Origin: Mortierella sp. BCC40632
Lineage: Eukaryota > Mortierellomycota > Mortierellomycetes > Mortierellales > Mortierellaceae
Assembly (NCBI GenBank): GCA_011634665.1
Contig: WAEK01000001.1
Span: 883,501 to 947,500, forward strand
Direction: 5' to 3'
Length of the DNA stretch: 64,000 nucleotides
A program made the translations under genes and the position numbers. This document shows positions 1 through 64,000 of the stretch, piece by piece; the stretch's first letter is position 1; each line of letters opens with the position of its first letter. The notes under the pieces were generated by a model. That model saw only the letters and a list, made by a program, of their open reading frames with translations, was not told where the DNA came from and did no database searches.

Positions 1-2
<2 letters not shown>

Positions 3-38
<36 letters not shown>
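3..38. repeat. (CT)n microsatellite
   Basis: An uninterrupted CT dinucleotide run lies at the left edge of the window. It is a simple repeat with no coding role visible. Confidence 0.9.
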
Positions 39-41
<3 letters not shown>

Positions 42-241
42 TGTGGTATAGTTAATGTGATTCGGGTCTTTTGGCCTAGATGGGGCAGTATAGATCTCCA
101 CTGGAAGCATCGAAGGGTCAGGAGTTCAGCAAGATTTGATTCTTGTATCCAGCTCCTTAAAAATGCTCTTGCCAGGATCGGTTTTCGTATCGGTGTAGTT
201 AGGTAGAAGTATGAGTGCCTCCAGATACATTTTAAAGATTC

Positions 242-649
242 TCAGTATAGTTGACGCCTCCATATTTTCGCATATCCGCTAGCTTTTCCCGAAAGTAAGT
301 CTATGTCCCGAAGAGTATCGAATCTCGTCGTTGCCAGTGGACAGTTTTTGAGCTCGTCAAGCTTGATGTGTACGAAGTTCTGGTTGGATCTTGCGACGAA
401 GTGGTCATCAGTCTTGTGGAAGTGGAGTTTGAGCTTGATAACCCTTTTGACCATCTCATACTGAGATATCCAGCGAGTTTTATTCATGGTGATTGGCTTG
501 ACGTCGTTGACTCCAAGGTCTTTCTGGCTTTTGACAAGAAAATTTGCAATGACGACCTTGTTCTTGGAAATACTCGATATCTTCTTGCACTTGTCCAGTA
601 ACAGCATAGCCCTTCCTTTTATCCAGCCGTTGTTGATAGCGAATTGCAT
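242..649 (-). pseudogene. hAT-type transposase fragment
   Basis: An open stretch of 135 codons on the minus strand contains the block NKTRWISQYEMVKRVIKLK. This resembles the TRWxSxYxM signature found in the middle of hAT-family (Ac/Tam3-like) transposases, which lies before the insertion and dimerisation domain. The frame ends in a stop just beyond the fragment. No BED zinc finger, dimerisation domain, terminal inverted repeats or target-site duplication could be seen nearby, and the remaining 5' part is not open. I therefore read it as a truncated, inactive relic. The family call rests on one motif block; a domesticated host gene exon is the main alternative. Confidence 0.5.
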
Positions 650-1701
650 TTTTTGAGAAGCACATGGGAGCCATGTCGCTCCAAATACGCTGCTAATTAG
701 CAGTATGCGGATATTGACTTAGGAGCCTTGATTAGTGGTAGTCAAAACTACGTCATGCTAAAGGTCTAGTTCGTTGAAGGCACCTCAAAGTGATTTTTAC
801 CTAGGGAAGAAAGCCTCCATTCGGTATGGTATTTCATTGTAACTCAATGGCTCGATGGTGCATGAGCCCTCAAAACTAAGACTCCTTTCTATAAGTTTGA
901 GCAAAACGATGCACTCCTTCATAGTCTCATGATTGAATACAGGAGTTCATAGATTATTTTACCTTCGACAGATGAAACGGGCTGCTTAAGATAAAGTGTG
1001 GATGAAGGATATCAAAATGAAGAGATGAGAAGGTGTAGTCCTGAATGATTCCAGGAGCAAAGCGAGGTTGTACATAATTGCTTGGTGCACAAAATTCCGA
1101 TTGGAGGTAAGAGCCTGTTGCGTTTACGATCTACCTCGACGTTGGCTAATCGAAACTGAACTCTTCGTTAGGTCACGTAGTGCAACCCTCCCATTTCTTG
1201 CATGGACTCTACACAAAAAGTGGTCAGGTCCCTGATCCATACGAGGTCGATGGGTTATGACAGTTCTGGATCCCCGTATAGTGAAGAGAATGTTCACTAC
1301 ACATGAACCTGCACCGATTTTTTTTCTCAAGCACTGGATTTTTTTAGACGCCTGGGTCTACGATAATTTCACGATCGCTATCCCTTCGTCTGTCAAAATT
1401 TCAAAATCTCTGTAAATTTGGAACAGATTTGTTCCCAAAACAGACAAAGGGATAACTGGATTTCGCAAGCGGGTAATAGAGAGAAAGCGGGTAGAGCTAG
1501 TGTGGTAGAGTCGCAGTGCAGTAGCGACAGGTTGAGGGGACTTTGTTTTACCGTCAGGGGTCCTGAGAGGCATCTTTGCTCGCGGAGGAGCCTGAAAGAG
1601 ATGGTGGCAAAGTTAGTAGATACCACGGATTGGGCAGAAGACGAGAGAGGAATTCTTTGTCGCGTCGCATAAATGCAATTGTTCCCAAAAAAAATAGTCA
1701 C

Positions 1702-1740
<39 letters not shown>

Positions 1741-2875
1741 GAGCTCTGGCCTCTCTGTTGTTCTTTCATTGCCGACAAGTTCTGACAAGGTACCACCATG
1801 GCCAACTTCTGGCTTCGATCGACCGACGCCACCCTACACGACACCACCGTTTGCATCTTTATCATCTCCTGCAATCACCCCAGTTGAACAACCGCTCGTC
1901 TATTATCGTTATGACGCCTCATGTGGCTACCAACTTTATCCCAAGAGGATACGAGGGGGGAGAAAAACCCATCCTACACTCACTTGTTTTACGGAATCAA
2001 TGGCCAAGCGATGCCATGGTTCTCACTCTAGTGGCTGACATTTCCCTGACCCTACCTTTCAGTGCTACAATCAATTGAGATTGCCATTTGGCACTATCTC
2101 ATCCCGGCGCGTAGACAATGTCAACAATATCTTTTTGTGCATGGTATTCCGGAATTTGACCGCGATTTTTTTTTCTCGTCTCTGATAGGTCTGCGCGCAG
2201 CGGATAGGTCGTTCATGGAGTGTGGTCGAGACACCGACAATGAGAGCTGGTGGAAAAAAAAGGAAAGGAAGAGAGGAGAGAGTGTGTACCTCCAATAAAG
2301 TATGAACTACTTGAGTAACCCACAAAGAACAGGATGATCGTCATGTCCTGGCATGAACAGGTCTTCACGCGGTAAAAGACGTGCGCCTCTTTCGCCCGTC
2401 TCCCCCCCCCCCACTGGCACAGCGATGATACCCTGTCGACACGGGTGGGGTGAGAGTGCGGAATGCGAAAATGGAAGTGAGGATGGAGCCGCCTAGTCCC
2501 GAGTAGTACTGGAGACGACTGCATCTCTCTCTCTGCGTCCCTTTTCCCATCGATTCAGAGAGCACGTTTCTCCAGCAGCACCTTTTTTTTTACTGCTTCC
2601 TCTCATCTGCTGGCATCCATCCTGCAGCTTAAGCCTTCTCTCTTTCTCACTCTCACTCTCTCTCGCACTCTCACCCTTTCTTCTCTCTTTCGAAACGAAT
2701 ACTCGGTCAGCGCATCTTTCTTCTACTCTCTCTCTTCACTCTTCTTTTTTGTTATTCTTTCTCTCTCTTTGCAGTCATTCTCTCTTCTTTCCCACATCCC
2801 TCTTCTTTTGATCATTCATCTCGACATTGACTACGCAATCCTTCAGAGCGCAGGAAGACGCTGCATCGATCCAGG
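650..2875. other. spacer and promoter of the HPC2/ubinuclein gene
   Basis: No supported gene lies here. Notable content is a T run at 1705-1736, a C run near 2402-2411 and a CT-rich stretch at about 2635-2770, immediately upstream of the start at 2876. The CT-rich stretch is probably the core promoter and 5' leader of the next gene. Several open frames exist on both strands but they are short, overlapping and carry no recognisable motif. Confidence 0.6.
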
Positions 2876-5800
2876 ATGCCTTTCCCTGCCTCATCATCTG
2901 ATCTCATGGCCAGTGTCATGGGCGGGCCACTCCTGCCACCTTCATCGACCGGTGGTCTTGCTCCATCGGACTCTTCTTCGACCGGGAAACACGCATCGAC
3001 ATCAGACGGTGACAGTGGTACCATCAGAATCTTTTATTCGCTCAAGGAGAACCCAAACGCCATCATCTCCTACACCGATTTGGTTCGCGAAGAGCAAAAG
3101 AGGCAACAAGCCGGCCTCCAGGCGCGCGCCAAGGGCACTCCGTCCGCGTCGCCAAACCCCCTAAAAAATTCAAAAGTCACCGGCACAGGCAGTAGCAGCC
3201 CTTCTACGATAGCTTCTGGTAGTGGAGTCACCAAGGATTCAAGTGCTATGGACGTTGACCCTGTTGACGCCGAGGAGACCCGTGGTGAGAGCGAAGCTGA
3301 GGCTGAGGCCGAAGACGAGGACTCGAACAGTTCGGACGACAATGAAGAGGGTGAAGCCGAAGAAGAGGATAGCGACGAGGACGGCGATGAAGACGAAGAA
3401 GAAGAAGATGACGACGAGAGTCGTGACCGGAAAGGGCCTCGGGACTTTCTCGAAGCACTTGCAGAAAAATACGCCAAGCTGGATGAGAACGGGAACGAGG
3501 GTGAAGACGAGGACGAAGACGAGGACGATGAGGGCAAAGGCAAGTCAGTGATCGAGTCCTGGTTTTTTTTTTTTTTTTGCATGGATGAACACCTTTTCGT
3601 CCACTTTCCTCTCCCCTTTTTCTTTTCTTTTTCTTACTCTTCCACTTGACAATCCTGTTACCGCATTGCTACCCTACTCTAGTGGCAAAGCAGATCCGTC
3701 TTGGATTGGCGCTGTGAAGAAGAGGAAGAAGAAGGGTTGTCTGTTCTTCATATTAGCGGAGTCTTGCAGATTTCGCCATGCAGTCGCTTCGACGCCATGC
3801 ACATGAGAGCAGCGCCACTTCATATGTTGTGTCTCCTTGAAATGGTTGCTCTTCCTCCTTCACACACAATTACCCATACAAACGTGCTGATGTTAGACCA
3901 GTTCTCTCTCTCTCGTTTGTGCCTCCTCTATAGATCCGACCCCACAAAAGAAAGAGTCGCTGGGATACTGAGCAGTATGATGTCGAAGACGAGTTTATTG
4001 ACGACAGCGAAATGATGCTCGAGTCGATCGGAATGGTGCGGCCAAAGGTTCGAGGCTTCTTTGCCTATCGTGGACCTGTCGAAACCACCACAAATGAAGA
4101 TCCGTAAGTCACCCTTTTTGATTTTCTTTTTCCGACAAAGAAGCACTCCTAAAATACCATCAGGTCATCAGACACTAACTCGGGTTTGCGGTGTTAATAT
4201 ACGGATGCAGAGATTCGTCCGACGCAGTATCCGGATCGCGTTCAAAGCGGACAGGAAAGCGAAAGCTTGCTGCTGGCTCGTCACCATTGAGCACAAGTAG
4301 GAGCACTCTATCCAAAACAGCAAAGAACTCGAGTCTCTCAGTTATGGAGAATGCAAACGACTCGACCTCTGAGATGAGCGAAATGGATGACAAAACACCC
4401 AAGTCAAAAAAGGCCTCATCTACTGGAGCATCTACTGGAGCCTTGGCAACACCTGGTACGCCATCGGGTTTGGCAATTTCATCCGCAGTCAATGATTCAA
4501 ATGGAGCCGCCCCAGGAACCGGGGCAGAAACTGGTACACCTACAGCGACACCTAGAAAAAAGACTGCAAAAGCAAAAGCTACAGGAAAAGATATCACAAA
4601 GGAAGATGCAGATGTTGGCAAGGATTCAGACAAGGAAGCAAAGGCGACCCCAAAGAAGTCAAGAGCAAAATCTACTAAGGCAAATGCTACTGTGGCAGCT
4701 GCTGCAACGCCTGTTGTCCGGGTCGATTCACCAACGCCTGCCCCAGAGGATGAGGCTAATTCAGAGAATGTCAACACACAGTCTTCTAGAGCGACCACAC
4801 CTCCCCAGCCAAAAGCAACGACAAATAGTGGTACCACAATGGCTGAGGATGAATCTGCTGATGTGGTTAATGAGACGCCGTCTCTGGCGGCTGCTGAGCC
4901 TGCTCACGACCAGCAGTCAAAATCAGAGGCTGTAGCAGATGCTCCAAGTGGGTCTGGAAAAACGAAATCAAAGTCCTTGTCCGCATTGAGCCCAGAAGTC
5001 CAAAAGGCCTTTGATGTTGTTGCTGTCCTTGCAGAGAAAGGTAAGAAAAAGATTAACATTTCAAATCTCTGGTCTATTTTCTTTTTAGTGTCTGAAGGGT
5101 AAATCGTTATCTAATCCTCTCCCCTTTGTTATTTTTATTCTTTTGACAATGGAATAGAAACTTGGGAAGTGAAGACCAGATTCCCTCCACATATTCGACA
5201 GCCACTCTTTGATTGTGCCAAGGTTGCTTTGACCACGCGAGCCTCTGGATATGTTATCCCAGAGAGTTTCTTTCTACATTTGCAAACTATCTTTCCATAC
5301 AACAAGTTTACGCTAAAGGTATGTCTATCTGAGCAGTGACGATCTCAGAGGCTTCTCAAAAGGATAATCTCATCTCGATTCTGATCAATGTGTTGCTACT
5401 CTAAAAATCAATAGAAATTGATTTACAAGAACATTTTGCCACCATGGATCAATGAACTGGAAACTCAAAAAGCAGGATTGATTGAGCAGTTTGGAGCACG
5501 GACCAATATGGTCTGGAAGTCGTCGGGATTGGCAGGTCAAGAGAAGGAAAGGCTTGAGGACAAGGATGGTGATGGTGATGTGAATATGGTGGGCGAAGAA
5601 GGTAATTACCTGACCGTATTTCATTTTTTCCCCCCTCCCTCTTTCATGGTTTTGTGATATCTACCCAAGAGGGGATGTATGCTTATGGATTTTACTTTCT
5701 TTGGTGAATGAAATGCAGGAAAACCTTCACGAAAGTTCCCATGGAGTCAAGACCTTCGACTACTTTTATGGGAGACGATGGAAAAGTTTATGGAAATCTT

Positions 5801-7383
5801 GGCAGCTAAGCAGCAGCTGCATTTTGTTGACGAGAGTTATCCTACGCCGCTTTCTGAATCCAAAACTAGGAAAGATGCCTACCAAATGGTGAGTTTTCAC
5901 TTTTGGATGAACTGTCTTTTTAGTCTACTGGCCGGCCTGGGATCGCTAATCAGCTCTTAATCATGTCTCTCCTTTGTGCCATGCAGCTATTACTGTCTTT
6001 TCCAGCAGGCTGGATGACCTCTTATGAGATCTCGCGACAGTACAGCCAGCTGAAGGAAAAAGTCCAAAAGCAGGAGAGGAAGGAGGTAGAAGCAACCAAT
6101 GCAGCCTCTGGACTCAAAGGTGCTGCTCCTAGCTCCAGAGCCTCTGCTCCAGTGCCTACAGCTCGCTCGGAAGGACCCAAATCGACTAATAGTCCGATGT
6201 CTGACAGAAGATCAACGTTTACAGCGACTACACCAGCACCGGCGGCCTCGCCTGCAACGCCTTCAAAGAACGTGGTGGCAGCAACAACAAAGCCAGCTAC
6301 CCCATCAACCCCACCTGTCACCTATGCGTCACCGCATGTCGCCTCAACCAAAGCCAGTCCGACAGTACCATCGCCTAAGACTCATCGTACTGCCCATTTA
6401 TCGGAGATACTCCATCATCCTACACCACAATCTTCGAGAACCCACCACTCGTATAGTGGGAACACGGCATCAGCAAGCAACGATCGCCTGGCTTCAATGA
6501 CAGATTCTCATAATGCCGTGAATACTAAGAAGAGAAAAAAAGACGAAGGTATGTCCCGCTGATCCCAAGTCTAGATCACGGACCCTCTGTCTTTTTTTTT
6601 TTTTTTTTTTTATAAAAAAAAAAAGATATGTATATTGACATATTTGCTCCCCATTCTATTTTGATGCATCTAGTCAACAGCCGTCATCTGATGGATCATC
6701 TTACCCCGTCAGCAGCCAGTCTCGAGACTATTGTGATTTCAGATTCGGAGAGTTATGCTTCGGAATACTATCAACCCAGCGTATCTGGATCAACCAATGG
6801 AAATCAAGGAAGTAGCCCTGCTGGGTATCCGCTATTACAAAGCGAGGCCGCCAAGAAGAAGAAGGTGGTTGATTCCAAGCTGCCAAAGCCAATGACCACA
6901 TCCAAAAGACCATCCCCTTCAGGACCTTCGCCAACGGGCCCACTTCCCCCTCATTCAAGTCCGCCCTATCATAGGGCGCCGCCAGCCTCATATTCGAAAA
7001 GTCATGAGGTCTCAGGATACCATGAGGTGCGAGGACCAGTGTACCCACAGCGACGAGGATCACCCACTCCAGTTCATTATTCGACAGCGCCCCTGACTCA
7101 TGTTGGTCATAGTCATGGTCATGATTATCCACATTCTCCTCGCCCACCAAAGCAACCACCGCCACAACACCATTATCAACGCCGATCAGAGAGTATTCAC
7201 CACCGTATATCACCACCTGAGGGTGGCAGCAGTTACACTAGTTCGATGAATCCATCAGGGCACTCGCCCTCTCGATCGCCTTCCTCTTCTCATGCCTCGG
7301 CTATGTCGATGAGTAACCTTGTACATCCAAACCCAGTCCCTTCGAAGCAGCCTCACGCGCGTTCTCATCCTGGCCAGATGTAG
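2876..7383 (+). CDS. HPC2: Hpc2/ubinuclein-family histone chaperone subunit
   Basis: This is probably the HIR/HIRA complex subunit that helps deposit H3-H4 independently of replication in the nucleus. Frame-consistent exons are 2876-3543, 3683-3713, 3934-4103, 4211-5040, 5158-5318, 5415-5601, 5719-5888, 5987-6548 and 6674-7383. They join to 1,162 codons with matching phases at every junction. The exon at 3934 encodes the Hpc2-related domain (RWDTEQYDVEDEFIDDSEMM, ending near FFAYRGPVE). It is preceded by an acidic Glu/Asp-rich tract and a Lys/Arg-rich patch. Exons 5-8 encode the helical ubinuclein middle region (FPPHIRQPLFDCAKVAL, ILPPWINELE, KFPWSQDLRLLLWE). The remainder is Ser/Pro/Thr-rich and probably disordered, with a His/Pro-rich C terminus. 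The donor of the 31-base second exon (GTGAAG) is weak and is the least certain boundary. Confidence 0.85.
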
Positions 7384-7822
7384 AGAGCTTGATCTTTTTT
7401 TTTCAAGTCGCGTTTTCCTCCTCCCAATATCGTTTCTTGCCTTTTCTTTTCTTTTTTGCGAATCCTTTAATTTGTATAGTAATCTTTTGGGAGTATGTAG
7501 ACAAAAAAAAAAAAAAAAAAAAAAAAAAAAGAAAAAAAAAATATATTCTTTCTCTAGGTGAGCTTAGCTTCATACTCAACGACTTGTTTGGCTCTTTTAC
7601 TATTTCTCTTCTTTCGCACCGGCCCTTGTCCTTCTCATTTACTTTTACCTCTTCCATGAAATGTCCCCCTCTTGCGTTTCCACGCTGTAAAATAAAATAA
7701 AAATAAAAAAGGGCCTATCCCATGGCCGTACCAGCGGGGTTTTTTTACGCGTCACAGGCATAAAAAAATCCGGGACCTGATATCAGAGGTTCAAACACGT
7801 CTCCATAGTATCGCGTCGTGGT

Positions 7823-7846
7823 CGATCTAGACCAAAAACTAGATCG
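7823..7846. repeat. short inverted repeat (8-bp stem)
   Basis: CGATCTAG at 7823-7830 and CTAGATCG at 7839-7846 are exact inverted copies separated by an 8-base A-rich loop. An outer GTCG/CGAC pair could extend the stem imperfectly. It lies about 200 bases upstream of the TCTP TATA box. It could be a regulatory palindrome or a chance hairpin. Confidence 0.45.
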
Positions 7847-8037
7847 CGACTTAGGCACACAGGATCGTACACGTGATCTCCAATGCTGTCCCGAGCGTGT
7901 ACCACGTTCGAAGGATGCAGGCAGAGGTTGTTTTGGCCATGCACCCTTTGTTGAGTGGCTTTCTTAACAAACGGTTGCAGTAAGGAAGGGATAGAGAAGC
8001 GAGAAGGGGAGAGGGGAGAGAAGGGGGGTTGAGCTGG

Positions 8038-8129
8038 TATAAAAAAATTTTCCCAGAGGGCACAAGCGACTTGGGTCTTCTCTCCTTTCTCTCTTTTCTC
8101 CTCCTCTTTACCTTCTTCCCCCTCCCTTC
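8038..8129 (+). promoter_or_regulatory. TCTP core promoter: TATA box and pyrimidine tract
   Basis: TATAAAAAAA at 8038-8047 is followed 38 bases after its first base by an almost pure pyrimidine tract (8076-8129). The tract ends 16 bases before the split start codon. The spacing fits a TATA-directed transcription start within the tract, so the mRNA would begin with pyrimidines. Vertebrate TCTP mRNAs are classic 5' TOP mRNAs; whether this fungus regulates translation that way is not known from the sequence. Confidence 0.6.
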
Positions 8130-8145
8130 AAGACAGCAATCCAAC

Positions 8146-8354
8146 ATGTAAGCCTCATCGCCGCAGTCCAAGTCTCGCGTTAAGATTCGACAACCAATAG
8201 CGCGAATAACCTGACCATTCATGTTCTTTTATTGTTGCTTGTCTCTCTCCATGTGGGTGTTTGTAGGATTATTTTTGAGGATATTATCAGCGGGTAAGAA
8301 GCATCTACACCACCACCTAAGATGTTCATTTTTTTCCATCCTCGTTCCTGAGGA

Positions 8355-8390
<36 letters not shown>

Positions 8391-9288
8391 CGAGTCATCA
8401 TCTTCCAACCCCCGCTCGCCTCTGGGTTCGAACGACCAACCCATTCCCACTCGCTCTCTCTCACTCACTCACCCAATCACTCTCGACCCAATTTACTTCA
8501 CCCATCTAGCGATGAGCTCTTCTCTGATGCTTTCGAACCCGTCGAGATTGATGGCCGCTACGAGATCACCTGCAAAATGATCAAAATCAAGAAGGGTGCC
8601 GACGTCGACATTGGTGCCAACGCCTCGGCGGAAGAGGAGTCCGAGACGCTGGAGGATGGTGAGGAGATTGTCAACGACGTTGTCTACTCTGGCCGTCTTC
8701 AGTCTACCTCGTTCGATAAGAAGGGCTACCAGTTGTACATGAAGGATTACATCAAGAAGCTCAAGGAACACTACAAGAGCGAGGGTGATGATGCCGTCAA
8801 GGCACTGGAAACCGAGATGATGCCCGAGATCAAGCGCATCCTTGCCAACTTCAAGGACTATGAGGTAAATGAAGCGGCCCTTTATATATTCTTTCTTTCA
8901 AGTGAAAGAAAAGATGAACTGACCATCCCCTCCTGCATTGCTGCATTTCTTACCTGACAATTGACAGTTCTACACTGGTGAGGGTATGGACATCAACGGT
9001 GCCCTGATGTACCTCAACTACCGTGAGGATGGTGAGACTCCCTACTTCACCGTCTTCAAGAAGTCTCTTAAGAACCGCAAGGTCGTAAGTATCTTCCTGT
9101 GTTTTCTTTCTTTTTCTGCTTTCGTTCTCTTTCATCCTTCCGACGCAAGGCTTGTTTTCTTTTTTTTTTTTTTTTTTTTTTTTTTGGGTGTATGGATTGC
9201 TATCTCTACGGGATCCCAAGCTAACAGACCCTCCTTATTACTATTTCTCGGTCTCTCTCTCCCTTTTGGGCCTCTTTCATCGTAGTAA
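8146..9288 (+). CDS. TMA19: translationally controlled tumor protein (TCTP)
   Basis: This is the conserved ribosome-associated and microtubule-associated cytoplasmic protein TCTP/Tma19. Exons are 8146-8147, 8267-8293, 8510-8864, 8968-9084 and 9286-9288. They give exactly 167 residues, the same length as the yeast protein. The N terminus reads MIIFEDIISGDELFSDAFEP and the C terminus KKSLKNRKV. The TCTP blocks GADVDIGANASAEE and NYREDGETPY are intact. The first intron splits the ATG after AT (donor GTAAGC at 8148), and the last exon begins with the TAA stop directly after the acceptor at 9281-9285. Intron 2 carries a long A run and intron 4 a T run. The gene lies 382 bases upstream of ELP2 on the same strand. 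Confidence 0.92.
8355..8389. repeat. poly(A) run inside TCTP intron 2
   Basis: An uninterrupted A tract of about 34 bases lies in the second TCTP intron. Its length is likely to vary between reads or isolates. Confidence 0.85.
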
Positions 9289-9670
9289 AACTGCTTTTCG
9301 AGCGTTTGTCCCAAGTATCCAACTGTACAGAGCGCCCTTGGGGGTCAGGTAGTCGTAGACTCTCTTCACAGTCGAGAATAAAAAAAGAAAACATCTCTAA
9401 AAAAAAAAGAAAAGAAAAGACTCGTTATCGCTACCAAGAAAAGAGTCGAGAGGGACTAAGTGTTTTAGAGGTGGAAGTGAAAGAAATCTTTGCGTGTGCT
9501 TGTGTGTGGGAGGGGAGCCTGGGAAGGGCCGCAGTACCAACTCTTCTCGATAGGCGGTCACACCCTCTGCCCACCCACAACCCACATTCACTGATCTCGG
9601 TGTTTTTTTTGTCGGTGGTAGATCACCATTTCTTTTCTTCGAACCAAGAAAAAAAAAAGTCAAAAAGGGC

Positions 9671-12600
9671 ATGCAGGCAACCCAAGAACTCATTAGTGTA
9701 GGCTGTAATCGGCTTACCCAGGCCCTGGCCTGGGGTGCCGATGGTCTTGCGGCATTCGGAGCTTACCATGCTGTCGCTCTTTACTACCCCATGGTAAATG
9801 CCTCCCCTAACTTCCCAGCAAAGCACTGACCTCACAGCTCAAAAAAAAAAAAAAAAAAAAAAAAGTTCGTGTCTGTTCTTATTGAGGCGAGAGCTAGAAG
9901 GAATACATAAACCGCTTCTCTCGATATTAGCTATTCTTCTTTCTCCACCTCCACCTCCCTCCTAATGACTGTATCTCTCTTAACCTTTCTTGATCTTTTT
10001 CTCTTTCCTTCAAGGACCCAGCCAGACAAGGTGTTCGGGCAACATTGCAAGGACATACCAACCGAGTCAATTGTGTAGCCTTTATCAACCGAGGCCATGA
10101 ACTCGACCAAAAAAATGTTGCTCTTGTCTCTGGATCTGCAGACAAGACAGTGCGTGTCTGGAAGAAACATGTTCCCGCGACAGGAGCTTCCTCCGAGGAT
10201 GAACAGACCCCTTCCTGGGTTTGCTCCGCAGTTCTGACAGCTCATTCAGGATCAGTGACCACGATTGGAGTTGTCCGTGCACGGTCGATCGATGGAGATA
10301 AGGACCTCTTTGCAACCGGCTCTGGTGATGGAACTATCCGGATCTGGGAGCGAAAGGAAATTGATTCTTAAAGGTATTTTTTTTTTTTTTTTTTTTTGGT
10401 AGTGATTTCGACATCACAAATGGAGAAAAGTATAAATAAGAGACTCGTTGCGGATACTGATTGCACATATTCAACTTTTATCTCTGGAAAAATGTTTGAT
10501 TCCTTTCTTTATTTAAAAAAAAAAAAAATAGACGAGGTAACATGTATTCAGGAGATCCAAGTCGGCAAAAAATACGCTCAAGCTATCGCCATCTCATACT
10601 TTCCCGGCACATCCTCTCCTATCATGGCTGTCGGAAGCACCGACAATCGAGTCAGTATCTATGTGATGAACTCGGGTCAGTTTGTCAAGGCTCTCTCTCT
10701 CCAAGGTCACGACAATTGGGTTCGCTCACTTGATTTTGCAACGTATACCAAGGAGAGTGAGTCAGCCGATCAGGATTCCAATGTTGGTTCATCCATCAAG
10801 TCAGATATGCATACCCTCCACGAGGGCGACCTTCTTCTTGCTTCTGGATCCCAGGACAAGTACATTCGTATCTGGAGGATATCTCCAGTCGCTTCCTCAG
10901 AGACCTCGGAGAAGACGGTCGCATCTAATTCCGAAGGCGGCCTGACTCAGGATATGCTTCAAAGCTTGGAAGAAATGTGAGTCCATCCTAACTCTAATTC
11001 AAGGGAAAAGAGAAGGAAGGAGATTGCCCTACGAAGAGGACTAATTTTTTATTTGCGGGGACTCTTTGTCGATAGGTCAAGATCAGGCACTCAGCTCAGC
11101 ACCAAGGCTCATATTGTGGACGTGGCAGTGGATTCAGCAGAGTCAAAGCGATTCTCGGTCATGTTTGAGGCCCTGTTGTTGGGTCACGACGATTGGGTAT
11201 ACACTGTCAACTGGCAGCCAGCAAAGATGGTGAACGGAAAGTATCATCAGCCCATGGCACTGCTCTCTTCCTCAACAGACAAAAGTATGATGATCTGGAA
11301 ACCAGACACGGCAACAGGCGTCTGGGTGAACAATACGCAGGTTGGTGAGATTGGTGGAAATACCATTGGCTTTTATGGAGGACTTTATGGACCTGACGGA
11401 CGCTGGATCTTGGCATATGGGTACAACGGAGCATTCCATATCTGGAAGAACGAGGGCAATGAGACCACAGGTACGGCTGGCTTTCATTTTCATTTTCTCT
11501 TCCTACCACCCCGATGCCTAGCAATTAGCCCAGTAGGATCTTTCATATCAATCTTGGACTAAGCAAAGAAGCTTTGCATTTTTTTTTTCGTATCATGTTA
11601 GATCGGTGGACACCCCAAGTCCCTGCTAGCGGACATTATTCTTCCGTCCAGGACCTAACCTGGGACCCCTCACAGTCTTATCTAGTCTCTGTCAGCTTGG
11701 ACCAGACTGCTCGACTCTTTGCTCCCTGGAAGCACAACGAAATAGGCACAAACAAGCCTGTCTCGACTTGGCATGAGATTGCTCGTCCTCAGATTCATGG
11801 TTATGATGCCCAATGCATTGCCTTTTCGGACAAGTGGACGTTTGTAAGCGGCTCGGATGAAAAGGTTCTCCGAGTTTTTGATGCACCTCAAACGTTCGTC
11901 CGCTCGCTTGCTAGATTGACAGGTGACGAGTCAGTTTTGGCCGATGAGGTAATTAAGAAAAGAAGAAAAGAAATAGAGGAGAGAAAGAGAGAGAGAGAGA
12001 GAGAGATAGCCCTTGACTATTGACCCTTTGATGGTGCAGGATGAATCATCAAAGCTAACATCGAGTCATGGTAACCATATTTGTAGGGCTCAAGACCTGT
12101 GGGAGCAAATTTGCCAGCACTCGGTCTTTCCAACAAGGCTGTCTATGAGGGCGATATTTCATCCATGGTCGAGGCTCAAGAGTCGGAAGAGTACCTCAGT
12201 CAACAATCCTTTGTCAGCACAGGTGCCACTCCCACATCATTGGTTGAGACCATGACTCAACCTCCATTTGAGGAACATTTGCTTCAGCATACTTTGTGGC
12301 CAGAAGTCGAAAAGTTGTTTGGACATGGATACGAATTGATGTGTGTTGACGCTTCGCATGATGGCATCTGGGTTGCTTCTGCTTGTAAGGCTCACACACC
12401 GGATCAGGCTGTCGTACGATTGTACAATACCAAGACTTGGAAGCAATCACCTACTCCCTTGGTGTCTCATACGCTTACAGTAACCAAGGTCTTGTTCTCG
12501 CACAACGACAAGTACCTGTTGAGTATTTCTCGTGATCGTCTTTGGAGTTTGTTTGAGAGAGTTGAGGATCCCCAAGGTAAAAGAAACAGATGTGAAAGAA

Positions 12601-13275
12601 TGAAAAGAGGCAATGATAGAAATTGTGATAGAGAGGTCTAACCACTAAACCGGAAAAAACCCGCTTGTTCGTCTGATAGCTGCAGATCCTTATAGATTAG
12701 TGATGAGCAACAAGGCGCACGCTCGTATCCTTTGGGACTGCTCGTGGAGTTTTGATGATTCAATGTTTGCGACAGGTTCTCGTGACAAGACGATCAAGCT
12801 CTGGAGCAAGTCATCCTCAGCAAAGGAAGGAGCCGCACCATGGACATCAATTGCGACCATCAAACTACCAGAGGCCGTGACCGCCGTTGAATTTGCACCA
12901 CAGATTCCATCTTCCCCTGATCGCCATGTTCTTGCGGCTGGATTGGAGGATGGACGCATCTTTTTGTTTAGTTGTTTGGCAGCTTCTCCCGAAACGTGGA
13001 CCTCTCTTGGCGAAATTCCTCGACAGTAAGTGGATTTCACTCCCCTTTTTTTCGTACTAATTTTGTTTCGACTTTTTCTTCCTGACCCTTTTACTTATTC
13101 TTCCCCCCCTCTCTTTCTTCTCAATAGTATGACACACGTTGGAACGGTCAATGCCATGTCATGGAGGATTGCCAAACAAGACGTCGAGTCCACAGGAAGC
13201 GGTCATGGGCGACTTCAGTTGGCAAGTGGAGGTGTAGATCACTCGGTTCGACTTTTCAACATTTCTCTTTCTTAA
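9671..13275 (+). CDS. ELP2: Elongator complex subunit 2 (WD40 repeats), with an apparent frameshift
   Basis: Elp2 is a double WD40-propeller scaffold of Elongator, which modifies wobble uridines in tRNA. Exons that join in phase are 9671-9793, about 10015-10373, 10532-10976, 11076-11470, 11602-11948, 12087-12576, 12686-13025 and 13128-13275. Family blocks include ISVGCNRLTQALAWGADGL at the N terminus, LQGHTNRVNCVAF, VPASGHYSSVQDLTWDP, GANLPALGLSNKAVYEGD and the C-terminal LASGGVDHSVRLFNISLS. WD-type endings (VRVWKK, IRIWER, IRIWRI, IKLWSK) recur. The exon ending at 10373 reaches TAA at 10369-10371 just before its only donor, and its phase does not match the next exon. One surplus base in the GAAAGGAAA region (about 10351-10360) would explain both faults. 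All other junctions agree, giving about 881 residues. Confidence 0.85.
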
Positions 13276-14080
13276 AGAGAAGCTCTTAGACATTTTTTCA
13301 AAGTACTGTAACAAAAAAGAAAAGAAAGAAAAGAAATGAAGAAAAAAAATGCGTGACAGATTTGCTCCGCTCCAAAAAAAAAAAAAAAAAAAAATCTTTG
13401 CCTATCAAGTTTAGCAAAATCAACTTGGATCTCATTTCTTTGAGAATAAGGGGTGAGGAAGGGATGAAGAATGGAAGATCGAGGATAATCATCAATAATT
13501 CTAAGAAATCCTGGATTGTGAGCTGAAGAGTGTACATTTTCACACTCAGACACATACACTCTCACTCAACTTGTAAAGGAGACCTGGGTGGTTACATATT
13601 CTTTAGGAAACCTCCTCTGTTGTCTATTGAATGGACTTTTGCTCTAAAGGACAGTCGCCCTTCAAGAAGAGAACAAGGCTAAAGCAATTGGACGATGGTT
13701 GGAAAAAAGAAAAGAAAAGAAAAGAAAAGAAAAAAAGTAGCTTTGTCTATTCACACTTCTTTTTATCCTTGTGAGAGGAAGAGGAGGGGGAAGGGAAAAG
13801 GATGGGAGGGATGGAGAGAGAGAGAGAGAGAGTCAGAAAGATTAAATAACGAGGGAAACAGGGCTGGGGATAAATTAGGGGGAAGGGGAAAAAAAAAAAA
13901 AGAAAAAAAATAGAAAAAAGAAAAGAAAAAAAGAGTACGAAAGCGTACGAGTCAATGTGCTAGTGGAATATTGTAATGTGAATGGATGAAATAAAAAAAA
14001 ATGGTACACGGCTCGATAAAAGCCTTGCTTTTTTTTTTTTTTTTTTTTTCTTTCTTTCTTTTTTTCTTCGTTCTCTCTTT
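13276..14080. other. convergent spacer between ELP2 and kinesin genes
   Basis: The spacer holds the 3' ends of two convergent genes. It contains A/G-rich simple sequence (13695-13735 AAAAG repeats, GA repeats near 13815-13832, A tracts near 13888-13935) and a T run at 14031-14049. No coding potential was recognised. Confidence 0.6.
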
Positions 14081-17000
14081 TCACGTCGGGATCTGGGAAA
14101 TGTCAAAAAATTGGTCAAGTCGATGCAGCCAGGAGCACAAATCGTCCCGGCTCGATGCTTGGAGCATATACGCGTTACTAGATGTATAGATTGCAAATAC
14201 GAATTTGCGCTATTCAAGGGATATTTTTGGAGAAAAAAAATAAGTCAAGAGTCCACACGCATAAAGTCCAAAAAAAAAAGGCGCAAAAACTCTAGACAAA
14301 TCAACTTACGTTCAACATGTCTTCCAGACTCCTCTGGTAGTCAACTCGGACATGGGTCAGATTGACGACCCCCAGTTCCTCCAGTTCTGAGGAATGCGAG
14401 TAGATGAACATATACGGCCGTCGAATCACAAACCATCGCTTGACCCATACATCGTCTCGGTTTTCGGGGTAGTACAGATATCCTTGCTTGGAAACGTTGT
14501 CGCTGTAAATGGTAGAGGAATATTGTCAACAGAGACCAGATCAGTTAGCAACTCCTTTTCTTGTCCTTTCTTTTCTTTTCTTTTCTTTACAATTGTAGAT
14601 GCACCTTCCATTTTTTTTTTTTTTTTTTTTTACCTCTTTGTCACCAATTTGACCTCAGCTTGGAGCTTTGGAGATGGCCGAGGTCGCTTCAGTGCCTCGG
14701 GATCTTCAGTTTCCGGCGAAGGAGGATCTTGTCGGAGTGGAATCTCCTTGAGTTTGATCGGTTGATACTGCCACAATCGAATTATCCTCTCCAGGAGCTC
14801 TTTCTTCTCCTGTTGCTCCGGAGCAGAATCGTCATTCTCTGCAGCAGGGTCTCCATCTGATGTTACCCCATTTGGCTCTACTTTTTTCGTGTCTGTCACG
14901 GAACCTTGTTCGGGATCCTCAAGACAAGGTGGACGAGACCGTACTTTTTCCAATTCCAAGGACTGGGTTGTTCTCGCCACCAACTCTTGTTTCAAAATCA
15001 TCCCCCTTGTTTCTCTAAACCCTTTTACAAGAGACACACCTCGAGGTCTCCAGACACCCTCCAAAAGCTCTTCTCCTCGGACATACTTGCTTGCCGTGTT
15101 CAACCTCCAGAGCTCCGAGGCCTTCTTGTCCACAATCGGTCGAAGCGTCAACTTGAATAAACCACTGACTTTGCTCAGGGTTCGAGTCGACTGAAAGAAT
15201 GAAGTCAATCGATAACCTCCACGGGATTCACGGTCCTGGATCTGAACTGCAATATCAGTTCGGAAACACAATGGCTCAACACATCGTTCTGCCTCCACAA
15301 ACCAAGTCAAGGTCATCAGGACTCGTGTTCCAGATGCAGTGACCTTGTTCAGGAAACTTGATTCGTGCAAAGTACTGTCCCATGACGCATGAACCGCCAG
15401 GGCGCATGTCCCATCCGCAGGGTATTCCACCTTTTGTCCTGGGACAATACTGAGGGTCACGTCCTCACGTGGAGATGACTCTATAATTCGACCTTTGCTG
15501 TCTAATAATCGCACCCGTCCGATTTGAATGTTTGAGACACGACTCCAAGGAAATTGTCGGCCAGAGGTATGAGAGAGTGTGAGGACAATTCTGCGCTGGA
15601 GTCCATATCGAAGTTGAAACGAACCCGAGTCAACAGTCGATTTGGATAGGACCTGAACAGGGACATATTCACTCTTGGGTCCCAGTTCACAGACCTGGAT
15701 ATGGGCCAAAACATCGTGATGCCCCTCCATCGTCAACTCCTCCTCTGAACGACGCTCCGAAAAGGATGAGGATACACTTGCAACACTTTGATGATGAGTC
15801 CTTTGAGGGTGGCCCAGAAGGCTTTTTCTAAAACCGTTGCTTAATCCCTTGGGACCATGTACTGAATGTCGTTGTTTAGGTGCTTCACCACTTAAATCCT
15901 GTTCCTGCTCCTGATCCATATCCCATTTCTCCCAGGAGACAAGGGTAACAGCAGTGGCCTCTCCAAAAATCTCAATGTTCAGCGATCGCGTTTTGAGTAC
16001 CTCAAGAACAGCAGGTGTCACAAGTACGTTCAATGTCTGTGAGAATCCAAAAAAGATTGGTTCGCTCTGAAATCCTGATACTGGTTCTGTGGCAAACACC
16101 TTGTCACCGGTGATAGAGAGTGGTGCAACTTTCTTGTTAGGTCCATTGTGACCTCCTGAGAGATTGGATAGGCGGAATTGAGCGTGGACCTGGGTATAAA
16201 GCTGTTCGTTCAGTCCCTCAAGCGTTATGACCGATATCTCAAACAAAAGTTGATCACCAGCTTTCACTTGGACGTGTTGGCTATCTTCATTAGGTGTAGA
16301 CACATCTGATGCCGATGTAGAGAGGGGGACGCCGTTGTGATTCAGAGGAGTGAGAGCTACACGAGCGCGTCCGAGGACAGAGCCGGTGGTCCGACACAGG
16401 ATAGGTGCTACGCTTTCCTGGAACTGTAGTGCGACAAGACTTTGCAGGGACACCGAAGCGCCTCCAATGAATGAGTATTGACGGTCTGGATTCTCGTAAA
16501 AAGGGTCTTCCATGTTAAAGTGCTTGCGGTACTGAGGTCGGTCTGCAACAACGTTGTACAAGTTTCGCATCCGATGGAGTCGGGCTTTGAGTTTCTCGAT
16601 GGACCAGGTATACACTGAACTGTGCTTATGGTCAATGACTTTGATCGCCACAAAGGGGCGCTTTTTGATGAAGAGATCCGTATCTTCATCTGTGCTAAAC
16701 TGGGATAGACCCGACGCACTCTCCCATGCTGATTGAGGGGTTCCAAACTGTCCAGACTCGACAATCGTAAACTGGTACACGACCTGCTTGGACAATTCTC
16801 GGCTAATGACGTTGGCTTCCTTAACAAGAACAGCGTGGGTGAGGATCGTTTCCGCCATGGACACATCCCGACTCTCCCGCCACTTGTCGAGAGATTTATG
16901 GATTAGCTTGAGTTCATGGTCGGAATAAGGGGGTAAATTCTTGTCCTTAGATTTAGCTTCGCCCGATCGATGGCTGGCCAAATTGGCGATTGACATTCGC

Positions 17001-19752
17001 TTCATCTTTTCCTCGTATTCTATCCGCTGCTCCTCCAGCTTTGCTTTGAGCACATCCCTTGCCTGAGCAAGCTCTTCTGCAATCTGGGCTTTTTCAGCCA
17101 ACTGTTCCTCTATTTGTGTTTTGACGATGACCAATTCCTCGGTCTTTGTAGACACTGCAGAGAGATCCTGAATCTTGGACTCGTACTCCTCTCGTTGCTT
17201 GTTGAGGTCTTCCTGAGCCAGCCTCAACTTTTCTTTCAGCGCCAGCGCCGATGATTCGAGAGGAGGGACAAGGTTCACGCGTTCTTCGTCCTCTGCCGAT
17301 GGATGTTCACTATGAAATCTTTCGATAAGCGAGAGTCTAGAAGATCGGGATTCGGTCTCGTCATCAAAATTAGACCCACCACGACTCGTCTCGGATCGGA
17401 CGCTCTTGCGCATGTAACGGATTTTGGTTATGTTGTCAAAAAGAACATCCAGATCCTGATCTTTGAGCTGATTGATACTGGTCTCAGAGAGCATGTGGGC
17501 ATGAATCACAGCTTCCCTTCTCGCATAGTTCCAATCTACAAACTCAGACATGACGGATGCTGAGGAGATGGGTGAATCTGGTCGATCCTCGGGTCGATCC
17601 TCCTCCATACTATTGGTCGAGGTTTTGTGCTGGCCAGTCTTTGTCGTGGGTGAGGATACCCTGCTAGAAGATGCCGTGTTTTGTTGCTGCTGTAAATCCC
17701 GCTCGCGACGCACTTCTTCGGGGTGGTTAAAACGAAAGACATGGTAATCTCCCAGAATGACACGATATCCAGATCGTAGCCTTTTGGGCTTACTAATTCG
17801 CAGACCATTGACCATTGTTACAGAGGATTTGCCGGGGTATAGGGTTACAACCATGTTGTTGTTTTCAAAGTAGCAATGCTCGTCATGAATATTGGCACCC
17901 GAGAGTCGAATGTCGGCTGGCAGTGTGGATTCCAATCGCCCGACCTGAGTTTTTCCAGCCTTTAATTGATACACCAAGCATTCTGACATGAGCGGATCCT
18001 CGTTTAGGTTGACTAAATGGGGGATCTTTTTTGGTGTATGAACTCCAATGTGGCCCTTCTCGACAGAGATTCCAAGCTCCTCCAATGTCTTTTCACGCTC
18101 AAGTTGAATATCCTGAGTTTTCCGAAGCTTTTCTTCCCAGGTTTCATTGAGTTCTGCCATAATCTTTTCGGACGCCTGGACTTCATCCTGAAGCTGTTCC
18201 CGTGTGAGTGCTCTCGAGTTGCCATGGAGATCAGTGATGGTGACTAGAGTATCCGGAGGTTTATGGTCGGGACCGGATAGTGTTGGGTCATATACGCCCA
18301 GCTTTGAGCGAAGATCCAAGAGTTCCTCCTTGAGTTCGCGGATCAATTTGGCATTTGGATCCTCGTTCACGACTGCCTTATTCTTGATACGTTTCGCCTG
18401 GTCCGCATATCGAAGGGTGCTCAATGTCTCGTCAAAATTCAAGTCTGCTGGTGAGAGAGCCGCGATTATTGTTGTTTTTGAGTTTCCTCCAAGACAATCC
18501 TTAAGAAGCCACGTAAGAACCTAAAAGCAGAAAAAAAAAAAAAAAAAAATTAATAATTTCTCAAAGAGGCCGTTTTTTTTTTGAAAAAAAAAAAAGAAAA
18601 ACTTCGTGGTTTTTTCGCGAGTTACGTACCGAGTCTCTGTAAGGTACAAAAGCCTCTGCTTTCTTGACTCCTTTCTTTGTAGTTGGTGCACTGGATGCAT
18701 CGGCAAGTGCTGAAATTACCTTTCCGAGTGTTGTCAGAGACTTGTTGATGTTGGCTCCCTCTTTTAGTCGTGCGCCTGTTGCTCCTGTTGAATTTGCTCG
18801 CTCACTTCCTGCCAGATCTACAAGACTATTAAAAAAACAAAGACACATGTTTTAGATTTCCACACCATCATTAAAAGAAGGGGGGGTCCAAGCCTATGGG
18901 ACGGTCATTTCCACAACAGAAGAAAAATGTAATGCTTACCAGACTCTTGAAACCTTTTCGGTTTCTAGTTTTGTCTCAATATCATATCGTTTTTGGGTCA
19001 ACAGGACTGTGAAAACTGCATGGGAACGACTTGAAGTTTCGTTCATGTTAGTTGCTGCTACCGTACGTGCCTGTGGTAGAGAGATCAAAGAAGAAAAAAA
19101 TACAGAGCGGCGGGTCAATTAATAACAGTCGCTCCATAAGTAGCGGATAAAACACTGTTGAAAGCACAGAAATTTGGTTCAGAGTTCACTTGCCTTGTTG
19201 CCTTCGTCCATGAGATTCTCGATGTCCTGGAATGAAGTGACGATAAGTTTTGATAAATCCTCGACGTAGGGTCCCAACGATGGGTGCTCGCGCACCTTTA
19301 GATGTCCCTTGTTCTTGGGATTCAACAGGTCCCGCACACGCTCGCAATAGATTTCCATATATGAAACTTCTACACTATAACTGAGTGTTGGATCCGTGTT
19401 TGCTTCTATTCGCCGGAAGAGTTCGTTGCACGAAAGGGGTATAATACCACGGTCTTCGCCATAGCCCATCTATTCGACATTCCAGATACGATACAAGATT
19501 GTGGCACAAGGCCATGATAAGTGTCTCTGATATTATGGAAGAGTGAAGGGCGGGATCTCCGACGTAGGGATGTAGACTCTTGTTGATGTGAGCTGGTCCA
19601 ATGGACGACCTACCATTGAGTATGACTTTCCGCTTCCTGTCTGACCATCTATGGGTATTGAGAGAGTAGGAAAGTCATAGTTAGAGCTAGAGGAGAGAGA
19701 GAGGAAGAAGATACTCGGCTCCACTCCTACAGGGCGACATATCAACAAGGTC

Positions 19753-19784
<32 letters not shown>

Positions 19785-20219
19785 GCCTGGTGACCAGAAG
19801 ACCTACATGCGACGATACAGGTGTTGTATCCGCTGAAGGCATGATTCAAAAGCTCGACTCCAAGATCGTCGTATAGGCGTTGCTGTCCTGCATAGTTGGG
19901 ATCGTTCTTGTCAAAGGACCAATACGAGTGATCAAACGAAAACGACTTTTGCTGAGGCTCGCCGCCGCCACTGCCGTTGCTCTCTGGCTTGGTGATGGTG
20001 GTCATGTTGCCGTTCATCTGAATGATGCATTCTGCCTTCCGTGCAATCTCTAGAGAATAGATGCACCCACTAGTTAGAATGAATGATATTTATCTCTGTG
20101 CTTGCATGCTTAGAGAGAGGAGGTCGTCTCGAAGCGGCATTAGTCTTTATCCATGTTTTACCTCGGCTATTGAGAGGTCTACAGCGGACCACAACCTTGA
20201 TGTTACCCCCCATACTCAT
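14081..20219 (-). CDS. UNC104: kinesin-3 motor, Unc104/KIF1 type (FHA and PH domains)
   Basis: This is a plus-end-directed microtubule motor. Fungal relatives (UncA, Kin3) move early endosomes and vesicles. The start at 20219 ([19 protein letters not shown]) has an in-frame TAA just upstream. The motor has the P-loop [12 protein letters not shown], switch [11 protein letters not shown] and switch [10 protein letters not shown]. Then follow the neck, an FHA domain ([19 protein letters not shown] to [18 protein letters not shown]), coiled coils, the KIF1B-like central region and a C-terminal PH domain. The PH domain ([29 protein letters not shown]) is encoded by exons 14310-14502 and 14081-14209. 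The long exon is 14634-18520 and the first exon is 20162-20219. Total length is about 1,720 residues, normal for full-length kinesin-3, with all domains intact. Confidence 0.93.
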
Positions 20220-20870
20220 GTTGGATTACTGATGGGGAGGAAAAGAAGGATGGAGGGGTATGTTGGAGCAATCCTAGCGTTGATGTCGTTGTCGCCACAA
20301 GGCGGATGTCTGTCGAAAGAGATCGCAAAAGGCACGAAAGTAAATGGGTCGTGCCCGAAGAGAACTACTGCCTGCGCCCTCCTTTCACAGTCTAGCAGCC
20401 TTTGGCTCCTTCGAAGAGTGAGAGTAAGGCGAGGATGCAGTGTTTGGGTGAAAAGGTGTAGGTGTCCTTGGAAATGAATCAGATCGAGCAGTGTCCCGGT
20501 CCTGTTGATGTTGTAAAAGAGCTGGGAGTCTACTATTTTGTGCCCTGGAATTGTACCTGGACCGGCTGACTGGAATGGTCGTGATTGATGGCGTGGCAAG
20601 TACCAACGGCTGGATGGGCAGGTCACCTGGCAGTCAGGGGTAGTGGTGGTGGGGGGGAGGGGGGAAAGACTGATGGTGGATACTTGAATAGGAGCAGCCA
20701 AGAGCAGGTGGGCGAGTCTCGGCTGGGTGTTTAGGACGGTGGCAATGTGAAGGAGGAGAAGCGAAAAAAGAGGGTGACTAGCACGACATTTAAGCTAATG
20801 GTGAAGGTTGTCTGGTTGATGCATGGATGGAGAGAGGGAGAGAGGGAGAAAGAGAGAGCTTGTGTGTGAG

Positions 20871-20906
20871 CGATGGATAGATGGATAGATGGATAGATGG
20901 ATGGAT
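20871..20906. repeat. GATGGATA-type tandem repeat
   Basis: About four copies of an 8-base GGATAGAT/GATGGATA unit lie in tandem in the spacer. It is a short minisatellite with no evident function. Confidence 0.75.
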
Positions 20907-21360
20907 TTCAGGACGGCAAAGAGAATGAGAGAGAGATGAGAGAGGGAGAGAGAGACAGAGAGAAAAAGACAGAGAGAGAAAAAGACAAAAATATCGTGAT
21001 GAGCACCAAGAAAGTAATATAAAAAAAAGTTCGCCATTGGCCTGTTCGCCAGTCATACCTACCCGGTTCCATTTCCACAGTGGCACCGGCCAATGACGGC
21101 AGCTGCAGAATGGGGCAGAATGCAATTGCAACAGCCCAATGCAGACCCCGATAGCATTGCCCCCTGTCCAATGCATCTTCATCGACCCCTGCCATGTCTT
21201 CGACTTCTTGGCCCACGCTCGGCCACGTGTCTCCAGGGAGAGAGAGGAATAGACATGTCTCCGTTCCTGAATCACACATCGATTGCATCTGACATGCGTG
21301 TGTGTATGCCTCCTCTCCTTTCCTCTCCTCTCATCACCCCTTTCCTTTCCTCGTTCCACA

Positions 21361-21365
<5 letters not shown>

Positions 21366-21402
<37 letters not shown>
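21366..21402. repeat. (CT)n microsatellite
   Basis: An uninterrupted CT dinucleotide run lies just beyond the 3' end of GPI11. Confidence 0.85.
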
Positions 21403-21404
<2 letters not shown>

Positions 21405-21457
21405 CACTGACTCGACAAACAAAGAACAAAAAATGACTTTATGTGCTTGTGCTGTTT

Positions 21458-22531
21458 CTACGTTGTCTTGACCTTCTTACCCTGCGCCTGGGAACTCTCA
21501 TCAAGACCAACCCCAAATTCTCTCCTTGCTGCACGATACTTCATGGTGATACCCGTCACTAGGCCCACGACTGTACCAACACAGTAAAAGACGAATGCAC
21601 CCAGGACACATGGTACGGGCCAGGCCTGCCATGGACGATCCCAATCCAACGGAATCACGATCGCTCCCAACCAAGCGCCAAAAACGGCGAACATGCCCTG
21701 ACAATACAGAGCCGCCTCTGTGAATGACTGCGGGCTATTGCAATTGAAAGATGTATATCGGGACTCTGTGAGCGAAAGGTTCATTTGTGGGATTGTCTGG
21801 ACAATATATAAAAGAAAAAAAAAAGTCTGAATGGATCCACAGAGTATTGTCTTTACCTATTGTGGAGGAAGATCCGGAGCCAGCTATCCAAATCTGTGCC
21901 AAGGATAAAAGCAGCTGGGTAAAAGGACAGAAGTGCGAGATAGCAAGCCAGCTGGCTGGTCTCCTTGGCTTGTCTAGAATATCGGGATAGGATGACAGAG
22001 ATACTAGTCAGTACACCAATCTCCTCGAGCTGACTTTTTTGTCCAAATTTGTATCCAGAAAGACTTTGACAGGGATGCCTACTCCAGTATAGCTGCTCCA
22101 AAGAGAATCTCAAAGACATGGTAGATCGCGACACTGAATGCTCCGATGGCGATCGAGATGTTGACAGTGCTGATGGCGGACCAGGCTGATGAGGATTTGC
22201 CGTCCCGTTTGGGACCTGATCCCACCTTCCGTGAAGCAGCTTTGTTGGTGACATGAATGTAGGACAGAACGAGACCAATCACAGTCTGGAGGATGAACAA
22301 AGAGACAATGGTCCAGGAGAGAGATGGCAACGTTTCTGTGGGATTACGAATGTGCTCCTCCCCCTCCTCCTCGATCAGCATCGGGATCCAGAGTAGGGTT
22401 GAGTAGGCGACGGTGAGGTTGACCATGGCCGTGATTGTCATCCGGAGAAGTGGGTATGCTGGAGCCTCAATGTGTGCGCCAGAGCTGGGTCCTGTTGCTG
22501 GACCATGTCCCTTTCGCGTCGTCCGCTGCAT
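21458..22531 (-). CDS. GPI11: GPI biosynthesis protein Pig-F (GPI11)
   Basis: Pig-F/Gpi11 is a multipass ER membrane protein that partners the ethanolamine-phosphate transferases in GPI-anchor assembly. Three exons join in phase. The first (22531 down to about 22086) encodes an N-terminal region with hydrophobic helices ([39 protein letters not shown]). The second encodes [19 protein letters not shown] and [15 protein letters not shown]. The third encodes the signature [18 protein letters not shown] followed by [16 protein letters not shown], the most conserved block of the family. A last helix ([18 protein letters not shown]) and a basic tail follow. The start at 22531 is the first Met in an open frame and is plausible but not proven. 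The gene's pyrimidine-rich upstream tract (22600-22690, minus strand) fits a promoter. Confidence 0.85.
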
Positions 22532-25376
22532 GATTTGATCCTTGGATTTTGATCACTCCTGCTCTCCTTGTCCAGATGAAGAACTGCAGCGATGGCCTGA
22601 AGGAGTGAGAGAGTGAGAGAGTAAGAGTGAGAGTGAGAGAGCAAGAGTGAGTAAGAAAAGGGAGAGAGCGAGAGATGAGAAAACCGAATGCGTGACGCGC
22701 AAAAGCAGTACCCCAGCAACACTTTGCTCTCTTACTCGTTAACTCGTACAACAATAAAGTTGATTTGTCCCCAGGAATGCAGGCGGGACAACCACGACTA
22801 GTCCGCGCGGGCACCCGTCTCAAAGTATCTAGTACAGTCTCAGGCACCTGTTAAGATGAGAACAAATACGAGCAAATATAGCAGCTAGCTATAATAGAGA
22901 GCACATAGCATTTGGTACTGTGGCGTCCAATAACACCCTCCGTGTTTTCATCAGTAGGTAACCAAGCAGGAGACGAGACTCATGTCTCCTGCTTTGAAAC
23001 AACGTTCGTTCAAAGTTCCCATAGACCCCGATTATGTCACTAGAAGTGTAGCCGATCGCTGCCAGATGCAAGAGAGTTTTGAAGTCGGAAGAGGAGGGTG
23101 CACTCAAGGTGCCAAAGTTCAAAGTTGGAAAGGAAAGGGGTGGTGGACCAGAGGACGATAGGGGTTGACAGGAGGCTTCTACCCAAGCCTCGACTCTCTC
23201 TCTCTCTCTCTCTTTCTTTATCTCTCAATCGTTCACTGTATTATCAAGTAAAAAGAGCGTGGGAGTGCTGAACGGGCAAGAGGCAGTGCATGGGGTGGGT
23301 AGAGACGGGCCCTGTTTGGTCAGATCAGTCATGACCTTAAATCGGCTTGAAAGTGCGTATGCTGTGTGTTTGCGTGTGTGTATGTGTGTGTGAATGTGTG
23401 TGAGAAAATGTGTGTGTCTGCCTGCTGACGGCGGGGCGCAGGAGAAGAAAAAGAAAAGAGCTCCCTCTCTCTCGACCGAGAACTCGGTCGGGGCCTTTTG
23501 CAGTGCGAAAAATTGCAGGAGACGGTGGAAGGATTGAAGAAGAGAAGGAAGGAGCGCGGGAAAGCCGCTTGTGACCCGCCCGGTCGCACGAGCACTTGCT
23601 CTTTCGCCTTTGAGCGACAACGGAAACACCAGCGGATCTCTCGAGTGCTGGGTCCCTTTCTCTTCACCCTCTCTCCTCTCCCACACACACACACTCCCTT
23701 TCTCGTTCTCGTGATCTTGCGCTCGTCATCCACACTTGTTCGCCTAAAAGCGCATTACTATTCCAGGCCCATTGCCTCAGCAATCATGGTCTGGGAATCG
23801 GTTTATGCGTTGGAGTAGCCAAAGCAGGCACACGTACAAGCCCAGTTCCAGTCGACCAACCGACAGGTTGCCGTTGTCCTTGAGGTGCGCGAGTCCTGGA
23901 TCGAGATCCTCGAAGTGAGCCTCCTTTGTTGTTTCCTTCTGTGCCGAAATACTGGACATGCTCGCTCACCCCGCCGTGGGGGGATTAGAGATACCGATAC
24001 AATCGATCTCACAGCCAGATGCAGTCAGCGTGAAAAACTCCTGCGATTGGTTGAGTTCCAACCTCGACGCACTGATGAAACCGCGCCACGGTCGCGCACA
24101 CAAACCGATTTTTGTTGCCAATCCTTCTCCAGCCTGACTCGGGGGAGGAAGAGAAGGTGCAACGATGACTGACCAGGAACCAGGAATGGTCGGGTTAAGG
24201 GTGGAAAAGGGTCGTTTCCACAAAGACGCAAGACCCCCGAGCCTTCCTTCTCGCTGCAGTGTCGATTGGACGTGCTGAAAGACCGTACTATGATTTTGAC
24301 CGTGCAGTAGCGAACACATGTTTACGTATGATGGTCATCACGTCGCCACTCATGAGTTCTATCGCGCCAGGAGCGAAATAAGGAGAAAAGAAGGGAGTAA
24401 AAAAAGGACGTGTTGTGTTGAGGGCGAGCCCCGGGATTTCAATGCAAAGATGATTAGGAGAAGGCAAAGCTGGTCAGGACTCGAGTAGCTGCTCTGCTTG
24501 CATCGCTTGCGATCCTAACCGAGCATCGCACAGTTTTCTGAGGCTGTGTATGGACGGGGAATTAGGCAATTGGGACCCTTTCATGGCTCTTTCACTCTCT
24601 GCCTTCTACTTCCACACCGAGCAGTTGAGATTCGCTTACTGCGATCCTGTTTTTCTAACTTTCGCTCGTTCGCTCTGATTTCTTGTCCAATGTTCTTGCA
24701 TCGATCTGGTATCTCGATGATTCTGTACTGGCGGTATATTCGCGCAGACTCTATGCAGTTGTGACAAGGAAAGAGCAAGAGTGTGAGAGTGTGAAAAGTG
24801 TGATGAGAAAGAAGGTAATGTTGGCCGCTGCGTACTTTTCCAAGAGCTCAAGAAAAAAAAAAAAAAAAGGCTGTGACCAGAGGCACTTTGGTATCAGCAA
24901 GGCCGATCTGCCTGCTGCCAGATTGCACTCTAAATCGTCACCTTGGGTCTCTGCGCCCCGCATCAGCTCATGGAGCAAGATCGCTTCGATCTTTAATTAC
25001 TATAAAATCCGTCCGCTCAGCCCAGTACAACCGCTCGAACAGCAAAAGAAAAAAAAAGTACATGCCAACCAGATAACCTTAACGGAGATAAACACGGGCA
25101 CCCCGATCCGCAAGATTCGTACACGCCAGTATATCATCATCTCCACCCTTTTTTCCAGCGGCGGCATCGACGTCAGGCAACAGGACACGGACGGGGCTCC
25201 ATCGCAACTACGTCAGGGACGCCGGTCAGACACGGTCCCCAGCAGCAAGCCCCCTCCTCCCCTTTGCCCATCCACTCCCACGGGCGGACCTGCGTCCGCA
25301 TAAATAGCGACGACTTTCCCTCCAACCCGACCTGCTTCTCTCTTTTTTCCCTTCCTCTCTCTCCTCTCTGTTGCAA
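22532..25376. other. long divergent spacer between GPI11 and the TKL kinase gene
   Basis: Nearly 2.9 kb without a supported gene. It includes GA-rich simple sequence at 22600-22690, GTGT repeats around 23370-23420, a short candidate exon at 23777-23959, and the kinase promoter with CATAAATAG at about 25300-25308 and a pyrimidine tract at about 25337-25373. Confidence 0.55.
23777..23959 (-). other. possible small exon or short ORF
   Basis: A 60-codon minus-strand frame starts MSSISAQKETTKEAHFEDL and continues through LKDNGNLSVGRLELGL to a hydrophobic segment. Its composition is more protein-like than neighbouring frames. A GTACGTG donor lies after LELG, so it could be a first exon. No convincing second exon and no family could be found, so chance is a real possibility. 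Confidence 0.2.
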
Positions 25377-28159
25377 ATGGGGAACCGCCTAACCACGATT
25401 TGCTCCGGAGATCAGCACTGCTGCCGATCTAAAAGGAAGGACGCCAAGGGGAAGAAGAGTATCCCTCGCAAACACATGCCCTGCCCTACTCTGCCCATTA
25501 CTCTTTCCACAACTCTGTCCGCTGCGCCGCCTGTTGTACTATCCACTGTACCATTCTCTCGTAAAACTCGTCGACGTCCTTCTTGTAAACCCTCCAGCTC
25601 CCTCCCACGGCCTTTGTCCTCCTCAACCGAGGACCCACCTTGTCACTCGGATATCCTCTACTCACCCGACGCCTCCACACTGCAAGGCAGCCAGATCGCC
25701 TCGACACTTGAGATATCCATCGCATCCAATCACCCGCCACCGAAGGCGACCTTTGCAGGCTCCTCTACAGCCGCCGAATCGAGCCACTTCAGCCACCTCC
25801 CGCCCTCGACCCTCCAACGTCTTGAAGGATCCCCTTTCCCCTCACGCACAGGCGAGGAGGCTCCACCAACATTAACAGCAACAGATAATTTCCTCCCTAA
25901 ACCTCGTCTTCATTGTCACACGCCCAAGTTCCTTAAGCGACTCTCCTCTTCAATCAAAAAACTCTCTTTCAAGTCGACTCGCAGGCGTCGTAGCCAGATC
26001 ACAGTCATCATCATCAGCCCTGTTGAGAGCAGTGACAGCCACAGGGACAACCACAGTATCAATAACGGTAGCAGTGTGAATAGTCAGGACTTTTCATCCG
26101 ACTCGAGCACTAGTGCCAGTGCTATCATCGACACAGGCAAACGAGGAAGGGTGCCAGAGTTCCTGACCCTCGAACAGGGTCTGGCACATTTCCCGAACCC
26201 ATTCACAGAAGAAGAGTGTAGGATGCTGGCCTCAAACGAGATTCCAGCGTCCGAGATTGAAAAGCTATCGACTGGTGTGGATGCTGGAGGGATGGGGATC
26301 ATCCACGTTGCCGAGTGGCGTGGAGTGAAAGTGGCGATCAAGGAGGCCTCGGCCCAAGTCATCTCAAAAGAGGTAAGCGTGCGAGCAACAATTAGAGGGA
26401 GAGAAACAGACATGGAAGAGGCAGGTACGAGGTTCTGGCCATTGGTCGAAACCTTGAGCCATGGAGGAAGTAAGGGATGTGAAGTGGGGACTGAGGAGAG
26501 GAAGTGGAATGGGTTAGTAAAAAAAAAAAAAAAAAAAAAAAAAGTGAATTGACCAGGAATCGCGAAGTCGCGTAAGCCCTTCTACAGCTCACCTGTCGCA
26601 CAGGATGGGGGAAGGCGGAAAGGAGTGAGTTGAGTGGAGTGGGTGAGATCTCAGCTCGCGACTGGAGCCAACAATGATGCATACATCAAGCATCCCACCT
26701 CCTTTTCTCGTATCGGCTCGTGCACCATGCAAAACAGAACGCCTGTCAGAGCCTGGATCTGTTTTTAAGTTGTGCCTTTGGTTTGGATTGTCACGCCCGC
26801 CTCTCTCTCTCGCTCGCTTGCTCGATTTTTCTCGCTGTTTCTTGTACTAAGCTCCTTGGCTTCCCCCGCTCCCTTCCTTCGTCGTACTTACATCACACCG
26901 CCTGCTCCCGTCTCTCCCCGTCAGGAACCTGCCAGTCATGGAGAATGGAAATATAACCTAATCGTCATCTTTTTGCTGCACTGCCCAACCCCTTTTCTAC
27001 CTATCATAGGTCGAGATCTACAACCGCATGAAGGGTTACGAGGGTGTTGTCCAATTCTACGGAGTCACCTATCCCCCTGGACTAAACAAGCTCTGTATCG
27101 TCACCAAGTACGCCGAGAACGGCTCGCTCTCTTGGTATCTCAAGGTCGCCTTTCACAACCTCACGTGGGCTCATAAGCTCCAGCTAGCTTCCCAAATCAC
27201 TTCAGGCATTGCTAGGCTGCATCAGGAAGGCATTTATCATCGTGACCTTCACGGAGGAAATATACTAATTGATTCACAGGGAAATGCGATGCTGGCCGAC
27301 TTTGGGACGAGTACTGTTATGGAAGAGCGTGTCACTCGGAGTATGGATGAATTTAAAATCAAGCCCCTTACGACCGAGGAAGGTGTTCAGCCCAAGTTTG
27401 TCAGTGGGCGAATGTCGATCGATGACGATGAGCATGAACAGCAGCAAAAACAACAGAGCCAGGAGTCATCAGGCAAAAAAAGTCTCTGTCAAGGTCTAGA
27501 CGCGCTTACTATCCGGGCGGTGACCGAGACCAGTTTGAACAGCATCCATCTAGACGACAAAAAGTCGGACGATGAAAAGACTTATCCGCTGATTGGGGTC
27601 ATGGCCTACATTGCACCGGAACGGTTCCGAAACCCGCGGTTCTTTGACGCCCGATGTGATATCTACTCATTAGGAGTACTTCTCTGGGAGTTGACGAGTG
27701 GCCATATTGCGTTTGCAAAGATGGCACAGGATGTCCAACTAGCTGTTGCAATTCTGAATGGGAAACGGGAACAGCCAATCGAAGGCACACCGCTGGCCTA
27801 TCAAGAACTGTATGAGCAATGTTGGGAGCCAATGCCTGAGGCTCGCCCATCGTTGGATGAGATCCTCTCTACGTTAGAAACAGTGCGGGAAAGCATGTCT
27901 GAAGAGCAGCTTGCGACTACGCGAGAACGGAGCATGGCTCATGATGATACAGGTATTTGATCACGATGTAGAACAACCTTGTGTACGATTTGACCAATGT
28001 GTGTGTGTATCCTTTCCCCTCTCCCTTATCAAAGGATTTAACGCATCTATTCAACCTATTCATTGTCCCATAGGCGCAGATTTTCAAGAATCACTCAGCA
28101 TCCCCCGACCAACATCGGACTACCAAAAGTACCTAGCCTTTACACAGGACAGGTTCTAA
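25377..28159 (+). CDS. TKL-like protein kinase with acylation-type N terminus
   Basis: Exons are 25377-26372, 27010-27953 and about 28074-28159, joining in phase to about 675 residues. The protein starts MGNRLTTICSGDQHCC, fitting N-myristoylation (Gly2, Thr6) with nearby Cys for palmitoylation, so membrane attachment is likely. A Ser/Pro/Thr-rich region of about 280 residues precedes the kinase. Visible motifs are the glycine loop DAGGMGIIHVAEW, VAIK lysine, HRDLHGGN catalytic loop, LADFGTS, YIAPERF and the CWEPMPEARP ending typical of tyrosine-kinase-like kinases. About 80 residues, largely polar with a Gln-rich patch, sit between DFG and APE where the activation loop should be. The catalytic residues are all present, so it is probably active, with Ser/Thr rather than Tyr specificity expected. 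Intron 1 is long (637 bases) and carries an A run. Confidence 0.85.
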
Positions 28160-29151
28160 AACAGCTCCCCATGGGGCATGCAACAGTAGGGTGCACGACA
28201 GCTGCAACCTCCTTTCCTCCCTTCTCTCTCTTCTTTCTCTTCTTTCCCTTCTCTTTCCCTGCCCCAGCCCCCTCTGCCCCATAGACATACTCCTCGCTCC
28301 TTACTTTTTTCTCCTTGACTTATGTACCTTGCTCTCTGTCCGCCCCCCAACTCGTCTCCTTTGCCTGTCTCCCTACTCGGTCCCTCACCTCCCGTTCAAC
28401 CTCACGCCCTCTTTTTTTTCTCCGCACCTTATTCCCGGTCGGGTTAGTATTACCGACCACAGACAAACCACTAGAGCATTAGATAGATTTTTTTTCTACA
28501 TTCCTTATTGTCATTCTCCCTACTCTCTTACCCCTTACCCTCTCGAAATCTGTACATTTCTTTGACAACTCTATCTGTTAGTGTATGCCACTTGCCCTCT
28601 ACATTGTATAGTATACCCTCGATTAAAGACAAGTGTGAGTGTACGTTACCTACAATACTATCCTGCCGACTGCATCCACAGTCGACAGCACTTTTTTTGT
28701 GGTGCAGGGTGCCACATCAGATAGCTCGTTGCCTTTCCTTCTCACTGGCCCAATCACATGAGTTGAGGAACACAGAATGACTGCGTGTAGGATCCACATA
28801 TTTCCTATCAAGAGAAAGAGAATACGTTGCAGAGAAAAGAGAGCCTGTTGCATCTTCAGAAATCAAGGCTTCAGAGACCACTAAGGCAAGAACAAACCTG
28901 TCATAGTGTGGACCAAACTCATGAGGTACCTTCTTTTCTTTTGTCGGGCCTTCCTCTCGACAAAGTATGATCTAGCGTTGCAAAGAATGAAGAAAAAAAA
29001 AAGGATATCTAGAAACAAAAGCGTTTAAATAGACCGGTTCCCAGAAGAGTCCTCTCGCTATCCCTACTTCAGTCGTCTATTCTCTGTTTCTAGTTTGCAA
29101 AGAGCGCTATCCATTTTATTTCCAAAACCCCTGGGGCCTGAGCCTGACTGA

Positions 29152-29187
<36 letters not shown>

Positions 29188-29422
29188 CGACTGACCCCCC
29201 TCCCCTCCCTCTCTCTCAGGCATCTTTATTTATTTATTTTGTTCCCCTTCTTTCTTTTCTCACGCCAAACACATACTTTTTTCTCGTCAACAAGCAGAGC
29301 CCGCAATCGCCAAAGGGCATTTAGGTACCAGCCGTTGAACCTACAGTCGACAGACCCGACTAACCTAATCCAAAAAAAAAAAAAAAAAACAACAACAACA
29401 ACAGCCTAAAAAAGAAAAAAAA
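28160..29422. other. spacer between kinase and membrane-protein genes
   Basis: No gene recognised. CT-rich sequence (28200-28460) lies in the probable kinase 3' UTR. A run of A at about 29155-29184 and CAA repeats (29390-29402) lie just upstream of the next start. Confidence 0.55.
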
Positions 29423-31033
29423 ATGACAAACACTAGATCGCGACAAAAGTCATCGGCGGCGCCGACGCCAGCATTACGCCTTCCAACAAGATCAGATCGA
29501 TCCCCTCCAATCGGTCGTCCATCTTCAAGTTTCTCAGAGATTATTGACCAATATGCATCTTCTGATCATGTCTCGAAGACCTTGCAAGACGACTCCTCCA
29601 GTGAGGGCGAGACATCAAGCTTTCACTCGGGTCGCAGTTGCTCAGATACAGACGAATCTGCAGCAGAAACAAGTCCCCAGCCCACTGATCATGACAGAAC
29701 GAACAGGAGTCGCAGCAACAGCAACAGCAACAGCAACATAAACAGCAACATAAACCTGAACAGCGACTCTAGTAGCAATGGTGACACCAATGACAGTGGA
29801 GACTCGGACACACCTTCAGCAACGAACCATCTATCCTCTCCTACCCAACCCGAGTGGACACGTATGGATCTTCATTCAGCCCTCCGATCCCTGCCAAACC
29901 GAATCCGTCAGAGTTGTAATCTGACAAAACTTCAATTGCATCTGGGTCAACTTCGGTACGGGATCTTGACAGGAGCATGTCTTCTCCTGATCCTTGATTG
30001 TGCTCATATCCGTCAGATCCATCGGACTTGGACCAAAACTGGCTGGCTTCCTTACCCGTTCAGTCGTTTCCTGGACAAGGCATTGCCAAGAGCAATGGAT
30101 GAGGATCCACTCACGCCTGTGACTGAGGCCGCCATGCATCCATATTATGCGATGCTCCTTATCCCGGACCTGTGGACAATCTTTATGTATGTCTATATCC
30201 TATTTGGTCGAAAGTGCACAGACCGTACTTTTCATTTTGTCTTGAGGTTCCTCTTCTCGACAGGGTTAGTCCTTTTGTTGCTTTGGTATCCTATTTCGGA
30301 AATGGTTCGGGTGGGACAATTCCATCGACGGATTTATGGTCTCTTGGGAATGGGCTTTTTGCGTGGTCAACGATATTCGACCAAAACTGTGAGCACATCC
30401 TCTCCTGTGACCACAGTCCTAGCAACTGCGACCGACGCCGCCAACAAGGGTGGTCGTGCCTTTTTGTTTAATTTCTTTCAAAGAAACCACTCCACTCAGA
30501 GTGGTCCTCCCCAATCCTACCGTGGCAACACTCCTCCTCTTGAATCCTGGATAGATCGAGTTAAGCGTGGCGAGGTCACCGAAGGACATGGTGCCATGGC
30601 TCCGCATGGATCTTCGCTTCTAGCCCGTCTTGTGATCCGGGCGGCTCATTGGCATGACCGGTACCTCGGCGCAGGTTCAGTTAGCAACATGTCCAGTACC
30701 ACTACTCTGGGTGGAACCCCCACAATCGTTGCAACAGCAGTCGCAGCAGCAGCAATAGGCACTGGCCCCAAATCAAGTCCAAGTGTGGCCCTAGACCAAG
30801 GATCAAGTTTTCCCCTTGGCCGTCACCGCCCTCGTATAGACGACTCCATGTCTTTGGACGACATCCCCTCTGCGAGTTCAGTCTATTTTTGCTATAGTGG
30901 TCATGAAGACCAAGCCCCAGACATGTCCTTTATCAATTGTGGGGTGTACAGGACTCGAAGTCTTTTTGCTCTGGTTTTGGCGTTTGCAATTGTTGGTGAA
31001 TTAGCCTACACGTTCTACACTCGCGATCGCTAG
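29423..31033 (+). CDS. multipass membrane protein of unknown function
   Basis: A single uninterrupted frame of 536 codons starts at an ATG in an A-rich context and is the only intronless long gene in the window. I do not recognise the family. Residues 1-145 are Ser/Asn/Asp-rich and disordered. Hydrophobic segments are LRYGILTGACLLLILDCAHI (about 174-193), YAMLLIPDLWTIFMYVYILF (about 240-260), FLFSTGLVLLLLWYPISEMV (about 270-290) and the C-terminal SLFALVLAFAIVGELAYTFY (about 512-531). A roughly 210-residue hydrophilic region separates spans 3 and 4. Four spans would place both ends on the same side. No catalytic motif was seen. Expression is plausible because an AATAAA lies at about 31159. 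Confidence 0.75.
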   Translation: MTNTRSRQKSSAAPTPALRLPTRSDRSPPIGRPSSSFSEIIDQYASSDHVSKTLQDDSSSEGETSSFHSGRSCSDTDESAAETSPQPTDHDRTNRSRSNSNSNSNINSNINLNSDSSSNGDTNDSGDSDTPSATNHLSSPTQPEWTRMDLHSALRSLPNRIRQSCNLTKLQLHLGQLRYGILTGACLLLILDCAHIRQIHRTWTKTGWLPYPFSRFLDKALPRAMDEDPLTPVTEAAMHPYYAMLLIPDLWTIFMYVYILFGRKCTDRTFHFVLRFLFSTGLVLLLLWYPISEMVRVGQFHRRIYGLLGMGFLRGQRYSTKTVSTSSPVTTVLATATDAANKGGRAFLFNFFQRNHSTQSGPPQSYRGNTPPLESWIDRVKRGEVTEGHGAMAPHGSSLLARLVIRAAHWHDRYLGAGSVSNMSSTTTLGGTPTIVATAVAAAAIGTGPKSSPSVALDQGSSFPLGRHRPRIDDSMSLDDIPSASSVYFCYSGHEDQAPDMSFINCGVYRTRSLFALVLAFAIVGELAYTFYTRDR

Positions 31034-31349
31034 GTCGGCTATGGAGTAGACTCTTTTCTTTCCATCTTTCCCGTTCCTTTTCTCTCTTTTTCTCCTTTGC
31101 GCCCATAGAGCGGGTCTAGACTTGTGATTTTTACATCTTCCACCGAAAGCCTAGGTCTCAATAAAGCAATCAAATCTATTTGCACTTTTCTTTTTCTTTT
31201 TTCTTTTTCTTTTTTTTTTTATTAATGCTACGGCTATGACGACTACTAGAACTACTCGAACGATCTAGCTGGCTTGATTACACTCTAAGCACCTGTAACT
31301 TGTCAACCTACCAATACCAATCAATGAAGCACAAAGGATAGGAAAATGG
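31034..31349. other. convergent 3' spacer
   Basis: Contains AATAAA near 31159 in the orientation of the upstream membrane-protein gene and a T-rich run at about 31190-31220. It holds no gene. Confidence 0.6.
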
Positions 31350-31484
31350 CTAATCATGTGCTTGGGGTGGTGAGGTACTGCCCGTGAGATGGTTGGTAAA
31401 TTCTCTCAACACATTCTCTAGTTCTTCCTTTCGAAGCGGTTTACTATTGCGTAAAAGAAATAGGGTTTTTGGTTAGTCCTAATG

Positions 31485-31529
<45 letters not shown>

Positions 31530-34500
31530 TGTCCACTACCCTTACCTGATATAGTCATTCATGCCGGCTGCAATGCACTTTTCGCGATCTCCAGGCATAA
31601 CACAAGCTGTCATGGCAATGATATATGGTCGATCGGGCAAACCATCCGAGAGATGCTCTCGAATATATCCTGACGTATCTAGTCCATTCATCTTGGGCAT
31701 CCAAATATCCAAAAAGATAAGGTCATACGGCACATAATGCTTCTTGTTCTCAGAAGATGGCCCCAAAAGTGGAACATGCTCCGTCGGTGACAAAGGTGCT
31801 TCACTCCGTCCAGATTCGCTTTCCAACAGACTCACTCCCGAGTCTATTTCATGGCTAGGACTGCCGCCATCACTACTGCCACTTCCGACTTGACCTATTC
31901 CAAAGGTTCGACCACCAATGTAATTCAAATCTTGAGATCGAAGCAACTCCACCTTCTTGGCAATCAACTCGACAGCCTCTAGCCCATTGTTGGCTGTGTC
32001 AGGTTCAACCCCTAACCGTGCCAACATCTTGGACACGACCTTCAAGTTCACGGGATTGTCATCCACTACGAGTACCTTGACCTTGGACAGTTTCTTGGCC
32101 GTAGAACAGGTCGCTGCTGCAACAGCTGCCATCGATGGAGATGTGTATCCTCCAGGGATACCATTGGCAGCAGAATCAGGTCCACCCAACGCACAGTTAG
32201 GCTCCGTCTTTCGGCGCGAACCGCGATGATTGGCGGATGATCGGGCCTTGGCAGCTGCCGCCCTGGCTTTCAAGCTGCTTTTGAGCGGCTTCTTGGGCTC
32301 GGTTTGAGGTTGAGCTCCAGTACCATTTTCTTCCGATATGGATTCATTGACTTCCGTGGATACAGTCGCATTCGCTGCTGCCTTGGATCGATTGGCAGCA
32401 ATATTTGGAATATCCTTGGGTAAGTTCATGGGCGGCAACGTGTCAATGGCCTGCATGAAGGCAGGTGAAGGATACGTGACAGATCGGATCGGTGCCGCAG
32501 GAAGACCAAGGTGGTCCTTGGTTGATTTCTTGGTCGATCCTTCTTCTTCATCCTCCTCATTTATAGTCTCCTCACCTGTAGCATCAGTACCATTGACTTT
32601 TCCTCCACCTACTCCGCCTGATGCATTGAGCATCGAGTCAACTGCAGCTGTCATAGCGCTATCCAGGGCCGACTCGTGCTCGTCGTCAAAGATAATCTCC
32701 ATCTCATTAGGTTTCTCAACAAGAGTCTGAAGGACCTTTGAGTGTCGGATTGGCTTGGTGAAATACACAGGCACCGCAAATAGTCCTCTGAAAGCTCGAC
32801 GACGGCCACGGCCGCCGTGCGACTGGTGATGATGAGGCAAATATCGGGAAGAGAGCTCAGCCAGAGGTGTTGTCTCATTATCGCTTCCACTACTAAAGTA
32901 TCCAGCGCGGGTAATCGAGATGGCTGGCGAAAGAGCCGGTGCAGATAATCCATCAATGCTGCTGATCGAAGGCTCGTAGCCATAGCTTGTGCCATTAAAG
33001 AGGAGATGACCACCTTGAGGGACCAACAAGTTCCCAATGGACCCTCGGCGTGAGCTTTGTTGCGTGGTCATGTGTGACTTCTCAGGAGCCATGACAGAGG
33101 CCATATGTAAATCAGATTGAGGCGCAAACGGCATTCCACCACTTGGACCAACCTCTGTACTACTAGGGTGCAGGGGCTCTTGGGAGCTAGCTGCACGAAG
33201 AGTCGTTTGACCACTGACAGAGGTGTCGTCCCCAGCATCACTGCTCGAGATTCGTTGACCGCTCCATCTTGAACCCTCACGACGAGTTCGTCCGTGGTAT
33301 GTCGTGGATACCTCTACTGCAGACTTTACATCTCTGTAGTTCTTGAAAAGGATCACCGTGATCGGCTCTGGTCCATCCAGTTGCTGTTCGCCCATATCTG
33401 TGATCGGGATCCGCTCTTTGAGCAATGAAGACCGGATAACATCCAAGAGTCCCTCTTGTGTCGAGGAAACTGAGTTGTTGAGATCCGTCTCGATGATGAG
33501 AGCCTCCATCTTGGCCCGAGGATCGTCCTGAGAGGCATTCTCCTTGTCTCCCGGGTCTGAACTCTGTAAATATGGAATCACCTCATCGCTCTTCATAATT
33601 TGAACCTTACGCATATTCCATGAGTCTGTCCGTTTCTTCCATGCCTCTCGTCCAACGGCAGAATCATCAATAATGATCAATTTCTTGTCGACCAGTTTTG
33701 ACATTCCAAATTGCTCCTCGTAGGTTTGACATCCAGCAGGGCTGTCCAGGGTCGCGTTGAAGAAGAAGGTGGAACCAATGTCAACCTTACTCTTGACCCA
33801 CATACTGCCGCCCATCATTTCACTCAGTCGTTTGCTGATCGCCAATCCAAGTCCTGTGCCCCCATATTCTCGAGTAGTACTTTCGTCCACCTGAGAGAAG
33901 CTTGTAAATAGTTTGTCGAACCGATCTGAAGGAATGCCGACTCCCGTATCCTTGACTGCAAACAAAAGCTTAACAGGCTTTGTATTGAGTGGCGCCTGGA
34001 TACCGTTGATGAGTTGACCAGGGTCGATCTTGGCACCATTCGGTCCGGTGACGTGTTCCTCAATCGTCTTGAGACCTGCTGGACCAGCTATGTTGGCATG
34101 GCTTGGTCTCGAGACCCCCTCTGGGCGACGCTTTGAAGAGGACTGATGCGCAGATGAAGATGTGTTGGATCTCAATACAGGCGTAGGTGGCATCAACCTT
34201 GTTGGATCGGCCTTGTAGCCCCTTTCAGGTTCGCCATCACCTTCAAACTTGACACCATGAAGCGGTTCCAGAGCGACAGAGACATGGATTGTTCCTTCCT
34301 TTGTGAACTTGACAGCATTGCTCATGAGATTCAACAGGATCTGTCGGAGTCGGGTCACGTCGCCCATGATCTCGACTGGACATTTCCGATCGATCTCATA
34401 TATAAGACTCAATTTCTTTGTTGTGGCCTGGGCGCTGATTAGATTAACAGCGGACTCAATAACAAAGCTGAGATCTAACAATCGGTTCTCAAGCTTCAGC

Positions 34501-36659
34501 TTTCCAGACTCTATTTTTGAAAAGTCAAGAATATCGTCGATCACTGTCATCAGTTGATTCCCAGAAGACTCGATCGTCTCGGCACACTCGGCTAGTTCTG
34601 GGTTCAACTTTGAATCCAGCAGGATACGTGACATGCCAATAACGGCATTCATTGGAGTTCTAACAGACAAACAAACAAACAAAAAAGGAAGATATTAAAA
34701 GCGGGGATCAAAAATGACGTACCCGAGCGCACCAAAAGAGGAGAGACATGAACCAGCCTTACCTAATCTCATGAGACATATTAGCCAAAAAGTTAGACTT
34801 GGCTGTCGCTGCCGCCTCTGCGCCCTCCTTTGCGTCCTGAAGATCTGCCAAGAGTTGGTGGGTTCTAGCACGCTCCTCTTCCAACTCGACTGTACGCGTC
34901 TGCAGGTTTTTGGTTCGATCTCGGACAAGCTCCTCCATATCATTTCCATACTTTTCCAACATGGCTGCCATACTACTAATAAAGTCGTTTGAGTTGTATG
35001 GGTTGATCTCGTTGATCCTTGCCAACATGGCCGTGAAATGGGGTCGTTGTGCGGGATCGCCAGAGAGACAAGTTGTAATAAGCAGGTTCATCAATTCAAT
35101 AATTTCTCTGTCTTCCTGGGTCAGGGATGGTGTCTCGGGGTTGACAAGTGTGGGTCGAAGGCCATTGTCCTTGATAAGATCCAACAAACTTGGGTTATCT
35201 CCATATTCATTGTATGGAAGGCGGCGAGTCAAAATCTCGTTAAAGATAACTCCAGCACTGAGTTAAAAAAAAAAAAAAAAAAGGTTAGTACAAAGGGTCT
35301 CAATTTCCTTTTAGGGCCAAGTTTGCTTCCAAGAAGACAAAAGTTTTCATACCTGTAAAGATCCCCGCGCTGACTTCCGATCGCCTCAAAATCACCATTC
35401 CTGCCATTGACTAGACACTCGGGTGCAACCCAAAGCATGCGCTGCCAATCAGATCCACCCATACCTTGCTCGAATTCAGAGTTCTCCATCATGTCGGAGA
35501 TAGCGCTCGCGGTCGTTGCGGGCGTCATCCCTGCAGAGCCTGGGATCCGAGGAGAACAGGATCGGAGTATGTTCTGACCAGCCAGGTTCAATCGCGGATC
35601 CTCCGCAGAAACATTAGCCATCTCAGTTCCCGAGACCAGTTTTTCGTCATTCAGGTCGGGGCTAAGTCTGTTGCCTAATAAGAAAACAGCACGGCTCGAT
35701 TGGCCATCTGCCTTGGGCGAGAACACGTTTGAACTATCAGACATCTCGATCGTCGAGTCATTTCCTGTGATTCCAAATTCTTCTTGATGACTGCCGACGC
35801 CTCCACTGGAGTTACTGCCTCTGTAGACTGGGCGACTAAAGCTGGTTTGTCGCTGAGGGAGCGGTGGGTGATTTGGAATGGGAGAATTAATATCGTTAGA
35901 TTGCTGAGACGAATTAGGATGATTTAGCTGCAACGTCGGCACCTGAAGCTCAACCTCATCTTGTTGTGAACGGTAGAGTCGATCAAGACCATAGCCCGCA
36001 ATCTTGAGTTCCCATCTTGAAGAAATCAGACAGTTCCTGCTGGTAAGACGACCGTGGTGTCCAATCTTGGACATGTGCAAGAATTCCATGCCTCGGCAAA
36101 GGTCTTGCATGAACGAAAACTTGAAGAGCCAGGTCAGTTTGTGATCTGTGTTGGCCAATACAGACTGAAGGGAGCCCTTGGGGACATATTCTAGAGCAAA
36201 TGAAGAAGAGTTGTTGGTGTTAGCTAGGGGACACCTTTTACTTCATGATGATTAGTGTTTTTCAGTCATTTTGGCTCCTGCAACTTCTTACCTGTTACTA
36301 CGCAAATGTTTGGAAGAGAGAGGCAGACGCCAATAAACTCGACCAACTTGGGATGTCTCAGCTCCCTAGTGAAGTAGATCGATTGTCATATTAGTGATAT
36401 ATGATAGTAAAGCAATGTGTTGCACGCTCTCATGGATTTTTGAGAACAAACCAAGCGTCATCCTACCTCATGTTAAAGATCTCCTTCCGGAAATCACAGT
36501 TGACTTGAACCTTTTTAGATCCAATCTTTTTGATATAAACAGGCATGCTTCGCCATGTTCCTAAAAGCGAAGATCCACGGCTCATCATGATGGAACACTG
36601 ACTATTGGTCACAGTCTGTTGGATAGCCCTAGAAGTTGTGCTATATGCAAATAAGGATC

Positions 36660-36699
<40 letters not shown>

Positions 36700-39600
36700 T
36701 GGTGTAAATAAACGCATCTGCAAAAGAGATCCTTTCATGTAAGGAAAATATCTGAAAGCACACTTACGAGGATGCAGATCGACCACTAAAGCTCGGGTGC
36801 TGCAAGGATCCGCTTCGGTTCGTGCCTACACCCGTACTACTTGTACTGCCTGGGTTACCCAAACTGGCAATAATCGAGCTTCGTTGAAGTGGTGAATCCG
36901 ATCTATCCATCACTTCAATATCCGGTACTTGAGATCGTGTAGACATCAGAGCGGGCATAAGTGATGGCATCGGCGTTGATGCTGGCCCAGGTCGGGCGGA
37001 CATTGCCACTGATGGATCTATTTTTTCGTTCGAACCTGTCGATACCTCAGATCCAGTCATCTCTTCTGTGGGCACACTCTCATTCTTGGACCTTCTCTTA
37101 AATGACTTTCGTAACATAGCGGCAGGCAGGGAAAGACCGGAGGCAATGGCTGCTCCTACTCCTCCATTTCCTCCATTTCCTCCCTCTCCTCCTCCCCCTT
37201 CATTACCATTTCCTCCTCTAAGTCCACTGGCATCATCGCCTCCGTCAGGGTCATCATTTCGAGGAACGTTGTAAGGCGAGGTCGGTTCTCCACTGATACC
37301 ACTGTACAGCAATTTCGCAAGATCCAGTTGCCAAGAATCATCGTTTAGCTTCTCGTTCAATGAACGCTTTCTTCGGACCCACCAGACTACAAAACCACAA
37401 GCTGCAAATGCCGCCAGACTGATCGGAATGATAATCGCTAACAAGGTCGAAACGGATACTACGAGTTCAAAAGATCCATGAAAAACAACAACAACAAACA
37501 AATAAACAAATAGACGGGGTTAGTGTTCGTTAATACTTGGACACATCAGGCTCTTTACACCTTCGTGATATACAAAAAAAAGGTACACTCTTGTATTACC
37601 ATTGTTGGATGTCCGACAAATATCTGCTGTGCAGAGCATACATTGGGACTGTCCATAACCATCCGTTCCTTGTCCTTCAGGGCAATTGGTACAATGAGCC
37701 GCATCCGTTTGGTTGCTAACCGTCCCAACGCCACATCTCGCGCAGACACTCTGTAGCATCACATGCCCATTGATATCCAAACAAAGTCTGGTTTTGTAGT
37801 GCGATGGATCTTGAGGATAGAGAGTCGAGTTGTGATGGCTACCATCGTCAGAGTTGTCTGCATCCGGTAGCATGTCCATACTGTCGAGAATTTGACTGTT
37901 ATAGAGAACCCTGGTTCCTGGCTCACATGCATGGTTGATCGGAACAAAGCCCGTGTTAAAGATCTGAGCGTAGAGTTTAGGCCGATTAGGAAACATCATC
38001 CGGATCGACATGCTCAAGATCGAATGGAATCCTTGTGTAAACTGTTGCGGGTCCAAGAGTCCTGTTACTTGATCAGTCAAGGCAAGCGAGTACAGAGCCT
38101 TCTGAGGTACACCTAAGACAAAAACCCCGGGAGCATACGAGTAACCTGTGGGTCTAGTCCCTGCCGATGCTGAAACGGTTGGCTTTCGCGATTTAGGCAC
38201 CCCGTCCGAGTTGTAGCTTATTACGCCGCTTGCCTTCAATTTCTTAAAGTACGGATAGAGTTGATCCACTACATTATATAGTGGCAAAGACGTGCATAGG
38301 ATGGAGTCAAAAGGAAGCGCCCCATTAGGCGTGAATGCCCTCAAAATCGGGTTGTTTTCTGGCGTGATGTTATCCGAAAGAGGTGGTGCTGATGAATAGC
38401 CGCTGCTAGATCCAGAGGATTGAGCCCCCGCTCCCGCTCCTGGGTTGGGTTTGTGAGGGTCAATTATGCTGGAAACATTACTTCCCTGCAGATCAGAGGC
38501 ATTGATGGGAATTGCCATCATCATATCCTCGAGTCTGCCCACCTTGGCTACTCCATAGATTTGAGATAAAAATGCATGTAGCTGTGTACAGTGCATGACT
38601 TGCCACCATGGACCATTTTCCTCAATCAGGCAAAGGGGCACACCAAATCCACTGCCTAGAATCTGAGTAGCAAAGACAGATCCAATGTTTTCGTCACTAG
38701 GACCGAGGAAGGTAACTCTTTGTGGGAGGGCAGTCCAGTTCGAGATGGTGCCCAGACCAGTGACGAGCGTATCCGGTCCTAAAACAGGGCTGCCTAGCAC
38801 TACTTCGTACTGGTTCCTGTTCGCAAGCGAAATGATCACTCCTTGCACGTTATTATATGGACCATATACTGAAGGCCCATCGTAGACCACACTTGGAGTT
38901 GATTGATTGTTGACAGGGATATTCCGATAGATTTGCTCTACTTCAGCCATGGATGTGGCCGAGAGAGTGTCCCATCCAAGGATAGTTGCCGCTTTGATAA
39001 TACCTCCCAAGGCTTCATTCCATCGGGTTTGCTCTAGTGGAATGCTCTTGTTCAAGACAATGGCCGTCTTTCTTTGTCGGACAAAATCTGCAAAGTTGGA
39101 GAACCGCTCTCTTTCGATCTCGTCATCGACGTTGGTGATGTTGATTACTGAGGGACCTGTCCAAAGCACGTCCTGGATTAACTTTTGCTTGGTCGAGATC
39201 TGGAGATAGAGCTCGATTACGGGTAGTGCTCCCTGAAGATATGGAGCCTGAGAGATAGCGACGACTACATTACGCGCCTTGAGGCCCTTGATAACATTGT
39301 CATCGACATCGAAAGAGCCAACCCAGTAGCTTCCATTCCGGTCTGGCGCAGAGACGGGCGGACTCTTGAGTGTCGATACTCGGGTGATAAGAGGAATGTT
39401 GCCTGTCGCTAGTGAGACCACAGCATCAACGGAGGTATGACGATCGAGATACTGAGAAAGGATGGCAAAATTTTCGGGGGTATCGCTGTTGATCTCATCA
39501 ATGAACAATGTCTTGTTGTTGGCAATGGTTTCTGGGATCTTTAGACCTCGACTGTTGAAAGCCCTTAAAATTCCTGAGCAACGGTCCGCGAGCGACTGAA

Positions 39601-41142
39601 CATTCCGGCTTGGACTGATACATACAAAATCGCGAGCGCCTAAGAGTTATCAGTTGACCCGTAGATTCAGTCATTTTGTTAGTTCATGCCTGAAGTATAG
39701 AGAGAGGACAAATTCCGACCATTGATTATTATTATTTTCATTTAGCATGCGCAAACCTTTGTCAAATAGTGCATTTCCCATCTGTTCTCCGGCATCAAGC
39801 TCATCCTGCATCACTGCAAGAACACCTAGCTGCCTTGCACTCTGTTGACCAACATTCATGACCACAAGAGGCATTCCAGGATGCTCACGTTGGACCTGAA
39901 TGACGGCACTAGCAATTTCTGCGTTGGGTATCGTGAGAAAGAGGCCATCATAAAGTCCTGAGTCGGCAGCACTAATAATACTTTTGGCCATGCGCGAGCT
40001 GTCAAAAGTGTTGTTCACAGGTCCGATCCAGTCCATTAATACGCCTGTTAGGTTGGCGCCATCAACTGCGCCCAGCTGAATTCCTTCCCAGAAGGGACCC
40101 ACGCCTTGGTGCCAAATGTAGAAGGAGAACAAAAAAAAAAGATGAGTATATTCCTGATCAGTATGTTGTGACACCACGCCTTCCCTTCTCTGTCCTTTAG
40201 TTGCAGGTAGAGGACTGAAAATAATGGTTTACCATGTGAAATTCCCGCAAGGCGAATACGGCCATTTGTAGACACTTCGCTCCGTCTGCCATTGAAGCCC
40301 GTCAAGGAATCAGATTCACAGAGAGGAAGGCTCGATAAATTCATGGCGACCGTATTCGTGAATTCATTCGCTGTGCTGATAAAAGCGTTGGGCAGGTTTG
40401 CTCTGCTGCCGCTAGTTAACTGGAGAGGAATCGCCTCGGTTGACCTTAAGAGAACTAGCATCACCCAGAACAAAGCCGACAAGAGAGAGAGCCAACCATG
40501 GGGTTTCGAGTGAAGAGAGGTAGGTGGCTGAGACAAGGACAAAGGTGATTCGGTTGAGGAGGAGCAGAAGTGTTTCCGTGGAGAAGGCTCGGCCAACTTT
40601 CCCCAGTTCCAGCCTGGGGAGAAGGAGGATTGACGAGAAGTACGATATGTGGATGGTGGCTGTCTTTGTCCTGTTGTTGAAATTGTTGTTGTTACTGTAG
40701 CTGAAGGGGATGTTGGCGCTCGACACTCAGTGACTTCTCCGTGATCTTTCAGAGTTATATTTGGTGGCGGTAGTATGGAATCGTGCAGGCACGGACGACC
40801 CCGTGTCTGTCTTGGAGCATTCGATGCAGAGCAGCAGCCAGGGGTTAAAAAGGGGAGCCGTAGCTGGGTGGCGACGTGGTCCATGTGGTTGGCGCTACGA
40901 GAGACTTTGTGTGTAGGCTGTTGTTGTTGTTGATGTCGATGTCCCCTCTTTGCTCCAGCGATGCAGGGAGTTGCCGAGTGACACAGACTCTGCAGAAGAG
41001 ATAACAAGGAAGGGTGATCGTGGGTCCGGACACATATCCTGGTATAGTGGGGCCTCGTAAGAGAGGACAGGGCGTCGACGGCTGTCGTAGGATGGATATG
41101 TTTGGCAGGCGGAGAGGACCGCATTCTGGAATGTGTTCGCAT
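31350..41142 (-). CDS. receptor hybrid histidine kinase with receptor-guanylyl-cyclase-like chassis
   Basis: Ten exons join to about 2,900 residues. A hydrophobic signal or anchor (HGWLSLLSALFWVMLVLLRS) follows a poorly conserved N terminus, so the start (41142) is uncertain. The ectodomain begins as a sugar-type periplasmic-binding fold (RIRLAGISHGVGPFWEGIQL, DGLFLTIPNAEIASAVIQ), probably with a second copy. A Cys-rich stalk (VCARCGVGTVSNQ, CTNCPEGQG) and one span (LLAIIIPISLAAFAACGFVV) follow. Inside are a kinase-homology domain (LRHPKLVEFIGVC, HHGRLTSRNCLI, LKIAGYGL, MLWVAPECL, GDLYSAGVIFNEI), a coiled coil (MEELVRDRTKNLQ), HisKA (NMSHEIRTPMNAVIGMS), HATPase (NLMSNAVKFT, DTGVGIP, GGTGLGLAIS), a degenerate receiver and a complete C-terminal receiver (VLVVDDNPVNLK, LIFLDIWMPKM, SKPL). 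The kinase-homology domain lacks HRD Asp and DFG and is presumably a pseudokinase. The histidine kinase and last receiver look active. Confidence 0.88.
31487..31529. repeat. T27/A16 palindromic run in the last intron
   Basis: A T run passes directly into an A run inside the last intron of the receptor kinase gene. It forms a self-complementary element able to fold back on itself. Confidence 0.8.
36663..36698. repeat. T29/A7 palindromic run in an intron
   Basis: A second T-then-A junction lies in the intron that separates the transmembrane exon from the kinase-homology exons of the receptor gene. Confidence 0.8.
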
Positions 41143-41404
41143 CAGGCAGCGGTTGTGGAAGAGAGTGTTGGTTCGCGAGGATCAATTCGCAGGCCAGAAG
41201 AGACCGAGGCAGCAGAGGTGAGAGTGGGCGATTTGGGTGAGTTCGGTCTATTGATCGTTGTCGTCCCTATGCAGATCAACAAATAGAGTGGACGAGAAGA
41301 TGCATCAGTTGAAGGGGTCCACGAGGTCACTGGTGTGTGCATGTGTCTTCCAGGAGGAGAAGGTGAGAAAGGCGAGAGGTAAAAGATCGGAGACGAGAGA
41401 TAGA

Positions 41405-41405
41405 A

Positions 41406-41441
<36 letters not shown>
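41405..41441. repeat. (GA)n microsatellite
   Basis: A GA dinucleotide run in the purine-skewed spacer. Confidence 0.85.
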
Positions 41442-41443
<2 letters not shown>

Positions 41444-42435
41444 AAAAAAAATCTGCAGCTGCAATCCTGTGTCAGTGTATTCATGGGTCACTCTGGTCGC
41501 TGTGTGGTGTTCGTGTCCCCACATTTGGTTATTAATCCAAGGGCGGGTGGTTTTTGAGAGAGCGACAGAATCGCCACTCCAAAAGGAGACGCAGGCGGTG
41601 GAAGAAGGGGATGGACTGGAGAGGGAGAACGAGGAGGAGTGACGGAGAAGAGGAGGAGGGGAGAAAGAAAAGGAAGAAAAGAGAGAAAGAGGAAAAGAGG
41701 GAAAGAGGGAATGACAGAACAAGTGCCAAACCAAGAAAGTGTGTGGATCGGACAAAAGTGAGCAAGAACAACGATGCAGAATGGTCCTTGCACACCTTTG
41801 CGCATCATTCTTTTATGTCGGCTAAGTGTTCCGTGGGTACTGAGCGAGTTTCTGTGAAGGGTATATCTCGCAATGGAATGGTCCAAGGAAATGAAAACAA
41901 GAGCGAACTATCGGATAACGCAAGTGGCTCGTGTGGTAGAGCAGCAAAGTAAAAAAAAAAAGGAGACTAAACCATGTGTGGGGAAAGGAGATACTGTGTT
42001 GATTGCCGTTATGCAAGGGAGAGCCGATAGTCCCAAAACAAGGGTAGGATGTGCGAGAGGAAAGGTCATGCAGGAGGTGGGCAGGCAGGGATGATGAAAC
42101 GAGTTGCAAAGGGCCGGTCCCACGGAAATGGGGTGACGAGTAGGGGAGCGGGCGTTTGAGGGGAATGAAAGAATCGAGCAAAGAACCCAGGTGGGGGGCA
42201 AGGCAAAGGCGAAAACGTGAGGACAAAAAAAAAATGAGAGGTCCACGCCCGAACGAACGAATGATCGAGGAGTGGGCACGGAAGGGGAAGCAGAGGAGGA
42301 TGAACAGAGAGAATGGGGAAAGGATTTGGAGAGAAGCAGTGGTGAGAGAGCAAAAAGTTGTGATCCGATGAGCCGTCTGGGTGAAACAATAGAGAATGAA
42401 CAGTGCAAAGTGCAAACGCAAGTTCAAGTGTCGAG

Positions 42436-42522
42436 GAGGAGGAAGAAGAGGAGGAGGAGGAGGAGGAGGAGGAGGAGGAGGAGGAGGAGGAGGAGGAGGA
42501 GGAGGAGGAGGAGGAGGAGGAG
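42436..42522. repeat. (GGA)n trinucleotide tract
   Basis: About 28 GGA units form a pure purine tract of roughly 85 bases. The three plus frames read poly-Glu, poly-Gly and poly-Arg, and the complement reads poly-Leu or poly-Pro. This explains several apparent ORFs. Perfect mirror-repeat purine tracts can form triplex (H-DNA) structures. Confidence 0.9.
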
Positions 42523-44938
42523 AGTGTGAGGAAGAAAGTGGATCAAAGGCGTGGATCGGCCGCAGGGTATGGGAAGGAATGGGCGGTTTATCGAGCAAAA
42601 TAGAAACAGAATCTGCGAAAACAGAGAGAGTGAGAGTGAGAAAGAGTGAGCGAACAGGCTCGGCCTGCATGAGAAAAAAGTGTGTAAGAGAGAGAGAGAG
42701 AGTGAGTGAGAGAGAGAGTGAGAGTGAGAGAAAGCACAGGCGAAGCAGCCCTCGCCCAGGGCCTTCCGCTTCTCCGCTCTCGGCTCTTGTTCATTTTGCA
42801 TAGATGCTCCGGTGAGGACACCCGTCCTCAGTTGTCGCGATTACCGACTTCGATTGGCTATTGAGGAACTCCCTCTCCTCAGCAGATTTGCAATCCCTTC
42901 AGCCAGCCTCTCCTCGCCTTCGGTCTCTCGCAATCTAGAAGGGCCGTACGTCTGTTCGTCAACGCTGAGTGCTCTCTTCAATGTCATCGCTCACTCCCCT
43001 CGTCAACGGGCCACTCTTGACCCGAGCCATGCATCTTTCTCCATTTGAGTAACACACCACCCATGCACATACTCTGCCTCTCTTCTTTCTCCTTCTCCTC
43101 CCCCCCCCTCCTTCCTGGCTTGCGCACCCACCAGCACGGTCTACCTCATATAGAGGTGCATCCTCTGGTAACAATTGCAGCACCCCATGTCTGTCTCTGG
43201 GTCTCAGTCGAGCCTTTGTATGCCAGAGCAGCCACTTCCGGGCACTGCGGGCACTGCGGGCCTACAAAACAGCAAAGGACCCAGCCTGAGACAGGCACCA
43301 CACACGAGTCTTTTTCTCTGGAGTGACAGGCTGTCTCCCAGACGAAGAGGAGGAAGAGGAGGAAGAGGGGGGGAGGCCGCGGAAAACTCAGCCAAGAGGA
43401 GATGACAGAGAACTCTTGAGCCCGCACATTCTCACTCACTCACTCACTCTCTCCACTTTTTTTTTTTTTTATTATCCATATCTCGCTGACAATGGGTCCT
43501 GCGGGCCGACCGGAGCAAAACACTCCCTTCCTTCTCATCTTTCCCCCTTTCCTCTGTGGCAAATGTCTACGATCCAACACGTCGGGGTCCAATGGCTTGA
43601 TCAGCTCTTGACGCCCGACTTCTCGATCGATGTCTCTGTGGCCTAGTCCCATTCTTCTCGTGCCTCTGCGCAGAGAGAATGTGTGTATGTGTGCGTGTGT
43701 GCGTGTGCGTGTGTGTTTGTGTGTTGCTGGCTTACCCGTACAACAAACGCGTCGTCACTCCTCTTTATCTTCTTTTTCTTCCTCCCACTTAGAATCGCAT
43801 GAGCCGAACCCTCTCTCCAACAGGAGGAAGAACGACGACGAGTGAGAGAGGAGCCTGGCCTAGCTGGTCATCGGTCTTGTCCAGTCCCAGCCTGTGGGCC
43901 CTTCTCTGAGTGTTCTAAACGAGCGCCCTAAAAGGATACTTTCTTTTTCTCATTTCCACTTCATTTCCTTTCCAGATAGAGGTGGTTGCAACGCAGAGAG
44001 GAAAAAGAAGAGAAGGAGTGAGAAAGAAAGATAGGGAGAGGGAGAGAAGAAGAAAACAAAGAGGAACGCAGAAGCGCTGGAACATGGCCAAGGATAATGG
44101 TCGATAACTGCGCGGGAAGATTCTCCACCAACCGCAATAGAGCTACACTCCTCTCAATTCTCGACCTCTCTTTTGCCCCGCGATGCTCCGCCCTTTTATT
44201 CTTGCTTCCCCCCCTTCCTTCCCTCCTTCCCTCCTTCAAATCCTTTGTCCTTCTTTCTACACACTTTCACTGGGTAGTCAACCGGTGCTTCGCGCAATTC
44301 TCTAGTAGCTGGTTGGGAGATAGAGGAGCTATCTCTTTCTTCATTTCTGGATTACGCGATTGGGAGAGATGAAATGTAGAAGGTGGAGCGAAGGTAAAGG
44401 TAAAAAAAAAAAAATCTGGATGAGGGAGTGGTTGGCTGGCTGACTGTCCCAGCAAACAACAGAAACAGACCTTGTCTTTGACAGACCCATTTCTTCTCGT
44501 TCCCTTTCAATGACCTTCCTAGTATACCATTGGCTATATCGGCTTACTCCTTTCCCCCATCTCTGAGTTCCTATTGTTAGCTTTGACCAGCCGCATTCTA
44601 TAGTCGTAGTTTGTCGGAGACACACGTCAATTCAGACTGGCTTGTCAAATGAAAAATACGCGTTCGAGACTCAGATGTATTCATGATCTTGACTTTATAT
44701 CCAATGACGACTTCTGAACTCTCCATGCCTCCCAAATACTTCCTTCTAAACTTACAACAAGGCAACAAACAAAAAGATAAAACAAAAACAAAAAAAAATA
44801 CGTCCATATTACCGCTGTCATAAAGTGATAAAGAGAAAAGGATAAAAAGTTAGTCCGAATCTTAGTCAAGGTTTTGTTTATTTATATTTCTTCTTTCATT
44901 CAAGACAAGTTCATGTCTGTTCATTGAATATGTCGTAT

Positions 44939-47900
44939 TCAGTGTTGATGGGGCTCTACTTCAGAATCACTGCTATCCACCAAAATAACCTCTTGCCCCT
45001 GTGAATTACGGGTAATTGTCAAGGTCGTCTTTATCCTCGTCTCCTTCTTCTCGTCTTCGTTTACCGGGTTCTTTTGAGTTCTCGTTCGCCTCCGACTCAG
45101 TCCCTGGGCCAATATCACCCTAGACGAGGATCGCGTGCTCGTTCGTCCTATAGGCCGAAGGGTAGGCGGGGACCAGGCCAGTCGAGCAAAGATGCTGTCC
45201 TTCGGTCCTGGCCGAAGTTCTCTGGACATTCGTCTCCCCAGCAGATTGTGTGCTGCTGTTAGCGTATGCTCAGCATATTTCATGTTGTGTCGGCTTGTCT
45301 TCGAAGGGTTTATCCCAAGGGCATCTGATTCATCTGCGATTTGATGAGGCGGTGTTCTGGGAACTACATTTAACTGTGGCCCTGACAGGGGGAGATCCAA
45401 CCCCAGAGGTGGGGGTGTCTGAGACGGTAGAATTGCCTGCGTACTCGGGTCCTCTAAGGATAGAGAGCTGACTATTGGCTCAATGCCATAGTCATAGTCA
45501 CTGATCTCGGTTGCTATTGATTTTCGAGGCGAGACCGCTCTTGTGGCCATGTTTTTGCATGAATGTATGATGTGGGCTCTGACTCCAGCACGATCGATCA
45601 AACTGGGTTCGAGTGCTGACAATGCTAGTGGAGACCTCAAAGTCTCTGCTACTGGAGGTATTATTGTAGAGTGCACACTAATCCCAGGACTTGTACCCTC
45701 CTTTCTGGAAATGTTTTCACAAATGTGGTTGACCACAGAGTCCAAAGTAGATTTTGGCGGGAGAGCATTTGGGAAGGAGGGCGTAACAGAAGAAAGGGGG
45801 TCTCCTGTCGTGTCTTCTTGACTGACAGGGTCAGGGCTTGAACTCAGGCATTCTATCGATGAATGAGACGCACGGAGAATATGCAAGTCCTTCAACCCTT
45901 TTTCTTGCCCTTGATTGCTCTCAGTCTCTGCTTTTCCCCTTTTGTCCTTTTCTTCGAGATCTACTTGAAAATGGGCGGGCAGCTCGAGGGTACTTTTGTC
46001 AAAGAGCGCATTACTGTTACTGCTCGTGCTTGAACCATTTTTCTTGCCTTTGTTAAGGAGAAATGTGCCCGACTCTCTGCAATTCAACTCCTTGTTGTTT
46101 GCTAAAACTGGTGTTTGACTTGATGTTTGTTGCCGGTTTGAGCTCTTAAACTGTCCAGTGTCAATGCTGCTTTCAGTCTTTAGCTCAGAATCTTGTTCCG
46201 TTTCCTCCTGCGTTGTGCTCTGGCCACGGTCGACCTGCGTCCACCATTTGCGCTTCCTCTCAAGGTCCTCCAGATCGAGGGATAAAGGCCCCTCTCCTAA
46301 AGACGAGTCCTCTTCACTATCACCATTTCCATCTGCCTCGAGACTAGCAGAGTTACGAAGTTGTTTCTGTAGTTTTTTCAATTTTTTTCGTAGATGACTC
46401 GACCGAGGTGAAAGAGAAGGTTTGGAAAAATGCTCGTTCACTTTCTTTGATTGACATCGATCCTGCATCTCTTCACCCTCTCGCTGAGTAACTCTGCCGC
46501 CACTACGAACCAAATCATTCATGTCTAGGATCTGGAATCCTTTTGCTTTTTGAAAGCTTTGAAAATCAGTCGAAATGGCGTCATGGAGACATTGCTCTCT
46601 AGGTTCGGTCTCTTTGGAGACCTCGATGGAGATAGGCATATACTCTTTCAGTAGTGCCATTATCCTTCGGTTTGACTCGAAAAGTGTTCGAAAGATAGGG
46701 TCGCGGTGAAGAACGCAAGGGAAGATTGATCGAGGCGAGACTAACTCGACAAGCTGGCGCAACTCTGACAGCGAGGCATGGCAAGCATAGTTAATATACT
46801 ACGGATCAAAAAAAAAAAAAAAAAAAAAAAAGGTCAGATGCCTGCAAAAGAATACAGAAAGGCAAGTGAGAAGAGGGATTGAAAGTATAAACCTGAATAC
46901 TTGCATAACAGAAATTGTCCCGTTTGGCGATGCATGGCGGTAATCGCTCTCGGACGAAATAGGAAACGCCTCGTCCAACTACCTGGCCTCGGTGAAAGAG
47001 TCGCTGTTTCTCACGCTCTAGCTCCAGTTCTTGAGTTCGCTCCTTCCGTAGCACCTCCGAGAACCAAGAGACATTGGGTTGGATCCGGATAAGCTCTCTT
47101 GAAGAAGAATGCTCGCCGCCTGCGCCTCCGTAGCCACACGTAGGACCGAGTCGACAGGAATGGAATCGAGCGGATCGGCCATCGAGTGTCAAGTGAGGTA
47201 AAATCTTTGGCTCGATCAGGTCGTCAATGGCCTTGTAGAGCTCATACTGATAAGGTGAAACATGCACCTTGGTCTGGAATGCCTTTGAGAGCGCGATCCA
47301 AATGTCTTCGTATCCAAATGTCCAGGCGTCAATATAATAGTGGGCTAGTCTAGGGCGATGGTTGATGAAGGTAATTAAGTCCGAAATCACCATTTCCTTC
47401 CATAGATCAAAGGCAACGAAGGCGGAATAGAGTATCAGTGGCAGGAATAGAATTTAAGTATTCAAAAAGTTTAGACTATTTGATTTAGGAACATACTCTA
47501 CTTGGAAACTCTTGAAAGGCCTCATGACAGCAGGTGCTGTCAAGATAGAGTCGATCTATCTGTGGAGCACTAGGACCAAAGACCTTCATCGTTTTCAGAG
47601 CCATCAAGTCTATAGCCTCATTTCTTGCATCTCCTGTGTAAAGAATACATGATCGGTCGTCTTGTAGCAAGAACCTTTGTGGTTTATGTAGGTTAGAGGG
47701 ACTGAAGTACATCTCGAAGTAACGGTGAAATGAACAAACAAGACTTACATGACGGCTCCAGGACAATGGTGTGCGGGGATAAGGATACAGCGAACCTTTC
47801 GGCCATTTCCAAGTTCGAGATAATGTGGAATATCTATCGCCAAAGGCCGCTTCGGTAACGATTGAGGGAAGTACAGTTCATTTCATGGTCACGAGCCACT

Positions 47901-48219
47901 CTTTACATTGGAGTCAAGAGAGCGATTCAATATCTTTTGCTCTTACTAAAAACGGTGCCAGGTGAGCATATCTCGTCTCCAGCCTTGGGCTTTGACCATT
48001 CTCAAATGCAATCTGACTAGTACGAGATGCAAGCATCTGCATCCATTTCGCAGTGATTGGAGAACAGTATATAGGAGAGTCCCAATTCTTGGCTCCTAAG
48101 CCGGCAAGGTGATCGCTGTGAACATGGGAGAGAAGATAGACATTCACGCCTGGACGAATCCTGAAGTTGTCGATGGCGATGGAGGGGAATTCCCGAATCA
48201 GACCGTCAAATGTCGACAT
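44939..48219 (-). CDS. DCLRE1C: Artemis/SNM1-family DNA repair nuclease
   Basis: This is a metallo-beta-lactamase/beta-CASP nuclease. In animals Artemis opens hairpins and trims ends in non-homologous end joining; yeast Pso2 repairs cross-links. The start (MSTFDGLIREFPSIAIDNFR) lies directly before the fold and resembles animal Artemis rather than Pso2, which has a long N-terminal extension. Motifs are HVHSDHLAGL (motif 2), AHHCPGAVM (motif 3), LYTGDARNE (motif 4) and RLYLDSTCC. The beta-CASP part includes AWTFGYEDIWIALSKAFQTKVHVSP and RFHSCRLGP. Five exons join; exon 2 starts at an internal AG (RPLAIDIPHYLELG), the least certain boundary. The last exon (44939-46798) encodes the end of the domain and about 570 Ser-rich, probably disordered residues. 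Total is about 980 residues. Metal ligands look intact. Confidence 0.85.
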
Positions 48220-48526
48220 TAATTCTGGCGAGAGTGTACAGCGATGATGGTCATGTGCTGTAGTACTCAGTGATGGATGGAGGAGAGCATCGTCGAAATG
48301 ACAATATAGATCGAAAGCTTGCTCAAGAAAAGATCAACTGGAGTGGAACCCTTTATGAATAAAGTTGGTGGCAAGACACGGACATCACCCCATCCCACAC
48401 GATAACTCAGGCTTGATACCTCTCGCCAGAGAACAAGGCTATTTGCCATCACCTGCGCCACTTCCAGTTTAGTCTGGCAGAGATGTCCGTTTTGGGAGCA
48501 CAACTACTGAGGATCCAGCAAGTAGG

Positions 48527-48571
<45 letters not shown>

Positions 48572-48869
48572 GCCTGGGACATTGCGCCAACATATTGGTA
48601 TGATTTCTCCAGGTACTGTTGGCATTATGTCCTCTCGTTCAAGATTCTGAAGAGTGCGAGGGTCTTCGGATTACTTTATTTTCCCAAAGAGTGTTCGATC
48701 TACGGGAACCAAAGCTGCCATGGCCCAAAACTGCGACAGCATCGGAAATATTCTTCGCAACATAGATAATCAAACAGCCATTACAATTCACTTCTCTGCT
48801 TCCCTATTCCTATTTCTCATACCCTACTCATCTTGATCCCCTTCTCTAATAATAAAAAAAGACTCCTCC
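48220..48869. other. spacer upstream of the Artemis homolog
   Basis: Holds the Artemis promoter and the 3' flank of the p24 gene. An A run of about 36 bases lies at 48531-48566. No gene recognised. Confidence 0.6.
48531..48566. repeat. poly(A) run
   Basis: An uninterrupted A tract of about 36 bases, one of the longest in the window. Confidence 0.85.
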
Positions 48870-49911
48870 TTAGACATAGGTTCTCTTGGAGTTGGAGAAG
48901 AAGGTGCGGACAACAAAGACCTGGAAGGCGGACATGGCGACAATAAGGGCCGACTCGGTCAAAGAGAACCAGTAGATGCGAGACTCGGTCGAGATGACGG
49001 TCGAGAAGTTGCGGCTCTCACGGGTCTTGAAGTGCTTCTGCATCCGATCAATCCTCTGGAGCTCTCCCTGAAGACGGTAAACAGACTCATCCATGGCAGC
49101 GGCCTGGGCCTGGGTTCCCTGTCCACGCTCGTTCATATCTGCGTCCGCAGCGGCGCGACGCTCATGCTCAACAACAATCTCGAAATCGATCACCTTCTCA
49201 GCAAAAGTCGACATGTCGTTCGAGAAACAGAACGAGTACTCGCCGACGTCATTTGCTGTGAAGACATAGTCGCCCTGGCGCTCCTTCTCGAGAGAAAGCA
49301 GAATCTTGTCACGAGGGTCCTTCACCTCAACATCAATATCGAACGAACCGCCAGATTGGACCTAATCATTATCGTGGAGAAGACAGAAGAGAAAGGGTAG
49401 ATGATATAAGAGATGAGTCGCATGGTGAGGATTTGAAGTGTAGTATAGGCAGAACAGAATGTCAGCCAAAGGATGATTATGAGTAGAGATCTTCCAGGGC
49501 AACCCCCAGAAATCCTAGCATTGTCCAACTGATTTGGCCAGGTGTTTCTGAGCAGTCAATATTCCTGAGCAGCTGTTGCAATCATCATCATCATTTCAAT
49601 CGTCGTAAGCAGATCCTGCACTCCATGGGTAGATTAAAGACTGTCCTGAGAAAGTGAGACACTAAAGTGAGCGAATGAGTGAGTATGTGTGTGTGTGTGT
49701 GTGTGTAAGAGAGAGGAGGATTGCTTACAGCAAAGTAAAAGCCAATCTTCTTTGAGGGCTCGTCAGCCCAAGAGTAAAAGCAAGCACGCTCATGGGCAGC
49801 GACGTTATACGTCAGTGAGGTCGCGTCAACTCCCTTAGTGATGAAGGTCGAGAGGGAGAAGAGAGTGACCAAGGCCACGAGGGCCATGGATGCAGATGAA
49901 AGCGAAGGCAT
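48870..49911 (-). CDS. p24/TMED family ER-Golgi cargo receptor
   Basis: This is a small type I membrane protein that cycles in COPI/COPII vesicles and helps select cargo such as GPI-anchored proteins. Two exons (49729-49911 and 48870-49361) join in phase 0 to about 224 residues. A signal peptide (MALVALVTLFSLSTFITKG) is followed by a GOLD domain (TYNVAAHERACFYSWADEP, GDYVFTANDVGEYSFCFSND) with its two conserved Cys. Then come a heptad coiled coil (SVYRLQGELQRIDRMQKHF), a membrane span (ESALIVAMSAFQVFVV) and a short tail RTFFSNSKRTYV. The FF pair suits COPII binding; the dilysine found in some members is absent. Subfamily is probably gamma (ERP-like), but this is not certain. The functional link to GPI11 in the same window is known biology, not evidence of co-regulation. 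Confidence 0.88.
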
Positions 49912-52364
49912 GGCTGGTTTTAAAAGAAAGGGAGGAAGAGAAGAAGAAGGAGATGTCGTACTGATGGATGGACCGACTGACTTGCACACGTTCCGCGAAA
50001 CAAGGATGATGATGATGATGATCCAGAGGGTTGTCCCTTCAAACGCATGCCACGATCGAGGGCAATTTACATACGTGTAAAGGGCAAATACGTACACATG
50101 CTGCAGGGCTAGTAAGATGGATCGATCCACCAAATTTGGCTCCGCAGATACCTCTCTCTCTCCTCTCTCTCCCAGCAATAGGGGGGCCGGCTTCTTACTA
50201 TTCTAGTATTGTGTTTTTAGGGCGTCTACTACCAGAACTCCTCAGTATTACAGGCATATCATCCTTTAGGCGATCCAGATTCCTGGATGTCATTTCGTTG
50301 CGAAGGGTTGTAGAGTTGCTCTACCAGACAGAAAGATATGCTGTTTCTCAATCAACAGGTACTGTCAGTGTCGTCCTTGAAATGGCGTGCATACAGGCAA
50401 CGCCCAGAATATATTAATTTTATTTATCGCAGCGTTCATCTTTGCCTTGATATTCTTCACACACACGCCACGATTTATCACAGGCTCAGGGCCTTCCATG
50501 GGGCGTCGTCCTGATCTCTCTGCCATCTCTCACTTTGACTTTTGACAATGTTCTCGTTTTAGGCAGAAGCATGTCATATTTGGCAGAACTATTTTGCGGC
50601 TTTGGCCCAAGGATGCAAACCTAGTACCAAGACAATCCATGGCGTTGTGGAAAGAGAAGTATCCCATGACAAGAAAAACAGGATCTTGAGGAAGTATTTG
50701 GACAGATGTAAACTCAAATATGAAGCTGAGTAATCAAAGAATGAGGCCACGATGCAGACTACTATCACAGTAAACCACCCGACAGAAAGAGCTATACAAT
50801 CGATGGGGTAGACCAATAGCGATCTCGAAAAGATCGACGACTCCATCTCTCCAAGTAATTAACGCTATGACTGAGTAAGGGAGCTTCCTGCCGTTGCAAG
50901 CGAGAGTGAGAGAGGTGGAGTGTAGACCTTCGTACTAATGTCCTCTTTCACAAAGTGGAAGAAGAACCGTCTAGCTAGATCGCTACTAGGGATTCCCCAG
51001 CGTTCTCATCATCATTGCCATCTGTATCGCCAAGTCTGAAGAAGCAGAAGAGGTCAAGTATGGACGGAGGTTCAACGTCGCCAAGTATTGAAGACAAAGA
51101 AGAGGTACACTATTTTTCATTTCACGGGTACGAGTACTCGATCTATTGATTGACGATTAGCAGTTGCTTTGTACTTGCCTTCCGATTGTGCCTTGCTTCC
51201 ATGAATCCGTCTCGTTTCTGGACGCTCCGAAACGGTAGGGCTGTTGAAGAGACTCTCTACTACGCTATCGTCAGGTAAAGTGCGCAGATAGGACGGGTTA
51301 GTGTTTTTAGATGCTCTCTTACATTTACAAGTTTCAAACTTTTCCATTTGGTAAAATTTCCAAGTCTTTCAGGGCTATCACATAATATACCATATATGTG
51401 GGATGTTGAGCCTTGTCAATGCTGGTCAATAGACCAGACATTTCTTCGTAATTGGAAAAATCATCCTCGGTCTCGTCGGTACTTTCTATGACACTCAGAC
51501 CCATTCTTATTCTCAATCTCGTCTTCATCAGGCCCAAAACTCCTTGCGCCGAAAGGTGCTCCTGATAGATGACTCTGGGGTGGTGATGACCAGCCTCCGT
51601 ATTCACAGCGACAGCCTTCACCGTAATTACATCCGCCTTAACAATGGCGATGAGCCTTGCTCAGAAGCTCCCTGCCCAGTTAGCGGTAAATGTCCTGAAA
51701 TCCGTTAAAAGCGTCGGTAACGAACTTCACAGATTTAGGAGTAGTCGAAGAGCGCTAGGAAATCTTACTCTGCCGAATGTCTTTCACTCTATTCGAGTCT
51801 CGTCGCAAAAGACGAAATAGAGACGTGTTCAACATTCATCAAAAAGAGCAGTAAACGAAAAACTTACAAAGCGTACCCAAAAGCTTTGTGTGTTCCATCA
51901 AAGCAGTTGGTATTCCCAAGCCTCTTCAGCTGCCCCAACTGTCAAGGAGAAGCGAAGCCAAAAAAAGCCATCATTCAGTAAACCTCACCAAGAAGGGAGG
52001 TGCCAGGTTCCTGATTTTCCGTGCTGGCTTCAAAGACCTCGTTGGCCCTCAACTGAGTATCGTCTGAGAAGGCTTATTTTCCACGTGATTGAATTGCGAC
52101 GAACGCGTTCCAACAGAGAAGGCAGAAGAAAAAAAAAAAAAAAAAAACCTCGGTCGTACGAAAAAGGAAGGTGGAAGGAAAGTGCGAGAAAACCGTGAGT
52201 GGAAGGCGAAGAGGAAAAAAAACTACATTCTCATCACACCTCCATCTCTTTTCTCTTTTTCTCTTTTTTTTTTCCACACCTTGCTCTTACATCCTGCTCA
52301 ACTCTCCTCTATTCTTTCTCTCCCTTCTCCAACCCCACTCTCAGATCTCTCGACATCTATAGCC
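49912..52364. other. spacer with possible gene debris upstream of STI1
   Basis: Contains the p24 promoter, weak open frames near 50589-50846 (minus, hydrophobic), a coding-like minus frame at 51334-51650, a Ser-rich plus stretch at about 50990-51100 and the CT-rich STI1 promoter (52245-52345). No intact gene could be assembled. Confidence 0.45.
51334..51650 (-). pseudogene. orphan coding-like fragment
   Basis: A minus-strand open stretch reads through ARLIAIVKADVITVKAVAVN and LGLMKTRLRIRMGLSVIEST, then an acidic region, to YMVYYVIALKDLEILPNGKV and a stop. Residue composition and absence of low complexity suggest real coding sequence. No start, family or flanking exons could be found, so it may be a decayed gene or a single exon of an unannotated one. 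Confidence 0.3.
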
Positions 52365-54328
52365 ATGAGCGTAAGGCCCTTTTTGCCACTCGACTATCCT
52401 TCCAAAAAAAAAAAAAAAAAAAAAAAACAATGCTGTCTACAGTTCGTTCTAACCAGATTCCCACCATGTCAATCAACTCCATCTCCTTAGGCCGACGAAT
52501 ACAAGGCACAAGGAAACAAGGCTTTTTTGGCCAAGGACTACGATAACGCCATTGAGCTCTTCTCCAAGGCCATCGAACTTGACTCAGCAAATCACGTCCT
52601 CTACTCAAACCGCTCTGCCTGCTACGCCTCCTTGAAGAACTACGAAAAGGCCCTGGAGGATGGTGAGAAGACTGTTCAGCTGAAGAGTGACTGGGCTAAG
52701 GGCTACGGTCGTAAGGCTGCGGCTCTTTATGGACTTGGTCGATTCCCAGAGGCCAACGATGTATATGAGGATGGATTGAAGTTGGAGCCAACCAACGCCC
52801 AGTTGCAAAAGGGTCTCCAGGACACTCAGCAGGCCATGGAAAAGGGTAACTATCTCTTTTTTGGAGAATCTTGAGTATCTGTGATGACTGGTTTTGTTCT
52901 CAAAAAGAGCATGTTTATTGATGCTCGCCAAAACTAATGCATCAACAATACGTTTCCCTTGATGGTTGGATAGAGGCTTCCACTGGATTGGGCAAGATCT
53001 TTGGACCTGACGTTTTCACCAGGATTGCTTCCAACCCCAAGCTGGCACCCATGTTGTCCCAGCCCGATGTGATGGAGAAGGTCAAGGCCATTCAGGCGAA
53101 CCCCAACAACCTCAACCAGTACATGCAGGATCCCCGCATCATGACCTTGGTCATGGGATTGCTTGGTTTGGATGGCTCCGTCGCCGGTGGTGCTGGCCCC
53201 ATGGAGGAGGACCCTATTACCCCCATCCCTACTTCTTCACCTTCTTCGACCCCTGCTCCCAAGAAGGAGGAGCCCAAGCCTGAGCCAAAGGAGGAACCCA
53301 TGGAGGTCGAGGAGCCTACCGAGGAGGAATTGAAGAAGAAGGAGGCGTTGAAGGTCAAGGACTTGGGTAATGCTAGCTACAAGGCTCGCAAGTTTGACGA
53401 GGCATTGGAGCACTATTCCAAGGCCTGGGAACTGGACCCCACCAACATCTCGGTCTTGACCAACAAGGCCGCTGTTTACTTTGAGATGGGCAAGTTTGAT
53501 GAGTGCATCAAGACATGCGAGGAGGCGATCGAAGTCGGACGTGAGCACCGCGCCGACTTCAAGTTGATTGCTAAGGCTCTTGGAAGAATCGGTAACGCAT
53601 ATTCGAAGCAGAACATGTTGCCCGAGGCCATCAAGTACTATGGCAAGTCGTTGGCTGAGCACCGCACACCTGATATCCTTGCCAAGCTCAAGGAGGCTGA
53701 AAAGGCCAAGGCCAAGGCAGATAAAGATGCGTACAAGGATGTAAACCTTTCTGCCGAGGCTCGTGAGCGTGGTAATGCTTTGTTCAAGAAGAGCGACTTT
53801 GCAGGAGCTGTCAAGGAGTACACCGAGGCTATTAAGCGTGATGACACGGACCCTCGTGCCTTCTCTAACCGTGCTGCTTGCTACACGAAATTGATGGCGA
53901 TCAACGAGGCATTGAAGGACTGCGAGACCTGCATTGCCTTGGACCCCAACTTTGTGAAGGGATACATCCGCAAGGCTGCTATTCAATTCTTGAAGAAGGA
54001 GTTCGATGAGTGCTTGGAGACCTGCGAGAAGGCCAAGGAAGTGGATGTTGACAAGAAGAATGCTACTGAGATTGACCAGCAGATCGCCAAGGTGTATGCA
54101 GAGATGAGCCGCGGCCCCTCTCGTCGTGAGGGTGAGACTGAGGAGGAGGCGATGAAGAGGGCACAGCAGGACCCTGAGATCCAGCGCATTATCGGTGACC
54201 CTGCCATGCGTAGCATTTTGCAGCAAATGCAGGAGGATCCCAAGGCTGCACAGGACCATATGAAGAACCCCAAGGTCGCAGCCAACATTCGTAAACTCGT
54301 TGCGGCTGGTATTATCCGTCTCGGTTAA
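52365..54328 (+). CDS. STI1: Hsp70-Hsp90 organising co-chaperone Sti1/Hop
   Basis: Sti1 holds Hsp70 and Hsp90 together during client transfer in the cytosol. The first coding exon is only 6 bases (ATGAGC, 52365-52370), followed by an intron with an A run. Exon 2 (52491-52845) and exon 3 (52974-54328) follow in phase. The protein reads MSADEYKAQGNKAFLAKDYD, matching the Sti1 start, and is about 571 residues. Domains in order are TPR1 (NHVLYSNRSACYASL), DP1 (NPKLAPMLSQPDVMEKVKAI), a Pro/Glu-rich linker, TPR2A (GNASYKARKFDEALEHYSKA), TPR2B (ERGNALFKKSDFAGAVKEYT) and DP2 (DPEIQRIIGDPAMRSILQQM), ending IIRLG. All family modules are present. The promoter has a sense-strand CT tract; no clear heat-shock element array was seen. 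Confidence 0.95.
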
Positions 54329-54944
54329 GAGAGAGAAGAAAAGGAGGACGAAAAAAAAATATTAACAAAGATGAAGGGACGAATGGAAAGTGAAAGAGGA
54401 GTGTCTTTTTTTTTTTTTTATTTTCTTTCATTTGGACAGGACACTTTCCCGGTAGTCTACAGCATGTAAAAAAGTTCTAAAAAAAAAAAAAGCGTATGAT
54501 TGATCGCTTTACCGAAATATGCAATCATTCTTTGACTACATTGGGAACGCTAAGATTGGTGAGAGGGTTTTTTTTTTTTTTTTTCATTGTTTGGTCACCT
54601 GGAAGAAGCGTGGAGGACATGTGTGCTGCACAATGAGCCAACGACAACACCAATTTGCTGTGCCTCACCGTCGATGCGATGTACAAGGTAATTGTGCAAC
54701 ACACAGGGGTATGATGAGTAATGAGTAATTTAGACTTGTTTTTATGTTACATGGTAGGGGTGGGAATAAGGAAGGAGCGGCTAATGGATCGATGATGGGG
54801 ATGAAGGAAAGGAGAGTCTATGAGAGGATTAATGATGCAGAAGGGAGAGAAAAACTAGAAAAAGAGGCCCATTTCTTGGTATAGAGCAATCGAAACAATC
54901 AAACAAAAAGAGCATTATTCTGCAAGCTATTGTCAAGGCCTTGA
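54329..54944. other. convergent 3' spacer
   Basis: Contains T and A runs (54407-54419, 54480-54491, 54568-54584) between the convergent STI1 and hydrolase genes. No gene recognised. Confidence 0.6.
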
Positions 54945-56794
54945 TTATCGACCAGGGGCAGTTGTAGGTGATGGAGGCAGCGACTGGAGTGGATGCAGGT
55001 GTGTCTCGTAAATGTTACTGGTCTGGATCGCACGCTGGATCCCACTCTCGGCATCATCGCTACTATCCATGAACGGGTGGAACTGTACGCTACTGCTGCT
55101 ACCTTCACCATTATCCCCAGTAGCCCCAGTGACTCCACCAGTGATTGTGCTTGTGCTCAGGTTGCTGCTATCGCTGAGACTCTGGCTGCAGCTGACGTTG
55201 CTACTGCTGTTGATTGCAGACATAGGGAGATGGTTCCGGTAGGAGTAAAAACGTCCATTGCCACTGCTCAATCCGAGTTGTTTGATCGACCATCGCTGCG
55301 AGAGTGACCGCTCAAACTCGGCTAGCTTCCAGGAACTGGCGATTCCCTTGAAGATTTGGCTGACCACGTCCGAACGCCAGAGCAAACCATGCGTACCCCC
55401 CTCGATCACACTTAGTGTGCACTGTGCTAGTCTTTGCTCCATCCAGTCAACTGCTTCCCTCGAAATAACTGCGTCCTGTGGCGAGAATAGTGGTTGAAAA
55501 AGAAAGAAAGAACAAAAAGTTGTGAGAAATGGTTGACTTGAGAAATGTTCATGAACCGCGAGAGAAGTGAAAGGGTGCGTCTTACCTTTGTACCCCAAAA
55601 GACATGTACGGGCAAGGTGACATCTTTGTAACTAAAACCAAAACTATGATTCAGTTCCAGACAAGTCATCAGATCGTTGATTGCCCCCTCGAGGGACTCG
55701 GCCATGTTGTCTTCCAGCATTGCCTTGACTAGCTTCTCACGATCACAAAACAAGATATTGGGATCCGACCGACTTGGAGGCTCCTTGGCCGCGACAGAGA
55801 GTGTCTTGTAGAGAAGACTAGCTGTGGTCTGAGACTTGAGGAGGGTCGCTGGGACATGCTTGATCCATTTCATCCGCTTGGTGAGCGTCAGATGGACCCA
55901 AGGCGACATCAGCCAGACAGTCCCTACAATACGTGACTTGAGCCTCAGGCCACAAGCCATGGCATAGATGGCACCACATGAGTGGCCCATGACGGAGAAC
56001 TTTTGGATGTTGAAACCATTGGCCATCTCCTCGACAATTTCGGCCATCCGGAGAGGTGTCCACGTCTAGTACAATGGATGTGTATTTTCATGCAATTGGA
56101 TGGTAATACGAGTTTTTTTTGTGAGATGGCTGATGTTGGCAAAACCATATTCTATGTATATTTTTTATAAAATAGCGGTAGTGCCAAAGGGAGAAGAGAA
56201 AAAGCTATTACCTCTGGATCAGTCTTGTGCGAGTTGCCGACCCCGGGACGATCGATGCAGTATATCCGGAGCGAATGTTTGAAGGCCAGGTCTTCGAGAA
56301 TGATCGAGTAGTAACGCATGCAACCAAGACCCAGGCTGTTCACATCCAAAAGTAGGTTACCAAAGAAGAGAGAGGGAATAAAAGAGAGCGTGGGGTTAGC
56401 CAGTCGCTCAATGCGGACAGGGGGGAGTGAGGCTCTATAGCTAGGATCCGAGCACACCCTTTCCTGCTCCTCTGAAGGGAAAGGGACTGTCTGCTATTTT
56501 TGCCCAATGGTCAGGGTGGGGCTTACATGATCGCAGACAGCAGTTTCCCTCTTCCGGGTTGGAAGGATTAGGAGAAGAAAAACAATGAGAAAAGCTGACG
56601 CGCATAAACACTTACAAGCAAAAGACAGGGTGACCGCAAGGGTGGCCAACTTCGGCAAAAGAAACCAATTGGCCCGAATAGAGCTCATAGCGTTGGTTCA
56701 TATCGACACATCCGAGCGTGGCCTCGACATCAGCCATGGTAGGGATACTGTCAAAGGACCTGATCGAGGCCGCCTCAGACATTCGCCGAGACAT
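54945..56794 (-). CDS. alpha/beta hydrolase fold protein
   Basis: Four exons can be joined: about 56610-56794, 56213-56337, an exon ending near 56066 and running to about 55587, and about 55482 down to 54945. The product is roughly 440 residues. It begins MSRRMSEAASIRSFDSIPTM, then has the strand before the oxyanion loop (GHPCGHPVFCFLGLG), IYCIDRPGVGNSHKTDP, the nucleophile elbow SVMGHSCGAIYAMA (Ser), the acid in GTKDAVISREAVDWMEQ (Asp) and the base in EGGTHGLLWR (His). The triad therefore looks complete. A Ser-rich tail follows. The substrate cannot be told from sequence; there is no clear signal peptide, so it is probably intracellular. Confidence 0.75.
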
Positions 56795-57166
56795 TGCTGT
56801 GGAGTGCGTGCACGTTGGAACGGGGGGGAAAAGGAGGGTGAAAGTGTATGTATGTCTGTGTGTAAAGGGCTGTTGGACAAATGCAGGCGTTTGTCAGGAA
56901 TGGCTTTGCCGGACTTTGGGCGACGGAGGGGAAGGAGTGTTTGTATGGGTGCGGGGCAGAGAGCGAGATGAACAGATGGGCGGATGCCGTTGAAGCAGTG
57001 ATATGTTGGATGCTCAAGATGGGAGGAGAGATGAAGAAGTGGAGAGGAATGGGAGAAGGAGGATGAGATGAGGTTGGGCGAGATGAGGATTGGTGAACGA
57101 GTGGATGAGAAAGAAGAGAAAGAAGAGATGGCCGAGTGGGGAAAGGAGGAGTGAGAGGAAGAAGAG

Positions 57167-57203
<37 letters not shown>

Positions 57204-60200
57204 AGTGATTAAGAGAGCAAAGTAAAGAAAGAAAGAGAGAGCGACCGTGTCAGGCGTTGTGGTCAATAAGAGAGGGAGCAGCCCACTGTACTGGACTGGG
57301 TGCCCTGCCGCGTGGTCGGTTTGGTCAGTCAATCTGGTCGGTCGCCAAAGACACTTTGCTCATGTAGCAGACCCATCTCAGGTATAGGTCCGGGCCGTAC
57401 CTGACCAGGGGTATCATGCAGCCAATGCCTCGCATCATCCTGGGTCTTTTTGTCGCTTGAGCTCTCGCCTCCACCTCGCAGGCCGAGAGCTCCTCCGATG
57501 GCCCGCACCAAAGGTCCGTAAACACATTGTAGGCAGGGAAGAGCTCTATCGAGACAGGTCTATCGGAGCCAGAGAAGTCTACCCATTCCTTCTCACTCGA
57601 GGTAGAGTTAATGGCAACAAGAGAGCTCCCGCCTCTCTCATGTCCGCACCTTCGCCCCCGCTCAACCAACCTTCAGCAGCATTCAGAGCCGGACCCGGTT
57701 GAAAACGAGAGAGAGAGAGAGAATAGAGAGGCTTGAATAGATGGGCGGGCAAAGGATGGCCCCTCCCCCGCCGCCCGCTCACTAAAGAGAAAAGTTGCGC
57801 GTGTGTTTGCCCATGTGCTGTACCTCTTGCTAGAGTGGCGAAACACTTTGGTTGTGCCACCATGGGCAAGCATGTACCAGGGCAACGAGCAGTCGACAGG
57901 CGTACAGTTCCCGGTCTGTCCAACAAAAAATAAAAAAAAGGCCAATGCTAATGGTGATACATTAACGCCAATCGCTCCGGGACAGGCGACCAACAGCACA
58001 GAGCACGCTATATAGATCTTGGGACATCGGCTATGGTTGTTCTCAATAGACGATTGGGACGCAGCGGAGGAAGAGAGCGAGAGAGGGAGAGAGGGGAGGC
58101 AAGGCCGACCTCCGCATGCAGCTCTCTTTCTCTTTTTCCTATTCTTTCTTTGGTCCGACAGGTGTACCTGTACATTTCAGGGCACTTCATTGCATGGGAG
58201 AGATACAGAGCGAAAGTGAGCAGAGGACTGCGGCCTCCCGCTACAGTTAGAACTCCATTTTTATATGATTATAATTACGAATGCATGGCAAAAAGGAGGG
58301 GAAAGCAACGTGGGAGGACGATGGTCCCGTTGCATGCATCTCTCTCACAATTGTATGTACAATACAATGACCGATGCATCATTACATGAACATGTCGCAT
58401 GTACCGTGTCGCGTTCGCTTCAGATCGTTACCAATTAGTCATCCGACTTGTTGCCCACACTCAAAGCCGTGTCTCAGAAACGGACCCCATGATGACGGCG
58501 CATCCATTTGCAGTGCTTCCTTTCATTTTTCTCTCCCATTCTCTCACGCGCTCATGTCCACCACTCGGCGCTTTGCTTCTTTTTGGACACACCCTGTGCT
58601 GTACGAACTGGGCACTGCACATGAAAGAGGCCATGTCCCCGTCGTACAAACGACTCCCCGATTGTATCCCATAGCCAGCAACAGCAAGGCAGTCCACCCC
58701 GTCCAACGGATAACCGGCGATCGGCTGGTTGGCCCATGTCCACAGAATTGAACTCCGCCAAAGTCCAAGGCCACAGATTAGGGTGAAACCCCGTGCCTGA
58801 ATATCCCAAAGTCTGGATAAACTTTCATTTTGTGCAATCCCTTTCTCTCACACTTTCTCTCTCCTCTACATTTTGCCTCAGCTCAGGCGCGCAAAAAGCA
58901 GAGTGAGAGAGCTGCAGCAACCCTCCCAAAAAAAGCATGCCAAAGACACTTTCGGTCGGGGCAATTCGCCCACACTCTCCATTCTGCCCATTGTCTTTCA
59001 CAGGTGTCCACTGGACTTGGTTTGTGCAACCTCAAGAAAAGAGTGGCATGAGGGGAGGAGGAGGAACGGCTTTTTTCCCAACATCGGATGAAAATGTGCC
59101 TCCCCTTTCTTCTCTTTGGGTGAAAGGAAGAGATCACACACACACCCATGGTAAGCAAGTCAATGTGCCTGCACCACGTTTTGTCAGGATACCGAACACT
59201 GGATACTCTTCATATAACTCTAAAACTAAACTCCCCCCAACGTTTTCCTTGCATGGTATCGTGTCAACTCGTGGGCTTTATTTTTATTTTTTTTTTTTTT
59301 TACTTTATTGCTCTTCACACTGTGGCTTGTTATTGTATTAGCAATGAATATTCACACTTTCACGACTCAGCATTGTGAAATCAAGTGTTTGTAAGAACGA
59401 GTCATGAATAGGCAGCATAGCAGGAGAGCACTTGAACACGTCGACCATTCTTTTGGATCATATGGCAGTCATTAGTAACTCGGGTCCACTAAACAGAAGT
59501 TTAACGTCGAAAGAGGAGGTTTTTGTTTCTGTAGAACCTCTGATACCATCGTCAAGTATTTGGGTAGTAGTTTTGCCCGGACAATCTGGATGGAATGGAC
59601 AATTATCAGCTCATAATGATATGATGCTCAACTACAATAGAGAGCTGTCTCTTCATATCTTTGTTCCCCTCTTTCTGTTTCAAGGCAGGGAAATACCATC
59701 GATTGAAGAGCGTCGATCTATCTTGTACAGCTTACGAGGCATGCAAAGAAGAAGAGCATATCTACAAAAAAAAAAAAAAAAAATATCGATAGCTAATTCC
59801 TTTTTCTGTGGACAGTTCGATTGCTCAGGGTGTCTACTCAATGCAGCCAGAATACGTCAATCTGGACAGAACCATTAGCTATGACCAAAAGCAAGTATCG
59901 ACAGAGAAAGTTTGATCGCAGTGTTGGTACCTTGGCTTCGAGAGATCATCACCCCGATAGAGATACCAGTACTATAGTGGCGATAAGCCAATAGTATTTG
60001 TGCAAGTACCAACCATAAATCGACTGAAACTTTCTCCCTAAAATAAAAAAAAATCATCCACAAGAGTAATGTGCTTTGCATGCCTCTGAAGCAAAGATAC
60101 AAGAAAGGCCACAGGCTTTACCTTCTCTTAAAAGACCCTCAAGTCAAGTGCTGACACTACATTTTTACAGGATTGGCTCTCGGGAATGTCCAAGTAAACA

Positions 60201-61259
60201 TTGCTCATCTAGATAGATTAGTCGTGTTGCGATCAACATCACGTTAGTGGCGTGGAAAAAAATATATTTTATTTTTCCTTCCTGTTGCTTTTTTTTTTTT
60301 TTTTTTTTTTTTTGTTTACACTCTGTTAGGAACCAAAATAGCGCTCTTATTGCATGATTAGTAGTTTGCTCATGGAACGATAGTCACTCGAAGGTACAAA
60401 GGGTAAGGGGGAAGGGGGGGGCATGTACTCCGAGAATTCATTCACAGTGGCTATTGCTCATCTGCAATCGTTCATACTTTCACATATTCCCATGAACCAT
60501 CAAACGCTCGTGAGAACAAAGGAAGCGCACTCAAAATCCTCCGAGGCTGTGGCATGATGATAACTATTCCAAGACTTTTAATGGAAATGCAAACTAACGA
60601 AGAAAGACAGTGTTCTTCATTCTATTGTCTTCGCACCTTCTGTACTTTTGGAAAGTCGACCAAGGGGTCAACTCCAGGGGAGGGGTCAATGTGGTCATTA
60701 AGTAACCGATTCTTTCTCAAGAAGCAAAAACCTCTACCCCTTACAGGAGCCGATGCACTAGCAAAGAGTATACCTCAAGATATGGACACTACACTCTAAT
60801 AGGCAACGATGATGTCATTTGAGGACAGCGAGTGATGTGGCGGGCTCGCAAGATAGTGCTAAGATTGAATCGAACCCAGGACAAGATAAATGAAAATAGG
60901 GCAAAGGAAAACAACATACAAGAGCGGAAGAATCTAGGCGGACGAAATCGCTGCTGTGGATCACATCGTTGCCAAGTATGAGGAATCATTTTTGGCAGTA
61001 AAAGTTGAATCTTAGGCTACCAAAATGAGACAGCTGGCATCATCAAATAAGGTAGCCACGATTATGCCCCCTTCTGCGTGCGTGAGTGCGTGTTTTTGGG
61101 ATACCTTCCCTTCCCTATCCCCCCTTCTCCTCTACAACACAGGACATCGAATAGATTCATTACAATAGAATTGGAGTTGCGTTTTATACTTAATACTTAA
61201 CAGAGAAAAAAGAAAAAAAGAAAAGAGAAAAAGAAAAGAAAATGGGAAAGATCTATACT
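56795..61259. other. long spacer between hydrolase and the disordered protein gene
   Basis: About 4.5 kb. The plus strand is GA-rich at 56820-57240, including GAGAGT repeats at 57171-57203. That is pyrimidine-rich in the hydrolase orientation and probably its promoter. A minus-strand open frame at 57325-57669 and a plus frame at 59432-59878 have no recognisable motif. An imperfect inverted repeat lies at 59904-60036. I see no supportable gene. Confidence 0.5.
59904..60036. repeat. imperfect inverted repeat with nested arms
   Basis: The left arm contains GAGAAAGTTTGATCGCAG, GTTGGTAC and TTGGCTT (59904-59937). The right arm carries their complements in reverse order: AAGCCAA, GTACCAAC and CGACTGAAACTTTCTC (59985-60036). 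The order and near-equal spacing allow one long imperfect hairpin of about 133 bases. It could be a small foldback element or a structured RNA. Confidence 0.55.
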
Positions 61260-64000
61260 TCAACGATCTTTAGCTGCGTTCTTCCTTGTCAAGCGTGGTG
61301 ATAAGGGCGATTCCTGGTGACCAAAAGACCGGTGTGAGGATTGATACTCATGAGAGCCACGATGTTGAGAATACGTATCAGAGCTCGACCCTGCCATAGC
61401 ATAGCTACTACTGCCGCTGACAAGTTCACCACTGGTATTACTGCTGCTGCTCATCCGACCCATGATGCCAAAGCTCGACATGGATTCTTCTGATCCGAAC
61501 CCTTGGCTCGATTCTGTCACGGTTGTCGTTGAAGTCTTGGCCATGGTGGTCGTTGAAGAAGAACCTGCTGTCGAGATGGACGCCAGACCAAGCGCTAAAG
61601 ATGATCCTCCAACTACATATCCGGGCTTCTTGAAAGGACTCAGACTATCGGGGTCCCCTCCAAGTTCAGGTGACATCGAACCACTAGGACCACCACTACC
61701 GTCTCCAGTACTACCTTTCTTGATACGACTATACTCTGGATCAAGAGTTTCATAAGCCTTATCAATCGTCTCAGTTGCGGCTGCCACGGCGGAGCTCACC
61801 CAAGATCCAAAAGACCAGCTACCGGATTTTTGGATGGTCGAAGAGGATGACGAGAGCGGGGTTCTGGGCGACTTAGAGGAAGAAGGAGGAGAGTTTGAGC
61901 TTGTCATTGATCGACCCGTCTCAAAGACTCCACCACCCATCACCGCTGCTGTTGTCTGCGAGGACTTTTTCTCCGCAGCAATGCTGGCGATGTCTCCCAG
62001 GAGACTGTTCGATCCACCAAGGCCAGACATCATGCCGGCTCCTGTATGGCTACTCTTGCTACCATGGTCGTGGCGATTACTGATCTGCGTTCCTATTGCT
62101 GGAGACTTGATCGACATGCTTGGCGAGCCTCGTTTCATGTTGTCAATCATGCTCTCACTTGCATCTGTGACCGTGGAGGATGAGAACGAAAGTGTTCCCT
62201 TGTCAGAAGACTTGAATCGACCTGCCATGGGTCCATATGGATCGTACTCCTCTGCGTCGTCAGACTTCTTGGACAAGGCGGCCCCCGTAAGCTTGGGCGC
62301 CTTGGAATCCCCAAAGCGGTCGCCGTGATCATCATCCATACCTGGGACAGACTGGCTGTAGAATGATGATGAAGATGTGGAAGAAAAGAGAGTAGGCCTG
62401 ATCTCAGGGCTCTTCTCGCTCTTTGTGCTCTTGAGAGACATCACGCCCGACAACATGGACGACCTTTCGTTTGTAGTGGTAGTGGTGGTTATGATCTCTT
62501 GGTCTTCAAAGTCCTCAATAGTTTGATCCCAGCCAGACTCAGTCATGGATGAAATCGAGGTTCTCGTACCATGCCTAAGCACGTCGCTCTGGCTGGTTCG
62601 CACGACGTCACTGTCCTGATGACGTTCCACTGTGGCCCTGGAGCGGTTGCTGATACCACTGCCTCCAAAGTCTTTGCTTCGTCTGCTAACAAATCCATCT
62701 GTAGGAGATGGCACCTGTGTGAACCTCAACAATGGACTTTGTCCTCCAACGGGAACCCTCGACGAAGTCAGTGAAGGAGATGCTGGAATGCTGACATTGG
62801 ACGAACTACGGCTCCTGTTCATGATTGACACATGGCCTGTCTCGCTGCTTGCTCCTGATCCTCGACGGGCAAAGCCATGGAAGCGATCATCCTCTCCAGA
62901 CAGAATGGATGGTGACAATGGCTCTGATGAAGGGTCTCTTAATCGAGACGATAGGCCTCCCGAGAGTACCTCCTTTGATTCAGAGACCAAGATCGATCTC
63001 TTGCCCAACTTGGGTGATCCCAAAGTATGCTTCAAGCCTGGAGACGACGGTGACGATGAGAGAGACATGGAAGCTAGACCTGATGGTGGTTTGGCTGCCA
63101 TATCTACTGTCGAGTCTGTCACTGTCAATCGACGAGCACCACTCAAAGAAGTTGCTGCAGCTGCAGCTGCGGCGCGCTTCTGCTCCAGGCGCTCACGCTG
63201 TTTCTGGAGCGCAGGCGAAATGAACTTTTGGTCTGTAGTTGCTGGCTTCGATTGTTGCAAAGGACTTACAGGCGCCTTGGCGGGAGAGAGAAGTGGCGAG
63301 GATGCATTTTCCGGTTGCATTTCCTGTGCAGAAAAAGAATCTGTGGATGATGCTGATGGTGACAACGATGACAACTTCTTTCCTTTGGTGCTCTTGTACT
63401 TGGAGATGGGTGGAAGGGGCTTTCCCTTGGCGCGCAGGCGTGCACGTTGCTGTCGGATAGCGAGAGGAAGGTGAGAGTCATCCTCGAATTCTTCTGTAGG
63501 CGCGTCTGACTTGGGAACAAGGCTATCAGGAAGAGTTGCCTCTTCAGATGGGGCTGTTGATAGTGTTCGAGGCACAGACTGCGAGGAAAATGTCTCAAAA
63601 GATGAAGCTAGCCTATCCTTTGTCAACAATGAAGTAGCAAAGGTACTGCCACTAGTGACTGATACATGACTGGTCTCTGAGGTGTCTAGATCAAAGTTCC
63701 AGTCATCAGCGCCTCCAATCTCTGGCAAATCCAATTCAAGAGACTGTTGCTCTGTTGCCAGACTCTTTCCTTCGGTCACAACTCCACTGGATCCTCCCAT
63801 GGACAATTGGGCATCCACTTTCGGGATCATAGTTCCTGAGAGGGGCTCATCCGCTTTTTGAAGTGGTGGCAGAATCGAATGTGTGTCAAGATCGTTGTCC
63901 CACTCATCCTCTTCTTTTAGATCTGTTGTCCAGGACATGCTAGCACTGGCTTCCAATCCCTTCTTAGACTCCATTGACCCAGGTCTAGATCCAGATCCAT
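61260..64000 (-). CDS. C-terminal part of a long Ser-rich disordered protein (partial)
   Basis: One open minus-strand frame runs from the stop at 61260 to the window edge, more than 910 residues. The codons before the Met at 63974 stay open, so the true start lies outside. I do not recognise the family. Acidic-Trp motifs recur: EEDEWDNDLDTHSI, GADDWNFDLDTSE and SGWDQTIEDFEDQE. Two similar basic helices, LPLAIRQQRARLRAKGK and ISPALQKQRERLEQKR, suggest a repeated docking or coiled element. Near the C terminus WSFGSWVSSAVAAATETIDK is a possible amphipathic helix. The rest is Ser/Thr/Pro-rich. Acidic-Trp motifs occur in several trafficking and mitotic-exit scaffolds, but no assignment is justified. 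Codon use and the length of the frame support a real gene. Confidence 0.75.
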   Translation of the reverse strand, partial: GSGSRPGSMESKKGLEASASMSWTTDLKEEDEWDNDLDTHSILPPLQKADEPLSGTMIPKVDAQLSMGGSSGVVTEGKSLATEQQSLELDLPEIGGADDWNFDLDTSETSHVSVTSGSTFATSLLTKDRLASSFETFSSQSVPRTLSTAPSEEATLPDSLVPKSDAPTEEFEDDSHLPLAIRQQRARLRAKGKPLPPISKYKSTKGKKLSSLSPSASSTDSFSAQEMQPENASSPLLSPAKAPVSPLQQSKPATTDQKFISPALQKQRERLEQKRAAAAAAATSLSGARRLTVTDSTVDMAAKPPSGLASMSLSSSPSSPGLKHTLGSPKLGKRSILVSESKEVLSGGLSSRLRDPSSEPLSPSILSGEDDRFHGFARRGSGASSETGHVSIMNRSRSSSNVSIPASPSLTSSRVPVGGQSPLLRFTQVPSPTDGFVSRRSKDFGGSGISNRSRATVERHQDSDVVRTSQSDVLRHGTRTSISSMTESGWDQTIEDFEDQEIITTTTTTNERSSMLSGVMSLKSTKSEKSPEIRPTLFSSTSSSSFYSQSVPGMDDDHGDRFGDSKAPKLTGAALSKKSDDAEEYDPYGPMAGRFKSSDKGTLSFSSSTVTDASESMIDNMKRGSPSMSIKSPAIGTQISNRHDHGSKSSHTGAGMMSGLGGSNSLLGDIASIAAEKKSSQTTAAVMGGGVFETGRSMTSSNSPPSSSKSPRTPLSSSSSTIQKSGSWSFGSWVSSAVAAATETIDKAYETLDPEYSRIKKGSTGDGSGGPSGSMSPELGGDPDSLSPFKKPGYVVGGSSLALGLASISTAGSSSTTTMAKTSTTTVTESSQGFGSEESMSSFGIMGRMSSSSNTSGELVSGSSSYAMAGSSSDTYSQHRGSHEYQSSHRSFGHQESPLSPRLTRKNAAKDR

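Follow-up and report, generated by a model that had tools for sequence, protein, structure and literature searches.

A hybrid histidine kinase gene of Mortierella sp. BCC40632 with a predicted receptor-guanylyl-cyclase-type pseudokinase

The window analysed here is a stretch of 64,000 nucleotides from Mortierella sp. BCC40632 (contig WAEK01000001.1, positions 883,501 to 947,500). A script-built splice model joins 10 minus-strand exons, separated by 9 GT-AG introns of 95-141 nt each, into one open chain, with frame and phase fitting at all 9 junctions (Table 1). The ATG used in the model lies at 40884; upstream, the frame stays open to a stop at 41184, so that the start at 41142 chosen in the sequence-only reading of this DNA is also possible. 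The chain runs, in order, through a signal-like helix, a Peripla_BP_4 ectodomain, a Cys-rich stalk, a membrane span, a pseudokinase, a coiled coil, HisKA, HATPase and a receiver, and Pfam matched Peripla_BP_4, PK_Tyr_Ser-Thr (E 1.5e-32), HisKA, HATPase_c and Response_reg in the same succession. Hydropathy gave a strong span and a weaker one at the signal peptide or signal anchor; two more stretches (aa 654-672 and 1307-1327), barely above threshold, lie within folded domains. All parts named by the sequence-only reading were recovered in their place and order by Pfam, hydropathy and motifs, and the gene carrying them is confirmed, as a gene model, at this locus.

Table 1. Positions of the gene and of the parts of its product within the window.
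Feature	Position	Strand	Residues (aa)	Details
Whole coding region	31350..40884	minus	2839 in total	10 exons; scripted splice model
Exons	40233-40884, 39757-40104, 37600-39639, 36768-37458, 36467-36640, 36292-36365, 35353-36190, 34763-35257, 31546-34659, 31350-31443	minus		
Signal peptide or signal anchor	40429..40503	minus	128-152	Hydropathy up to 1.73
Peripla_BP_4 domain	39218..40099	minus	220-474	One intron crossed; Pfam E 2.4e-12
Second ectodomain stretch	37820..38842	minus	about 600-940	Weak local similarity to C32 copy
Cys-rich stalk	37616..37783	minus	953-1008	Seven Cys, spacing 13,3,14,3,14,3
Membrane span	37373..37458	minus	1014-1042	First codon split over intron; hydropathy up to 2.54
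Kinase homology domain, receptor-guanylyl-cyclase type (predicted)	35005..36585	minus	about 1263-1690	Pfam, PDB scores, tree, motifs
Signalling helix (S-helix), RT signature	34840..34977	minus	about 1700-1745	EELVRDRT motif
HisKA, H-box SHEIRTPMN	34503..34803	minus	1758-1823	One intron crossed; Pfam E 3.6e-21
HATPase_c, N, G1 and G2 boxes	33756..34364	minus	about 1870-2072	Pfam E 4e-24, motifs
Receiver, long inserted loop	31407..32078	minus	about 2632-2821	Response_reg Pfam E 9.4e-20, motifs

A second gene copy on contig C32 repeats this layout over its readable part; in that copy, the end of the ectodomain, the stalk, the span, the pseudokinase, the coiled coil and the H-box stand in one uninterrupted frame; the layout is therefore not a splicing artefact. 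The C32 stretch as retrieved opens with 3501 N, so that the comparison covers this copy from the end of the ectodomain inwards. Five of the six aligned pieces are 43-57% identical between the two copies, and the sixth, from the ectodomain end to just past the span, is 22% identical. The intron after SHEI-R has the same position and phase in both. These two features of C32 bear on the junctions near 36.2-37.5 kb and 34.7 kb, at which the sequence-only reading had asked for proof of splicing. The best NCBIfam matches of the two C32 pieces are to TorS/BarA-type models, far under the curated cut-offs.

The Peripla_BP_4 match scores 47.4 bits, above the Pfam cut-off of 35.1, and the nearest PDB relative of the ectodomain is the CUT2 sugar-binding protein 4ru1 (E 1.9e-11). 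The ANP receptor is absent among the 16 sequences matching the ectodomain at E 0.1 in the PDB search, and Pfam did not match ANF_receptor in the ectodomain of the window protein. By these matches, the ectodomain belongs with bacterial sugar-binding proteins and is not an ANF_receptor domain. ANF_receptor matches occur elsewhere in the same genome. In the second ectodomain stretch, the significant piece of the similarity to the C32 copy is carried by the stalk, no convincing Pfam domain was found outside the stalk, and an AlphaFold single-sequence model of aa 530-960 has a mean pLDDT of 33.2; this stretch possibly corresponds to a degenerate second periplasmic-binding domain. The Cys spacing of the stalk is identical in the C32 copy, and the stalk matches NCD3G with an E-value of 0.0017, short of the cut-off of that model. 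Directly after the span follow RRKR and then DDSWQLD, the latter being common to the C32 copy.

At the other end of the protein, the receiver residues DD, D, T and K are all present. The combination of a phosphorylatable His, the HATPase boxes and a C-terminal receiver with D, D and K identifies a putative hybrid histidine kinase. Pfam detected no C-terminal class III cyclase domain in the window protein, in agreement with the earlier claim that the cyclase is absent and that a full hybrid histidine kinase occupies its position. Across the genome, class III cyclases are represented by a single match, an LRR-PP2C fungal adenylyl cyclase, and Hpt domains were found at two loci. Among the 15 HisKA regions of the genome, our kinase profile, which divergent domains may escape, matched two, those of the window and of C32; it found no kinase domain in the 13 regions around the 14 other HisKA matches. 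Nine frames from nine other HisKA regions, analysed with Pfam, contained HAMP arrays (2), GAF and/or PAS domains (4), a HisKA-HATPase part (1) or nothing (2).

The kinase homology domain has HGR in place of HRD and GYG in place of DFG, and is interrupted by an insertion at about aa 1406-1571. The local motifs pointed out before, i.e., the catalytic loop HGRLTSRNCL, LWVAPE and the helix EELVRDRT, were all found. Against the PDB, the window pseudokinase scores 172.7 bits with NPR-A and 88.1 with GC-C, two animal receptor guanylyl cyclases (RGCs), and the best non-RGC chain with a single matched stretch is roco4 (78.6 bits); JAK1 (103.2) and TYK2 (88.6) outrank GC-C with totals that sum two kinase domains. 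The C32 pseudokinase gives 137.1 with NPR-A, 88.3 with GC-C and then 57 with MLKL. As a yardstick, human GC-C scores 180.2 bits with NPR-A, nearly equalled by the window pseudokinase, and 77.8 with the next chain, CTR1. With an ordinary kinase from this genome as query, no receptor cyclase was found among the best 60 of 2598 matches. The signalling helix, of a kind described in passages of PMC1592074, aligns with NPR-A as far as the ERT of NPR-A.

In a tree of 19 rows, in which NPR-A and GC-C are the only animal receptor cyclases, with no choanozoan or further fungal domain of this type, the domains of both fungal copies and both animal receptors form one clade (98/98), supported at 99/98 once four long rows were dropped. 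The fungal-animal comparison yielded 8 diagnostic columns, and any of 105 control pairs at most 3. When a profile of the two animal receptors was compared with a profile of 15 other kinases, the former scored higher for the window (147.3 vs 133.4) and for C32 (131.3 vs 107.6), with modest margins of 14 and 24 bits, that of NPR-A itself being only 6; left out in turn, 15/15 of the other kinases favoured the other-kinase profile. Pairwise scores, tree, columns and profiles thus support a grouping of the pseudokinase with animal RGCs, with the limits that the AU test does not reject MLKL as sister and rejects a grouping with CTR1 only at p 0.03. An origin of the pseudokinase in bacteria or viruses was considered and set aside: one pattern-based scan of prokaryote contigs revealed no relative above 29% identity (11 of 38 stretches confirmed, at 21-29%), and one scan of viral contigs confirmed none of 18 stretches.

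The protein resembles NPR-A and GC-C in having one span, a kinase homology domain and an RT signalling helix in the same order, and differs from them in having Peripla_BP_4 instead of ANF_receptor and a hybrid histidine kinase instead of the cyclase. The proposed likeness to animal RGCs, and with it the sequence-only reading overall, is partly supported: score, tree, columns and profiles bear it out for the pseudokinase and helix, but the ectodomain is Peripla_BP_4 and nearest to CUT2 proteins, so that the outer half resembles RGCs in layout only. A resemblance by descent is supported, at the level of sequence comparison, for the pseudokinase and signalling helix; the span alone cannot show descent.

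We tentatively suggest that the RGC kinase group may predate animals, a reading about which we remain doubtful. The span, pseudokinase and helix would have formed an output-neutral transducer in the animal-fungal ancestor, to which a phosphorelay was joined in fungi and a guanylyl cyclase in animals; animal RGCs would then have arisen when the output was exchanged on a framework that this fungus has kept. Horizontal acquisition of the pseudokinase-helix module, with an animal or another holozoan as donor, instead of descent from that ancestor, appears rather unlikely. Passages of PMC1420674 and PMC3019232, which state that the RGC kinase group is metazoan-specific, would favour it, but the fungal and animal pairs are sisters, neither being nested in the other (with two animal rows), and the two fungal copies are 52% identical in the kinase core, which argues against a recent arrival. 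Transfer concerns the origin of the module and is compatible with the function that we favour below.

Decay in place of an ordinary fungal TKL kinase, with a likeness to RGCs arising from the residue losses common to pseudokinases, is an improbable account of this domain. MLKL as sister survives the AU test (p 0.0755), MLKL follows directly behind the receptor cyclases among the matches of the C32 copy, and in four columns the domain sides with half or more of the other kinases and departs from the animal pair. Conversely, grouping with ten kinases of the same genome (p 0.0055) and with JAK1 (p 0.0016) is rejected, the control pseudokinase pair JAK1 JH2/MLKL has 3 diagnostic columns against 8, and the similarity between the window pseudokinase and NPR-A continues through the RT helix. 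A chance resemblance among pseudokinases is likewise not favoured by AU tests and columns, MLKL being not formally excluded. The kinship expected from a tree of this domain was recovered as a clade with receptor cyclases apart from the fungus's own kinases, but the MLKL placement stands beside it.

In its HisKA, HATPase_c and receiver, and in the motifs of each, the protein matches fungal hybrid histidine kinases, for which groups up to XIX are named in passages of PMC8510515; in the passages of this literature, including PMC8510515, we found no description of a sensor half of this kind. As in group X (Chk1 type), a kinase-related domain precedes HisKA (passages of PMC4965123 and PMC9069115). 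Chk1 also carries AAA_16 and GAF domains (passages of PMC9069115), neither of which was found by Pfam in the window protein, which has instead an ectodomain and a span; on domain content only, the protein is thus very unlikely to be a divergent member of group X, from which the sequence-only reading had set it apart. For most fungal kinases outside group VI, a surface location is not predicted, according to passages of PMC4965123. Two adjoining genes, receptor and kinase, fused by a wrong splice model are hardly conceivable: the number of introns (nine), and the position of one that separates the span from the pseudokinase, would allow it, but both parts lie in a single exon of the C32 copy and frame and phase agree at the nine junctions. 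The TorS model match on C32 runs across the signalling helix, a likeness to bacterial TorS/BarA hybrid kinases, which, unlike the window protein, have no protein-kinase domain. In bacterial TorS/BarA-type systems known to involve a binding protein, the latter is a separate chain.

The window protein is probably a fungal hybrid histidine kinase that crosses the membrane once and serves as a surface receptor, in which an RGC-type pseudokinase relays to HisKA, HATPase and receiver. Outside the cell, the periplasmic-binding-protein domain of the sugar branch would close on a small polar ligand and, by analogy with animal receptor cyclases, the kinase homology domain would hand the ligand-induced change to the signalling coiled coil. 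Since the HRD and DFG aspartates are missing, the kinase homology domain should not phosphorylate substrates. The coiled coil may hold a HisKA-HATPase dimer where animal receptors have a cyclase dimer, and this dimer would autophosphorylate on His; the phosphate would pass first to the receiver of the same protein and from there to an HPt protein.

The architecture was not found in the titles, abstract openings and passages of the literature matches listed; PMC5285503, whose passages report membrane types termed 'unprecedented' among the hybrid kinases found in eight early-diverging fungi, or the Kabbara 2019 survey, cited in passages of PMC6944256, may hold it unnamed. The RGC group is simply listed as a class in passages of PMC3591445 and PMC5052723. 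Passages of PMC8778642 state that guanylate cyclases have not been described from fungi and report, under transporter classes, many matches to the guanylate cyclase family and to a mixed-lineage-kinase-like family in Glomeromycotina, which we suspect to be kinase-domain matches. According to passages of PMC1592074 (2006), animal receptor cyclases are alone in having a Ser/Thr kinase domain followed by a signalling helix. If the kinship is true, the gene and its C32 copy contradict both this statement and that of a metazoan-specific RGC group. Receptor-kinase architectures are said in passages of PMC6733946 not to be found in fungi except for hybrid histidine kinases; the window gene falls under this exception, yet its build is far more receptor-like. 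It provides a testable case of signal transfer by a pseudokinase: in animals this module acts on a cyclase, in the window protein it should act on a histidine kinase, and chimeras could ask which part of the pseudokinase mechanism is general.

The receptor gene comprises ten exons that yield a single frame of 2839 amino acids in our splice model, separated by nine GT-AG introns of 95-141 nt. Its start is uncertain because the reading frame is open upstream as far as position 41184. The genome searched (49.9 Mb, 62 contigs) includes the window as C1:883501-947500.

Features of the receptor gene and of its surroundings in the window
Feature	Position	Strand	Remark
Receptor gene	40884 to 31350	minus	
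Peripla_BP_4	aa 220-474		Pfam
Membrane span	aa 1014-1042		preceded by Cys-rich stalk
Protein kinase domain	aa 1274-1404		Pfam; better of two stretches
HisKA	aa 1758-1823		Pfam
HATPase_c	ends aa 2072		Pfam
Receiver	ends aa 2821		Pfam
Kinesin gene (FHA, KIF1B, DUF3694)	14633-18520	minus	ordinary neighbour
Partial ordinary protein kinase	27010-27957	plus	HRD and DFG intact; tree partner own_L029, a kinase of the same genome
GGA/CCT microsatellite	42450-42520		upstream of receptor gene
STI1/HOP-like TPR gene	52922-54325	plus	ordinary neighbour

The sequence-only reading had proposed a receptor guanylyl cyclase chassis in which a phosphorelay replaces the cyclase. The Pfam matches bear out this output, and the RT signature confirms a signalling helix behind the pseudokinase. 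The ectodomain does not support the proposal: among solved structures, a CUT2 sugar-binding protein comes closest to it (E 1.9e-11), and the ANP receptor is absent among the 16 sequences matching it at E 0.1. It thus belongs to another branch and provides no evidence for a shared chassis. Six ANF_receptor-type matches, one under the cut-off, occur elsewhere in the genome (L066-L071; C4, C7, C2 and C1), none of them near any of the 24 genome matches to the pseudokinase.

These 24 matches correspond to the window gene (five), a second copy on C32 (two) and other kinases (17). The C32 copy, preceded by a stretch of N, is readable from the ectodomain end onward: one intron-less frame (C32:115001-117751) encodes the ectodomain end, stalk, span, pseudokinase, helix and SHEI-R. 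Both copies share seven stalk cysteines with identical spacing, DDSWQLD behind the span, and an intron of the same phase directly behind SHEI-R. The window pseudokinase retains the beta-3 lysine (VYIK) and the alpha-C glutamate and has lost both aspartates (HGR for HRD, GYG for DFG); the C32 pseudokinase has arginine for the lysine (VLVR), HGD and GYG. Judging from these motifs, neither is likely to be active as a protein kinase, the HRD aspartate retained on C32 being a mild point against inactivity of that copy.

The kinship of the pseudokinase with receptor guanylyl cyclases, also part of the proposal, is supported. Among the best 60 of 1612 PDB matches, the window domain scored highest with NPR-A (172.7 bits), followed by JAK1 (103.2) and TYK2 (88.6), each total summed over two kinase domains, then GC-C (88.1), EGFR (80.5, two stretches) and roco4 (78.6); we take entry 7t6f, printed as tyrosine-protein kinase, to be JAK1. 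The C32 domain matched NPR-A (137.1), GC-C (88.3, two stretches) and MLKL (57). As a yardstick, human GC-C scored 180.2 with NPR-A and 77.8 with CTR1. The best 60 matches of an ordinary kinase from the same genome included JAK1, TNNI3K and CTR1, which scored 77-80, but not one receptor cyclase.

In a 19-row tree of the kinase core without the helix, the two fungal domains (100/97) and the animal NPR-A and GC-C (96/90) were sisters in one clade (98/98; 99/98 once four long rows were dropped). Constraining the fungal pair to group with ten kinases of its own genome gave p 0.0055, with JAK1 p 0.0016 and with CTR1 p 0.03; grouping with MLKL was not rejected (p 0.0755). Eight columns are common to all four domains while no more than a single member of a set of 15 other kinases shares them, the maximum in any of 105 control pairs being three; four columns show the opposite trend. 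The receptor cyclase profile outscored the other-kinase profile for the window (147.3 versus 133.4) and C32 (131.3 versus 107.6) domains, and all 15 other kinases preferred the latter profile.

Other hybrid histidine kinases include L055 and L056, 14 kb apart (C9:1401500-1424500; both HisKA 39.9 bits) and perhaps a recent tandem copy; L055 and the similar L054 (C4) contain GAF and PAS. L061 and L062 carry 16 and 13 HAMP stretches, such long tandem arrays being a trait of fungal group III. The single class III cyclase match is built like a fungal adenylyl cyclase (LRR-PP2C-cyclase). Together with the HAMP arrays, this indicates that the genome is fungal.

The order of parts, the histidine kinase and receiver motifs and the RT signature are seen in the sequence. 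A ligand would bind outside the cell, the dimer would rearrange via span, pseudokinase and helix, and histidine autophosphorylation would pass phosphate to the receiver and then to HPt; the genome has two Hpt loci. According to PMC1592074, S-helix loss or changes of RT residues alter Sln1 as well as receptor cyclases, which fits one transducer with two outputs.

Passages of PMC1420674 and PMC3019232 describe the receptor cyclase kinase group as metazoan-specific, one of PMC8449880 as "mainly" conserved in Metazoa, and one of PMC6611643 excepts it from kinase groups thought early eukaryotic. According to PMC6733946, histidine kinases were the one exception to a failure to find receptor-kinase architectures in fungi, and PMC5285503 mentions that early-diverging fungi have membrane hybrid kinases of unprecedented types. 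An architecture like that of the window gene was not described among the matches listed in open-licence literature. The receptor is real and unusual and, as far as that literature shows, its combination of parts is new.
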